From the NCBI GenBank assembly GCA_021234155.1, contig JAJEKV010000066.1, positions 6,856,800-6,920,799 of the forward strand: 64,000 nt of DNA, read 5' to 3'. Made by a program: the position numbers and the translations under genes. Shown here piece by piece: positions 1 to 64,000 of this stretch; positions within the stretch are counted from its first letter, which is position 1, and every line of letters starts with the position of its first letter. Below the pieces are notes generated by a model. The model had not been told where the DNA came from and ran no database searches. It saw only the letters and a list, made by a program, of their open reading frames with translations. The DNA comes from Isoetes taiwanensis. Lineage: Eukaryota; Streptophyta; Lycopodiopsida; Isoetales; Isoetaceae.

Positions 1-92
1 CATTATTCTAGTAAAGGCAAAGTGAACAATATGAAAAAAAAACGCCCCCCACCGAAAGCCGGTATGAAAGGGGGAAACTCGTAGAAGGAAGG

Positions 93-150
93 AAGCTGCT
101 ATGAGAAGACGCCGATAACCGGTGCTGAAGGAGAAAGAGCCTTATATAGT
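93..150 (+). repeat. Partial copy of a promoter-like dispersed repeat
   Basis: This stretch shares the core GAGAAGACGCCGATAACCGG with the larger copies at about 246-395 and 6868-7011. It is followed, as in those copies, by a TATA-like stretch (CTTATATAG near 139-148). It looks like a diverged third copy. The TATA-like element at a fixed distance from the conserved core suggests an LTR or transposon promoter, but no element end can be placed here. Confidence 0.55.
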
Positions 151-245
151 GGCATGAAATAAAACATGAGAATAGCAACACCCACAGGTGGAGAACAACA
201 AGAGTGCCTGAAAAAATACAAATGAAAAAGACTCATGCCCGACGC

Positions 246-395
246 AAAGGGCGGGAAGGGAGGGAAGCCACGAGGAAGAAGAAGAGCCGCCGTGAGAAGA
301 CGCCCGATAACCGGGCCAAAGACGGAGATGGTTTAATAGTGCCTTCCCTTCCAGAATGGCGATCCGATGGCTCGGATCGATGGGATTCTCGGGAA
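246..395 (+). repeat. Direct repeat copy 1 with 8-bp dyad (LTR/TE end-like)
   Basis: About 140 bp are nearly identical to 6868-7011, 6.6 kb away in the same orientation. Both copies contain GAGAAGACGCC..GATAAC, GGGCCAAAGACGGAGATGG, a TATA-like block in the second copy, and near the right edge a perfect dyad CGATCCGA-TGGC-TCGGATCG (360-367 / 372-379). Homology stops a few bases after the dyad. Two same-strand copies flanking A/G-rich repeat DNA could be the ends of one old retroelement, or independent insertions of one family. Confidence 0.65.
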
Positions 396-1188
396 GGACT
401 CGCGAGACACAAAACCGCCGACTACCAAAGGACTTCCTTATCTATAAGTCCAAACATCCGCGAAACCGCCGTGTTTGAGTTGGGCTGCTGCCACATAGCG
501 AGGAGAAGAAAAGGAGCCAGTCGACCGGAGTGCGCCAAGCAGCGATCATGTGGAACCCCCGAGTGGTAGCCGCCGGAACCGCGACGAAAGCGTAATGAGT
601 ACCATACTGGGATGGATTTAAGAAGATACTCCCGCCACCACCCCCAAACAATCGGATAGGATAAAGGACGTAGAGAGGAAGGAGAGGAGCTTAAAGAGGG
701 CCGGAGGCGTTGAAGGATAGTGACGGGGCATGCGAACGAAGGCAAGCGAGCTAAAGAAATCGTATGAGCACGGGCAAGTTGGTCTCATTTGGAGTGGCAG
801 GGGGAGAAAAGGAACCAAGGTCCGAAGAGTCGGGTTCAAGCGATAGGGAAGCTTCGTGTTGACGACGAGAACCAGCAGGGCGAGCGAGCCGTGGAGAAAA
901 AAGCGAAGTTGAAGAAGAAGAACCGAAAGCGCCTGCTAGGGACGGCATCAGCTCAACGACCTGAAAAAGGAAAGGACATTAGAGAACAAACCAAGAAAAG
1001 GACGCCGCCACGAAGATGAATCGAAGGAAGCGCCCCGGCATGCCAACAAGAACGGCAACAAGGCGATGAAAAAACAAGTACAATGCACATATGATATGAA
1101 TGCAGATTACGGACCGAAGTCCGTGAATGTGGCCATTATTCCTGCCGAACCTGTGGCCAACATCTAGAGGGAGATAAGTGAACAAAGG
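396..1188. other. Gene-free A/G-rich stretch
   Basis: The plus strand is strongly enriched in A and G. Open frames in either direction are low-complexity (Arg/Lys/Glu-rich forward, Ser/Leu/Pro-rich in reverse) and match no family I recognise. The composition resembles the rest of 1-7011 and is probably degenerate transposon DNA. Confidence 0.6.
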
Positions 1189-1455
1189 AACCCTTCATCA
1201 TGGATCCCCAAAAACAATAACGACAAATAAGAAGGAAGAATAACAAGTAACTGAGATAATAAGGCAAAGAGGAAAAACTTACGCATAGGAATGTAAAAAT
1301 GCATAGACATAAAGATGGAACGAGAAACATGGAGATGTTGAGTAGAGTCGCACACCACGTAGCGAGCGCGAGAGGACGAGGACCGCCAGCAATCGTAAGT
1401 ACGAACCTCAACATGTGGACCCTGCATATCGAGCAAAAAACGGAGGAAACGGGGA
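1189..1455 (+). repeat. Repeat blocks A (1189-1260) and B (1354-1455), first arrangement
   Basis: Block A starts at AACCCTTCATCATGGATCCC. Block B carries GAGAGGACGAGGACCGCCAG and GTACGAACCTCAACATGTGG. Both recur at 3231-3404, but there B comes first and runs straight into A. The 93-bp spacer present here is missing there. This order swap points to rearrangement or tandem duplication of a longer unit, not simple duplication. Confidence 0.7.
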
Positions 1456-2077
<622 letters not shown>

Positions 2078-2179
2078 AAGAAAAAAAAGAAAATTGCTTT
2101 TATTTTCCATCTATGAGGCCATCAGGCCTATTAGATGTTGCAGTTACAAGGATTGTCTAACAAAAACATGCATGTCAAA

Positions 2180-2650
2180 GTGCACCCCTTTGGAGTGCGA
2201 CTTGTGCTCTCGCCTTCTTCTTTAAACTCTTCCAACAATTGCTTGTAGTTTCTTATTGAGACCGATCTCAGCTCCATTGCTTCAATTAAATACCTCCCTG
2301 ACGCTACCCGTTGTGAAAAGAACTCCAACAGGAAGCCGATTGCTCCCCATTCGGTCCCTTAGAGTTTGATACATGGGACAAGGAGAACAAAATGTGCTTC
2401 ATCCTCTATTTCATTGGACCCGCGATACCTTGCATGTGCTGCCGCTTTCATGCGAGGTATGTCACCCCATCGCCCAATCTCCACTCCCGTGATGTGAGCT
2501 GAGCCCGAATCTGCAGATTGTGTGCCTCTTGTGCATGGATACCCCTCCTGAAGGTATGGCATAGCTCTCACCCCGTTCATAGAGGTGCGATAGTATTCCA
2601 TTTTGGTACACCCCCCGCCATGCTTTATGCCGAAAGTGTATCTTCACCCA
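2180..2650 (-). pseudogene. LINE ORF2 C-terminal remnant (zf-RVT-like)
   Basis: On the minus strand, two overlapping frames together read through the C-terminal region of a non-LTR retrotransposon polymerase. One frame (from about 2647) gives ICRFGLSSH. The other continues with GVEIGRWGDIP, a Cys-poor spacer, and NEIEDEAHFVLLVPC. A third frame resumes with a Y-x-LRDRM-like segment. In intact LINEs this region reads as R-F-R-x-S-x-H..GVE.GRW..IPR..R.C..C...EDE.HF.L.CP.Y..LR, a zinc-knuckle-like end of ORF2. At least two frameshifts are needed and key Cys residues are lost, so this is a dead fragment. The reverse transcriptase itself is absent here. Confidence 0.7.
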
Positions 2651-2979
<329 letters not shown>

Positions 2980-3230
2980 AAAACCGCCAAGCGCGGAGTT
3001 GGGTCACGGCAACGAGCGAATCTGAGCACAACAATAAAATGAGGCGAACTGCATAAACTATAAGCCCAAATTAAAAACCTGTGGGTCGAAGGCCGGGCAC
3101 GCGAAGCACACGAAGCGAGGGTGAGACGAAGAGGAGCGCCAACGACCAAGCGCGAGAAGAAGTGGAACATGTAGAAGGCACCCATGAGCGATTAAGGAGA
3201 ACAAGAACGTGCATAATGGCGAAGCGGCAA

Positions 3231-3404
3231 ACACGTAGCAAGCCCGAGAGGACGAGGACCGCCAGCAACCGTGAGTACGAACCTCAACATGTGGACCCTG
3301 CATAGCGAGCAAAAAACGGAGGAAACGGAACCCTTCATCATGGATCCCCAAAAAGAAAAAACAATAACGATAAATAATAAAAAAGAATAACAAGTAACTG
3401 CGAT
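3231..3404 (+). repeat. Repeat blocks B-A, second arrangement
   Basis: Block B (3231-3330) runs directly into block A (about 3328-3404). Both correspond to 1354-1455 and 1189-1260 in reversed order. Divergence is a few per cent by eye plus small A-run indels (for example AAAAGAAAAAACAATAACG against AAAACAATAACG). Confidence 0.7.
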
Positions 3405-5570
3405 AAGAAAAAATGTGTAGACATAAAGAAGACAAAATGCTTCGTGAGATAGCATAATGCACAATGCATAATGAGAGCACAATTTATAGTGAAAAAAAAT
3501 CGCAACAACCAGCTAGAAAGGAATTCCCCAAGACTAGCACCATGCACAAAATTAAAATGCGCCCAAGATAATACCTCATGCACCATCATAAGAACCCTAA
3601 CAAGCATGAAATTTGTGAGGAAGGGAACGTAAATGTGGAATAAAAGCCCTAGGCACCAATGTTCCAAACACAAGAGATCGACAACATCCAAAAATGTGCA
3701 GAAAAAGGTCTAAAATTTGTAAAATCATAGGTTATATCCCAAATCGAATAATAAAAATGGCAATTATAGCATAGCTCAAACTTGGACCCCATACTCTATT
3801 AGAAAAAGGCAAATTCAAATGATGCGAACATAAAAAGTTAAAATAGATCACATGAATGCAATATAGGGATAATATCAAGGTAAACAACAAGAATGACGAA
3901 AAACATAAGGTGCCAGAGATGAAAAGGACAATACATGTAGGATAATATGCCACACCTTACCGTGATTCGCCCCTATGCTAACAAAGAATATACACGTGCA
4001 AAAACACACCTTATGAAAAAACACTTTAATGATCAAGTGAAACCCATACAAATGCGCCCATAAGTGCAAAAGGCCAATGCTCTCCCATCATCCTAAAGAA
4101 ATTCCAAACCAACAGGAATAACACATGTCCAGACAAAATTGAATCTGTAACAAGATGAATCGTAACAAATAACCCCATAATATTATGCTAAGGATTACGA
4201 AATGAAATGGACATGGGAGCAAATGCAAAGAAATAGGAAACACGCTTAAAACCACATTTGCACAATGAAAATCCATAAAGGTCTATTCAGATATGCCCGT
4301 AAAAACCCGCCAAGAATAGTTACCGGGAGTGTTATGTAGTAATGTGCTCAACCTCAAAAGCACAAATGAGAAAGAACCGAAAAATAAAAAAGCACCACAA
4401 GATTAGAAATTGAACATTGGCAAAATATGAGCACGTATAAGTTTGTTTTCAGACCCAAATTGTACATATGACAAGAATTGAAAGTTTCCATATGAAAGCA
4501 AGTCATGAACCATATTCACCTCCTCGTGTTTCAAAAATGAAATACACATGCAAAAATGCACCTCATGAAAAAACAATCCAATGAGTAATCCGTAACCATA
4601 CTCAAACGAATTAATGCAAAGCAATATGGATAGAAAAACAATAGCCTAAACAAATACCCCACCTGGGACTCACCTTAGATAAAAACACGATGTATGCCCC
4701 AAGTCCGAATCAAACAAGGCAAAAATTAATCCCTATGGCAATAATATACGTAATATATAGCCGATGGAATGATGCGATGGAAACAAGAAGAGGACACCCC
4801 CCTATTGACCCAATAAAAATGAGACTTGAAAAGGCCACAAAGAAAATGCCGCTAGAAAAAGGGTCGCAACAAAATAATTGTCGACATTGTTGTCCTAGAA
4901 GTCACGGAATAATCTCAAACATAAGAAGATGTCATAAAGAATAAAGAATGAGAAAGCAAAGGCAGTGAAGGCAAAAATGAGACAAAAATAGATTCAAATC
5001 CAACTTATCGAAAACACTCCAACCACGAATGTAGAACCATGCCCAGGCACCAGATAAACTCCAAGCTACACATATGACCATCATTCATCCCACAATGCAC
5101 GTTGATCCGGATTGGTGTTAATCACCATAAAATGAAGTAATTTCAATAGATATTATGCAACGAACAAACTTATATCAACCGTGGATTTAAACAAGAATAA
5201 TGGAGCCATGGTGCCAAGAAGGATAGGAAGACTTAGCAACTTCATAATAGAGAAAGAAATTGAATGTCCCATGTGTGAAAGATGACATATGACTGCTAAG
5301 AATGAATGAAGGAAGGTATATGAGCCGATGGATTGAACTACAAGTTGTGCAAAAATGAAAAGAATATATCACCCTTGAACTTGGGAATACACAATGAAAA
5401 AATAAGAAACATAAGTTAGCAAGAACGTCGAACATGACCAATTCAAAGCTATAGGAACCTCAACCCCGGTGTAGATGATAAGAAGGCCACGCCTTACATC
5501 AAAGCTAAAACAACAACTTGAATGGACAACACCATGGTGTAGAAGGTAATAAGGCACTAACCCAATAGAG
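3405..5570. other. Gene-free A-rich stretch with diverged internal repeats
   Basis: No gene is recognisable on either strand. A diverged repeat of about 80 bp is visible at 3985-4068 and 4540-4620, sharing ACACxTGCAAAAA and ATGAAAAAACA blocks. The minus strand gives short Phe/Leu/His-rich frames without known motifs. Probably old transposon sequence. Confidence 0.5.
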
Positions 5571-6627
5571 ACTCAAATACATCGATATAGGAACTCGATT
5601 GAAAATATAGAGAAAGTGCGAAAAAACTTGCCGGTCCAAAAATCATGTGTAACAGTGTGACTTAAGAGCCAGCAGCCAATAGGGCTCCTGCGCTGGACTA
5701 GAAAAGCTGCAAACAAAAGCATGTCAAAACTATGGAAAGAAAAAGAGGAAAAAATTTTTAATTTAAGCCATGGAGAACTTATCACGAATGGAAAACAAGG
5801 GAAACTAACAAAGTAGTGAAGGGATCGAAGTAAGGAATCTAAAGGACGAAAACAGCTGGTCGCATGCAACAATCTACATGCGGGCCAGTGATCAGCGAGC
5901 TGCCAATCCATCCAGAGGCTGGAGTCCAATGAGAAAAAGAAAAACCTGCCCTGGCGCAGGGCTCAGATCCAGACCAGATCGCAGGCATGGCCCAGACCAG
6001 CACGTTCGATGGAAAAGGGCCCAAGCCGGAATTTTCGGGAGCAAAGCGTTGGCAACCGCCTGAGCAGGGCCCAAGTCGGCCTGGATGGCAGGCCTGGCCC
6101 TTGAAGAACTGCCCTGAGATGGGATGAGGAACGTTGAAATGAAGCTCGACTGCAGCAGATCCAATCTGCAGGACCCCAACAATTGCAGCATCCACCTGGA
6201 ATCTCTGACGAGAACATCGCCCAGCACAACGTAACCAAACAACAGAGGAAAAAAGACAAACAACCCAAGTTTAAACCAAGAGAACACAATTCAAAGAAAC
6301 GAGAAAACCTGATGATAATTCTAACAGGCTAAACCATCCAGTGAAGAGAAACAAGTTTTGCAACGGGCCGAATTCTGCTGATACCCAAATAATCCATATC
6401 CATCCAGAAACTTAAATCAAAATAAGAAGCAAGGGCCTAGTTCAATCCAATGCCTGAGATGCCAATACTAAACATGCGTAAGCAAGATGCAGAAGCCATC
6501 AACCAATAACGAATGTTCCAATCTGCAAGAGAGTAAAACACCAGAATGCATGAAGAAATGATGGATATGAAAATAAGATCCTGCCAAGAGCAGCCAAACC
6601 AGAAGGATCCGGGCAAATTCCTCTGCG
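5571..6627. other. Gene-free stretch with a G+C-richer core
   Basis: 5870-6200 is richer in G+C than its surroundings and keeps three overlapping minus-strand open frames of 108-131 codons, none with a recognisable domain. No splice-consistent gene model could be built. Confidence 0.4.
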
Positions 6628-6832
6628 AAAGAAGCCATGGTGAAGCTGGACTAGCGCAAAATCGTGGGAAGAGGAGACATGGCGCATGAGGAAGCTGGAC
6701 TAGAGCAAAGTCCGCTCAGAAAAGAAGCCATGATGGAGCTGGACTATGGCAGAATCGCGGGAGGAAGAAACATGGGTCCTATGGTGAAGCTGGACTAGGG
6801 CAGAATCGTGGGAAGAAGAGACATGGCTGGGC
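6628..6832 (+). repeat. Imperfect tandem repeat, units of about 55-70 bp
   Basis: Four units share GAAGCTGGACTAG (or GAGCTGGACTATG) followed by GCAGAATCGYGGGA, then GGAAGA..AGACATGG. They start near 6640, 6690, 6735 and 6786. Units differ by several substitutions and small indels. The array ends just before the second promoter-like repeat (6868-7011). Confidence 0.8.
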
Positions 6833-6867
6833 GAGGAGGCCGACGAAAAACAACAGATAACAGAGAA

Positions 6868-7011
6868 CAGCAGGAAGGGAGGGAAGCCACGAGAGGAGAA
6901 GAAGAGCTGCTGTGAGAAGACGCCGATAACTGGGCCAAAGACGGAGATGGCCTAATATAGGCGCTCGTCCCTTCCCAGAATGGCGATCCGATGGCTCGGA
7001 TCGATGGGATT
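6868..7011 (+). repeat. Direct repeat copy 2 with 8-bp dyad
   Basis: This is the partner of 246-395. It has the same core, a TATA-like CCTAATATAGG at 6951-6961, and the dyad CGATCCGA-TGGC-TCGGATCG at 6984-6991 / 6996-7003. Right of about 7011 the sequence changes to AT-richer single-copy-looking DNA, so this copy probably marks the right edge of the repeat-rich block that starts before position 1. Confidence 0.65.
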
Positions 7012-9012
7012 GTTTTGCGAGGTAAAGCTTAAATACTGTTTTGCATGACTCTTTAGTCGCTTCAAATGTAGGCAGTTGGCCAGAGATTCTGTTATAATGC
7101 TTACAAGAAGATGGAGATGCTGGTACGTTAAAGTAGTGATGATTTTGGAATATTGACTGCTCTTATGGCCTTGCAACCCAGTGTGAATCTGCAAAATAAA
7201 GTGCATTACATTGACAGTGTAAAGTGCTATATGCAAACTCCTTGCAGTGTCAGTCCACTTTTGTTCTGTAGGAATAACGCAGAAGAGCATGATTACACCT
7301 GAGAATGAAGAGTGGATCAATGTGCAGCAAGCTTATATATACTGGAAACCAAGCTTATACATACTGGAAACCCCAAATGTGTATAAGATCGCCTTCCTGC
7401 AAACAAATGGGGACTTACAAAAGCTTTTCCAGTTCTAATGAGCCTCCAGCCTATATACACCATCAACCCAAATCCAAGTTGCATTCAAAACTTGCTGATG
7501 AAGAAGACACGGCCTGGCTTGCTTTGGCTCCAATTCTTTAAAAGGTAACAAGCTCATACTTTCAGCATAAGCTCCTACTTTTTCTGCTCTAAGCATTCAT
7601 GTGGTTTTTCGCTTCGTCGCACAATTGATATGGAGCTGCCAATGAGGATGACATTATGCACACATAAGTAAGAGTCAAAGAACAAGAAGCTGCACAAATC
7701 TCACACTACATTGCATTGCATACACAAATTTCTCATGTCGCACTGCACGTGCTTGGCTTTAGCAATCTGAGACGTGACAGGGCGTGAGCACCCCAAACAC
7801 TTTCATCATAGGCAAACAATTTCATTGCTCTTCTTTGTAGTTGAATATTAGTAGCACATTGGATGATGTGGTGGCGGAATTCAGTTTTCTTCGTCTCAAC
7901 ATATGTCTACATCCATATCACAAGTGCAACTATACACCATATGCCACCAGTTATTCACATGGGCTGTAAAGATTAGATAGGTAGCATGCTTCATCACCTT
8001 GGCCAGGTTTTTATTTGAGCATTATTTGGGCGAACTTGGGCACACATGTTTTGGAGCTGGATAATATTTTTCTTTGTTTTGGCTTGCATAATATTTCAAG
8101 CTATTGCCTTAATACTCCTCAACTTTCAATAACATGCCCTTCAAAAGCCCAAATTTATACTCATCACATATCCAACTACATAAGACTTCACAATGCATGG
8201 CCTTATTGTAGGACACTTCAAAGCAAAAGTTATTAAGTTATCCTATATAACTACACATCCATTTCCAACATCCAAACATAAACATTTGTATCAAAACTAA
8301 CCCCGTACGTCACATGACCACTCCACCCTAGAAAATATATTGAGCTATTTTCCACAACAATACCTAATATCACATTGTTATACACATGTTCATAAATCAC
8401 TTATTTCTTACATATGCATGAACAACCAAACCTTACCATTGACGTGGGAGAAAACATGTCATTGACATTTACTTACAATGCATTAGAAAGGACAATTGGG
8501 CACCTAACAGGCATAAGCGAATGGAATGCTGGATGGGATATATCGAAACAAAGAATCTACATATAGGTATTTCATAGATACACCAATCTTGATTCTATAG
8601 TGTTCTAAGCTCTCTATTTATGAACCTATGATAGAGGCGACCAAAATAAAGAAATAAGAATGTCACATATCCTTGCAAATTTACACATATTATAGAATGG
8701 ATTAATGCATGGAATATATTGTACGCATGTACATTGGAAGAGACTATCCATATGGGTATTTTGGTCATTCGTCTGCTTTGATCCTATCTATCACCACATT
8801 CATAGTTATATCTTACGCCAATAAACCTTAAACACTATGAGGCATAGCCTAATTATGACATGATGCATTTTATACAAAATGTTGCATCTAAAAACGTGTG
8901 CCTAGAACACAAACTTCATGCTTCAATGACACTACTACAATCTCCAAATACAAATTTTCATGCTTGATATTTCCACTTAGCACTAAGCAATGGCCTTTCA
9001 AACTATTACTAG
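7012..9012. other. Gene-free AT-rich stretch, possibly the body of a Helitron
   Basis: No coding region is supported. A 24-bp near-tandem repeat lies at about 7328-7374 (two copies around ATACTGGAAACC). From about 8240 to 9000 the plus strand is C/A-rich. Since a Helitron-like 3' end sits at 9013-9040, part of this stretch may be the body of a non-autonomous element, but no 5' TC end can be fixed. Confidence 0.4.
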
Positions 9013-9040
9013 GCCCGGCAACGCCGGGCACAATAACTAG
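9013..9040 (+). mobile_element. Helitron-like 3' terminus
   Basis: A perfect 7-bp hairpin (GCCCGGC-AAC-GCCGGGC, 9013-9029) is followed 7 bp later by CTAG at 9037-9040 and then a host T at 9041. A short GC-rich hairpin followed by CTRR and insertion before T is the diagnostic 3' end of plant Helitrons, which replicate by a rolling-circle mechanism. No Rep/helicase coding sequence is present upstream, so this would be a non-autonomous copy. The 5' boundary (TC after an A) was not found. Confidence 0.6.
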
Positions 9041-10393
9041 TTCTACTAAATCTAAAAACTCAAGCACTATGGATTGCCCCTATTTTATAGGAAGGAAGCT
9101 AGTCGCAATGCAATTTGGTAAATAAAACATTTGTCAATTAAATTAGAAGACACACTGCTCTTGTTCTAATTACTTGCTGGCCATAGTTAGCTGCTTCTAA
9201 TGTTTACCTGTGATTAATAAACTTGCTTTTTGTCCGTCAAAAAAAAAAAAAAAAAAAAAGAGTAGCTCTTATGTATTCTAGGTATGGATTACATTGGTTT
9301 GATCTTATGTTGTATGGAATAAAAATAGCAGATTTGCATCTAACTTCGTTATAGAAATCAAAGGACTCCAATGCATGTTATTGTTAGAGCACGCATGTTA
9401 TTGTTCTAAAGGAAGGACTCCAATGCATGTTTTTTTTTTGAAGTACGGAATGCAGTTCAATAGTATGTCATTTTTGGATTCACTGAAGAAGGCGATTTAT
9501 TTAACTTGTTACACTTGTGCTACGAAGAAAAAAAATCCATTTTGGAGGCTCTATATTAAATATGATAAAATGTATTTATGCACTTAGGCAGTATGTGCAA
9601 GCAAATATTAATGATCACCATTGGTAATATGGCACTTCTTTATGACCAAGCATTATTGCATAGGAACAATTGTTAAATGTATTTTTTATGACTCGAAAAT
9701 GGAAAACTTTCGTAACCTTAATTTGCTTATGGAGTTTTCGTGAGCTTAGGGTTTGTACACAATTGATTAGGGCCTTCTTGGGAAAGACATTACTATCCAA
9801 GGTATGAAGCTTAGCTTGCTAAGAATTGTCAGTAGACTTCTCTTATAGTATTTATAGTACTGAATTTTGGGAATGGTTCGTGATGGTTGGATTGAGTGTT
9901 GCCTGACTCTGTATGCCGCTGGCCATCCCTTCATGATAATCATGTATTATGCCCTCTTGCAATATGGATAGATCTATATTTGGATCCACATTGTTGAGAG
10001 CTGAGAATGGTACTTTGGAGAAGCAGACTACTGAGACCAATTCCAACATAAAGTGGTTGCACAACATAAATATAATGTGGAATGGGCTAGATGCAGCATA
10101 AGGAATTAAACTATAGAGATTATTTCTTATGCCAACGTTCTCACATGTGGTTTGCGGCTGTTTTTAAAGTCTTACATGCAGTGGACAGAACTCCGTTGGG
10201 GCAATTTCCACTGAGAAGCATGATGCAAACTTAGAGCAAGCTGGAGGCAGCTCCTAAAATGATGCCATCGAGGAATCAATCTTCAACGTTCTACTCAGGT
10301 TACCGTCTTAAATTTTTTTAAATGGATTCAAGTTGATGTACATGGTCTAACTATATGCATGAAATAATGTCTACTACTATTGGATAAATTTGA
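9041..10393. other. Gene-free stretch with a 20-nt poly(A)
   Basis: A run of about 20 A residues (9240-9259) follows GATTAATAAACTTGC and TTTTTGTCCGTC. That looks like the polyadenylated 3' tail of a retroposed element or transcript, but no target duplication was found. Short repeats around AAGGACTCCAATGCATG lie at 9362-9440. No gene is seen. Confidence 0.45.
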
Positions 10394-10406
10394 GCAAGGG
10401 TAATTT
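10394..10406. repeat. Target site duplication of the LINE, left copy
   Basis: GCAAGGGTAATTT, identical to 10869-10881. The last Ts merge with the element's poly(T), so the exact inner edge is ambiguous by a few bases. Confidence 0.85.
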
Positions 10407-10868
10407 TTTTTTTTTTTGAAGAACTGTGTCATCAATATATTAAAAGAATGGTAATGTTACAAAGCAAGTGAGGAGGAAGGAGAACTGCCCCAAAGAGACA
10501 GCGATACCTCGACACTCCACAACAAACTCACAGAAAAACTGCAACTCTACTGCTGTACAAACCGACCATCACCATCTACAATACCCAAGAAGTCCCGCCA
10601 AATGGCAAACTTCCGCTCTACTACTCCCGGGAACACCAGAAAGCTTTGAAATAGCTTGTACCTGAGTCGAGGAATCAGAGAGGCTGCAGGCTGCTGAATC
10701 CCCTGAAAGATCCGCAACCGCTGCCGCTTCCAAATCAGCCACACCAACCAAGCCACGCACAGATGCAAGGCTTGCTGCCGCAAGAGCGGCCAAGCACCAG
10801 GATACACATGAAGCAGCAACTGCTGGCTAGTCAATCTCACCTGAAACAGAGCCCTAACCCAATCCCAG
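10404..10868 (-). mobile_element. 5'-truncated LINE (L1-like) insertion
   Basis: Read on the minus strand this is the 3' end of a non-LTR retrotransposon. An open frame enters without a start at 10868 and stops at 10547. It encodes a hydrophobic Trp-rich tail (AWLVWLIWKRQRLRIFQG) like the C-terminal end of plant LINE ORF2. A 3' untranslated region of about 130 bp follows, containing AATATATTGATGACACAG, and then a run of about 16 A (T on the plus strand, 10404-10417). A perfect 13-bp duplication flanks the whole. Endonuclease and reverse transcriptase are missing, the usual result of incomplete target-primed reverse transcription. The unbroken frame and perfect duplication suggest a fairly recent insertion. 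Confidence 0.88.
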
Positions 10869-10881
10869 GCAAGGGTAATTT
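10869..10881. repeat. Target site duplication of the LINE, right copy
   Basis: GCAAGGGTAATTT, exact match to 10394-10406, abutting the truncated 5' end of the minus-strand LINE. Confidence 0.88.
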
Positions 10882-11050
10882 ATTTGTGCTTAGTGCATTT
10901 AGCTAAAGTGATATTTGTCCATTATATCTACTAGTGATAAATCTAGCAGAGGGCATCTGTTATAATCATTAAGTTATAATGGCTTTGACAAGTGGCATAT
11001 TGCAAAAGGAACCTCCAGTTGTAGATGTATGGCTGCAATATTGCATGTTC

Positions 11051-11130
11051 ACGAGGACTCGCATCATGCATCCAAATCGCCGATAAGAAGAGAACTCTGC
11101 TTAACTTTGAAGAATCGCGAAGGACGAATC
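11051..11130 (+). repeat. Local repeat block B, copy 1
   Basis: About 80 bp containing GAGGACTCGCATCATGCATC and GATAAGAAGAGAACTCTGC, repeated with few changes at 11934-12011. Function unknown. It is one half of a B/A block pair whose A blocks lie at 11605-11930 and 12115-12286. Confidence 0.8.
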
Positions 11131-11656
11131 ATGTATGGTAGGTACGCACAAGTATTTTACATTGGTTGAGAGTGGGTAGTCGCACATCACAGGCTGCCCA
11201 AAAACTAATCATAACTTATTACAATTATGCAGCTAAAAACAACTCCTCGATTGAGTTATCAACATAACAAAGTATGATGAGACGTTGGATGATATACCAG
11301 CTGAAGGATTATCGCTGGGATTAAAAAACCCCACCCTTTCGGGTTTTCGAGGAAAAACTCTAATGATAAGCCCTCAACAAGGGGCTTGGACAATCGTCAG
11401 GCTACTACAACGGCCCCCAAAAAACATAAATATCGATGAAGCCAGAAAGCGCAGGTTAACTAAATCCACTAAAACATATACATGATCTCTAAAATAAAAA
11501 GGGTTGGTCAAGCGTGCCACGCAAAATAATAAACATAACATAAATAGAGGAAGAGGGAGAGAATTAATTAATTATACATAATTAAAAAGGAATTGGGGGG
11601 TTGGGTTCAAGAGGAAGAGAAAGGGAACTGGTGAGACGAAGAAGAAACGCTGATTT

Positions 11657-11672
11657 GAGAAGCTGGAGAAGA
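11657..11672 (+). repeat. SINE target site duplication, left copy
   Basis: GAGAAGCTGGAGAAGA, identical to 11812-11827. The uninterrupted paralogous site is at 12168-12183 (one substitution). Confidence 0.95.
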
Positions 11673-11811
11673 CGTCCATCGCGGTGGTGGGCTAGTGGTA
11701 AGGCCTTGGATTGGGGTGATCTCCACCAGGGTTCAAAACCCGCTGGCTACTATCGGGTGGGAGACGTGGGTGGGTGCAAGTCCCACCAACCATGCCTTCA
11801 ATAAAAAAAAA
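11673..11811 (+). mobile_element. tRNA-derived SINE, 139 bp, complete
   Basis: Between two perfect 16-bp direct repeats lies a 139-bp element with an internal RNA polymerase III promoter. A box-A-like GTGGGCTAGTGGTAAGG lies at about 11687-11703. About 30 bp later comes a box-B-like GGTTCAAAACC (about 11729-11740), the arrangement found in tRNA genes and tRNA-derived SINEs. A tRNA-unrelated part follows and the element ends in ATGCCTTCAATAAAAAAAAA. SINEs code for nothing and are copied by LINE enzymes. Target length and A-tail fit LINE-dependent mobilisation, and a LINE tail with similar hallmarks lies 0.8 kb upstream. The empty paralogous site at 12168-12183 proves insertion after duplication of the host block. 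Confidence 0.93.
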
Positions 11812-11827
11812 GAGAAGCTGGAGAAGA
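11812..11827 (+). repeat. SINE target site duplication, right copy
   Basis: Exact copy of 11657-11672, directly after the element's A-tail. Confidence 0.95.
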
Positions 11828-11933
11828 TTCTTGCTATAAAAAACTAAACCAGAGCTCCAAAAATACATGCAAAACATGCATGCTCCTCCTCTTGAGAATC
11901 TCGATCTTACAGAGTGGATCGATTTGCATTATC

Positions 11934-12011
11934 ATGAGGACTCGTATCATGCATCCAAACTGTCGATAAGAAGAGAACTCTGCTTTAACTTTGAAGAATC
12001 GCGAAAGACGA
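11934..12011 (+). repeat. Local repeat block B, copy 2
   Basis: Partner of 11051-11130, separated from it by about 0.8 kb. It follows block A copy 1 almost directly, so the order in this locus is B, spacer, A (with SINE), B, spacer, A. Confidence 0.8.
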
Positions 12012-12114
12012 AATAGAATTGCCTCAATCCAGACAACCATGCCAGGATGGAAAGAGGAGAATGGAAAAATGTCAAGAATGTCTATCCATGCAGGAAGAAG
12101 CCCCTCTCTTGCGT

Positions 12115-12286
12115 GGTTCAAGAGGAAGAGAAAAGAAACTGCTGAGGCGAAGAAGAAACGCCGATTTGAGAAGCTGAAGAAGACTCATGCTATGAAAAAC
12201 TAAACCAGAGGTCCAAAACTGCAGCAAAGCATGCATTCTCCTCCTCTTGAGAATCTCGATCCTATGGAGTGGATCAATTCGCATTA
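12115..12286 (+). repeat. Local repeat block A, copy 2 (empty SINE site)
   Basis: This aligns with 11605-11930 without the SINE. GAGAAGCTGAAGAAGA at 12168-12183 is the unfilled target. It serves as a natural pre-integration reference inside the same window. Confidence 0.88.
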
Positions 12287-15200
12287 GTCTTTTTGTGTAG
12301 GAGGGCTTATATTATTTTAGCTGCTGATCACGGTTCATTTGTATGCATATTGCCATGAATAATAGTTGGATGAAAATGAAAAGTTTCTAAGCATCATTAA
12401 AGTGGATCATGTAGCTTGAATAATGCAAGAAGTCTAAAGGATTATTTAGGACATGAACAATTATGCATTGTTAGTTCTGCCATGCATATTGCCCAGAAAA
12501 CTTTTTCTTGTGATCTAAGGCAGAGGTAAGTGAACTGTTAAACTATAAGCAACTGATTGCTAATGCAAGTAGCAAAAATAGTAGCTTCTTATTAGCATCT
12601 GAATAAAAGGAGCTGCTAGCAGGCTTATTAAATAAGATCTTGAAGATATAATCGCTTAAGAAATATGCAGATAATGAATAATATTTTTATTTAAAGTTTA
12701 GGTTGAAGTCACATAGCCATGCAGTTTACCAGAGATATAGGTTATTGCATGGTGCAAAGGGGACGATCTCTTGAAATTCTAAAGCATTGATTTTGTGCAT
12801 ATTGATTATAGGCACCTGATTGCATCAAAGTTTATGCATGGTGTGGAAGTGATTGCTATTGGTAATGTCTTAGCAAAACTGGCTTGCCAACTTTCATAAG
12901 GCTTGAAGATAGAAAATGATCTTTCGTCTAAAAGAGCTCTTAAATTAACTCATGGCTAAATAATTCCTTCATAGCGTTGATCTAACTGCATAATAGATGG
13001 ACTAGGGATTGTTGGTTACAAGCAGAATGAAGGGTGATAAACTTAAAAGAACCCATGACGCCTACTATCCAATGTATGACAACCATGATTAATGCTTGTT
13101 TTTGTTCTTGTGGTGCATATAACAGGGTCTTTTACTCCTTGCTATGTTTCTCTATCATTTAAACACTGGAAGTATTTTTCGTGACCATGTCTTTGGTTTA
13201 AGTATAATTATACCATGTCTGCTTTTGCAAAGGTCATGTCATGATTAAAAGTCTTGATGATCTTAGGATCTGATTGCCTTCAAATTTATTTATTTTAATT
13301 GAAGAATGAAAGACTATATTCAATAATAGAAATAAAGATACATCATAGATACTATCTAATGCATGTTGTTCTTCGAGCATAGCAAAGGAATCTGCTGTTT
13401 TAAGGGATTCTGCTATTTTAAGGACTGCAGTGCATGTGTGTTCTTTTAAGGGATCTTGCTATTTTAAGGATTCCAATGCATGCATGTTGTACACCGTTTC
13501 ACACAAAAACAATCTGTCAAATTCAGGGTATCTGGCAATGGTTTCACCCCTAATTGAACAAAAGTATAGTTTTTGTACTTTTTTAATGTTGCATAATGTA
13601 CGTATTCCTTTTCTTCAAATGTTTTATAATGTACATATTCCTTTTCCAACGGGTATTGCTTTGCAACTCTTCACATTTGAAACATACTTATTCATGACCA
13701 ACTTTATATAGGTGACACATTTACTAATGACTGCCAAGTACTGCATTACTTAAAATGTGAGCCAACAATTTACTCTAATCTAAGTTTAAGTTTAACACAG
13801 TTTATTAAATTCATATTGTGCAGAGATATTTAATATATAGAAAGATGGTAATCACTTCTCATTGGGCATAAGTATGCGTACATATAGAGGACAGGACAAC
13901 AATTTGAACAAAATTTTAATGCTCAAGATGGTACTCAATCTGCTTTGATTCTTCAAAAGGGCAACTTTCAAGTACTGCAATTTCATATTAAATGTCCTTC
14001 AATTCAGCCAAGTTATCTTGTTGGGATTTCCATTTGGGTGTAAAGATCATTATATCCTTATCCTCTATGCAGCTAACAAATAATTTCTAAATAGCTATTT
14101 CTCTCCATGAACACTCAACTAACTTATAGATGACTGCAGAAATCTAACATAAGAGTAGAATAGAATAGAATATTTTAACAAATAGAAAACGAAAATAACA
14201 AGGTAATATTTTTGTTGAGCAAAGATGTGTGTATGGAAGGCCTAATTCCCTTCATCTGGACTATGCTGGCTATGTTTAAGAAAGCAACACGTGCATGATA
14301 TCAGAGTTATAATGTCCGTAGGCCACAGAGTTACAATGTCCATAGGCCACAATAAAGTGAGTTCAATACCTGCAGGTTAGAACACTGGAAATTTTAAAGG
14401 TTAAAGCACTCACTTAAATGTAACAAAAGATTAGATTCAGCAAAATTATTGCCACCTTCTATCTGCATATAACTTTTGGGCTTTCTTACTGAAATCTTTA
14501 GCCTCTAGTACCTTGTATGCTTTTGTTGGAAGATAAGTTACTCTTACCGAGATGATTGAATAACCACCATCAAAACTTGAACCTTCCTACCATTGCCGGA
14601 AAATATGACGTATCTACATGTTGTAAGCTCAATGCAACATGCATGCTCTTTTACTCTTCAAAACTACTCCAGAGCTGCATGTGACAAAAATAGGACTTAT
14701 AGTCTCTACTATACATATTTTTAACAGTATAATCATTGTTGCTCAATTATTAGGGTCCAATCATCATGAACCCCACCGTCCATACTGAAAAGTGCTCCCT
14801 ATGGGCATCCCCCCATATAACTCAATCTCTAAAGACAAAGACAGAACACAATAAGAAAGTACCACGTCCATGAATGAGAATCCAAACTCCTAGCAATCGA
14901 GATTGCTAAGGACGAGCAAGCCCTCGTGTCTTTGGGAAAATGAACTGTCTAATGAACAATACCAACATGCCTTGCCAAGTATGCCTCATAAAAGCGCGAC
15001 CCAGCACTATCGTAACTATAAAAACAAGATATAAACCAAACCAAGGCATTCCCAATTCACATAATCATTTGGTCAGGGTGAATACTCAAATACATCTAGT
15101 GCTGTTGGTGGCCTAGTGCAAAGGCAAAGGCAACTTTGCGAGGACTCATAAAAAAAAGGGGGGATAATGAAGATACAAAGAACATGCAAGAAATGCAGTA

Positions 15201-15590
15201 AAGCTGCATATGTCTGATATGAGCATACCAATTAGGAATAATTATGCAATACACCTGGATGTACCAACTTAGAATTAAGAAATTACTTCTTGACAAAACA
15301 TTCTTACTAGTATCTAACAAGCTCTTTGACAAAACATTCTTGCTAATCTCCACCGGGTTGCATGCTAAAACGTAAGCTACTGAAACTAGATCAACCAGAA
15401 TGGGTACATCAAGTTTCTAGATTTTGGAAAGACATGAAGTAACAGATGCTTATAGAGGTAGAACTATCATTGCAAATCAGCTCTTGCAAGCTGCAAATAG
15501 TTCAAGAAAACTGTAAATGTGACCAGACTAGATGGAATAAAAGACCCTAGATGATGGAATAAAAGATTCTACATTAAGGAAGTTAAGTGC
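12287..15590. other. Gene-free AT-rich stretch with short tandem duplications
   Basis: No coding gene is supported. Local duplications are visible around 13385-13480 (units with GGGATYYTGCTATTTTAAGG), 13585-13645 (two copies of ATAATGTACRTATTCCTTTTC), and 14304-14355 (two 26-bp units with AATGTCCRTAGGCCACA). The composition is compatible with intron or old intergenic DNA. Confidence 0.5.
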
Positions 15591-15752
15591 TACACTCCAA
15601 CAAGAGGTTGACTGAGGTCTTAAAGATGGTTTAATTACAGTTCACAATCTAACAAGAGATTCACACAATTCTACACTCTAACAAGAGGTTGACTGAGGTC
15701 TTAAAGATGGTTTAATTACAGCTCACAATCTAACAAGAGGTTCACAAAATTG
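15591..15752 (+). repeat. Two-copy tandem repeat, 81-bp unit
   Basis: 15591-15671 and 15672-15752 share TACACTCYAACAAGAGGTTG, ACTGAGGTCTTAAAGATGG and CTAACAAGAG blocks, with a handful of substitutions. A recent tandem duplication. Confidence 0.93.
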
Positions 15753-15984
15753 GGGTACAAGCTACAAGCCGACAAAAGGGTCCCAAAAGTCCGCTGACAA
15801 CGAAACAAATGCAGCAAACAACATTCATTAGAAACAGAAGAACGAGATGCAGAATTGTAAGAGACAAATAGTGTACCGCCTTCTATGTTGATGCTATAAA
15901 GGCATGGAGACTAGAAAGAAGATTTTGTAACATGTTTGAGATCACGTCATGAAGAGTTCACTTCCTGATGGGCTGCCGCTGGTG

Positions 15985-16131
15985 AAGCTGACCTGGTTTC
16001 AAGGGTATATCCGGCATGGCATTGCGAGAAACTTGAGGAGAAAATTGACGAGAATATTGTTATTTATCCATGGCCGAAGGAGGATTGGCCCGATTCAACT
16101 AAAAATTCATCATGGCTTGAAAATGTCCTCC
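15985..16131 (+). pseudogene. Possible coding-exon remnant of unknown family
   Basis: One plus-strand frame is open here for about 49 codons, ends in TAG at 16129-16131, and has protein-like composition unlike its surroundings. It includes KIDENIVIYPWPKEDWPD and NSSWLENVLP. I do not recognise the family. There is no clear splice donor or acceptor. It could be a fossil exon or a transposon fragment. Confidence 0.3.
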
Positions 16132-19100
16132 CATAGTTGAGAAAATAAATTTAGTAGTATGATGGGTCCTGAGGCGACTGATCTCATTAATAAGGCTGTG
16201 AAGTGGAAGGTCGATCCAATTGATATGCAACTTAGCATGGAGCACAACCAGGACATTATAGAAATGTTTGTTGATTGAAGTGCTTTTCATGGGGTCGCCC
16301 AAATATTTCCTCCATAAAAACTTTATAAACCCAGTACGGCAAGAATCTACATGAATCAACTTGATTTTGGTATTATAGATGTGTTTGGTCCAGATTCTTG
16401 GAATTATACTCTTGCAAAGCAACATAATCCATAGGGCAAGTTCCCCTTTGAGGGTGAAAAATCTAAGAAAGAAATGCGGTGGTCATAAGTATGGCCATTG
16501 CATCGACTGCAGTCTGCTATCATGCATCAATGTGAATCAAATTGTCAACAAATTGGACTACATATTCTTCGCAAGGTGCAGGCAATTTTCGAATAAGAAA
16601 AGCAGCTAAATCGGACTGCTAGGTGTGATAATTATCTCCTTCAGTAAATGTCTGTAGTGGCAATAAAGGGCAAGGAGATGAAATTAATGGAGATAAAGTC
16701 TTTGAAATCAAAGGTTCAGTGTCATGTAAAGCAGAAGGATAGGAAGACGAAGCGCATAGAGGTGATGGCGGAGCAGAAAAGCAAGAAGGCACAAAAGAAC
16801 TTTAGGGTTTTACCGCAGTTAGAAAGAAGTTTATATACCATGAGATGGAGAGTCTTTGGAACCGTTGAAAGGAGCCACGTGGCAATATCTTGAAGTCCAG
16901 AAAGAAACGTGAATTAACTAGATGAAAGTAAGAAACAGATGAAGGATCCAATTTAGGACACGTCATGATGTATGGAACATGATGGGACACTTTTCGAAGA
17001 GAATGCAGTAGAGAGAGCATAATTAAAAGTGGTGACTATACCAAGCAAACTTCATAACCAAAATGAGTGGCAGACAGTACTGACAAAAGGAAGATATTAT
17101 TGGCTACAAAATATGTGGCGGGATTGGAAAATATCCTAGAATCCAAGCTTAAATACAAAATTGGACAACCAGAGTTGACGGGACTGTTGATGTATGTGGA
17201 ACAATACACCAATGATCTAAACAAATGTAAGCTTGGTTTTCAATACCCTAAATGCGATGTCGCTGAACTCACACAATAGAAAAATGCAATGTCTAAATTC
17301 AGATGGAAGCAGCAAGAAATTTATATATACAAGGATTTATGTAATACTATCCAGTCTGTCGATACATATCACTTTGCAACTTATAGCATGTGTGTAATAA
17401 CCCAACTAAAGCATCAACTGTAACTTGTATTCCATCAGAATACGTTCGACTATTTTTATTGAGAAGATATTACCCAGTACAAAAGACACAAAAAGGCCTC
17501 CTTTCTTTTCTCTTATTTGACCAAAAACTGAAATATAAGAAGATCAAATCTACATTACAACTTACAAGAGGTTTTCCAAAACAGAGCAAGGCTTTTCTCA
17601 TTCAAATGTGATAACGCATAATATAATAGATGATACATCTTGTAATGACATGCTCATATTACATTCAAACAAATATGTAGCTGCATGTTTACGCTGCCTT
17701 ACATACTACTATGTCAAATCAGTTTGATATTCTTCAATTCAATACCCCCACTAAATATGATGTCCTTATAGCTATTTGGCATTGCATCCATTTGATATAT
17801 ATTGTACTTATAAAAATCAACCTGCTTATACTTTGCTATTTAAATTCTAACTATATCAGGTCTGTTGTATAAAAGCTCCAAATGGCATCCTCAAATGCAC
17901 CAATTCCAGTTATTTCCTCCAACAATGCAATCATTCATCCCAAAACATTTCATATATCAGTTAAAATCCATTGTTTGCACAAACATTAAAAGTAAATTGA
18001 ATTTAAAATAATGATTGTACTCACTGGATTGATATTTCTTCCCTACATTCTTTGATGCAGATTTTGTTTTTGATCCTCCAATCCTTGGGCATTGTTAGAA
18101 TCACACGAAACAGTGCTGTCAGCATCACTGATTTTCCACCATGGCTGGAAATCATCGCATGAAGCCTGGGGCATGCTATTGCGGTTGTTTTTACTATACA
18201 TAGTTTCAACAGTAGTTTAGTTCATTATTACTCACGATCCATGCAAATAGATTAGGAAAAAAAAATAAAGGAAAAAAACATAGGCCGATAGACTAGGAAA
18301 ACAAAGTTAACAGAAACCGCCTAGGGGAAACGATGCGGCATCGAGCTCATAGAAACTGCTTAGGAATATTGGCTTGCTTGGATAATATTGCTTCTCGCAT
18401 GTCTTATAAAAAAAATACGTGATTATCTAAGATATATAAGTCCTTTAAAGGAAATGAGTTGTGCCCCAAGTTAAATGTTTCCCACCAAGCTTTTTGAGGA
18501 AGATTGGATCATATAAATATAATACATTTGAGATGAAAAGAGACACTGCTACAAATGTTTGCATTGGCCAGAGATCATAATGGTTTCAATCATATTTTCT
18601 TTCTTGAAATGGGCAAATGATTGATAGCAGTGAACAAGATACAACATGTTGAGCTGTTAAGGGCAAGGTTTTGAAGGAGAATTGGGACGACAAAGGTATG
18701 TTGTATTCAAAACTTAAATAAGAACATAGTTGGAAATTGTGGCATACAGAGATTATGAAATATCAAAGCAAAATAAATATGACCATTGAGGAGAAATCAA
18801 AGGAATCTATTCAACATAGATCAAAGAGTGAATCTATAATCTCATTTTTTATTAATCACTACTATTGCAAATTGTGATCAAATAGTTAGTTCAACTCGGC
18901 ATCCCTTCAACACTTAACGTGGTGTATATTCAACAACTGATCTCGGTATCAATACCAACATATTTATACCTTTATTATGTTCACAACTCCCGTTGGTGCT
19001 CAATAACATTAACAGATTTGTTGTTTCGGTTGATATGGGCAGCAGTATTAAAAATATCCATTGCATCATGAATCTCGAAAAGCCATTGTTTTATCTGGAG

Positions 19101-19233
19101 ATGGAAATTTGTAAGTTTTATTGCACCAATAGATTGATGTGTTCTGAGCAGATCATAAGATAGCAAAGATAATGTTCCAAGGAAATGGGATTGGTTCCAT
19201 TAGCCCTGCAAAATACATGTTGATGACAATAAC
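16132..19233. other. Gene-free stretch, partly degenerate coding-like
   Basis: 16640-17280 has frames interrupted by many TGA, TAG and TAA codons where CGA, CAG or CAA would keep the frame open. That is the pattern of methylated-C to T decay in dead transposons. No domain could be named. 17300-19233 is AT-rich with nothing recognisable. Confidence 0.4.
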
Positions 19234-19597
19234 TGTTACAACCCTATGGAAGAGGCCAAGTTTGGTTACCATGAATCCCCTGGTTCCCCATTCCTCAAGT
19301 CCCTTGAATTCCCCATGCCAGACTTGCGTTGATCCCCCGAATCAATACTGCAACATCGTGCAATTCCCTAATCGTTCCTAGAACGATTCTCCATGGTATT
19401 CCTCCCTTGAGATCAATGATCTCTGTGGCATGCCGCCACACGTATGCATGCATGCATGCATGCATGTGGACTCTTGGCACCTCCTCATGCCACCTGTCCC
19501 TTAAACCTCTAATCCTTAAGTTTAATGGTCCTATATGACCTAGGGACCAACATATGTATGTAACATATGACACAGGGCCTAATCTATGCTCGTAACA
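19234..19597 (-). repeat. LTR of a minus-strand Ty3/gypsy element, 364 bp
   Basis: On the minus strand this begins TGTTACGAGC and ends GTTGTAACA, so it has TG..CA ends within a 6-bp inverted repeat (TGTTAC/GTAACA). It is preceded on the minus strand by a polypurine tract (19598-19610), the expected order for a 3' LTR. It contains a short (GCAT)n palindromic run near 19443-19468. Flanking 5-bp target duplications cannot be tested because the matching 5' LTR was not found. Confidence 0.65.
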
Positions 19598-19610
19598 TAC
19601 CTCCCCTTCA
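19598..19610 (-). other. Polypurine tract of the gypsy element
   Basis: The minus strand reads TGAAGGGGAGGTA directly before the LTR start. In LTR retrotransposons this tract primes plus-strand DNA synthesis. Confidence 0.6.
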
Positions 19611-19648
19611 AATCCTTGGTTCCCAAGGATCATGGGAGCATGTATTTT

Positions 19649-19743
19649 GAAACCCATTCCCGGGATCACCATGTGATCATGGTTTCATCCTCTAGTCCCT
19701 TCCGAAACCCATTCCCTGGATCACCCTGTGATCATGGTTTCAT
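19649..19743. repeat. Two 40-bp direct repeats containing a TGATCA palindrome
   Basis: 19649-19688 and 19704-19743 both contain GAAACCCATTCCC and TGTGATCATGGTTTCAT. They lie between the pol remnant and the polypurine tract. Confidence 0.85.
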
Positions 19744-19839
19744 AGCTCATTCTTTAGCGGACGTCCTACTTGCCATCCCCGATGCAAGTCTCTAATTTTT
19801 ACTTTTAGGTAACCGACCTCATATTGACTAATCCTTCTG

Positions 19840-20010
19840 TGTTATCAACAGGTTTTTGGTCAGATGAGGATTTGGCTGCATGTACTCTTCACTTTCCCAT
19901 GTGGCCTTGGGTAGTGATTGATGCCACAAGGTCCAGTACTATGCAATATTCTTAATTATTGCGCAGCCTCCGAATGCGAGAGTCTAGAATCGCCTCAGGA
20001 GTTACCTCAG
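19840..20010 (-). pseudogene. Chromodomain-like C-terminal end of gypsy pol
   Basis: Minus-strand frames read PEAILDSRIRRLRN (about 20010-19965), then after a frameshift SLPKATWESEEYMQPNPHL (about 19905-19850). The order I-L-D-x-R..R.LRN, then LP..ATWE.EE, is the signature of the chromodomain-bearing integrase tail of chromoviruses (Ty3/gypsy), which targets insertion to marked chromatin. Frameshifts make it non-functional. It lies about 230 bp upstream of the polypurine tract, where it belongs. The rest of pol is missing between here and the gag-like region. Confidence 0.65.
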
Positions 20011-20468
20011 AGCTAAGGGCTAGGAGTATTGTCACTATCCTTGGACATTCTTGCTTTCTTGAGTAGATTTATGCGGAATAGGGTGCACTCCTAATCCATT
20101 CACAAGTTCTAACTCGACTCATATGCTGTCTTCATTGACCCTTCCTGAGTCCAGCATATCGGGACATCTTCAACTAATGGTCTCAATGTTCTTACCTTGC
20201 CACTAGTATTCTAATACCCAGTTGGAAGCTTGCGTCTATTCTTCCGCCAAGAACCCCATGTTCTTTATGACGCATCTACCAACTCTTTGGAATAGAATAG
20301 AGGCCCAGTTTGTACCTTAGTTCACACTTAGTGCAACTAAGTACCTGATACTAGTCAGGTGAAGTCAATAACCCATGTGAATTCAATATTCTTGATCCCA
20401 TGTGAATATCATACTACAGAAGACCCTGCTTCTTATAGTGTCGTCGGTTGCCTCCCGATGAGGTTCTT

Positions 20469-20913
20469 CTATATGGACGGTTGGCCGGTTCTCCTCTCTC
20501 CTTCCTCTTCTTCGTTTGTGCCAGCTCCTCCGGCCACTCTGCTACTTTCTCCTTGCCTTTCTTCTTTCTGGAGGTGCCGACTTCCTCCCTTGGCTGCTCC
20601 TCCTCCTGCTGGTGCTGGTGCTACTGCTGCTCCTGCTGCTCTTGTTGCTGCCCTGCTGCTGCTCCTCCGACGGCCAGCTAAGATTGACGGTTTCATCCGT
20701 CCTTTGGGTCTCCACCAAGGAGCTGCTCTGTTTCTGCTCATGGGAGGCATGGAAGGTGTCGTCTGTCGAACTAGACAATTCTTCATGCTCTTCCTGCTGC
20801 CCTCCAGGTCTGAGGTGCTCCGGGATCTTCTTCCCCCCACCTACTGCTGCCTCTGCCATGGAAGGGGTGCACCTGGGGCTGAACTTTCTAGCTGTACATT
20901 TGGTGCATGCCAT
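20469..20913 (-). pseudogene. Gag-like N-terminal remnant, low-complexity
   Basis: A minus-strand ATG at 20911-20913 opens a 123-codon frame starting MACTKCTARK, a type of basic start often seen in plant gypsy Gag. It then runs into Ser/Thr/Arg and Ala/Pro-rich low-complexity sequence produced by a (GCT)-rich repeat at about 20595-20680. A second frame stays open to 20469. The start lies about 520 bp downstream of the primer binding site, a normal leader length. No zinc knuckle follows, and the pol domains before the chromodomain have been deleted. Confidence 0.45.
20595..20680. repeat. Imperfect GCT/CCT trinucleotide repeat
   Basis: A run of CTG, CTC and GCT triplets with substitutions, keeping several frames open. 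Long frames here should not be taken as evidence for genes. Confidence 0.9.
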
Positions 20914-20935
20914 GTCTTACGTTAAGAAAACGGAT

Positions 20936-21432
20936 TAAGTTAAGCTGAAGATCAAGAAAGAGAGGTTTAGGGTGAGATAGGGAGAAATGGGTGGTAAAAT
21001 GGTATTTAAAAAGGAAAGATGCTCTAAGAAATATTCTCCTACCATTAATAGCCCTCTTAATTTGCCCCAATATATGATTAGTATTGTATTATACTTTAAA
21101 ATTCGAATTCTCCTAATGGTTTGAAGTCTCAATCATGGATTTGCGCCATTTTTCACCTGTGTCTCGGATTGGGATGATTCTTCGACCCATTTTGGGTGAA
21201 ATTTGATGCTCATGCATAATTTTCACTCCAATTTTCTTAGAATGTTAATTTGACTCATTCTTTTCCCTATATCTAACAACTTACCCTAACTTTATGACCC
21301 CACTACCTAGGAGAAAAAATTTTCCTCCCATTTTCGAGGTTCAATGGTGGAATTTCCATCCCACACCCTATTAGGTCGGTTAGATTACTTAGCTAGGGAT
21401 ATGGTCAGTGCTACTTCTTGGTCAACCAAGAA
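20936..21432. other. Untranslated leader of the minus-strand gypsy element
   Basis: Between the primer binding site and the gag-like start. AT-rich, with no coding signal on either strand. Confidence 0.4.
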
Positions 21433-21448
21433 CATGGCTCTGATACCA
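21433..21448 (-). other. Primer binding site for initiator-Met tRNA
   Basis: The minus strand reads TGGTATCAGAGCCATG, complementary over about 13 bases to the 3' end of plant initiator methionine tRNA, the primer used by most plant gypsy elements. It follows the LTR end (GCGTCACA) after a single-base spacer. This fixes the element's orientation. Confidence 0.85.
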
Positions 21449-21449
21449 T

Positions 21450-22170
21450 TGTGACGCTCCCTACAAAATATACGGTGTCCAGCCGTACACTCCGTAGGAA
21501 ATCCCCCATCCGATCCTTCGACCGCATGGGCCCTCCGTCTATCCCGCACTCTAGGGTATCCCTAGTGCGGGAAGGGGACACGAAGGTGTCTTGGGCGCCC
21601 TTCCCCTATGGGCTCCTATAACAGCGGAAACATAAACAACGTTAGAACTAGCAATAATAATACATCGGCTACCACGAAGGGTAGCTCATCCATACATCTA
21701 TAGATACAATGAAGATAAACATATGCCATAATACATGAGAGCTCCTACCCAAGGCTCCGACTCAGAGGGAGGTAGACTGACAGCTAGGCCACAAGATAGA
21801 GCAGACCGAGTCATAACAATGGCGGGGCTGGCTTGAGACAATGGCTAGGGTTGACCACTCCATCCGCCCCTCCTGTGCATATTTTGCAGATGGGCTAGAT
21901 CGGGCTCTAGTACGACTCTAGCCTTCCGGATACGCAATCTCATGGTATCACCCATCGAGACGGCTCCGGGTTGCATCTCCCCGGTCCGTCGACATCTCCC
22001 TTTCCCTGGGTCTAGAGGTTCCATGGCCGGCTAGAAAATCGTGGCGTAACACGATTCTTCCCCGACTTAACCCCCCAAAACAAGAGCCAAGCCGTCACCT
22101 GCAGCTCTTGAGAGGCAGGGCGACACCATTGCCCCAGGAGATAATAACCATAGACTTCCCCGAGGGATCT
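21450..22170 (-). repeat. 5' LTR (inner part) of a gypsy element, family shared with the 45 kb and 62 kb LTRs
   Basis: On the minus strand the LTR ends GGGAGCGTCACA next to the primer binding site. Its body shares blocks with the LTRs at 44927-46411 and 61836-63303, for example GGCTAGGGTTGACCACTCC (21846) against GGCTAGGGTTGTCCACTCC (62226). Its sequence differs from the 19234-19597 LTR, so the two ends of this cluster come from different elements, or the element is a recombinant. The upstream boundary was not located. Confidence 0.6.
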
Positions 22171-22618
22171 AATTAGAAGCAGGCTTCTAAAATCGTACCA
22201 CTTACACTCTGATCATTCGCCAGAGATCTTTTGCAACATTAACCCCAGGTTAATCCTTGCATTTCTGGAGACCTTGCTCCACAAATAGCCAATGCACCAA
22301 TTATGGCTAATCATGAATTCCAATTGGATTCTCTATCACAACTTCCAGAGTTGATTCTCTTGCTTCAAGCATCTCAAGAATCCTTATATTCATGTATGCT
22401 ACTTTGATAACAAGTAGTGGTAGTTCAGACTATGCCCTTTTAGGTCTCCACGGCATGCCTAGCCCTGCCAGCATAACGCCATTCCTCTAGGAAAACTTTC
22501 TTCCTAAGCCTGACAACCTTCATATCTTTATTAGGTGAACCCTTTCCTCAACAATTTTGGGTTCCACATTCACATTCCAATTCATGACCCAGCAATTTTC
22601 CTTCATCAAACATACTCT
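22171..22618. other. Gene-free stretch, probably outer LTR sequence
   Basis: No coding signal. It probably continues the LTR of 21450-22170, but homology is too weak to set an edge. Confidence 0.35.
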
Positions 22619-22744
22619 AGACCACCATGTGGTAAGTTTGATAATGCCATCGCATTCCATCTTGCTTATTCTTGTAAGAGGCTACCATGTGGTAAGTTTG
22701 ATACTGCCATTGCATTCCATCTTGCTTATTCTTTCTAGAGGCTA
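22619..22744 (+). repeat. Two-copy tandem repeat, about 62-bp unit
   Basis: Both units contain CCATGTGGTAAGTTTGATA and GCATTCCATCTTGCTTATTC, with a few substitutions and a 1-2 bp length difference. Confidence 0.93.
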
Positions 22745-23786
22745 GGAAAGCCTTTTCCTCCCCTTTCAAAAAATCAAGCAATCCTTTGCTTTTGGAAGAG
22801 AATTCTTAAATCTATATGCATCCAATTTACAGCTTGGATGATATATTAATAGGAGTTTTGGCCACTACTCCCTAAACTGCCATATGGTGGTGCTCCTAGT
22901 CAAACCTCACTAGAACCCAAGTGCCTTGCCTTGCAAGTTTGAGCAATACACCCTTAAGTCTATGCTCAAACTCCTTCATAGAGTCAAAGGTTCTAACAAT
23001 CTTACTATTTGACTATATACTGGCTTCCATGGCCTAACACCCCAAGTAATGCATCCTCAAATTCAAAATTTGATTCGCAACCCCAACCAACACATTGGCC
23101 TATATCACTTCTAGGTCTCTTACATGCTCAACTTGTGGGGTATTTTGATGCTCATGCCATATTGACTCTTAAAGATCACGCTTCTAGTAGATTTCTCATC
23201 AAGGAACTACTGCCTCACTTGACATAAGTCACTAGACTTTGTTTCCTTAACTATAAATGATCTTTTCAATAGGCGTCACTGATCTCCTAAAGACCATTGC
23301 ATCACAAGTGAAGCACCATTATGCTCTATCCATACATCAATCAATATGGTATTCTTCTATATATGTGTTTGATGTTAATACAGAGTTCATGCAAAAAGCC
23401 AAGGAACTCAGTCTAACACGACTAATTGGACTTGTAAACTCCCAACAACTTATGGAATTACATGGACCTTGGTTTTCGCGGACGATAAAAATTTATCTTT
23501 ATCTTTATCCATACCAGAACTCTCATTAGAGGTTCTTGTCGTGCCTAGCCTTGCTTTCATGCTTTGGCTTAGAGCTATTCCAAGTCATTCTCGACTTTGC
23601 TCAATAGCACCACCTCTATGGTTGCATCACATGACTTACCTAAGTCAATTGCAACTTAAATTGATCCACCAATACTACAGCTTCTTGACCTCGTCAAAAG
23701 CTTCCCATTACCCCAAGCCCCGATTGAACATACTGGGTAATAAGATGTATTCACAACTCCTAGTTGTATATAGAGTTAGGGTGGCT
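22745..23786. other. Gene-free stretch
   Basis: Several short open frames but no domain and no splice-supported model. Confidence 0.45.
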
Positions 23787-24060
23787 TCGCACTGGCCATT
23801 ATGTTAGGTTAAATTTATAACATAACGGATACTCCTTTATGTTAGGTTAACCTAACGATAAGATTTCGCTTCACACTTCCCGTTAGATTAAAAATTAGCA
23901 TAACGGAAACTGTTAAACGCACTTCACACAACATGACACTGTTAGGTTATGTTACACCTAACTTTACACTACATGACGCCGTTACATTATATTACACCTA
24001 ACATAACGGAAACCATTAAAATCCTTTCACACTGCATGACACCATTAAGCTACAAATTGG
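23787..24060. repeat. Dyad-rich minisatellite-like array
   Basis: Five to six degenerate units of about 45-60 bp combine TTCACACNNCATGACACCGTTA with GTTAGGTTA and CATAACGGAAAC. One unit contains the perfect 16-bp palindrome GTTAGGTTAACCTAAC (23841-23856). Unit ends are inverted relative to each other (GTTAGGTTA against TAACCTAAC), so single strands could fold. It resembles a decayed MITE-like or satellite repeat. No target duplication was found. Confidence 0.65.
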
Positions 24061-25571
24061 ATAACATTATCACAATAAATTGTTTCATAATAAAGATTAC
24101 ATCATATACATGTTATATTTTGAAGTTGGGAACTCCATTTAACCAAGAGTTTCAACGTTACAAAAGAAACACAAATTGTAGCAACTATTCAATCTAATTC
24201 AAATGCAAGCAGCTTTGCTTCTATATCAATAAGCTTCCTCTCTAATAAAAAAATTATGCACACAACAAGAACTTATCATATTCTATATCAGATACCACAA
24301 GGCCACCTACCTACCTCCAACAGCATAGCCTGCCATAAATCTATGGCAGCACATCCATCTATATGCATCCATGTCTAATCTAACATCTGCAAGCTAGCTT
24401 ACCCTATCTATGAAGCATGCAATAACTGTTAGATCAAGTATGCATATTCATGCCTCAGCGAATATCATATACATTATCAGGGCAGTCCCCAAGGGAGTTT
24501 CAGGTCCAAATAAGGATCTCAGCTTATAATATATCACAAAACATATGCATTTTTAGACAACGTAAGTACAAGCCACCATACCTACAAATGAATAATAATC
24601 ATTCATCTCATCATACACTATCAAGCTTATTCAATCTCAAAGTAGCAAACCAGTTCGAGCTAACCTATACTACCAGCACAACAAAGGAATGCCTGAATAT
24701 GTAAAGCATGTGTGTATCCACCTACACTATCTGCCCTAGACTATAGACATTATCTGCAACCACCTGATGCCAACAGGACCCAATTAGCCACTGCAACTTA
24801 ACATCTTCCTAAGGTGAGATGGGTCAGACGATGGGCAATGATAATCTTCCTTTTCAATTTCTAGAAGTGTGCATTTGTGCAGCAGCAAATCATATTCGTT
24901 GTCTTTCTTCAGCAGCAAGTCATAGCATATGGTTTATACTAGATAGTTTTGGAGCACATACACTACATATTTTATTACAGGAATCTATATGAGAGATTCA
25001 AGTCTACATTATTCTGAAGATACTCGGTAACTCTTGGCAATTTTAACTTTTGTATATTGCAGCAGATTTTGATTCATTTACCTGCACCAGGAGTAACGCA
25101 TTCGAGCACCCGTAATCATCCTTTAGACAACACTAAGCACAAATGACTTTCTAAAGTAGACAACATCTAGCATGGTTGTTGCAGCACAAATGTGAGTGTT
25201 AACAGCAGCTATGGAGGCTGTAAGTTTGGGAGCATCCACCATTGAAACCTGACAATCCAAGCCAAAGCAATCCAGCTCCAGCAAGAGTAATAAGAAGATT
25301 ATTTGGGGGAAATCTTCAGCAGTTCAGTCTTCAATCTGGGTCCAACCTGCAAACCCAACAAAGATTCTGCTAAAATTTCAGTAGAATTACAATATAATTT
25401 ATTAGTTTTTATGTGTAAATTTACATATCCTCCAAACAAGTGAACTTCCAGAGTTTCAGTAACAACATGCATCAACAAGAGAAGCAAGAAATAGCTTGCT
25501 GCATCTGCAACTTTACATTGAAACAAATGGAGGACAAAGAAGATGGCACGGAAAATGATCATTCAAAACCA
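24061..25571. other. Gene-free AT-rich stretch
   Basis: No coding or RNA-gene signal. It may include decayed 5' parts of the LINE that begins near 25630. Confidence 0.45.
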
Positions 25572-25603
25572 TTTTCTGAACCATTTAGAAATGGTTCAGA
25601 AAA
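25572..25603. repeat. Perfect 15-bp inverted repeat with 2-bp loop
   Basis: TTTTCTGAACCATTT - AG - AAATGGTTCAGAAAA (arms 25572-25586 and 25589-25603). It lies just upstream of the LINE remnant, and no linked second feature explains it. Confidence 0.9.
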
Positions 25604-25629
25604 AAACCTTTGCTATGCAAAGAATCGAT

Positions 25630-26850
25630 TCCTTACCTTAAAGGAGCCTTTTGCACACCGTAAGATCATCAGCAAGCTTGAAGAGCTCCAAGCCGGAACC
25701 ACCTGAATTCAGATCCTCACTCGATTGATGAATCTAGCTATGAAGGAGGGCTTATCACACAGTTGGAGAACCTGCAAAGTAGTAGTACATAAGAGTGGGA
25801 GCAAAACAGATGTGAAAAACTACTGCACCATTATGGTAAGTAGTGTTTCCGCGAAGTTCTTAGGAGGATTGCTGGAGGCAAAAGTAAGTGATGGTCAGAA
25901 GATGAGGGCAAAAGAGCGATTGGACAAGCAGGCTTTCGGAAGCATTATAGCACTCTAGATCAGGTGTTGACACTTAGAGCATTGATTCAAAAGGCTAAAG
26001 ACCCAAAGAGAGCCCAATATGCAGCTTCTATAGACTTTTCCAAGGCTTTTGATACAATTTCCAAGAGGAATTAGGTAGAAGGACAGAACAACTAGGTATT
26101 CCTAGAACTTAAAGAGTTGTGGTCGCTCGCTTATATGAAGTAATTGCTAAGCTTGCTTATTCTCTTGAAGTGTATAGCACGATTGGTGTCAGGCAGGGTT
26201 CACCTACCCTCTTTGGGTTGTTCATAGACGAATTAGAAGAATGGCTCAAGAATAGAGGGCATGCAGGATCGAAGGTGAATCAATTTGTGATTGAGCTCCT
26301 TATGTATGCGGATGATGTTGTATCAGAATGTCCGGAGGGATTGGAATTGCATATGTATAATCTAGCATCATTCTGCGCATCCAAACGTATGAAAGCTAAT
26401 ATGTTGAAAACTAAAGCCATGGTGTTTGGAACTGTTAACATGCCAGATTTTATAACGATGGAGTCAAACTAGAGATTGTGGATTGTTACAGGTATTTGGG
26501 TTTGAATATCAGCTCCAATTACAAATGGAAGGAGTGTGTCTCAAAGCGAATAGCGGGAGGTAAGGCTGCCTATATGCTATATTAATTTGTTGTCACAGGG
26601 CATCCTTGCACAAATGGAGTCTCAAGAAAATGCTTTTTCATACATTGGTGCACACGGTTGTACTCTATGGTGTTCCCATTTGGGGCCTTCCATACCAGCC
26701 AAGTTTTGGAAACAAGTTGAACTTATACTTGTCAGTTATACTATTCCCAATGCAAAGGGTCTCTATAAATTGCATTCAATGTTCCTTTTGACATTTCATA
26801 AGCGTCTTTCTGTATGTCATCAATTGTTCTCCTTAGTCATTTGGTAGCAT
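25630..26850 (+). pseudogene. LINE reverse transcriptase remnant
   Basis: Across several frames the plus strand encodes non-LTR retrotransposon reverse transcriptase motifs in order. They are EELQAGTT and LTRLMNLAMKEG (about 25680-25750); KVVVHKSGSKTDVKNY with TIMVSSVSAKFLG (RT motifs 1-2, about 25780-25865); the HYSTLDQVLTLR and SIDFSKAFDTI catalytic strand (about 25950-26060); GVRQGSP-TLFGLFIDELEE (about 26185-26245); the catalytic YADD at 26305-26316; and the thumb-like YRYLGLNISS (about 26490) and LVHTVVLYGVPIWG (about 26640-26690). Frameshifts and stops separate nearly every motif, and three residues are missing after RQGSP. No endonuclease or poly(A) tail was identified. Non-functional. 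Confidence 0.9.
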
Positions 26851-27319
26851 GCTCTTTATCTAAGTAAGATTTTTCCTCCTGATTGGACGGGATGATAGAA
26901 ACAGCACCAATGAAAGAATCTCAAACTTTTAGTCCACTTCTCAAATTTTCCCAGTGGCAGAATTCTAGGACTCAATTACAGATATATACTGGTTGAAATC
27001 AGAAGTTCTTGTACTTTGGCATGTTTTTTCGCATTCAGACGGATGCATAATGTGAGTGTGAGCTACCCATCAAATGTGTTGTGAAAGCCGATCCAACAGT
27101 AAAATCTCTTTGATCTTGAGATTTTTCACCCTTCAGAATTTTTGTTCAATTGTCTTCAGCAACTCTCACAATTCTCTTCAGAAACCCTTGTCCAATCATC
27201 TTTAATGTGATTCTCACAGTCCTATATCCAATTTAAATGATTTCACAATCTTAAACGAGCATCAGGTCATTGGCTATCCCTGTTTGGGTTTAACCGTAAT
27301 AAGTTTTGACCCCATCCTT
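26851..27319. other. Gene-free stretch between the LINE and the PPR gene
   Basis: Nothing recognisable. It probably includes the 3' flank and polyadenylation region of the minus-strand PPR gene. Confidence 0.45.
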
Positions 27320-27381
27320 CTAATAGCCTTTCTTGGAAAAAGAGCATATTCTAATAGCCTTTCTTGGAAAAAGAGCATATT
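27320..27381 (+). repeat. Perfect 31-bp tandem duplication
   Basis: 27320-27350 and 27351-27381 are identical copies of a unit with TAATAGCCTTTCTTGG. They lie 32 bp downstream of the PPR stop codon. The lack of differences indicates a very young duplication. Confidence 0.97.
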
Positions 27382-27413
27382 CTCTGTTAAGCTAAAATCC
27401 ATAAAGTAAACCC

Positions 27414-29672
27414 TTAGCCATTAGTGTGGCATGGCCTGAGCGAACTGTTTGAAAGTGGAACACAAGTTTGATGCTTCTGATATAGCCTGAGAGACTCTGT
27501 TTCTGCAGATCCATCCATGTAGATCCTACAAGCACCAAGAAAAGCCATCCAGACTGTACTGCTGGGTTGGACTGGCATAGCATCAATGATATGTTTTGCA
27601 TCATGTAAGTGTCCTGCACGGCTGTGAAGGTCTACAAGACATGCATAATGTTCCATCTTTGGTTGAACATTGTATATTTGAGTCATAGAAGCAAAATAAT
27701 GATGACCAAGATCCAGATGTCCCATGTGGCTACATGCCGCAAGAACTGAAATAAAAGTTAACTCATCTGGTTTCACATTACGAAGCTGCATTTGTTCAAA
27801 GAGTTGGAGGACCTCAACACCGTTACCATGCTGTGCATGTCCTGTGATCATTGCATTCCATGAAATAATATCACGGATAGGCATTGCATCGAAAACCTTG
27901 CGACCCAGGTCAATGCTTCCACATTTGGAATACATACCAATTAAAGCATTACCTATAATGATATTTGACTCCATTCCAGCTCCTAAAAGGAGGGTGTGAG
28001 CAGACTTGCCCCAATCTAGAGCTCCTTCACTTGCACATGCACGCAGAACACTAACATAGGTTACCTCGTCTGGCTCCAGCCCATGCTTTTTCATTTGCCC
28101 AAACAGCTCTAATGCCACTCGCCCATCCCCCTGGTCAGCATACGCTGAAATTAACATGGTCCATGGGATGAGGACCTGAATGGGCATTCTATCAAACACT
28201 TGCTTAGCACTGTCAATACTTCCGCATTTTGCATACATGTCAATGAGAGTACTTCCTACAGCAATACTTTGACCATAACCACTTTTAATAAGGCAGGCAT
28301 TAACTTGCTTTCCATATTCTAATAACTGTGCACTTGCACATGCACCTAAGACGCTGATATATGTTACCTTGTCTGGTTTCAAATCATGCTCTTGCATTCG
28401 GCAATAAAGTTCCAAAACATCATCTTCCTTTTGATTTTCTGCATGTGCTGAGATTATTGCTGTCCAGGACACAATATTCTGTCTAGGCATCAATTTAAAC
28501 ACTTTACAGCCATCCTCAGTCCTCCCACACTTAGCGTACATGGCAATCAACGTGCTGCCTACAGAAATGCTTGATTGCAGTGTAGATTTTATTATAAAAC
28601 TGTGAATATACTTTCCCCAGTTTATATCTTGGGCATCTGCACATGCAATAAGAACACTCACATATGTTACCTCATCTATGTTCAAGCTAGATTCTTGCAT
28701 TTCGACAAAAAAATTTATGCATTCAAAGGCATTCCCACATAGAGCATATCCTAACATCAGAGCATTCTGAGAAACAACATCATGTATGGTCATTCTCTGA
28801 AACACCCTATGGGCATCAATAATACTGCCACATTTGGAATACATGTCCACAAGTGTGCCTGCAACAAATACGTGCCACTTTTGATTAATATTTATCAGGC
28901 AAGCATGGATATACCTGCCAAATTCAAGAGCTCCTACTTTTGAACATGCGCCTAATATGCTTATATATGTGACCATGTCTGGCTTCAAACCCTGCTGTTG
29001 CATAATTTGAAACAGAGTCACAGCCTCATTGTTCCCCAGCTGAGAGTATCCTGAAACCAGTACAGTCCATGAGATCTGGTCTCGCTCGTCCATTCTATCA
29101 AATGCATGGCATGTATCTTCAATGCTTTCACATTTTACATACATGCCAATAAGTGCATTCCCCAGATTCAATTCCAAGTTTATTCCTGATTTCTGCAGAT
29201 GACTATGGACGTACTTGCCCCAACATAGACATTTTATGGTAGCACAAGCACTGAGGACAGTCACATATGTCACCTTGTTTGGTTCTAAACCAAGCTGCAT
29301 CATTTGCATAAAGAGCATGATACCAGAGTGTCCATCTCCGCTCCGTGCATACCCATCAATCATAGTTGTCCAGGTGATTATGTCACGTTCTGGCATTTCT
29401 TCAAATACCTTAAAAGCATATTGGGCAATACCAGATTTGGCATAAATGTTTAATAGTATATTCATTAATAGAAGTGGTGGTGGTTGTCCAGACCTGATAA
29501 GGTGGGCATGGACTCCCTTTCCTTTTGAAAGAGCATTTGGTGCTCTACATGTTCTCAAAATAACAAAACAGGCATGCCAGTACAATTTACTATGAGGATC
29601 TATGCTATCCAAAAAGCTCAAGTCCGCCATTAATTTTCTGGTCTTAGATAATACCCTTAAATCCCCTGGCAT
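27414..29672 (-). CDS. PLS-class pentatricopeptide-repeat protein (752 codons)
   Basis: PPR proteins bind single-stranded RNA one base per repeat and guide editing, splicing or cleavage of organelle transcripts. The PLS subclass is linked mainly to C-to-U editing. From about residue 97 the protein shows P-L-S triplets: P motifs of the form DIITWTTMIDGYARSGD (97-113), L motifs such as KVTYVTVLSACATIK (133-147), and S motifs such as LGNALIGMYVKCESIEDT (170-187). About six triplets run to residue 700 and end with the pre-E sequence MEHYACLVDLHSRAGHLHDA (673-692). The E region begins (VWMAFLGACR, 707-716) but soon loses the family pattern and stops at NG-752. A +1 frame continues with a GH..MAK-like E-motif fragment, so the C-terminus looks frameshifted or truncated. 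No E+ or DYW domain follows. The ATG at 29672 has an in-frame TAG two codons upstream, but a spliced upstream start is likely (29848-29967). No strong targeting prediction is possible by eye. Confidence 0.93.
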   Translation of the reverse strand: MPGDLRVLSKTRKLMADLSFLDSIDPHSKLYWHACFVILRTCRAPNALSKGKGVHAHLIRSGQPPPLLLMNILLNIYAKSGIAQYAFKVFEEMPERDIITWTTMIDGYARSGDGHSGIMLFMQMMQLGLEPNKVTYVTVLSACATIKCLCWGKYVHSHLQKSGINLELNLGNALIGMYVKCESIEDTCHAFDRMDERDQISWTVLVSGYSQLGNNEAVTLFQIMQQQGLKPDMVTYISILGACSKVGALEFGRYIHACLININQKWHVFVAGTLVDMYSKCGSIIDAHRVFQRMTIHDVVSQNALMLGYALCGNAFECINFFVEMQESSLNIDEVTYVSVLIACADAQDINWGKYIHSFIIKSTLQSSISVGSTLIAMYAKCGRTEDGCKVFKLMPRQNIVSWTAIISAHAENQKEDDVLELYCRMQEHDLKPDKVTYISVLGACASAQLLEYGKQVNACLIKSGYGQSIAVGSTLIDMYAKCGSIDSAKQVFDRMPIQVLIPWTMLISAYADQGDGRVALELFGQMKKHGLEPDEVTYVSVLRACASEGALDWGKSAHTLLLGAGMESNIIIGNALIGMYSKCGSIDLGRKVFDAMPIRDIISWNAMITGHAQHGNGVEVLQLFEQMQLRNVKPDELTFISVLAACSHMGHLDLGHHYFASMTQIYNVQPKMEHYACLVDLHSRAGHLHDAKHIIDAMPVQPSSTVWMAFLGACRIYMDGSAETESLRLYQKHQTCVPLSNSSLRPCHTNG

Positions 29673-29846
29673 GATCTAATCCAGCCTTCAAAAAATCTAA
29701 TATCCAAATTCCAACATCTGGGAAGAAGCCATTATTGACTTAACGATGCAGTTAGCCATTGCCAACGAATAGCCTAAATGAATACTGGTACTTCGAATTC
29801 GAGTTCATGAGAGACCAAAATAATATGGAAATGGCAACAAACTTAC

Positions 29847-29967
29847 CTGGCTCCGTAAGAAGCATAGGTCTTGCTCTAGTGTTCATCTTTGCAGGTGATG
29901 AAGCACGAGGTATACGGTCGTCTGGACCCATGTGTTTTATTACATGTACAAGAAATTTATCGCGCAT
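29847..29967 (-). CDS. Likely 5' coding exon of the PPR gene
   Basis: On the minus strand an ATG at 29967 opens 40 codons (MRDKFLVHVIKHMG...). It runs to a perfect plant donor, CCAG|GTAAGT, after 29847. The nearest in-phase acceptor is TGCCAG| at 29666, so a 181-bp intron (29846-29666) would join the exon codon ...CCA-G to GG-GAT and continue exactly in the PPR reading frame (GDLRVLS). The joined start is basic and lacks acidic residues in its last half, compatible with an organelle-targeting region. Alternatively the exon is 5' untranslated and translation starts at 29672. The polypyrimidine tract is modest. cDNA would settle it. Confidence 0.55.
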
Positions 29968-30162
29968 TTCTTTTCTTTGGTTCCAAAAACCTCTTCTTGT
30001 CTCAAACCTCTTCTTGTCTCAAATAACTTTAATTCCATAAAATTTGTGGTCGACATCTTTATTTAACAAACCAACGGTTCGCAAAGAGAGCCTCAAAAAA
30101 GTTTCTCCTGAGTCAAGGAGTGTAACATTGTGTTAGATTTCTTTATTGACAATAGAGCTTCC
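29968..30162. other. Upstream region of the PPR gene
   Basis: This would hold the PPR promoter (minus strand). A short tandem pair (CTCTTCTTGTCTCAAA twice, 29991-30021) is visible. No TATA box can be assigned with confidence. Confidence 0.35.
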
Positions 30163-30595
30163 AAAACATTAGAATGATTAACAATAGAGATTGATTGCTG
30201 CACAAACACCCAAGCACATAAGAAGTTGCATTCGAAGTTACATTCACATTTATTTGTTATTGTTATTATTGGTTAAATAAATATAAACACCAAAGATTCA
30301 GGTGTTTTCATCTTCTGCAAATCTAACACTGGCCATTTGCACCTAATGGCAATTCCAAAACATTAGAATAATTGACAATGCAAATAACCAATCACAACAA
30401 ATATGAGATTGATTATTGCACAAACACCCACGCACATAAGAAGTTGCATTAGAAGTTACTTTTCACATTTATTTCTTATTGTTATTATTGTTATTTGTTA
30501 TTGTTATTATTGGTTAAATAAATATGAGCACCAAAGATTAAGGTGTTTATCTTCTGCAAATCTAACACTGGTCATTTGCACTTAATGGCAATTCA
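30163..30595 (+). repeat. Two-copy tandem duplication, 190-240 bp units
   Basis: Copy 1 (30163-30352) and copy 2 (30353-30595) share, in order, TTCCAAAACATTAGAATRAT, GCACAAACACCCACGCACAT-like, TAAGAAGTTGCATT, TTATTGTTATTATTGG, GGTGTTT and CATTTGCACYTAATGGCAAT. Copy 2 is longer because its TTATTG/TTATTATTG run has expanded and about 30 extra bases precede the ATTGATTATTGC block. Confidence 0.92.
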
Positions 30596-32543
30596 TGTAA
30601 TGATATTTTCAAAAGCTCTCTCTCAAATGAACTTCTTTTGGCGTCCTACAAAGCTACCACCACCCAAATGCCAAGCAAAGTATAAAACGGCATAAGAAGA
30701 GACAACAAAGAAATATAGCTCTTCCTATAGTCCATATTATATATACCTGTTTTAAGCTTGAGAGAGCAGAGACATGTGGAAACCTAAAATAGTCTAGAAA
30801 GTATGGCAAATGCTACTTGGAACACGCAGAATCACTGAAACCTAAACCATGTTAGAACTCCACACTATGTGAAGTTCTTCACATTAATACAGTTGCATAA
30901 AAATGCACCAAAATGTAGTTTTTTTCCCTTGAAAAATATGATCTTTGTTAAACAACAATATTTACGATTAAGGCGGGATAAAAGCGGCATTAATGCCTTT
31001 GATCTAAGCAAAAGGCAAGCCAAATGTGAAGTTCTAAGAATGTGAAATATAGCAGGTCAAAGAAAAAGGAACTAGATCTAACTAATGTCACTTTCTTGCA
31101 AAGCAAGGAGAATAAGATGTATCTCAAATAGAAATTGAAGTATAGTCTCTTTGTATTCTAGATTGGATCATAAATTAACATATCTCTTACTAATTCTACA
31201 TGTCGATCAGATTAAATTTAACAACTCTTAACTGAATGATTGACAATTTGCCTTATAGTGCAGCTCTGTGTTTCACTAAAGAAATTCACGTGCAAGCTAG
31301 AGTGGAAGTTGCATAAGAACAAAGTGCAAATCTTCAACCTCAAAACAACAAGTTTTCTTTAAACAAATTAAATTGCAATTCTGTAAAAACCTAGAGCGAG
31401 AATCCTAAAACTTGTGCAACAAGTGATTTTTATGCAAACATGGAGTAAGCATGGGCCTTCCTTTTGTGGCAACTTACTTCATTTCTTGCTATGATGCAAA
31501 AAAAAAAGTCCTTTAAACACAAATAATACTAGGAACTCTAAGATCGATTCCTCGAAAGGTTTAAATTGTATATGAATTAGGAGCCTGATCTATATATTCT
31601 AATCCAAATCCTTACCTTTAATCCAAACCCTTACCTTTTGAGCATTTTCTCCTCTCTGCACTATCTTTGCAAACATTCTACATTCTCAAGAGTTAAAATG
31701 CAACAGAGTAAGCCCCCTAGCAACAAATGCATATAGAATTAGAGCAAGCAAACTAAGAAGGTAGCCCAGCATATACCTGTGTAAGTAAATAAGAAGCTAA
31801 TGATATTCTAGACACACTGGCCTAATGTTGGCACACTGGCCTGATGTTGCCTTACTGCTCTAAAATGTCAGCCAAATCTCACCATCTTCCTATTTTTTCC
31901 TTAAGATTTTGTAGGTTCAAGAATGGTGAAGATAAATACCTTATGCAATCGTCAAAGCTTGCACGATTTCCATAGATCTAGCTAAAGCTGTTACTTAATT
32001 ATTCCAAAGGCATATCTGATGGGAATAAGCTCATCCGATGGTAAAAAGCTAAGCTATGGTGTAATGATCTGTGCAACTGCTAGTAGAGTTCACTTAGGTT
32101 TTAGGTAGTTTAGTCCTGGATTCGCGCAAATTTTATTAGGGATTGAGAGGCTTTCTCGACATCGTTAACACCACTAAGGTCACCAAGCTGTAATCTCTTA
32201 GCCCTTAGTATCCATGCTTCATAATACATATGCACTTTCTTCCTTTGCTTCGTGGATTTCTAACTCCTTGCATGACAATTTCACCGCGTCAGCATATTTT
32301 TGCTACCCTTAGCATAGCAAACTTGAGTTGAAGGCCAAGAATACAACCGAATTGGAAGACCTTAGGCAATTTCAACAGCAGGGTAATTGCTTAATTTCTG
32401 GCCATGAAGGTAGGCATCTCCAATTTTGGGGTGCTCATTTTTTTCAAAGATGGTACCATTAACTTATTATTATCAACCCTTATTCTCGTCCATTATTAAA
32501 ATATCCATGTTCCATGAATTATTCATGGAATACACATACCTCA
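30596..32543. other. Gene-free stretch left of the Mutator-like element
   Basis: No confident gene. A short exon-like block on the plus strand at about 32319-32384 encodes KLELKAKNTTELEDLRQFQQQ after a pyrimidine-rich stretch ending in AG, and is followed by GGTAAT. It could be a host exon near which the transposon landed, but it is too short to judge. Small direct repeats lie at 31803-31845 (ACACTGGCCTRATGTTG). Confidence 0.4.
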
Positions 32544-32552
32544 ACTTTGGAG
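32544..32552 (+). repeat. MULE target site duplication, left
   Basis: ACTTTGGAG, identical to 37336-37344. Nine bp is the classic duplication length of the Mutator superfamily. Confidence 0.95.
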
Positions 32553-33068
32553 GGCTTAGGATAGTCTTACCCTGGTTTCGGGGATCCCGGAGGTAAAAAT
32601 ACCGTCCTCCGGTATCACCACCAGGGCTCGACGGAACCCGTTCCAGGCCCCTCCATTTCACCGTATTGGCGCACGTGAGGGGCCCTGCACCAATCTCGGC
32701 CGTCCGCTCCGCGCCACATCCGGGCCGTCCGTGGTCTTTCTCGCCTCCGGTATCACCATAAAAAGTACGGGGTGATCCCGCCGTCCGGAATCACCAACAC
32801 GTGATCCCGGCCTCCGGGATCCCCATGCCGTGGCCGATAACTGCGCCCCGATATCAGCCGTGGTGAATCCCTCCTCCGGGATCCCCGAATCCGACGGGTG
32901 TGATCCCCTCCTCCGGGATCACCATCGCTCGGCCGATATCGGCCGCCCGATATACGCCAGGTTATCCCGGCCTCCGGGATCACCACCATGGCCGATATCG
33001 GGGGCCCGAGAATATGCTGTCGTCCGGGATCCCCGCGAGGACTTTTCGGTGAAAACGCCCTCTGGGAT
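32553..33068 (+). repeat. MULE left terminal inverted repeat, about 516 bp
   Basis: Matches the reverse complement of about 36818-37335 at roughly 95% by eye. GC-rich and CpG-rich. It is built of iterated modules of 40-60 bp, each with CTCCGGGATCMCC, alternating with CCGATATCGG palindromes. Such subterminal arrays could be transposase binding sites and are likely methylation targets. Homology ends at the CTCTGGGATCCCC near 33068. Confidence 0.93.
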
Positions 33069-33150
33069 CCCCACGTACTTTATGCATGAAAATCAACGGT
33101 GGCCAGCGACCGTGGACTGATCGAGCGGCTGGTTTTCTACATGCCAGCAC

Positions 33151-34759
33151 ATGCACGGACCAACCATTGAGGTCTGGACACCTGGGATGTTGGAAACCAC
33201 CCTTCGGGATCCCAGTTTTGTCTTCCAGAATTTCTCTGCGCGACTGCATCCACAGACGGATGTTCGAAGCGGCCTGGCAGCTATGGACGTTTGGGGGCTG
33301 GAGGAGAAGATAGCACAGGTATTTATCTGCTTAAGATTATTTTTAGGAGGTAAGAAACTTATATCTGAGCTCCCTTTCTCGCCATTCCCAGCTGCGTGCG
33401 GAAATACATGTGGAGTTACCCCCTAATGGCATTTTCGACCACAGCAACCTACATTGGTTTCCCGAAGAGCACCAAGTTCCTTCTGTACATGGAGGTGGAG
33501 AAATGCTTGTCTGGACCTGCTACTTCCCAACAAACCGGGTTGAAGACTTCATTCTTGGAGAGCAAAGAAATTGTGTGGGACCGTGCAGTTTCTACTTAAG
33601 GAGTTCCAATCCCGAGAGGGTGCTAAAGAGGCCAACCAGGGATTCTTATTTGACTATGAAGAGGTATGTATTTCTAAAACCCTATCCTCTAGTTTACTTG
33701 TGTTGTTTTTGTAGTAGAAAACATTGTAGCAGAAGTATATTTAATTCTTAGAACACTCAAATTTTGAACACTCAAAACAGGTATTGGTGCACATATGGTC
33801 CCCAGGACAAGACTTTGAACACTTGCGTGGTTGCTGATGGACCACGTCAACTTGGCACATGCAGGAAAAGAGTTGAGAGGGGTGAGAGTGTGCGTAGGGG
33901 CTGCCAATGCCATTTTACCATTAGGCAACTCTACCTTCTCCCAGATTGCTCGCAAGTTACTTACTATGGGTTTGAGCATAGAAATCTCCAAGGTGAGCCT
34001 TCCCATGGTAAATTTGTTGACGTAGAGAAAGGTATCAGATTCAAGCTAGCACCGTGGATCTCTCAGGAATTGAGGGAATGGGTTAGAGAAAAGCTCGTGC
34101 ATTGGCACACCCCACGAAGTGTTATGAACATGCACGAGGAGAGGTGGAGATTTAAACTCGATGTGCATGGCAAGGATAGTATGTGTAGGGATGACATGCT
34201 GAAGATCCGGGATGTTTACAACATTGAGAAGAGTGTTGTTAGAAACACTTGGAAGCTACATGAAGACCTTCCCACTAGCATCAACATGTGGGTGCAACAA
34301 CATCTAGAGTCTGTGTTCTTCTATGAACATGGTGACACGTTCCAATTGGGAGTGATGACTCCAATCCAAAGAGAGGCAATGCTGAAGTTTGGAAAGAATA
34401 GGGCCATTTGCACGGATGCAACCTTCAAAACTCATGACAAGAGGTACACTACTTTGGGTTCATTTCCATTCTAGATCTTTTCCATAGTCCATTTAAAATG
34501 GCTATAGCATTTCAATTCTAGATCCAGTGAGAGCTATTGGTTTCTATTATACAGGTACTATCTTTTTACACTCATTGCTTTCGATGACCATTGCAATGGC
34601 TTGCCATTGGCATATGTCATAACCAATTCTAAAAAAACTAGGGCTATAACTAAGTGGTTGAAAGCACTAAAGGATTCACTATGCCTGGATGATCCGGATT
34701 GGCACCCTTCTTGCATCATTACTGACGATGCTGATGTTGAAATCAAGGCCGTAAAAAAT
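33151..34759 (+). pseudogene. MULE transposase, four exons, C-terminally truncated
   Basis: Exons 33151-33318, 33392-33663, 33781-34443 and 34555-34759 join in phase (GT/AG introns of 73, 117 and 111 bp; donors GTATTT, GTATGT, GTACAC) into 436 codons. Transposases of this family cut and join the terminal repeats with a D-D-E catalytic triad. An N-terminal Cys/His region in exon 3 (RRGCQCHF, then H..EPSH) resembles the WRKY-GCM1-type zinc fold of MURA-like proteins. The first catalytic Asp is in CTDATFKT (codon 359, 34415-34417). The second is in IITDDADVE (codon 425, 34724-34726). The fold between them (YYLFTLIAFDDHCNGLPLAY) is typical MULE. Exon 4 ends at a perfect GTAAGT donor (34760), but only about 120 bp remain before the end of the opposing gene, so the catalytic Glu and any SWIM zinc finger are gone. 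The ATG at 33151 is the first in frame. Confidence 0.88.
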
Positions 34760-34882
34760 GTAAGTTCCCAGGCAACTTATCACCCTTCCCCTTTCTTATA
34801 CTTTCTTGCATACTTTCTAACACTACGGTTAATCACCATCTGGAGTCATTAGATTGTAAGTGGGGAATCCATAATAATCTCA

Positions 34883-36250
34883 CTAAACAAAAACAACACT
34901 ATTATCACTCACATCATTCTCCTTGCTGTACATCTCTCTGATGAATTTCTGAACATAACCAATAACATAGATGCCACAGTCCTGGTTGTTGTGCTGTTGT
35001 GGAGCTTCCATCGGAATACAAGGTGCATTATACAACGCTGATGCCTCATGCTTCCACCTCATGAATACATCACTTAAGAACATGCAAGTCAAGTCATTAG
35101 AATACAGCATTGAAATCATAGATTGAAACTGGCAAAGGCACACTCACAAGGTGATGAACCCTCGGACTGAAGCATGGAGGGGCTCATAGGAATCGAAATG
35201 CAGTATGCAAGGACAGGGCTTCTTCAACTTCTGGCATGCCAAAGGATTAGCTACCAAAATGAACAGGCTCCAATGGCCACTGCAAAACACTAGCTGCAAT
35301 AAGTTTAAACTATAACTAGCAGCCTCTACCTCCGCACTCACATCATCATCGTCCAATTGGCCCTGTTCAGAGCTCAAATCACCAAACAAATCCTTATCTT
35401 CTAAATTGCCATGCCGGCTCCTAATCCTTTCCTTGATCTCCCTTATCCTCTCTTCCTGCAATTCACGTTATGTGGCCTCCTTTCTCCGCACCTGTTATGT
35501 GGCCTCCTTTCTCCGCACCTGCAGGTTTATAAACTCGTTTCAGGCCGTGTCATCAAGAAGGCCGAGGGCGATTTGGTCATCTGCCATACGCTCTACTGCT
35601 GCCCTTGCCCTCTGAAGTTTTCTGGTTAGATTGTAGCTAAATTTGAAGTCGAGATCAAGAGATCTCTGAATCCTAATCTTCCCATAATCTCTCACCCTCA
35701 CCTCAGCCTTATTTTTCAGAATTCGACCCCTTGGCGCATCTGGAACCCTGAAATTTTGCCATAACTCATGCAACCTGAACCTATGATTCTCCAGTTCCAC
35801 CTTCCTGCTGTAGGATTTGCTGCAGTCACTGACTTGGCAACGCCATTTTCGACTGAGCTGATCATACCTGTAATCCTTCAAAAATTCTTGAGTTGCCAGT
35901 TCCTCACTTGGATTGACGTTGAAGCATTCAACATTACTTTTCGGGCCCTCATCCTCATCTGCATTCTGGGCATTTTGTTTCACATCTGCATTTCCTTCCC
36001 ATTGACCATTGACTGAACCCTCGGGCCTGGCAACAGGGTTAACCTTCTGTGACGAAGCTCTTTTAGCTCTTGCTTCTGCTCTTAATCTCTTCTTGTTCGG
36101 GGATTGAACCTCTTGGTCGGATTCAATCCCAGCAATATCTTTGAAGCAGTCGGGCAATTTCCAGGCCGAGTTTTCTTCTATTCCCCCATTCCAGTTCTCG
36201 TTAATCGACATATTTAGGCTGATTTCGAGGTTAATCGACTCCTCCACCAT
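34883..36250 (-). pseudogene. C2H2 zinc finger - Ulp1/SENP-like (C48) protease, broken by stops
   Basis: One frame runs from the ATG at 36250 to 35148. Then a GTGAGT donor, a 75-bp intron (35147-35073, ending TTAAG) and a last exon (35072-34883) follow. Residues 52-65 are a basic, nuclear-signal-like stretch. A C2H2 finger has C138, C143, H156 and H161 (WRCQVSDC...NHRFRLH). A long charged helix follows. The protease core shows the C48 triad: His in SGHWSLFIL (35273-35275), Asp in HFDSYEPLH (35192-35194) and Gln/Cys in NNQDCGIYV (Cys 34976-34978). Ulp1-family enzymes remove SUMO-like modifiers. Three in-frame stops interrupt it: TGA 35542-35540, TAA 35497-35495 and TAA 35470-35468. All fit C-to-T changes of CGA or CAA, and the two TAAs belong to a duplicated 27-bp unit. 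Ulp1-like genes are known passengers of some plant MULEs (KAONASHI type). A separate gene joined to a C2H2 finger and facing the transposase is unusual. Confidence 0.87.
35467..35520 (-). repeat. 27-bp in-frame tandem duplication inside the protease gene
   Basis: Two perfect 27-bp copies encode QVRRKEAT plus a TAA stop twice. Because both copies carry the stop, the nonsense change came before the duplication, so the duplication arose in an already dead gene. Confidence 0.95.
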
Positions 36251-36654
36251 CTGTAAATATAATATAACGGGTTAGAATAAGCTTTTAATATAATAAAAAC
36301 AGACATGTCAATGGCGCCTACCTTTAAATATTCGCCAGATGCAACAGCAGCGACAACGCCTGTGGATTCGACAACAATCGGGCCCTTTCCACTCAGAGAC
36401 GGTCGAAAAGGGCAATCGTTCTTGGCGCACAGAGTTCGGACATAGCCATCGCCAAATTGTGCCCCCTTCCTCCGGAATCCCCACTGCAAACGTGGCGACT
36501 CGCTATTGGGACCCGAACGAATAACTGGCGGTTTTCCTGCCCTCCGGTAACACCATGAGTGGATGCCGTACGACACTGACCCTGGTGTTTACTCGCCGTC
36601 AGGCATTAATTCAAACCAGTGGCTTCAATTGCACCACGTGGACGGCCCTCGCTC

Positions 36655-37335
36655 TCGGCCACGCAGTGGTGATCCCGGAGGGCGTTTTCACCGAAAAGTC
36701 CTCGCGGCCATGGTGGTGATCCCGGAGGCCGAGATAACCCTGGCGTATATCGGGGGGCCGATATCAGTCGAGCGATGGCGATCCCGAAGGAGGGGATCAC
36801 ACCCGTCGGATTTGGGTGATCCCAGAGGGTGTTTTCACCGAAAAGTCCTCGCGGGGATCCCGGACGGCAGCATATTCTCGGGCCCCCGATATCGGCCGTG
36901 GTGGTGATCCCGGAGGCCGGGATAACCTGGCGTATATTGGGCGGCCGATATCGGCCGAGCAATGGCGATCCCGGAGGAGGGGATCATACCTGTCGGATTC
37001 GGGGATCCCGGAGTAGGGATTCACCACGGCTGATATCGGGGCGCAGTTATCGGCCACGACATGGGGATCCCGGAGGCCGGGATCACGTGTTGGTGATTCC
37101 TGACGGCGGGATCACCCCGTACTTTTTATGGTGATACCGGAGGCGGAGAACACCACGGACGGCCCGGATGTGGCGCGAAAGCGGACGGCCGAGATTGGTG
37201 CAGGGCCCCTCATGTGCTCCAGTACGGTGAAACAGAGGGGCTTGGAACGGGTTCCGTCGAGCCCTGGTGGTGATACCGGAGGACGGTATTTTTACCTCCG
37301 GGATCCTCGAAACCAGGGTAAGACTATCCTGAGCC
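36655..37335 (-). repeat. MULE right terminal inverted repeat plus inner duplication
   Basis: 36818-37335 is the inverted partner of the left repeat. Inside it, 36655-36817 is a partial extra copy of the repeat's inner part. Both contain TTTTCACCGAAAAGTCCTCG, GGAGGCCGRGATAACC, and the GGAGGGGATCA and YGTCGGATT blocks. The right arm has therefore grown by tandem duplication while the left has not. Confidence 0.9.
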
Positions 37336-37344
37336 ACTTTGGAG
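37336..37344 (+). repeat. MULE target site duplication, right
   Basis: ACTTTGGAG, exact copy of 32544-32552. Confidence 0.95.
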
Positions 37345-38306
37345 CATGGTACTCGGAAAACAATGTAATTTACATTTTTGAACAAACTAATTCATATGTA
37401 GAAATAACTATTACTTCCAGCATTAGCAACATGCACCAAAGAAATGGAATCAAAGAAATGAAAAATCGTACAGATAGTGTGCATACAGGTAAATAACAAT
37501 AAGAACCACAATTATCTGAGCAGTATCTAGACACATGGTTTTTGGGTAAGCTTTGGGATGCTAGGGCCTTGGAACTGGTGAAGACAACACACTATAAAAC
37601 TCAGGTTCATCCCACACTTGCCAAGGATCCACAGTAGTACCTGCTAGTGCATTTGCCCATGCAGAAGTGTAGAATGATTGCATCCATTTGCACAAGAGCG
37701 CATCGCCTCAGAATTGAGATAGGCCAATCAAATGCGCTTGAGAAGAACATGATTAGAGGCTATGCCAATATTGTCAATTGGGATTATTGAAGATGAGTGC
37801 CACATTTCAGAACTGCCAAGTACTTGGGCCTTTCAGTGCATGTTATGTCGATTTACATATAAGCAGCCGCTACATGTGATGTTGAAGACAACTCCGGTGG
37901 GGGTACAAACATCATACCTTTAAGAGTAATGGACACACGAACTCAGTTGTGTCCTTCGTCACTACATAACAATGTTTTTTTCAGTAAGTGGTGGTGGGAG
38001 TTTTTTACACTTGGATAGTAATAGGCACGTTGTGTTTTTGTCACTTTTGGCACCCGTGGACAAAAAAAAATACTATTCTATTCTATTCTTTTGCTTAAGA
38101 GATACCCTTACTATATGATTCATATTTTTATTATTGCAGCTTCACACATGTACCCTTAACGTGCAGTTTTGGAATCCTTTCTGTATTTTATGGATGAACA
38201 ATCATTTTTTCTAAGGTTAGAATGTTATCTTTATGCTAAACTAAGAATTAAGATAATGCAAAATCAAATTTATTGGTTGAGAATACTATCAAATAATTTT
38301 GTATTG
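37345..38306. other. Gene-free stretch right of the MULE
   Basis: No coding signal and no recognised element. A short ATTCT repeat lies near 38071-38090. Confidence 0.45.
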
Positions 38307-38810
38307 TGTTTTATCACCGCTTTATTGCAACAAAATCCATTGTACTAGAAAATAAGAACACCGTGGCTAATGGGGGCAAATGGTACATAGTTCTGGATAT
38401 TCTGGATGTAGAAAATTTTTCAAGATTAGACATTGGATTTCTTGTAGTTTAGCCTTACATATAGACGGATACAACTTTATACGACAACATTTTGTAGGAA
38501 GTATATATTGCCTTTTAACACTGCTTTATTGCAATAAAATCTGTTTACACTTAAAAAATGGCAAATCTGGGGAAATCATGAATGGTTATTCTATCTTCGA
38601 ATATTAGACATCAAAATTCTCATAGTTTCAAGCCTTAAGACAGATAGTAAAAAACTTGGAGTTTTTAGATGGATGGATTTCTTTTACGGCAACATAGACT
38701 AGCGGGCCCGGGTTTGGGGGTGATTGGATGGATGGAGAGATAGATAGATTTCTTTTACGACAACATTCTATAGGACAGAAAAGACTAGCGAGAAGCGGGG
38801 AGGGGGGATG
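38307..38810 (+). repeat. Diverged tandem repeat, three partial units
   Basis: Units starting at about 38307 and 38505 share ACYGCTTTATTGCAAYAAAATC and, further on, a GACATTGGATTTCTTGTAG / GACATCAAAATTCTCATAG block. The ends of units 2 and 3 share ATTTCTTTTACGRCAACAT and GACTAGCG (about 38676-38708 and 38748-38791). The units have diverged strongly and contain a GATG/GATA microsatellite. Confidence 0.65.
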
Positions 38811-39208
38811 CCATATAATACACCATAATCCTTCACCATATTTTCTATAAATTTGTCACTCTCATTGTTTTTTACACAATTTAAGACTAATAGGAATAAT
38901 TTAAAATGGATGGCTAGCCCTTGCAAGATCATATGGATGACTTATGGAGATTCAGTTCTCTTAATTGTTTATCATCATAATGGCATTGGAGAGTATATTG
39001 CAACCTAATAAAGCCATAATGGAGCTGTATTTAATATCTCTCCGGGATTCTTTGCTCTAATTTTCTCAATGTTTGATAGTCATAATGATGAATGAATAGC
39101 CGAGTGGCAAACTCTTCTCATTTTAGGTGTTAATGCGATATGGCAATATGGATCAAAAAAATATGGACAAAATTCTTTTGAAATTTTCAACGTGTAGTAT
39201 TGACCTTT
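38811..39208. other. Gene-free AT-rich stretch
   Basis: Nothing recognisable on either strand. Confidence 0.45.
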
Positions 39209-39500
39209 CAGAAGTTATATATGTTCAACTTAGGATTAGAGATATTATTTGTGTCATATTCTTTGTATACTCCCTCCCCTTTTTTTCCATTTGCTGGTTA
39301 TTGTATCTAGAAGTTCGTATTAGATTCAATGCACTTCACTAGAATTTGACTTCTAAAATTTGACTTCTTATCGACGTTTAGAAGTTATCTCCATATTACC
39401 ATTAGAGATATCATTTGTATTCTATTATTTGTATCATCTTCTTTTTTATTTGGTTAGTACGAGGGTATCAATGCACTCAATTGAAATTTGACCTCCTAAA
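39209..39500 (+). repeat. Diverged two-copy tandem repeat, about 125-150 bp units
   Basis: 39209-39358 and 39378-39500 share AGAAGTTAT, ATTAGAGATATYATTTG, a pyrimidine-rich stretch, ATCAATGCACT and GAAATTTGACYTCYTAAAA in the same order. Confidence 0.75.
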
Positions 39501-40966
39501 ACCATAGGTATTTTTGTGCCACTTGGACATCTGAAATCCCTGCACTATCAGGTACTTTATTTCGAAAAACTCCATTGTCGTTTTTCTTTCTTTTTGTTTT
39601 TTAATATTTTCTATATTTCATATTAAAGCTTATTCCCTTAAAAGGTGGGAATACGCCATCGTAGTATTATCATCTCGGAGTTTCTTGTGAATTGAATTTT
39701 ATATCATAACTATTTTTTGTTTTTGAGATCTCAATCCTAGATAAGATTAACAATACTATACGTTGAAAAACCTATTGAAAAAATGATTCTTGTATAAAAT
39801 CATATGACGAGAATTAATAACTTAATATGGTAAATAAAGCATTTTATTTTAGTCTCTTATTATGCAACAAGAAGTGAACAAGAACTGGTCCATTAGTTAG
39901 TTAATAGTTTTAATGCCATATCCCACTAACAACGTCCCTTTTAGGAGATGCCACAATTCATTCTTAGACACATGATGAGACATGCATTCATCTATTTCTC
40001 CACCTGATATAAATAGAGGTTTCTTTTCATTGGATTGCCTTTTTAAAGGGGCAATTCATTAGGATAGATATTAACGTTCACGAACAGTACACAGGGCCAT
40101 AGGATAGAACTATAATAGTGCGACTCTGGGACGTCTCTAACTACAGATATGGCTGTTCTAAGACTAGTGTTTTAAGGGAAGGCTGGGTTTCGGCATATGT
40201 GGTTATTGTTTTGGCATTTTACATTGTGTATTCATATGCCAAAGAAAAAAGATGGATGGATGGATAAAGTTGGATTGTGTTTAGGTTTGAGATATAATAC
40301 GCATAATCTCGAGATCCCCCCATTTAGAATTACGTGGGCAAGACAACTACTGCAACACGAGACACGTACACAAAATTTTAATGGCTTTAAGATTTAGTAT
40401 ATTCAAACTTAGATATATTATATATACTATCTACTCATAATCCATATTCTCTTGGCACTTTGTTTTCTTAAAAAGTTACATGAAAAATATAGATTCCGAC
40501 GTCAATTATACCTATTGGTAATCCTTGAAACCGCTTCCATGAGCATCAGAATGTGTTTATATAAAGATAGTCTCACTCGAAATGTGTTTCATATAAAAAC
40601 TAAGGAAAAAAAATCAGAACATTCCCAACAAAAAAAACTAGCAAGCACAAAGATGAGCCTTCTAAAGAATACAAAGATTTTTACATCTTTAAATACATGG
40701 TGGATTCTCATAGAGTTGACTTGTAACTCTACTATATGTACAAGGACTGGTGCAATCACAAGGATGTTGGGTTTTGCACTTGAAAATTGATTTGAGTAGG
40801 CAAACTTGAAGCCATCCCAAATTGACCTAATGGGGAGGCTATGAGCTAAGGGCATGGGCTCCATTAGAGCCCACTAGGCCGTGGTACAATATGTTCATAT
40901 TTTGGGTCAATGTTGCAAGTGTTTTTTAAGTCATCAGTTGGATGACTTATAAAACTTCAATGCATT
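39501..40966. other. Gene-free AT-rich stretch
   Basis: No gene, RNA gene or element ends recognised. A short (GGAT)n run lies at 40254-40266. Confidence 0.45.
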
Positions 40967-41043
40967 GGCTATGGCTATGGCTATGGCTATGGCTATGGCT
41001 ATGGCTATGGCTATGCATGGCTACGGCTACGGCTTCGGCTAGG
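40967..41043 (+). repeat. (GGCTAT)8 microsatellite with degenerate tail
   Basis: Eight perfect hexamers occupy 40967-41014, followed by GGCTAC, GGCTAC, GGCTTC and GGCTAG variants to 41043. Confidence 0.97.
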
Positions 41044-41051
41044 ATGGGGCT

Positions 41052-41065
41052 ATGCCTTCAATAAA
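41052..41065 (+). repeat. Possible SINE 3' tail fragment
   Basis: ATGCCTTCAATAAA is identical to the 3' end of the complete SINE (11792-11805). It follows the hexamer array directly. Fourteen bases is short, but a chance match in 64 kb is unlikely. No box A or B precedes it. Confidence 0.35.
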
Positions 41066-41224
41066 GCTATGGAACGTAGTGCCTAGTCAAATTAAAAGCA
41101 GCATTCCAGGAGGATAGTGGGGGTGTAGAGATGAATTGCCAAGTGTAGAACATGTTCTTCACACGTTGTCCGATAACATCACAAGGGGGCACGGCCGCTC
41201 AATCTCCAACATTTGTTGCCAACT

Positions 41225-42720
41225 TAAACCAGCCTTAAGGCTTCCTGTAAATTTTCTACCGTACCATACTGCTTTTTGTGGTCCCAGGAATGGGCACCAC
41301 ATCCTCACCCCTTATTATGCAACCAAGCCAAGGCTAGCTGTCCCAGTGCTACATTTAGCCCTTCTTGAGATTTGACTACACGTTCATATAGTGGTTCTGG
41401 TTCCCTTGCCATGTTTTCTTGATAAAATCTGCATAGTAACCTTGAAATGAGAAAATACCAACCTGTTAACAACCACCCATTAACACCCTCACCCATACAC
41501 ATTATCCAGGATATTCCCTACCTTTCTGAAGTCTCTCTCTGTTGCCAGCTCCTCAGTCACAGCTTTGCCAGAGAAGAACCCCTACCTAGAGGGCCATATG
41601 GAAATCAATCCCACCCTGCAGCTCCCCGCAAATGTCTCATGCATCGATTTCATATCCCATCTGTTGTATATAAATTGAATTGAAAAGAATGTACGGATTA
41701 ATATCTTGCTCCGCACGTCCGAAAACAATTTCACCTTCTACATCCCTCACCCAAGGACCATTCCATCGAACAGCAGTTACTCGGATGGACCGTATGAGCT
41801 CTTCGGATTATTGATGCTGACGCCGGACAGGCCAAAGGACATTTCGAATCCTTTGTTCTTCACCAAAGCTTCTTCATTTCACCAACCGAAGTAATTATGG
41901 CAAAAGTTCTAGACCCTTGAAACCTAGATACCACTTGACCAGTCAAAAGCGTAATAGTTCTTACTGTAACTTCAATTGGAACATGGGATCCACCTCCTAT
42001 GCTGGTAATAAAGGTCAATGCAATCTATATCCAATCTCTAAGACTGGCCTCACAAGCTGCTCTGAATAATACATAGGGATCTCCTCTCGATGGTAGTAGT
42101 TCTGTTGTTCCTATCCGGCCATGTTAAAACCTGGCATGGATTTTCATCCCTGTCTCTTCTGATGCCTTTGATGGCTCGTATATAATACCTATGGAAGTAT
42201 GAGAATTATATCTAGATGGAACCGCACAGGCTGCTGATATTATCACAAAGCATGTTCTTCAAACTTACATAACAGACATATAAAAGCAAAATAATCACAT
42301 CCCTCAAAAATGCCTTTTCTACCATGTCATCAGAATACATGCCTCTTCAAAATAATGAGAACCCCATCTGCACAATTATAAAAAAAAAAACTGATGTAAA
42401 TGCATGCCTAGCCACAAAATGAACTAAAATATGCAAACAAAGCGGTTTTCTTCCCTTGTATTTGCAAGAGCAACGTATAATGCAAGGAACCAACACATTG
42501 TGCAGCAAATTCTCGTGACTACCTTCCCCACAAGAATTTCATTGGCATAAGGTCCATAGCAATCCGCAAGTGGCGCCTGTAAGAAAAGTAACGCCAGAAT
42601 CAACAGCATGGCCCCACAAGCTCTATACCACATCTTGTAGAGGAACAACATCATAAGCGCCAGTCATTCCAGCACACCCAAGCCCTGCTTTGAAATCAAA
42701 CCCAGAGAGCCAAGGCATAC
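41225..42720 (-). pseudogene. Decayed aldo-keto reductase gene (AKR), at least four exons
   Basis: AKRs reduce aldehydes and ketones with NADPH in the cytosol. Exon-like segments lie in order on the minus strand. Segment 1 (42720-42523) holds AGLGCAGMTGAYDVVPLQD and, after a frame change, ADCYGPYANEILVGK, the family's D-x-A-x-x-YG active-site region, followed by a GTAGTC donor. Segment 2 (about 41885-41745) holds GEMKKL, ASASIIRRAHTVHP and MEWSL, with frameshifts and a TGA. Segment 3 (about 41605-41522) holds PYGPLGRG, a +1 shift, then FFSGKAVTEELATERDFRK and a GTAGGG donor. Segment 4 (about 41430-41225) holds FYQENMAREPEPLYERV, LGQLALAWLHNKG, a stop and shift, then EDVVPIPGTTK. The catalytic Lys/His strand (ATKFG..., YYQHR) was not found. 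It resembles the plant perakine-reductase/AKR1-like group. Multiple shifts and stops make it a pseudogene. Confidence 0.85.
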
Positions 42721-44926
42721 CGTAGGAACAGAGGTAAGTTCAGGTCCCAAATAATAGCCTGCTGTACTATAGATCCAGCTCTTGCAAGCTGCGGATCTTT
42801 AGGCGAAAATGTTTGGTTTTAGGTAAAACCAGCGGTACGTTTGAATTCTTACATGGAATAGTCCTGTGTGAATCCAGCAGGTGCCACAGCCTGGTCCATT
42901 AATGTCGTTCCTCGCACCTTCCCTCGGCCGTATGCTTCTAGGCCCACGGTGTTTGTTGTCTTATATGCTAGTGCTGTAGACATGGGAAGGAAATATCAGC
43001 TATAGGGATTCAAAGCCAAATTAATCGTATGTATTATATATCACGTTTACACCACTGCACGCCCTTTTGATCCCATACTGATTTACCTATACCCAAAGCG
43101 CATGTCCTATCTATGTGAGTCTTCAATGTCTTTGCCCAATAGTACAATGTCTTTGCCTAGTAGTTTTTGCCTGTGGCCCTGTGGGCCCTTAAGTGGAATA
43201 TTTATTTTCATGCTAGAATTGTGCACTTGACTGGTCAAAGGGCCATCTGGCCTGCATATTAATTTGAACACTTCACATTTGGTGTGCATTTTGTCGCTGT
43301 TTTCTGTTTCTTTTGCTAATATCATATTCGTTGCCTAACTATTTTAAGTTGACAAGAATTTGACAAATGGTTTGGAAGCAGTTACTATATATAATTTCTT
43401 CCAGTAAATGCTCTATGGGTATTGCAAAGGAATTACAACAATAGTATCCATAGTGTATTTAGTGGGCTGAACAAAGAGTGGTTTTAATTACATACCAATC
43501 CTCAAGGTCCAAAAATGACAAAAAGATTTCTATGACATGTAATATATAAACTCTTTATTCTTAAAAGAGCTATTAATGTGTCTAAAACCGTAATAGTGTT
43601 TAGAAGGTATTCACGTATGAATCTCTTCATATATGTTCTCAATTAAAATTAAAATCTACCCATGTTTTGCATAATTCATAACTAGAGATGCAACTTTACT
43701 CTTTTAGTAAGGATCAAGTAAAATGTTAGATTTTGGAGTCTAGCGAATGATTGATGGAGATGGCATCTTCAAAATCTTGATTAAAGCGGCAATCAAATCT
43801 TTCTAGAGTGTACTATATTATATAAACTATGTTGAGCATGTCCTATCAATCTCGGGTCAAAGAGCATGCTCTACATTTGTCAATGCCACTCTCAAAATCA
43901 TTTCTACGCCATCATCTTTAAGAAAACGTCACTAGAGTGCTAGGTTAGTGTGACGTTCCCATAGGGTTATATAGTACAAATGGCATAGAGATTCATGTAT
44001 ATTTGGCCATGCCACCAACCACGGAATAATTTAAGTGTTAAACTTAGCTATTTTAAGATTTTTAGATTTTTTCAAGAAATATCGCTAAAGTGGAATGGAT
44101 AAAAAGAATAATAATTTTAGCTTAATGCTCCAAGAACAACCATGGATTCTTTTTACCAAACATCCACTCAGAAGCTCCACTCAGGTCTTAAACAACCGCA
44201 ACATCATGGCAGTTTGAACTTCCTGCACCCCAATACCTTAAAGCCCTAAGATATAGGAGTTTGCAAATCATCCAGATTCTAAATAAGGCAACGGGGTATG
44301 GTTTGAAGATTTTACCAGTACATCTTGACCATTTGTTTGATAAATGCTCACTGATGTATTCTTCAATTCTAAAAGCAAAACTTGCTTATAATCTCTTCAT
44401 TGTTTACAATACTACTATACATACATGAAGTTGTTTATTTACTTCACTTTTCAAATATTTATCTATCCGTCTGCTTTGTAAAGTTTAGCTAAATTATGCA
44501 GGAAGAGGAAATTGTAAAGTTTAGCTGAATCCATAGAAAAATCAGAATGCACTTAGACTAGTTTAGCTAAAGCTATTCCGCTCAGCTACAAAAATAGCTT
44601 CAAACCAAAAACTAATAACTCTTGGAAATCAATGCTTTTTTCTAGGAATATAGCCAATAGATATTCAAAGAAAAGCAACATCCATCAGCTTCTTAAAGCA
44701 AAATTTCAGAATCCCTCTGCTGTATGAGTAAGATTCTTGTTATATAATAAATACTAATAATATGATATCTATACCTCTGGGCTTATGCCATTTTGTACAC
44801 CATAAGAGACATATGACTAATTAAAAAACAAGTGTACAAAAGTAGAAGTAGCTGCTCCAATGAGAAGACATTAGGCCATGGAATAAACTTCGAGAACAAT
44901 GTTGATTGGGGGAAAAAGTAGGCCAG
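42721..44926. other. Gene-free stretch upstream of the AKR remnant
   Basis: 42721-42990 may contain the former 5' region of the AKR gene. The rest is AT-rich without recognisable coding sequence. Confidence 0.45.
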
Positions 44927-46411
44927 TGACGTTCTAATCCATAATGATGTTCTGTAACGGAGCGATATTTGATCTCCTTCCTACGACTAAATCCACAATG
45001 CGAAGGCCTCCGGCTGTGCATTCTGACTACTACGGCCAAGCATCCTGCCAGATCACTGCAGGTGTCATTCGGCCCCACGCCCCTCTGCGGGGAATCATAC
45101 AAAATGAAGCATACATATGGCGTTGATGCCAATCATAATGCAAAATAACATACCACACCGGTGGGTGCCCCATCCTCATCATCATGGCGCATAAATCACG
45201 GCAACAACATGAAATAACACAATAACACAAATACCGCCTGCATCTACAAGGATCAACCGGGACTCGGGCCAGGTCTCAAGATATCAAATACCTGGTATAT
45301 ACATGGCGCAATGCATAAGACAATGGTTGTGGTTGTCCTCCATCCTCCCCAGGCACACTTTGCGCATAGGTTGAATCATGCTAGCGACGCGTTTGTAGCC
45401 TCCTGAGACGCGAATCCCAAGGGAACCCATCCTTCGATCATTTCGCTACATCTCCCGTCCAAGGAGGCAGGCCGGTGAGCGCTTTCTCCTAGGAGTACGA
45501 CTCGATCCTCGGTGTGCTAGAGAATACGCCGACGGGCCACCCCGTGATCCGTACCCTCGACTTTTACTCTCTAAATCTAAAGGTCGCCACCAACCCGCTC
45601 GAGCCCAGATCTGCCATATGCTCCTCGCCTGAGAGTGTCGTAATCTAGCTACCCAGCCCACAATAATGTAAAGGACTCCGCTTATAAGTCTTATACCGAG
45701 GAGTCTCGTCAGCCGCGGCTAGGCAGACTCCACCTCGACCACCTTCATACTCGCGGTTCCGGTGTCAACCACATCATAGCATCCACAACAGTAGGTTTCA
45801 GACATGTTGCACTATTGGCATTAAGGGTTATAACTAGAGACATCTCTAATTCTAAGAGGCCTTAGGTCTCTACCCTCCCTTAATCCCACACACTCCGAGG
45901 GATAAAAGAAGAACTAATGTAAATACCCATTCAAGTACTTAACAACTCTCAAAAAGAGAATTTAACCATTCCATCTATCCAAAGAAGTGTCGCTGGTAAA
46001 AGAAGCTATCTATTGACTAACCTGTCTTGGCTAGAGCCATGATCACTATAGGCATCCATAGTCTCGAATTGGAGGTTTGGTCAAGTGTTGCAACATGCTT
46101 AGGGCCGCCAAGCCCTTAATCCCAATTCGAATTTGAGAGAAAATGTAGAACCGTCTTAGGCCCAAAATGGTAAGTCCCTCCGCCAATCGACGCAGTCGTG
46201 GACCCCCTTATTGGTGAGTACTACTATCAGACCATAATAATTTAATTAGGTTAATTTGGCCGTTGTTTATCTACAATATCCCTATTTTACTAACATAGCC
46301 AATAAAACCATTATGGTACCTCACTTGGACCATTGGGCTCTCCTATCGAGCCCTGGGTGACTGGTCACATGGTATGCATATGTATACCGTGATGTATACT
46401 GAACGCCACAT
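44927..46411 (-). repeat. 3' LTR of the large gypsy element
   Basis: Collinear with 61836-63303 over its whole length. Shared blocks include GCCAATCATAATGCAAAATA, GTGCTAGAGAAT, TATAACTAGAGACATCTC and CCATCTATCCAAAGAAGTG. The minus-strand start is TGTGGCGTTC after the polypurine tract. The other end resembles the GTGACG/CGTCAC end of the 21450 LTR. Confidence 0.75.
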
Positions 46412-46424
46412 TCTCCCCCTTGGA
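46412..46424 (-). other. Polypurine tract
   Basis: The minus strand reads AAGGGGGAGAA directly before TGTGGCG, the canonical plant gypsy arrangement of tract and 3' LTR start. Confidence 0.7.
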
Positions 46425-47700
46425 TTAATGTCAGTCTCCTCAACGCTAGATAAGTGGAGAGTAAGTTAAAAGAGCATAATAAGTTTAGTTTATTGAAATA
46501 AGAAAGGCTTACATACTAATAGTAGGACTTAAGTCCTATTTCAACAATACACAGCGTAAAATTATGCCTTTGAAAACACATTTCAAAACAACTCCTCCAA
46601 ATTTCCTCATAGCTTATGGAGTACACGCATCGGGCTCAGCAGGGTACATGCATTAGTGTTTAAGAACTAAGTGAAATAGTGTGTTGAAGGAACACCCCTT
46701 AAAGAAATAAAAATATGAATGCAAAGGTCCTATCATGTCTAGGCTTGTATGTCGCCGTATAAATGGCAATATCCCCATAATGGCCGTGAGACGCACGCGC
46801 TCTCTATCGTAATGCCTATATGCCCGTTTCCCAACCTAAGATGCATGTAATCCAACTCCATACAATGGATCCTCGCCGATCCCGGCCATGACCCCCGCCA
46901 CCCTAAGAGATTAATCGGGTCATTCTGATTCTTTATGATTGTATCTAATGGTGTACCACTCTCGACATTCCTTCCTTACAAAGTCCTGCAAGTCTTATCC
47001 AAACTGCTTTAAGAACCCATGTTGCGCCCTCCTGCTTCCACTTGACCAAGTATTGCGTAATTTGGAGTTCTGGGCGCGTTTGTTATAAGTGTACATCAAG
47101 GAGAGCTCGTGGGACAATTCCAACTCCGATCCTCGGCCATTCCGTATGTTGGTGTGTCCAAAGACTTTCCTCACGATCCTGATGATGCTTCTTGAGAAGA
47201 CTTACTGAAGACTTTATGGATCTTTAGATGTGCAAGGTGCAAATCTAATTTGAGGGTTCTAGGGCCTATCCTCTCTCGATTATGCTTAAATGGTCCTCGC
47301 TTATCTAAAAGTAAGCTTCTTTACGGGGCTTGCCAATTTTAAGCTTATTTGTTTGACCTTGATCTTTTAGCCAAACCTCACTCATCAACTTGAAACTCTC
47401 GAGAGTACGGCATGACCGCTAGACTCTTTTCACAGCCTTGCAAACAACAAATATGCTTTTGAAACCTTTTCAACCAGCCCGCCCAAGTAGCAATTCCGGA
47501 AACTCCACCTGTAGGATTGGATTATGCCACGCGGTCCGTGTAAGGCATTGATAGCCATAATTAATCATGAAAGGAGACATCCTTGAGACCTCATAGTACC
47601 ATCGGGCAAACTCACTAAATAAAATGTAGTCCGCCTATCGAGACCGCTTGTTCTGTGACATAGTTACTAAAATATCTTCAATAATATGATTGGTACGCCT
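46425..47700. other. Decayed 3' pol / spacer of the gypsy element
   Basis: No intact frame. By position it should hold the integrase C-terminus. Short indels break every frame within about 100-200 bp. Confidence 0.45.
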
Positions 47701-47753
47701 GCTTGACCATCTGGTTCATGGGTGATAAGTCAGGCCTATGGCGTTTTCTACCA

Positions 47754-48260
47754 CTAGTGCCAAGAAATCCTTCCGCACGCACTAACAAACTTAGGATCCC
47801 AATCCCATATAATGGTACCTGGCATCCCATGAGATTTTAACACTTCCCGGTGAAGAGCAAGGCGGTATCCAATGCAAAGATTCGTGGTAACACATGGCAA
47901 GAAATGTGCCATTTTAGAGAGTTTGTCGACCAGTACCATTAGCATCAAAGCTCCTGCACGCCAGAAGCCCTCACGATAAAATCCATGGTGTAAGAACTTC
48001 CCACTTGGGCATTGGCACGCCGAGGGATCAGAATTCACTCCGAAGCACAACTGCTCTCGCTTTGTTTGTCGCATAAGTCCGCACCGCTAATGTACCCGCG
48101 CTATGCTTCTTCATGCCCCGCCGTAAATAGTCGGAGCGATTTTGAAATAGGTCTTCTATAAACCCTCGCGATGCCCCGCTATGGACCGTTATGTGTATCA
48201 TGCAGAATGAGCTTACGAATCAAGCGATGTCTCGAACACATAATTTGTCCTTATAATAAA
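47754..48260 (-). pseudogene. Gypsy integrase remnant
   Basis: The minus-strand frame 48074-47754 contains VDKLSKMAHFLPC and, after an REV..HGMPGTI segment, DWDPKFVS: the first two Asp-bearing motifs of the integrase core (VDR.SK.AHF and DRD..F.S in intact elements). Upstream frames at about 48230-48080 show traces of the HHCC zinc region (H.G..R.Y and PGMKK..). The conserved third residue was not found. Integrase inserts the cDNA into the chromosome. This copy is dead. Confidence 0.85.
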
Positions 48261-48399
48261 GGAGTTGAGCTCTTCTGTAATGGCGAAAGTCTCTCTCCCA
48301 TCTGCCTCGCTTCCTTAGATACACCGCTTAGCATCTTGGAATTCGGATCCAGAAAGGGTCTCTGAATTTGCTCAAACTCACTGGAGAGGTGAAATAGCA

Positions 48400-49300
48400 T
48401 TACAATGCATGGTAGTGACTAAATCTGGCTGCCCGAAAGGGCGTCAAGAATAACAATATATTTGCCTGGTTTATAAATGACGCCAAAGTCATATCTCCGT
48501 GAATTCTGCATCCACCTTCTTTGCCTCAAATTAAGATAGTACAAGTAAAACGTATTGGAGGCTTGGAGATCCGCGGTCCAACTGAATCGCTTCCAAGCAA
48601 ATACGCAACGGCGGGCAAGCACGCATAAATCCGCGAGTAGCCTTGGTCATCGTGGGGTATCACTGCTCAAAGATCGCTCGTCTTCGAGAATCGCGTTTAT
48701 AACCCGACCTTTCCCGTGACAAGATGCCCCCCGTGAAAGTACTTCTATCGCATCCGTTGTAACCCACTTATCCTTTTTGAGGATCCTCGCATCGCAAAGC
48801 ACAGAGCCGTTGTCAAAGCATCCTTTAGGGCTTCAAAACCTGTGTACCTTGTCTCTTCCAATGAGCCATCCAATCTCTCACCTTCATGCTTGGTGAGATC
48901 GCCAAAGGTGCAACGAGCTTGGCAAAAGTCCTTGACAAAGAACTTATCGTGAATACCCTACCAAGCCTAGAAAATCACAACCCGACATCGCTATTGAATG
49001 GGCCATTCTTTGGATCGTCAAATCTTAGCCGGCCCGCGGCTATTCCTTCGCGATACAATATGGCTCAGTAATCCACCTCGTGGTGGCAAATGACACTTAG
49101 AGAATTGCCAATTGATGACGCCCTGCTTCTATAATGCCAACCAAGATGCCGTTTACTGCATATGAGGATATCATCGTTAAAATATAACGACAAAATCGCC
49201 GGGCGTATTCGCGCGAAGACATCATTCATGAGCCGCATGAAAGTCAGCCGGAGCTTGAGGCCAAAATGGCATGACTGCAAAATTGTGAATGGCTGAGTAA
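48400..49300 (-). pseudogene. Gypsy reverse transcriptase and RNase H remnant
   Basis: The minus-strand frame 49280-49065 reads HFGLKLRLTFMRLMNDVF and LYFNDDILI, matching the M-P-F-G-L..A-P..F..LM and Y-x-DDIL(I/V) catalytic motifs of gypsy reverse transcriptase. Near 49000-48780, frames give FLGLVGY and FEALKDALTTAL, the RT-RNase H connection. The frame 48622-48419 gives LRQRRWMQ, YDFGVIYKPGK and DALSG, the C-terminal RNase H signature. Frameshifts occur between each part. Order and strand agree with the integrase. Confidence 0.9.
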
Positions 49301-52300
49301 GTCCGGGGTGCTTTAATTTATGGATGTCATCCTTTGATTTTTATCCGTGATATCCTGAGCGGAGACCACCGTGAAATACCTAGCCCTCAAGTATCGATCC
49401 ATAAGATCATCGCCCGCCAAGTATACCCGCATTCTAATAGTGCTTATTTAGTTGCCAGAATCAATGCACATTCTCATGGTGCCATCTTTCTTCTCTAACA
49501 AAGAGCTGGGCTCCAAAGGTGAAACACTAGCCCGGGATGAAGCCAACCGTGAGGAGTTCCTCGTGAATCGCTTCTTAACACTAGAGCTGTCTCAGTGAAT
49601 CGCTGGGTTCATCAACCCAGAGGTCCCTCAAATCCGCCTATTAGGGATTAGTTCTTCATGATACTTATGAGATTTTAAAATATGAACACCTGAATTGTAA
49701 GGTTAAATTCGCTGTACCATATTCAAATTTGGGCGTATCAAAAATTCTCTTCACAAGTTTGGCATGAATTGCACCTTGAAATACACACTCAATTCAATGG
49801 TTTCGATGATATGATATAATCTCATGATACTCAAATATGGAATACAAATTTCAAGATAATATTAATTTTCTATGAACGAATATGTAAATGTTACCATTTT
49901 TCAAATTTCATGCATTTAAGCAAAATTTTGATGTATCAAATGAGCAAATCATAATTTCAATCCTCGGAGAGACCCAAGAATTCCATGAATTTTTGAAAAA
50001 CAGACATCCAGAACCATTTCATATCCATGATATTTGAAAATAGAATAGAATGTGAAGGTACTCATTATTTTTCAATGGAAATAGATACAAGTACTACACA
50101 TCTTGCTAAATGGATTTCCATTTTTTTCAAAAAGTATAGTACTATGAATTTTCAAAATTTTGACCCTAGACCTAATCAGTCCTATAAAGGACTTCAACTT
50201 TAAGGAATTATTTAAAAATTTATCATAGATTTTTCTAATTCTTCTTTGTGATAGATTTCTCATATGATAAATGCGCATGGAAGCACTAGAAATCGGTGAA
50301 AATTATATATTTGCAAAATAATATGAGAAATGTTAAAGACTTCTCAGAATAAACGCGTATGTTTAGTATTGCAGCTTTTAGTTTTTCATAAATTTTCCCT
50401 TGTATGTACACTCATGGAGTGAATGCCATATTGTGAGTATGTGTAAAAACAAATTCCTTTATCCTGAGCTATAATAGAATTTCAAAAGTGTAATAATGAA
50501 CCCATTTAAGTCTATCAAAGGACAACTCTAGTAAGTTAAGCCTTGGGGTTGACTCAAAGACCTACATGCGATGTGGGCCTTATCGTAGGCTCGTGCCCCG
50601 GTTCCAAGGTAGTAATTTCACATTCTACCCTTCGAAAGGTGGTAGCCTATGGATTTCATCAGAAAAAGATCATGGTATTCTCGAAGAATCATGGCTATTG
50701 CCGGAGGCGCCAAGGACTTCATCCCGTTGGGACTTTAGCTTCCATTGTATAAGTCGGATCATGCCCATGATCTGCGGACTTCCCGGAGCCCGGCACGCGA
50801 AAGAAATACGCTGCATAATAGTTTAACCCTTTACTCCTGGGCTATGGTAACCTCTCGCCCATTGGCCGCTGAAGGTGACTCGCTCACGGGGCCAATGGCC
50901 TTGGCAAAGAACTGGGTAAATTCCATGCCTAATTATAAAGATCATCATAGCGCCAATATCCATATTCTACCTAGAGCAAATGTGTGCTCCCGCACCGAAT
51001 ATTCAAATTGATCCCGACACCACGTGGCGAGAGGCACCACTTGCCAGGTAAGTGACGTGGCTTACACTTCCGTAAAGCCAGAATCAGAAGGCTTCCGCCG
51101 CCATTCTAGGAGATGCAAAGTTATGAGTAATACCCCGGATTCCGCATATACAAGAATGACAAAAGGTTGGCTACCACTTTGGCCAATCGTGAGAAATGAT
51201 CTCGGAGAGGGTTGGTGGTTGGCTTGGCCTGCTTTCAATAGCAGATAAATATGAGACTCAATTGCTATATAGTCAGCGATCATCCTCACGCATTCTCCTG
51301 GCCTTCCCAATCCATATCTCAGCTAGATCACCTATTAATCATTCGCGTGATAGGGGCATCTCAAAATATAAGGCTCCCTCGCTAAGCTACCCATAACAAG
51401 CCCGCTCCTACGCGAATCAGACGCTGGTAGGAATAAGCTTCAGTTATATCCCAAAAGCCTCGCAAGCAAGGTTGGTGGGCTTCTCCCAAGCATCAAGAAG
51501 GAAACTCTCTTATCCCCCTGAGCATCAGAGAGGCAGGAGGCCCCGGACTAGGCGAAGGCCTCCGTGAAGTGTATACCCCCTGCTCCAGTGAACTAAGAGG
51601 ATCGTATGCTTGGTACTCTCGGGTGGCCTCTAGGCTAAGCGCTTTAACTCTACTGTGAAGCTAGGTCTTAGGGTTCAGCTCTGACCATCTTCCTATGGTA
51701 GTAATGCCTCTATATAGCCTTCCAACTACTTATTAACCCTCGACGATGCCAGTTACATAAACTCATCACCTGCATAAAGTTTGGCCACCATGTTTTCTCA
51801 TTTAGGTTATAGAAAGTCCGATCCGGCCGGGTAACTATGAGCTTTTGGTACATAAATGTGATTTTGAAGGCTTAGCAAAAAATTTTGTAATGGCACCTTC
51901 CCTCGTGGAGCCCACGAGCGAGCATACCCTTTCCACGCATTCGCGACCTACTCGCGGGAGGATTTGGTGGTGGCAACTTTGCCGCATATCCTCAGCTGGG
52001 CCATCCCATATGACTTTCCAACCCTCGCATTTCGCCCAACCATGATTTGGCATCTACCCCATTCCCCGCTTTTCCCGAAAATTCGCGCGCTGAGCTTCCG
52101 GGATTCTTCCATATAGCACTAGTAATAGCGGAATCGAATCGCTTCTCGTAATCCTTTTGCCGGCCTTAGCATGGCTCAGCCATCCTCGAGGAATCAAGAG
52201 TCAAAGACTCGGTAAGCAAAGATCCGAGGATCTAACTAGGGCAAGTCCTTCTTAGATCGACTTAAATGAGGGGCCGCAGTGCGTGTGGCTACGGCGTGTC

Positions 52301-52480
52301 ATGGAGCAGAATCTCTAATTCATATCTCAAGCAAGCATTCTACCGCGAATACATATGCTTCGAGCCTTGCTGAAGTTTAATAATGGTGAGCTCTTGTTCC
52401 TAGAGTAAGATCTAATCTCGCTGAATCCGTCGCCTAAGGAGGGCGCGGCACCGCCTAGATAGAACAATCACGATAAGCAT
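49301..52480. other. Interior of the gypsy element, unassigned
   Basis: 49600-50520 is AT-rich without coding sequence. 50520-52480 has transposon-like composition with short frames on both strands. Protease or Gag should lie here on the minus strand, but no motif (such as DSGA or a CCHC knuckle) can be read. Confidence 0.4.
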
Positions 52481-53506
52481 TACCCATTGCATTTGTTATA
52501 ACAACAAGATACAAAAAGGAAACACATTTATCATTAAGGATAAAACCCACTGCTACAAGAAATCAAGTATATACAAACAAAGAAAAACAAGGTTACATGT
52601 AGACAAGAAAGATTGTGAAACAACAAGCTTAGGGTCACAAGTGAAGGGTATAGGATGGAATATCTAATACTCTTCCCTCACAACCACTTGTACCTAACTC
52701 CAAGCCCTAATGATAACATACCGTAGTCCAGTAGGCTACGATTAACAAGCTAAAGAGGTCTCAAGGCATTTAAATATCTCAGAGGATCATTCGTGACGCT
52801 AGGCACTTTAAAAGGAATCTTTGAAAGATTCCTTTAAAAATTCCCCAAAAAGGTCCTTTCGGGAGGTAAATTTGTGACAAGTGACAATTTGAATATTTTA
52901 GGTACTACTTTGAGGGCTAATCTAACTTAGCTTCCATGCAAAATTGTTCGTACCCCTTTTAGCCCCGTGAGTTTAGCATGAAAAAATAGTAGCAATTTTA
53001 GAGACTAAAAAAATAGACATTGAATAAAACATCAAGTGCATTAGAGCCACAAAAGGCACTCTATTTAAAGTTTTTGAAATCACTACAAATTTTGAACAAA
53101 AATTGTAAAAATGTGTAGATTTTTTCATTTTGAACAAAGTTACACCGCGTTAATCTCGTATCGCATAAGCCATTGCCCCATTATGTTGGAGGGTCATGTC
53201 ACTAGGAGCTATTCGTGGTCTCCTCCCGCCAATGAGTATATCGCTCCTCGCGATTGTCTACTAAACAAACCGCGAAATCTCGCATGCTAACCTCAAGATC
53301 GCTTGAGTCACAAATACGCAACTTGTTAGCTTCACCGAAGCTGCCTTAAAATGCAATCATACAACATGGCTGTAATCATACAACATGGTTGTTTCTATAA
53401 AAGGTGTTTTTAGTGTTAGTTCGGAAGCTTTAATAACCTCACGTTATTGGACTGCATAAATTACCCGTGAGTTCAAAACAATACAACGCATCTTCTAATG
53501 TTCAAA
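52481..53506. other. Gene-free AT-rich stretch
   Basis: Nothing recognisable except a 20-bp near-tandem repeat (AATCATACAACATGGYTGT twice, about 53352-53391). Confidence 0.4.
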
Positions 53507-53904
53507 GATAAATTTATACCATGAGCTCAAATTTCTACCACGTGAGCTCAAGCAAGATACTGTGAAAGAACTCGAGTGGTATAAATTTATACCGCCAAGA
53601 GCTCAAGCCAAGATAAGCTTTCATACCGCCTCCCCCACATGAAAATGTCAGAGCAAGATATAAATTTATACCTAAATTTTTAAAAAGGAAGTCACGATAA
53701 ATTTATACCTATGAGATCTCTTGAAAAACATTTCCTTTTAAATTCAATACATTATCTTGAAAAACATTTCTTATAAATTTAATAACACAAGAAATTTCTT
53801 GTAAACTAATTTTATTTATGGTTATAACTTGACCTTTCATGGATATAAATACGATTTTGCCCGCTAAAACATGGCAGATGCTTTGACTCAGATAAATTTA
53901 TACC
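53507..53904. repeat. Cluster of the palindromic motif ATAAATTTATACC
   Basis: The motif occurs at 53507-53520, 53578-53593 (as the perfect 16-bp palindrome GGTATAAATTTATACC), 53657-53672, 53696-53709 and 53891-53904. GAGCTCAA recurs between copies (about 53523, 53544, 53600), giving loose units of about 65-75 bp. Two more copies lie at 56794-56807 and 56833-56846. Function unknown. Confidence 0.8.
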
Positions 53905-56793
53905 GCAGGCTAGGAAAACTGCGGTGGTGTTGGGAAAGCTTTAGGGTTGTGGATAACGTAATGATTTAGGTGTTTTATTGCGCGCGCATCGGCCTGCTGA
54001 TGCGTAAGGTTTGTTTCTTAGTCCAAGAAGCTTTGAAAAAGATTTTTTGCTTAGGGTTTTATCCTACCAAAGATCTTCGGCCCAAGTTTTCTCGCATGTG
54101 GAATAGGTTTTCACACAACGCACGGGTTCTCACAGTTGTTTCTGACTCACTCATCGGTTTCACGATTGGGTTGGAAGCAACCCAAAGAGGCTACTAATTG
54201 CGCGATTGCATACAACAACGAGTAGATCGTATTACAAATAAGAAAGAAAGACCGCCAAAGGCTTTCAGGTGCATCCGTTAAATCCAGAATATCACCACCG
54301 AACTTGTCCTGGAGAACAATGTTTATTTATGCTGGGCCCAAACCTCGCTTTTACTTCGATTGGTTTAGCGCCCGACCGACCGACAAAGTGCAAAACAATA
54401 GGATGAAAATGCAGACGAAGTTTCCATGATCATGAAAGATATGGATGGTTTTTCTATACGTGATGGCAGTTAAGAACGTGTTGGAAAAGCTGATATGATG
54501 TGAAGTGACAATTTTTAAGCCGGTCCCCTGACTTCAAAGAATCTCGCAAAGATGCGCAGATCCGGAAAGTACAAAATATGGCCAGTAATGTGTAATCCTC
54601 AGCTTTGTAAGTCTTTAAATTATTTATGGTCAACGTAAAACTTCAGAGACTTATTTAAGCATTCAATTTGTCTATGGCTCACGCTGCGTAATCCTCCAAG
54701 ATAGCATGTTCGTATGTAGTAGAACCCCTCGCGAAACTTGTGCTGGGAACTCCTCGTAAACGTTTGCAGTGGAACCCGCAAACTATTTGTTGGTAATTAA
54801 CTTAATGCCCGCCGATTGCTTCAAATGTATAATGTTGGTTGGTATGTATTCTCAGAAATCATGAAATAGTTAGGGTGAGGGCTGCATCAAAGAATCGATG
54901 GTTTGATAATTGATGCAAAACCATTCCCTCAGCTTGGATGGGAGCGTGGGCAAAAAAGAAATGGACACATGTAGATGGACAAAGACAAAAGGTAAAAGTT
55001 TATCTAGTGGGTCAAACTGACCTCGATGTTATACAATGACGCTTCCTTCTTTTCACATATATTAAAATTCTAAATGTATTTTTGTGAAAACATAACATGA
55101 AGTTTGTACATGCATTGGAATTTCCATATCGGAAGTAAAGCGTTAACGGGGCTTGGATTCAAAGCAAATCGGCGTTTATGCAATATTATTCACATGTTAG
55201 TTATAGAGGAGGCCAATAGATTGACACAACAGAAGGCAATCACCTTTTTCAAAGATGTTGGAAGCATGTGGCAAGACGGAGATCGGAGGATGGAGGATGA
55301 ATGTATTGTAATCCTTATGCAAATTATCACTGCAAAGCACCACCACCACTTGAATAGTTGTAAGCACCACGACAGTCCTCGTGTTACCTACTCCAGATAG
55401 AGTTCCTACTTCCGCTTATGGAGAGTGATTCAAGCCCCATATCTCCTCCTTTTTTATGCAAGAAGAGTTGAATTTTTTATCTTTGGTGTTTGGAGCTTAA
55501 AGTGCTATAAAAGGGAAACAATACATCAAAGAAGTATACCTTGTAATCATCCAAAGGACATGAGTTATCAGTGAGGCAAGAACCGGGAGCAGCCGGATTA
55601 TTTCCTCATTGCCAGGCACAAATATTTCTAACTTCTATTCAATGCTTGAGTTATTGCAACTTGGCGTAGTCAATGTGGGATCCGTGAATTATCAAGCTCC
55701 ACCTATATTTAGTACTATAGTTGGAGCATCAAAATCCGGAGGATCTAACACTATATTTTTATTGACAACTTATCCTTCAGAATCACCAAGCAAGCCTTGC
55801 CACAATTATTAAACTTAGGTGTCATTATGCATTCTTTTTATATACCACTCTGCTCATACCTTTTGTCTACGTAATCCAAGCTCATAAATATGGAATGAAA
55901 ATCATGCTTCCTAATTCAAGAAGTTTTGATAGACAACAGTTACCATGGATATGCTTAACCGCTGATGGAATATTCAACTACTGGGATGTTCAACTCCTCA
56001 AGAGAAATTTATAGCCCATTGCCTCACGAGATAAAATTGCACCGTTGTTCTCAGAAGATGGAGATTAAAACATCAGGCCATGAATAGGTATAAAATTCTT
56101 GATCAAGTACGCCATGCTGCAGAAAGCAATATGAAAGAAATGAGGAACACCAAGAAATGCAATGAAACTTAAATTATTTGATTAGAATCAATGGAAAAAT
56201 GTACATGTTGTCTATGATGAACCATAGATCTATTGCTAGCACAAAGTTATGTGAATTGCCCTGGGATGGGTATCTTACCACTCGCACTTGTACTTTTACC
56301 AAAACATGCTACGCCTAGTTAATTTATAAGACTTTTGTTAGAATCTCTTCCTTCATATTCCGTAGTTCTTCACATATCTTCTCAAAGGCTGGACGCTTAG
56401 GAAGCTTTTTATGCCAGTCAGCAGAATCAAGCTAATAAGCCTTCTTTAAATAAAACGACAAGATTTAATAGGATTCTTCCATTGTAGTTTCGTAAGCTCT
56501 TTTTGTCATCACAAGCCCAAAAGTGCTAAATACAATGCCTGCTAATGTTAAGATCAAGCTTTGACGAGGCAACTCTAGTTCTTGACATCAAGACATTGTG
56601 ACTTGACGCCTATTATTACAATTTATGGTCAATACAATTTATGGTCAATACAAGCAGTCAAGTACTTCAAATTATCAAACAAATGCATACGTATGAATGC
56701 ATACGTAAGAACGATAAGCCGGAGAGATCAAGGAAAATGCGCAATCTCAAGGTGATGAGAGTCTGCGGGACCGGTGGACCCACCACCCGTGGT
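53905..56793. other. Gene-free AT-rich stretch
   Basis: Open frames of 67-98 codons (for example 55104-55400) have no recognisable domain. Short tandem pairs occur at 56626-56658 (CAATTTATGGTCAATA twice) and 56687-56711 (TGCATACGTA twice). Some of this may be a nested insertion in the gypsy element. Confidence 0.4.
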
Positions 56794-56846
56794 GGTATAA
56801 ATTTATAACGATTTTATTTCAACCTGGCTTGTGATAAATTTATACC
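56794..56846. repeat. Two further copies of the ATAAATTTATA motif
   Basis: 56794-56807 (GGTATAAATTTATA) and 56833-56846 (GATAAATTTATACC), 2.9 kb from the main cluster, separated by 25 bp. Confidence 0.8.
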
Positions 56847-57334
56847 AACAAGACCGACTATTTCTTACTTGAAACATTCTCAAGAATCGTCAGGATATGC
56901 CTCATGTTATTTAAAGACCTTATACGTATAGTGCTATGTAACAACTTTTTGGTAACACTATTTAATATGAATACTTACTAATGCTTTTCTTTCTCTCGTT
57001 AAAAGTTTAAAGAATTACTGCTTAAACGATGTGTTCACAATCGCGGAGAGTATTCATGCTGGTAAACATGTCCTACTTCAATTGCATGTATTTTAAGTAA
57101 ATGGAAATTCTAAGGCTCCCGTGAAAAATTCTGGCTTTGACCCCCTTAAAATGGCTCTCTCTCTTTTTTTGGTCCTATGCTTTAGAGTATTTTTCTTCAA
57201 AAGTGTTGTTTTAATTCGGCTTTGTAAAATCATATATTCAAAAACTTGAATGCCTCTATTTTTTGCTCTTTTTGGGGTAAATTTCTAATTTTTTGAGGGA
57301 CGCTTCAAACGCATTCTAAATAAGTGCTTCATTT
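56847..57334. other. Gene-free AT-rich stretch
   Basis: Nothing recognisable. Confidence 0.4.
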
Positions 57335-57527
57335 TAAAACCTTGTTAATAGTTCCAAGTGCAACAGAGCGTGTTTCTAAAATGCTCAAAGCGACTACCAT
57401 GATATTAACAATCTCAAACCCCGATGGGGTAGTATACTCTCCTTCATCCCCCGGTTCCTCTTCTTCATAATCGCTATCGCTATCTTCATAGTCTCCATCA
57501 TCGCCCTCATAGTCTTGTTCTCAAGGT
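57335..57527 (-). pseudogene. Acidic open frame, unknown origin
   Basis: A minus-strand frame of about 63 codons without a start codon opens with DYEGDDGDYEDSDSDYEEEE, then GDEGEYTTPSGFEIV. It is the only strongly acidic, protein-like stretch in this part. It may be an exon or a Gag/linker fragment of the surrounding retroelement. I do not recognise the family. Confidence 0.3.
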
Positions 57528-60500
57528 ACTGCCCTTCTTGTTGCGCTTCAGTAAACTTGTTCCTCTTCTTCCACTTCTTCCGTAGTTAGCAAGAATGGGA
57601 TATAAAACAAATGAATTATTCTCTTATACTCAAACTCGAAGAGAAAGATAGGTATTGTAGGAAAAAACAATTTGCTTCAGATTCAAAAGTATGAAAAGTC
57701 AATGCAGACGTATATGTTTGAGTAGCCAAAGGCTATACCCACAATACATAATAAAAAGGCTAGGAGCTTAGGCCTCGCGATCCTGATCCATTGGGGCAGA
57801 GGAGGTAGGAAGGCCGATGACGCACGTAACCCCCGGATCCACAAAGTGGCGCCGCAATGGAAGCAACCTCCCTCGAGGATAGGGCTACGCCTAATGGGGC
57901 CGGGCCAGGAGGGAGCTTCACACTCATCCAGGTGGTGCAATATCCCAACCCACGCGAGTGGCTAAGCCTCCATCAAAGACATGGGCAAGGGTGCTGACAT
58001 GAGAGCTTCAGGCCCCCGCCAATGTGGACAATGCACGAGAAACACTGGGGCCGTGCCCCTGCCACAAAGGACTCCGCCTCACTTAAGGCCGGAGAGGAAG
58101 AAGCGTGAGGTGGTTTCCCCTCTAAACGCTTTTCTCCTTAAGGATCACCGAGGTGGCTTACCTCTTTATCTAGGTCCACAGGACCTCTTCTTCCTTAAGT
58201 TCCTCCCGCTTCTTTAAGATGAGTTAGGTTATGGTAAGATCTTCCCTTCCTCATCCTAATCTAAGGAACTTTACCATATTAATATTTGAGACGTGAGGTC
58301 CCATAGCCATAAAGGCTCGAGGAGGCTGAGTTGGGGATCTTGTATAGCTCAACCCTGAGCCGCGAAAAAGAGTACCGCCTATGGTCTCCCCGACGCGAAT
58401 CGAGTAGTCAGCCGCACTGGCGGAAGATCGATAGTGGGTGAAGCCAATAAATCATCCATACAAAGATTTCCGAAGCTAACCTATAGAGCATCGTGCGGGT
58501 CTTGCTGGCTCTACGCGATGAACCCCATTAATTACGCGGATATGTCCAGATGATATTATCGCCCAAGAGAAGAACTTGACCCTGTGATAAACAATCGAAG
58601 TGGGCCCGTTCTTATTGCTGCCACGGTTCTCGACGTGCGGGCTGCGATCTCCCCTACCAGCTGCTTCCATTGTACAAAAATCATCCATACCTATGTACTC
58701 ATCCTCTTCCTCATTGGAAGATCTCGGAAGCCGCCTCACGCGGTATCATCCTCAACGCATCGATCCATGAGGATGGCTAAAGCAAAGGCTTACCTCAAGA
58801 TACCTCTTCCTACCCTCATGCATGACTCACGGGCGTGGTTGCCCCACCTAAGCTTGCCCTAAGCGCCATACGCATGAGTGTCGCTTCTCGGCATCCGCCA
58901 CCACATTCTCGCCAATGTACCGAGGGGGTTTCTCCTGGCGATGCGCAGCTACCGTAGAATCAGAACTCGTGATAGTCCGGGTGACTTGCATGTTACGCAT
59001 GAGATCGACGCTACCGAGTAGAAAGGGCTGTAAGAGATCAAAGGGAACCTCGAGGGTCCCAAAGGTTTCCATCCTCGGATACCATGCAAGCAGTTGGTGG
59101 GCGCCCATCACCGAAGACGTGGAGGGAAGATAAACAAATGCCAAGAGTGGAAAATGAAAACCCTAAACCTTGTTATACCCTTTATGCTGACATCGATTTT
59201 ACAAATTTTTTTTAATAAAACATGTTAAAATGATTCATCTAATCATAGATAGTCAAGGCTATAATAATGGAGACAAAGGAAAAAAACTAGGATTTCTATT
59301 GAAATGTACAAAAAATGATTACAATGCTAATGCCCGAGGCCAGCTATGGATGCTCTGCAGTAAATTTTAAGGTCCTAAATGTTTTTCTTCTATTCAAATT
59401 AAAGTTGGCTAAACCTATTGAAAATAAAGTTCATAGATTTTTATTAGGCTTAAATTTGATAAAATAAAACCCTTTAGTTAATCTTCCCACTTGGCTAAAA
59501 ATGTAAAATTTATATGATATGAAATTCTTATTGGCGTAAATTTTCTTGGTTAGTGGCTGGGCGTAACTATTTAACTTCAAATTTAAGCACTCATTACTAC
59601 ATGAATGACAAATGATTCAATATGCTTTCATTCCAACAATAACAAAGATTCAAAGTACAATCTATAATTCCACGTTTCATTATAAATCAAAGCAAACAAT
59701 GGCGCATCTTTAAATTAGTAAAGAGGTCCTTTTTGAATAGATTCAACATGGCTATTTGAATTGATCGTGATGAACCTAATCACCAGAGAAGGCGTAGATG
59801 AAGCATTATGCAAACATGGCTAAACTCTAAAGGCCCAAATTTTTTTTCCTCTTCTAGAATGGCTAAATTATTTTTTCCTTAAAAATGATCTTGTTAACTT
59901 TAGCCATAAAATTTGACTAAAGGTCTAAAAATAGCCATTTGGCTTAATTTTAGCCACTCTTAACACCGCTAGCCCCCGGAATTCTCCTGTGCAAGGGCTA
60001 GATCCTGGTCATTATGGTGACTCTCTTTATGCGAATAGCCAAAGATTTGCATCAATAAGAGCTTATCGTATAGTTTCAGCAAACCGCGCCAAAATTCGTA
60101 AAAGTCCGAAGCGAGGTCACCTTTGAATTCCTCGCGGCTATCTCTCGAATCCAACCTCTCGAAAGGCGTTCTTTATTAGGAGCTCTGCGGGTTCTCCGGC
60201 ACTTACGGGATCTCCCCGTGGCGCTACTCGCGTCTCTGGCCTCGCCGGCGAGGCTTCCCGGCAGTGTTTTGAGCCTACTCTTCGTGGGTAATCGCTCTCG
60301 TCAAGTAGCGACGGTGAGATGGGCCGGTGAAGCATCCACCCGCTTCCTGCCTCCGGACCGGAGCTTCTGTGTTTTTTCTCGGCGTTTCCGTAATAACCTT
60401 TTAACTTCTCCTCAGATACGCTCTGACCAAGGCGGTCGTGGATTTCTTCTTTTGATGGGCGGCTGGTCCACTTGGTCGGCTCAGCCGGGGCGTCTTGCTC

Positions 60501-61835
60501 GCTGGCCTCCTCGTTGTTGTTGTTCTTGTTAAGCCTTTCTCGCTCGCTCTCGAGCCTTCACTCGCTCGCGCCATGCCTGGCTTCCACCGAAACCAATCAC
60601 GTCAGCGACCCTTCAATTAGCTCCCAAGATGGTAGCCGCCGTCGAGGCTCATATCAATCAACTATTGTCGCAGTCCGTATCGACATCGGGACTGGGTCCG
60701 TGTGAAGGTCCGGTGAGCCTCTGGCCATTGGTATGGGGGAACTCGGCTGGCTCGCCATTGATAATGGCCCTCCCATCCCCGCGCCAGATACCTATACTCC
60801 CGACCGGCCGCCGCGGTCGCCCCTCGCCTACCTCCGGCTGTCATCATCTCGCCAGTTTCTATCACGGCCGCTTCGCTCAATGGCCTCCTCCTCGTATCGT
60901 TCCTCGACTCGTGGGGTAAAACTTAATCAATATCATCACATGGTCAGGTTGCTCGAATTATGTATATGCGCCCATGGAGATTAAGTTTAATCAAAATCGC
61001 CAGAGATATGGAATATAGGTAAGGTATCCGAATATCATTGTTAAAACGCCGTGACCAACTCGCTCTCGTGGAAGGATATCAACCATGTCACCGCTTCTAT
61101 GGCCATATGTTGCCCCATTAGTGCTGTGAGTTGGGATATAGTGAGGCCGGAAGGGGCCTAGTACCCTTGATGCGTTGAAGCCAGCGGTTGAGGCGTCAAG
61201 CATTATGGAGGCGGAAATAAGGCTTAGGGTTGAGCAGCTCGTAGGGCTAATACAAGGCAACGGGCGAGTTTCAAACCCGTATTATGGCAAAGGCTGTGTA
61301 TGCGCTGAGGTGCACAAGAACAATTTAAAAAAAGAGTATTTCAACTTTAAAAGTTAAAATTTTCCTCATAATTCCTTTTTTAAAATACTTGTAAATATGC
61401 TTTTTATACTGGCCTGCCAAATAAGGCATTATAATGTTTCTATCAGATTCTAAGGCACCAATATGCAAGCGCCCCGCTTCTGGGTTTCGTGGCCCTTCCT
61501 CGACCTCAAGCCAGCTAGCCGATAACCCCATAGAGTATTTGATCGTACTAACGCTGCTGGAACAAAAAATCTCGGCCGATTGAGCTAATGCGGGAGAAAG
61601 TTATGACGCATTACAAAACTCAACCTCTCGACTCCACTCTTTATGGCCTTAGCCACTCCACTGCAGAACACTCCCTCCACAACTAGGCTGGTCTCTCCCA
61701 TAACTAGGCTAACTAGCACTACTCACAGAGTTGGGACGCTTAACCTAGAGAAAGTGCCCGCCAATCTCAATGAAAGTAGACTATGGCAAGGCAAATGTGC
61801 TTTTGGTCCACCAAAACCATGCTCGATAATTAATC
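57528..61835. other. 5' interior of the gypsy element, unassigned
   Basis: 57700-59150 and 60100-61000 are GC-richer, with overlapping short frames on both strands. 59150-59950 is AT-rich. Gag would be expected on the minus strand, but no nucleocapsid knuckle can be read. A degenerate primer binding site (CCATGCTCGATAATTAATC, about 61812-61830 on the plus strand) precedes the LTR end. Confidence 0.35.
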
Positions 61836-63303
61836 GCGGACGCATCCCCGTAACTATATGATGCTCCCATCGTGATAGATATCGGATCTCCCCTCCCATG
61901 GCTTAATTAAATCACCATGACAAGGCCCTCCGTCGCATCTCCTGACTACTGGGATGGCTTCAAGCATCCCGCCAGACTGACTGACACATAGAATCCTACG
62001 CACGAAGCATAAGCATACACGCTTAGCATTGCCAATCATAATGCAAAATAATATACCACCGCCAAGGGTGCCCCATCTCATCATCATGGCAAAGATAATC
62101 CAAATAAGGGATCAAATACGAAATAACAACACAATAACAGCAGCATCATCCCGCCCTAGTGACCACCCACCGCACCGTATTATGCCTGGGTTTGGCAATA
62201 TGGCGCTGGTCGGCATAAGACAACACGGCTAGGGTTGTCCACTCCATCCGCCCGCCAGATAGGCCGAATCATGCTATGACGTGCTTGTAGCCCTCCTGAG
62301 AGGCAATCCCATGAATCAATCTTCGACTACTCCGTGCCGGCATCTCCCAACCGGATGAGCGCCGAGATACCTTTCTCCCGGTGCATGACGGATCCCCCGG
62401 TGTGCTAGAGAATTCACGCACGCATCACACCCCCGCATCCGCATCTCACTTACTCCCTAAATCTAAAGGTCATCTCAATTAACCCGCTCGGAAAGCCTGC
62501 TAGATCTGCCTATATGCCCCCGCCCAGCCCAAAGAGGTCGCATCTATACCCAAATTCACACACGCTAATTCCGCTATAAGTCTAAGAAGTAATAATCGTG
62601 AGTCCCATAGCCGCTACGAAGCGTGACCCCACCGATTCACCTTCATACTGCTTGTCCGGGGTGTCAATCACATCATAAAGATCCATGCTGTGTAAAGTTC
62701 TTGTGCACATGCCGCGAATTATTAGTATTAAGAGTTATAACTAGAGACATCTCTAATTCTACAGGCCTTAGGTCTCTACCTCCTTCCCTTAATCCCTGTC
62801 ACACTGAGGAGCGTAAAGAACTAATGTAAATACCATTCAAGTACTTGTAACAACTTTCAAAAGAGAATTTAACCATTCCATCTATCCAAAGAAGTGTCAC
62901 AGAAAAGAAGTTATCTATTGACTAACCTAAGTGTCTTGGCTATATTTCATGATCACTTATAGGCATCCATAGTTCAATCTGATGGTCAAGTGTTGGCAAC
63001 ACATCCTTAATCCCAATTCGAATTTGGGAGAGAAATGTAGGACCCTATTCCTAGGCCTGTACCGAAAAGTCCCTCCGCCAATCGACGATGTGGCACCCCC
63101 CTTATTGGTGAGTACTAGCTAATTAGGAACATAATAACTTAATTAGGTTAATTAAGCCATTATAATTCATAACTTTGGCTTTATTAACATAGCTAATAAA
63201 ACCATTATGGGTACCCCCACTGGACCATTGCCCATTGAGTCCTCGGGTGATCGTCATGGTGCGACATTTGTAAGCAATTGTGAGGTCGTGATATCGCATG
63301 CAA
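61836..63303 (-). repeat. 5' LTR of the large gypsy element
   Basis: Partner of 44927-46411. The minus-strand start is TGTTGCATGCGATATCACG and the end lies near GGGATGCGTCC at 61836-61846. Many small indels separate the two LTRs. Confidence 0.7.
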
Positions 63304-64000
63304 CAAGAACCAAAACATGCAAAGAAGCAAAGCATGCTCATCTATTTCAAATGATAAATGCTCCCCACCGACCCAGAGATTGTCGTGAGTCGTAAAGACA
63401 AGATATAAGCCTCTCGCCATGCAGGCATGAGAACATGGTTTTGGGGAAGCCCTTCTCTCGCAAAACTATTGCTCTTCATACTAGTTTTTCTTCTTTGTAG
63501 CATAAGTTAATAAAGAAGGTAATAGATCAATACCAATTACCTAAAAGCATCAAAGATCATAAAGCCAAGCATGCTAATGCCGTAGAAGACAGCTTCCAAA
63601 ATGTGCTTCCAAACTAACCTAAGCAACATGGCATACAAAAAAGGTCAATAAGAATCTATTGATTTACAAAAAAATGCACCATATATCCACAAAACCAAAA
63701 CAAGTACCGCTAGCGAAATTTCAAAACCCTTTCAGGCATGGATCATTGACCTTGTGGTCTAATTTGCACAATACTACCATTGATAAAAGAAAGGAACTTT
63801 TACATAGCGAAGTTCGTAAAATTTGAATGTTTAAAAATGGATCTGTGATATACTTTTGTGAAGTTGGTGCCTTTGGAAAAAAAGAATAAGCCGTATTGAT
63901 CAAGGCCGGTCCCGAAAAGGTTGCAAGGATGCTTTTATGCTAACTTACACTTTTCCGCCTCCCCGCTAATCAATAAACTCAATCACGTGAAAGGCCCGTA
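63304..64000. other. Gene-free stretch to the window end
   Basis: No coding or element signature is visible. Confidence 0.45.

Follow-up and report, generated by a model that had tools for sequence, protein, structure and literature searches.

A deleted long-TIR MULE copy in Isoetes taiwanensis and its family, whose longer members carry a convergent finger-Ulp1 gene

The element at positions 32544-37344 of the window (the whole 64-kb stretch of Isoetes taiwanensis DNA analysed here) is a long-TIR MULE copy that has undergone internal deletions and is non-autonomous. Longer members of its large family bear, convergent to the transposase gene, a second gene for a zinc finger-Ulp1 protein. It is probable, in our judgement, that the family encodes a transposase and an accessory finger-Ulp1 protein that removes SUMO-like tags, of which the window copy is a deleted remnant. 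The ends of the element are those of a MULE: the 9-bp target-site duplication (TSD) is an exact pair of ACTTTGGAG at 32544-32552 and 37336-37344, and it encloses a left TIR (32553-33072, + strand) and a right TIR (36815-37335, - strand) that are 95% identical over 521 columns. The 9-bp duplications of the initial annotation are thus borne out, and its 515-bp inverted repeats measure about 520 bp. Perfect 9-bp TSDs flank five of the ten complete elements, the window copy counted.

The element had been described as complete, which is rejected by the sibling alignments, since these split at two sites that match two internal deletions. Junction 1 (34826-34828) lacks 2692-2940 bp relative to siblings L021 and L018 and has a 2-bp microhomology (GG); lost with it are the Glu and SWIM exons of the transposase, the central motif array and the last Ulp1 exon (exon 5). 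Junction 2 (35319-35321) lacks 755-771 bp relative to the same two siblings, with a 3-bp microhomology (GCA), and has cost the element Ulp1 exons 1b and 2, that is the front of the protease domain. Two deletions flanked by microhomology look like the products of failed gap repair following excision, and a copy so reduced could now move in trans only.

The transposase gene lies on the + strand. Its putative exon 1 (33283-33318), beginning with ATG, was read by eye with inferred splice sites, and the same start is present in four of the five siblings translated. Exon 2 (33392-33664) was located by tblastn with the L021 exon as query (93%); exon 3 (33779-34444; tblastn 94%) contains, by motif, the first catalytic Asp region; and exon 4 (34556-34759; tblastn 96%), which contains the second catalytic Asp and matches PF10551, is the final transposase exon remaining in this copy. 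PF10551 is below the cut-off in the window copy (E 2.2e-5) and above it in L021 (E 1e-16), which identifies the gene as encoding a MULE transposase domain. In the siblings the second catalytic Asp exon is followed by a Glu exon and then a SWIM exon (exons 5 and 6), the latter scoring 15.8 bits, below the Pfam cut-off of 19.6. A complete DDE triad and a SWIM finger are missing from the window copy, in which exons 5 and 6 are deleted. Of the spliced MULE transposase initially proposed, the MULE domain exons on the + strand therefore stand, in a gene truncated after the second catalytic Asp exon.

On the - strand, facing the transposase, are the remains of the finger-Ulp1 gene: exon 1a, which includes the finger (35333-36250; tblastn 88%), exon 3 (35150-35281; tblastn 93%), recognizable by its motifs GHWSLF and ILHFDS, and exon 4 (34913-35080; tblastn 95%), which contains PQQHNNQDCG and matches PF02902. 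The convergent C2H2-Ulp1 gene was correctly recognized at the outset, with both finger and C48 domain on this strand, but it is broken here, with exons 1b, 2 and 5 gone and three in-frame stops in exon 1a (35540-35542, 35495-35497 and 35468-35470); exon 1a also contains a 27 bp tandem duplication (35467-35520). The finger, C-x4-C-x12-H-x4-H at 35768-35842 (- strand), matches PF00096 weakly and below the cut-off (E 0.011) and is recognized from the sibling fingers, which are unbroken in 9 of the 13 sibling loci with the finger aligned and damaged in the other four (L010, L028, L031 and L015/L016); the finger of L033 is damaged too. The C48 domain of the window copy is above the cut-off (E 1.2e-5), and PF02902 was matched by all three domain copies, the first with 36.4 bits against a cut-off of 20.7. 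The match covers positions 85-215 of the 217-position profile, the profile front (positions 1-84) finding no match in the element Ulp1 domain. The closest solved match is SENP7, a weak one (E 2.5e-4), with which the motifs align. Among the 15 sibling loci with the exons aligned, Cys and Gln are each conserved in 14, Asp in 13, and His in 13 of the 14 covered; the losses fall in C29 and L018 for Asp, and in L031 for both His and Cys. These four residues, which we take to be catalytic, mark the domain as a C48 domain and, from its sequence, a predicted SUMO-type protease.

The siblings reveal the full plan of the family, in which the transposase is paired with a convergent five-exon gene whose product has a C2H2 finger in its N-terminal part and an Ulp1/C48 domain in its C-terminal part. 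Complete two-gene members span 7.5-15.5 kb; of the longest two, one includes an insertion of about 5.5 kb. The exon maps place both genes, convergent, in six of the nine complete siblings, the layout that the initial annotation proposed to look for in intact relatives; the exceptions are L028 (no transposase), L010 (most of the transposase missing) and L011, in which the transposase is present, Ulp1 is absent and the TSDs agree at 8 of 9 positions with a one-base offset. Across 22 sibling loci, 15 carry both genes in convergent orientation, one Ulp1 only, five the transposase only and one neither. Genome-wide, a convergent finger-Ulp1 exon lies within 20 kb of 35 of the 150 transposase matches listed, where about 0.1 would be expected; two more of these matches have a finger-Ulp1 exon otherwise oriented, and 113 have none. 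Ulp1 sequence retained at 16 of 22 sibling loci, together with this genome-wide partnership, excludes a capture private to the window copy. In most siblings examined, one or more exons are interrupted by in-frame stops or frameshifts.

Substitution rates indicate that purifying selection acts on the Ulp1 gene between lineages. When diverged Ulp1 lineages are compared, most dN/dS values fall in the range 0.19-0.41: they are 0.26-0.29 (0.21-0.36) at dS 0.52-0.86, and 0.19 (0.11-0.30) for exons 2-5 of a third lineage, with a single outlier pair, L012 versus L026, at 0.57. Close copies give 0.5-0.8. Ulp1 identities of 51-57% in the genome-wide listing are partly frameshift artefacts, in-frame pieces being much closer at the three loci of this or a similar kind that were checked, and divergence is therefore expressed by the dS values alone. 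The low dN/dS between lineages argues that the protease is a selected component of the family rather than the result of an isolated capture.

A palindromic motif, CCTCCGGGATCACCA, occurs 20 times in the window (at most two mismatches), every copy within the element, either in the TIRs or in the non-coding sequence next to them, between 32579 and 37282; 0.07 copies would be expected. Mapped elements carry 16-42 copies each, with none in mapped coding sequence in any of ten elements, and in complete members the motif fills the TIRs and a non-coding array between the two genes. Single-strand folding of two TIR pieces gave z values of -5.0 and -1.9, which merely restates the palindrome. The CpG observed/expected ratio is 0.90-1.12 in the TIRs of ten elements and, in five elements, 0.87-0.96 in the central array versus 0.32-0.40 in transposase coding sequence. 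With gap filtering, CpG transitions exceed non-CpG transitions 2.0-2.1-fold in the TIRs and 2.5-3.2-fold in coding sequence, the lower TIR ratio being a weak sign of lower methylation; a TIR ratio of 1.16 obtained without the filter was at least partly due to misaligned repeats.

It is proposed that a TIR-bound transposase would cut and paste the element, and that the finger-Ulp1 protein would serve as an accessory acting on element-bound proteins (the transposase, repair or silencing factors), from which it would strip SUMO-like tags and thereby permit expression or movement of the element. Such an accessory role is plausible, and the function may be local deSUMOylation, perhaps anti-silencing. 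On a rival reading, Ulp1 could be a transduplicated host gene of no use to the element. The available text of PMC2528002 favours the view that MULEs transduplicated ULP repeatedly and independently, or else often lost it, and the complete sibling L011 suggests that the protease is perhaps dispensable in cis, provided that the gene was already absent when that element inserted; with purifying selection evident in comparisons among three Ulp1 lineages, and an exon plan and convergent position common to many copies, we regard a mere passenger as improbable.

Two further readings concern what the accessory would act upon. The protease might deconjugate SUMO from the transposase or repair factors at excision and have no part in silencing, a possible reading that we hold tentatively. 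A role of this kind was suggested for Ulp1-bearing transposons generally in the portion of PMC2836005 consulted, and the motif accompanies a conserved transposase as well as Ulp1, but by itself this reading leaves the finger unexplained. Alternatively, as for VANC and KIU proteins, the finger-Ulp1 protein might bind the palindrome arrays that its own family carries and strip silent marks, which we think somewhat doubtful. The anatomy is that of VANC targets, a short repeated motif outside coding sequence (PMC5735166, in part), KIU genes are described as VANC genes with an Ulp1 domain that act on related elements (PMC13317346, a review, in part), and CpG is retained in the TIRs and central array relative to transposase coding sequence. 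Against this, the motif is identical in L012, L033, L034 and L035 although their Ulp1 lineages differ, and could equally be a transposase site, the finger and the transposase both being candidate readers; this constancy is itself not decisive, with in-frame Ulp1 divergence of about 20% and the finger little changed. TIR CpG transitions, moreover, are still twofold elevated, and CpG is retained outside the motif too. A more elaborate version, a DNA-targeted deSUMOylase guided to its own palindrome arrays and keeping copies unsilenced, in a family where one younger transposase lineage has been joined through reassortment with Ulp1 modules that differ in age, seems to us unlikely.

In maize MuDR, mudrA and mudrB are convergent between TIRs, with a 9-bp TSD; the likeness to the present family is one of layout, the second gene here being a C48 protease with a finger. 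Ginger1, as far as the source consulted describes it, also encodes an Ulp1 domain, but within a Gypsy-integrase-like transposase. In grapevine and melon, ULP1 TIR-MULEs combine a MULE transposase, TIRs and a downstream ULP that is reversed in some families, both orientations being known from grapevine; the hosts are angiosperms, and the available text mentions neither a C2H2 finger nor a palindrome array (PMC2528002). The ULP of KAONASHI elements is likewise reverse-oriented (PMC2528002, in part), and the KI/KIU elements of Arabidopsis, as partly consulted, carry Ulp1 reverse to mudrA in a family-wide expansion; the opposite orientation is found here too, but KAONASHI elements are non-TIR, whereas the present TIRs are about 0.5 kb. 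VANDAL elements, in the portions consulted, also place an accessory protein beside a MULE transposase and have tandem short motifs in non-coding DNA, at which VANC proteins strip silent marks (PMC5735166); in the present family the motif is unchanged between the Ulp1 lineages looked at, whose finger is little changed. The layout, for which the initial annotation knew of no described fern MULE, is hence familiar in its reverse-oriented ULP, and with comparable pairings in flowering plants the family is not a new kind of element. An N-terminal C2H2 finger, palindrome arrays and an Ulp1 more diverged than its transposase were not seen described in the portions of the literature compared.

This family bears on the question why MULEs recurrently carry Ulp1 proteases. 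A single genome holds numerous copies, some with the protease and others lacking it, and several selected protease lineages accompany nearly the same transposase. Together with a defined palindrome and a finger of DNA-binding type on the protease, this allows the role of Ulp1 to be probed through assays of DNA binding and transposition and through methylomes.

The MULE in the window is bounded exactly where the initial annotation had placed it, by ACTTTGGAG at 32544-32552, repeated at 37336-37344; between these TSDs lie inverted repeats (32553-33072 and 36815-37335) that are 95% identical over 521 columns. Its TIRs have a G+C content of 62-63% and a CpG observed/expected ratio of ~1.1, compared with 0.36 and 0.49 for the two flanking 5-kb segments, and additional partial copies of the inner TIR are found immediately inside the right TIR (36666-36814). 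The + strand carries MULE transposase exons (PF10551, E 2.2e-5, below the cut-off); a C48 stretch that passes the cut-off (E 1.2e-5) and a C2H2 finger that does not (E 0.011) lie on the - strand. The 5' end of a PPR protein gene (27414-29672, - strand; 752 aa in one open frame; PF13041, E 6.6e-93) lies ~2.9 kb away from the element; the presence of such a gene suggests that the host is a land plant. The element had also been described as complete, which is not borne out by alignments with siblings from the same genome, since these break it at two points. Relative to siblings L021 and L018, 2692-2940 bp are missing at 34826-34828 (2 bp of microhomology), with loss of the catalytic-Glu and SWIM exons of the transposase, the central array and the final exon of Ulp1, and 755-771 bp are missing at 35319-35321 (3 bp of microhomology), comprising Ulp1 exons 1b and 2. 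The finger exon that remains has three in-frame stops, at which L010, L016, L019 and L021 read through. Judged from these alignments, the window copy is an ordinary deletion derivative of its family.

The plan of that family is apparent from its siblings. The left TIR has at least 54 matches in the 1.66-Gb genome, the window copy's own TIRs included (40 of 1024 candidates scored); 20 + 4 stretches were retrieved, representing 22 distinct sibling loci, and ten complete elements, the window copy among them, were mapped exon by exon. Both genes are represented in six complete siblings (L009, L012, L018, L021 and the elements that span L013+L014 and L015+L016), where parts of transposase exons 2-6 converge with parts of Ulp1 exons 1-5 on the opposite strand; in L010 the transposase is truncated and Ulp1 is present, whereas of the two genes L028 has only Ulp1 and L011 only the transposase. 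Perfect TSDs flank the window copy, L012, L013+L014, L018 and L028; with a one-base offset they are also perfect in L010 and nearly so in L011, and in L015+L016 they match at 7 of 9 positions; among the complete elements, none was found for L009 and L021. Across all 22 loci, 15 have both genes in convergence (L023 with a piece of Ulp1 only, L031 and L010 with pieces of transposase only), L028 has Ulp1 only, five have only the transposase in the retrieved stretch (L011, L017, L020, L025 and L029) and in L024 neither was found, these gene absences being upper bounds because some stretches stop short of the element end. Not every locus is independent: L022 and L015+L016 appear to be copies of a single element that was duplicated together with its flank. 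L016 (contig C1026:5558000-5567930) and L022 (C1026:5570750-5580700) are neighbours with a common right flank, CCCTTCACC, and an identical small inversion in Ulp1 exon 2, which makes such a duplication probable. In L013+L014 (contig C29:148680-163000), which has perfect TSDs, Ulp1 exon 1 is split by a ~5.5-kb insertion. The L021 transposase has a second Pfam match, to the ZSWIM1-3 RNaseH-like domain (E 1.3e-7), a hint as to where this MULE clade may be placed.

In genome searches with single exons the pairing recurs. At least 241 matches were obtained with a finger exon (150 of 825 candidates scored) and at least 151 with a transposase exon (150 of 1462 scored). A convergent finger-Ulp1 exon lies within 20 kb of 35 of the 150 listed transposase matches, where ~0.1 would be expected, and these pairings involve 34 different Ulp1 loci of the 115 among the matches listed; another orientation occurs at two of the 150, and at 113 of the 150 listed no finger-Ulp1 exon was found within that distance. 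Among the matches listed, the convergent partner accompanies 25 of 49 transposases at ≥90% identity, 10 of 67 at 75-89% and 0 of 34 below 75%, where the partner may be too diverged for the query.

The finger-Ulp1 protein derived from one sibling (defects written as X) has 686 residues, with a C2H2 finger at residues 137-161 (below the cut-off) and a C48 domain at 519-657 (E 5.6e-8, above the cut-off). The segment YYI-VNAS-GHWSLF is in frame when intron 2 uses the second possible AG, the splice sites being inferred. SENP7 is the best solved match, aligning with GHW, ILHFDS and PQQHNNQDCG (E 2.5e-4; by profile 7.9e-4). Only positions 85-215 of the Pfam C48 profile are matched, implying that the front part of the domain has diverged or is missing. 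Where exons 3 and 4 could be aligned (15 sibling loci), the C48 Cys is kept in 14 (lost in L031), the Gln in 14 (lost in L030) and the Asp in 13 (lost in the C29 element and L018); the His is kept in 13 of the 14 loci covering it (lost in L031). The finger is intact in nine of 13 loci in which it is aligned (damaged in L010, L028, L031 and L015/L016); L033 has lost one finger Cys, and in L034 and L035 the finger is frameshifted.

Comparison of deep Ulp1 lineages (L012 or L026 versus L019 or L021; dS 0.52-0.86) gave dN/dS of 0.26-0.29 (bootstrap limits 0.21-0.36), and 0.21-0.25 for exons 2-5; the third lineage, L033, gave 0.41 (0.28-0.56) for exon 1 and 0.19 (0.11-0.30) for exons 2-5. Contrary values are those of L012 versus L026 (0.57) and of close copies (0.5-0.8), as is to be anticipated should most recent copies be degenerating; some of these values are raised by frameshifted copies. 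For the transposase, dN/dS is 0.28 between L012 and L021, and 0.84 (0.60-1.23) over 290 codons of the damaged L026. In L012, L032 and L033 a near transposase is joined to a clearly more distant Ulp1 lineage: transposase and Ulp1 identities are 96% and 79% in L012 and 95% and 89% in L032, and between L012 and L021 dS is 0.096 for the transposase and 0.78 for Ulp1. This mismatch looks like either reassortment of element halves or gene conversion homogenising the transposase half.

Each of the ten mapped elements has 16-42 copies of the motif CCTCCGGGATCACCA (≤2 mismatches), with no copy in the mapped internal coding sequence of any of them (0-0.1 expected), and all 20 copies in the 64-kb window fall within the element. 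Extended to GGTGATCCCGG-n-CCTCCGGGATCACC, the motif forms an imperfect palindrome, which is found again in the array separating the two genes. The identical motif is present in the retrieved stretches of L033, L034 and L035 (43, 35 and 18 copies), which carry other Ulp1 lineages; it thus also accompanies the shared transposase and is not necessarily the site read by the finger, and its constancy is not decisive because in-frame Ulp1 divergence there is only ~20%. CpG is not depleted in the TIRs (0.90-1.12) or the array (0.87-0.96); the transposase coding sequence is depleted (0.32-0.40). In a weak test of rate, the CpG/non-CpG transition ratio is 2.0-2.1 in the TIRs (52 of 120 pairs passing the filter) and 2.5-3.2 in coding sequence.

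Ulp1-like genes in MULEs have precedents. Grapevine MULEs with and without TIRs are described with ULP in either orientation (PMC2528002); TSDs, where these were found, are 9 nt long, and TIRs reach 710 bp among the full set of MULE families in that study, which also cites ULP in melon TIR-MULEs and, in reverse orientation, in KAONASHI. Mutator elements that contain Ulp1 are reported from hydra, lancelet, Arabidopsis, maize, rice and melon (PMC2836005). According to PMC13317346, the KIU genes are those VANC genes that have an Ulp1 domain, and they counter silencing. VANC binds tandem motifs (PMC5735166, PMC10398659), and the word Ulp1 is absent from the main texts of these two papers, as from PMC6446971. 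Among the titles listed in searches of an open-access library, from which most subscription papers are missing, none dealt with a non-angiosperm plant MULE bearing a finger-Ulp1 gene, which does not prove that none has been described. The present family is a variant of the known ULP1-MULE kind, characterised by its long TIRs, a convergent finger-Ulp1 gene under purifying selection and palindrome arrays. The doubt expressed in PMC6117577 that KIUs act on SUMO limits a SUMO-tag interpretation here too; we favour the prediction that the protease would be an accessory acting on SUMO-like tags of element-bound proteins.
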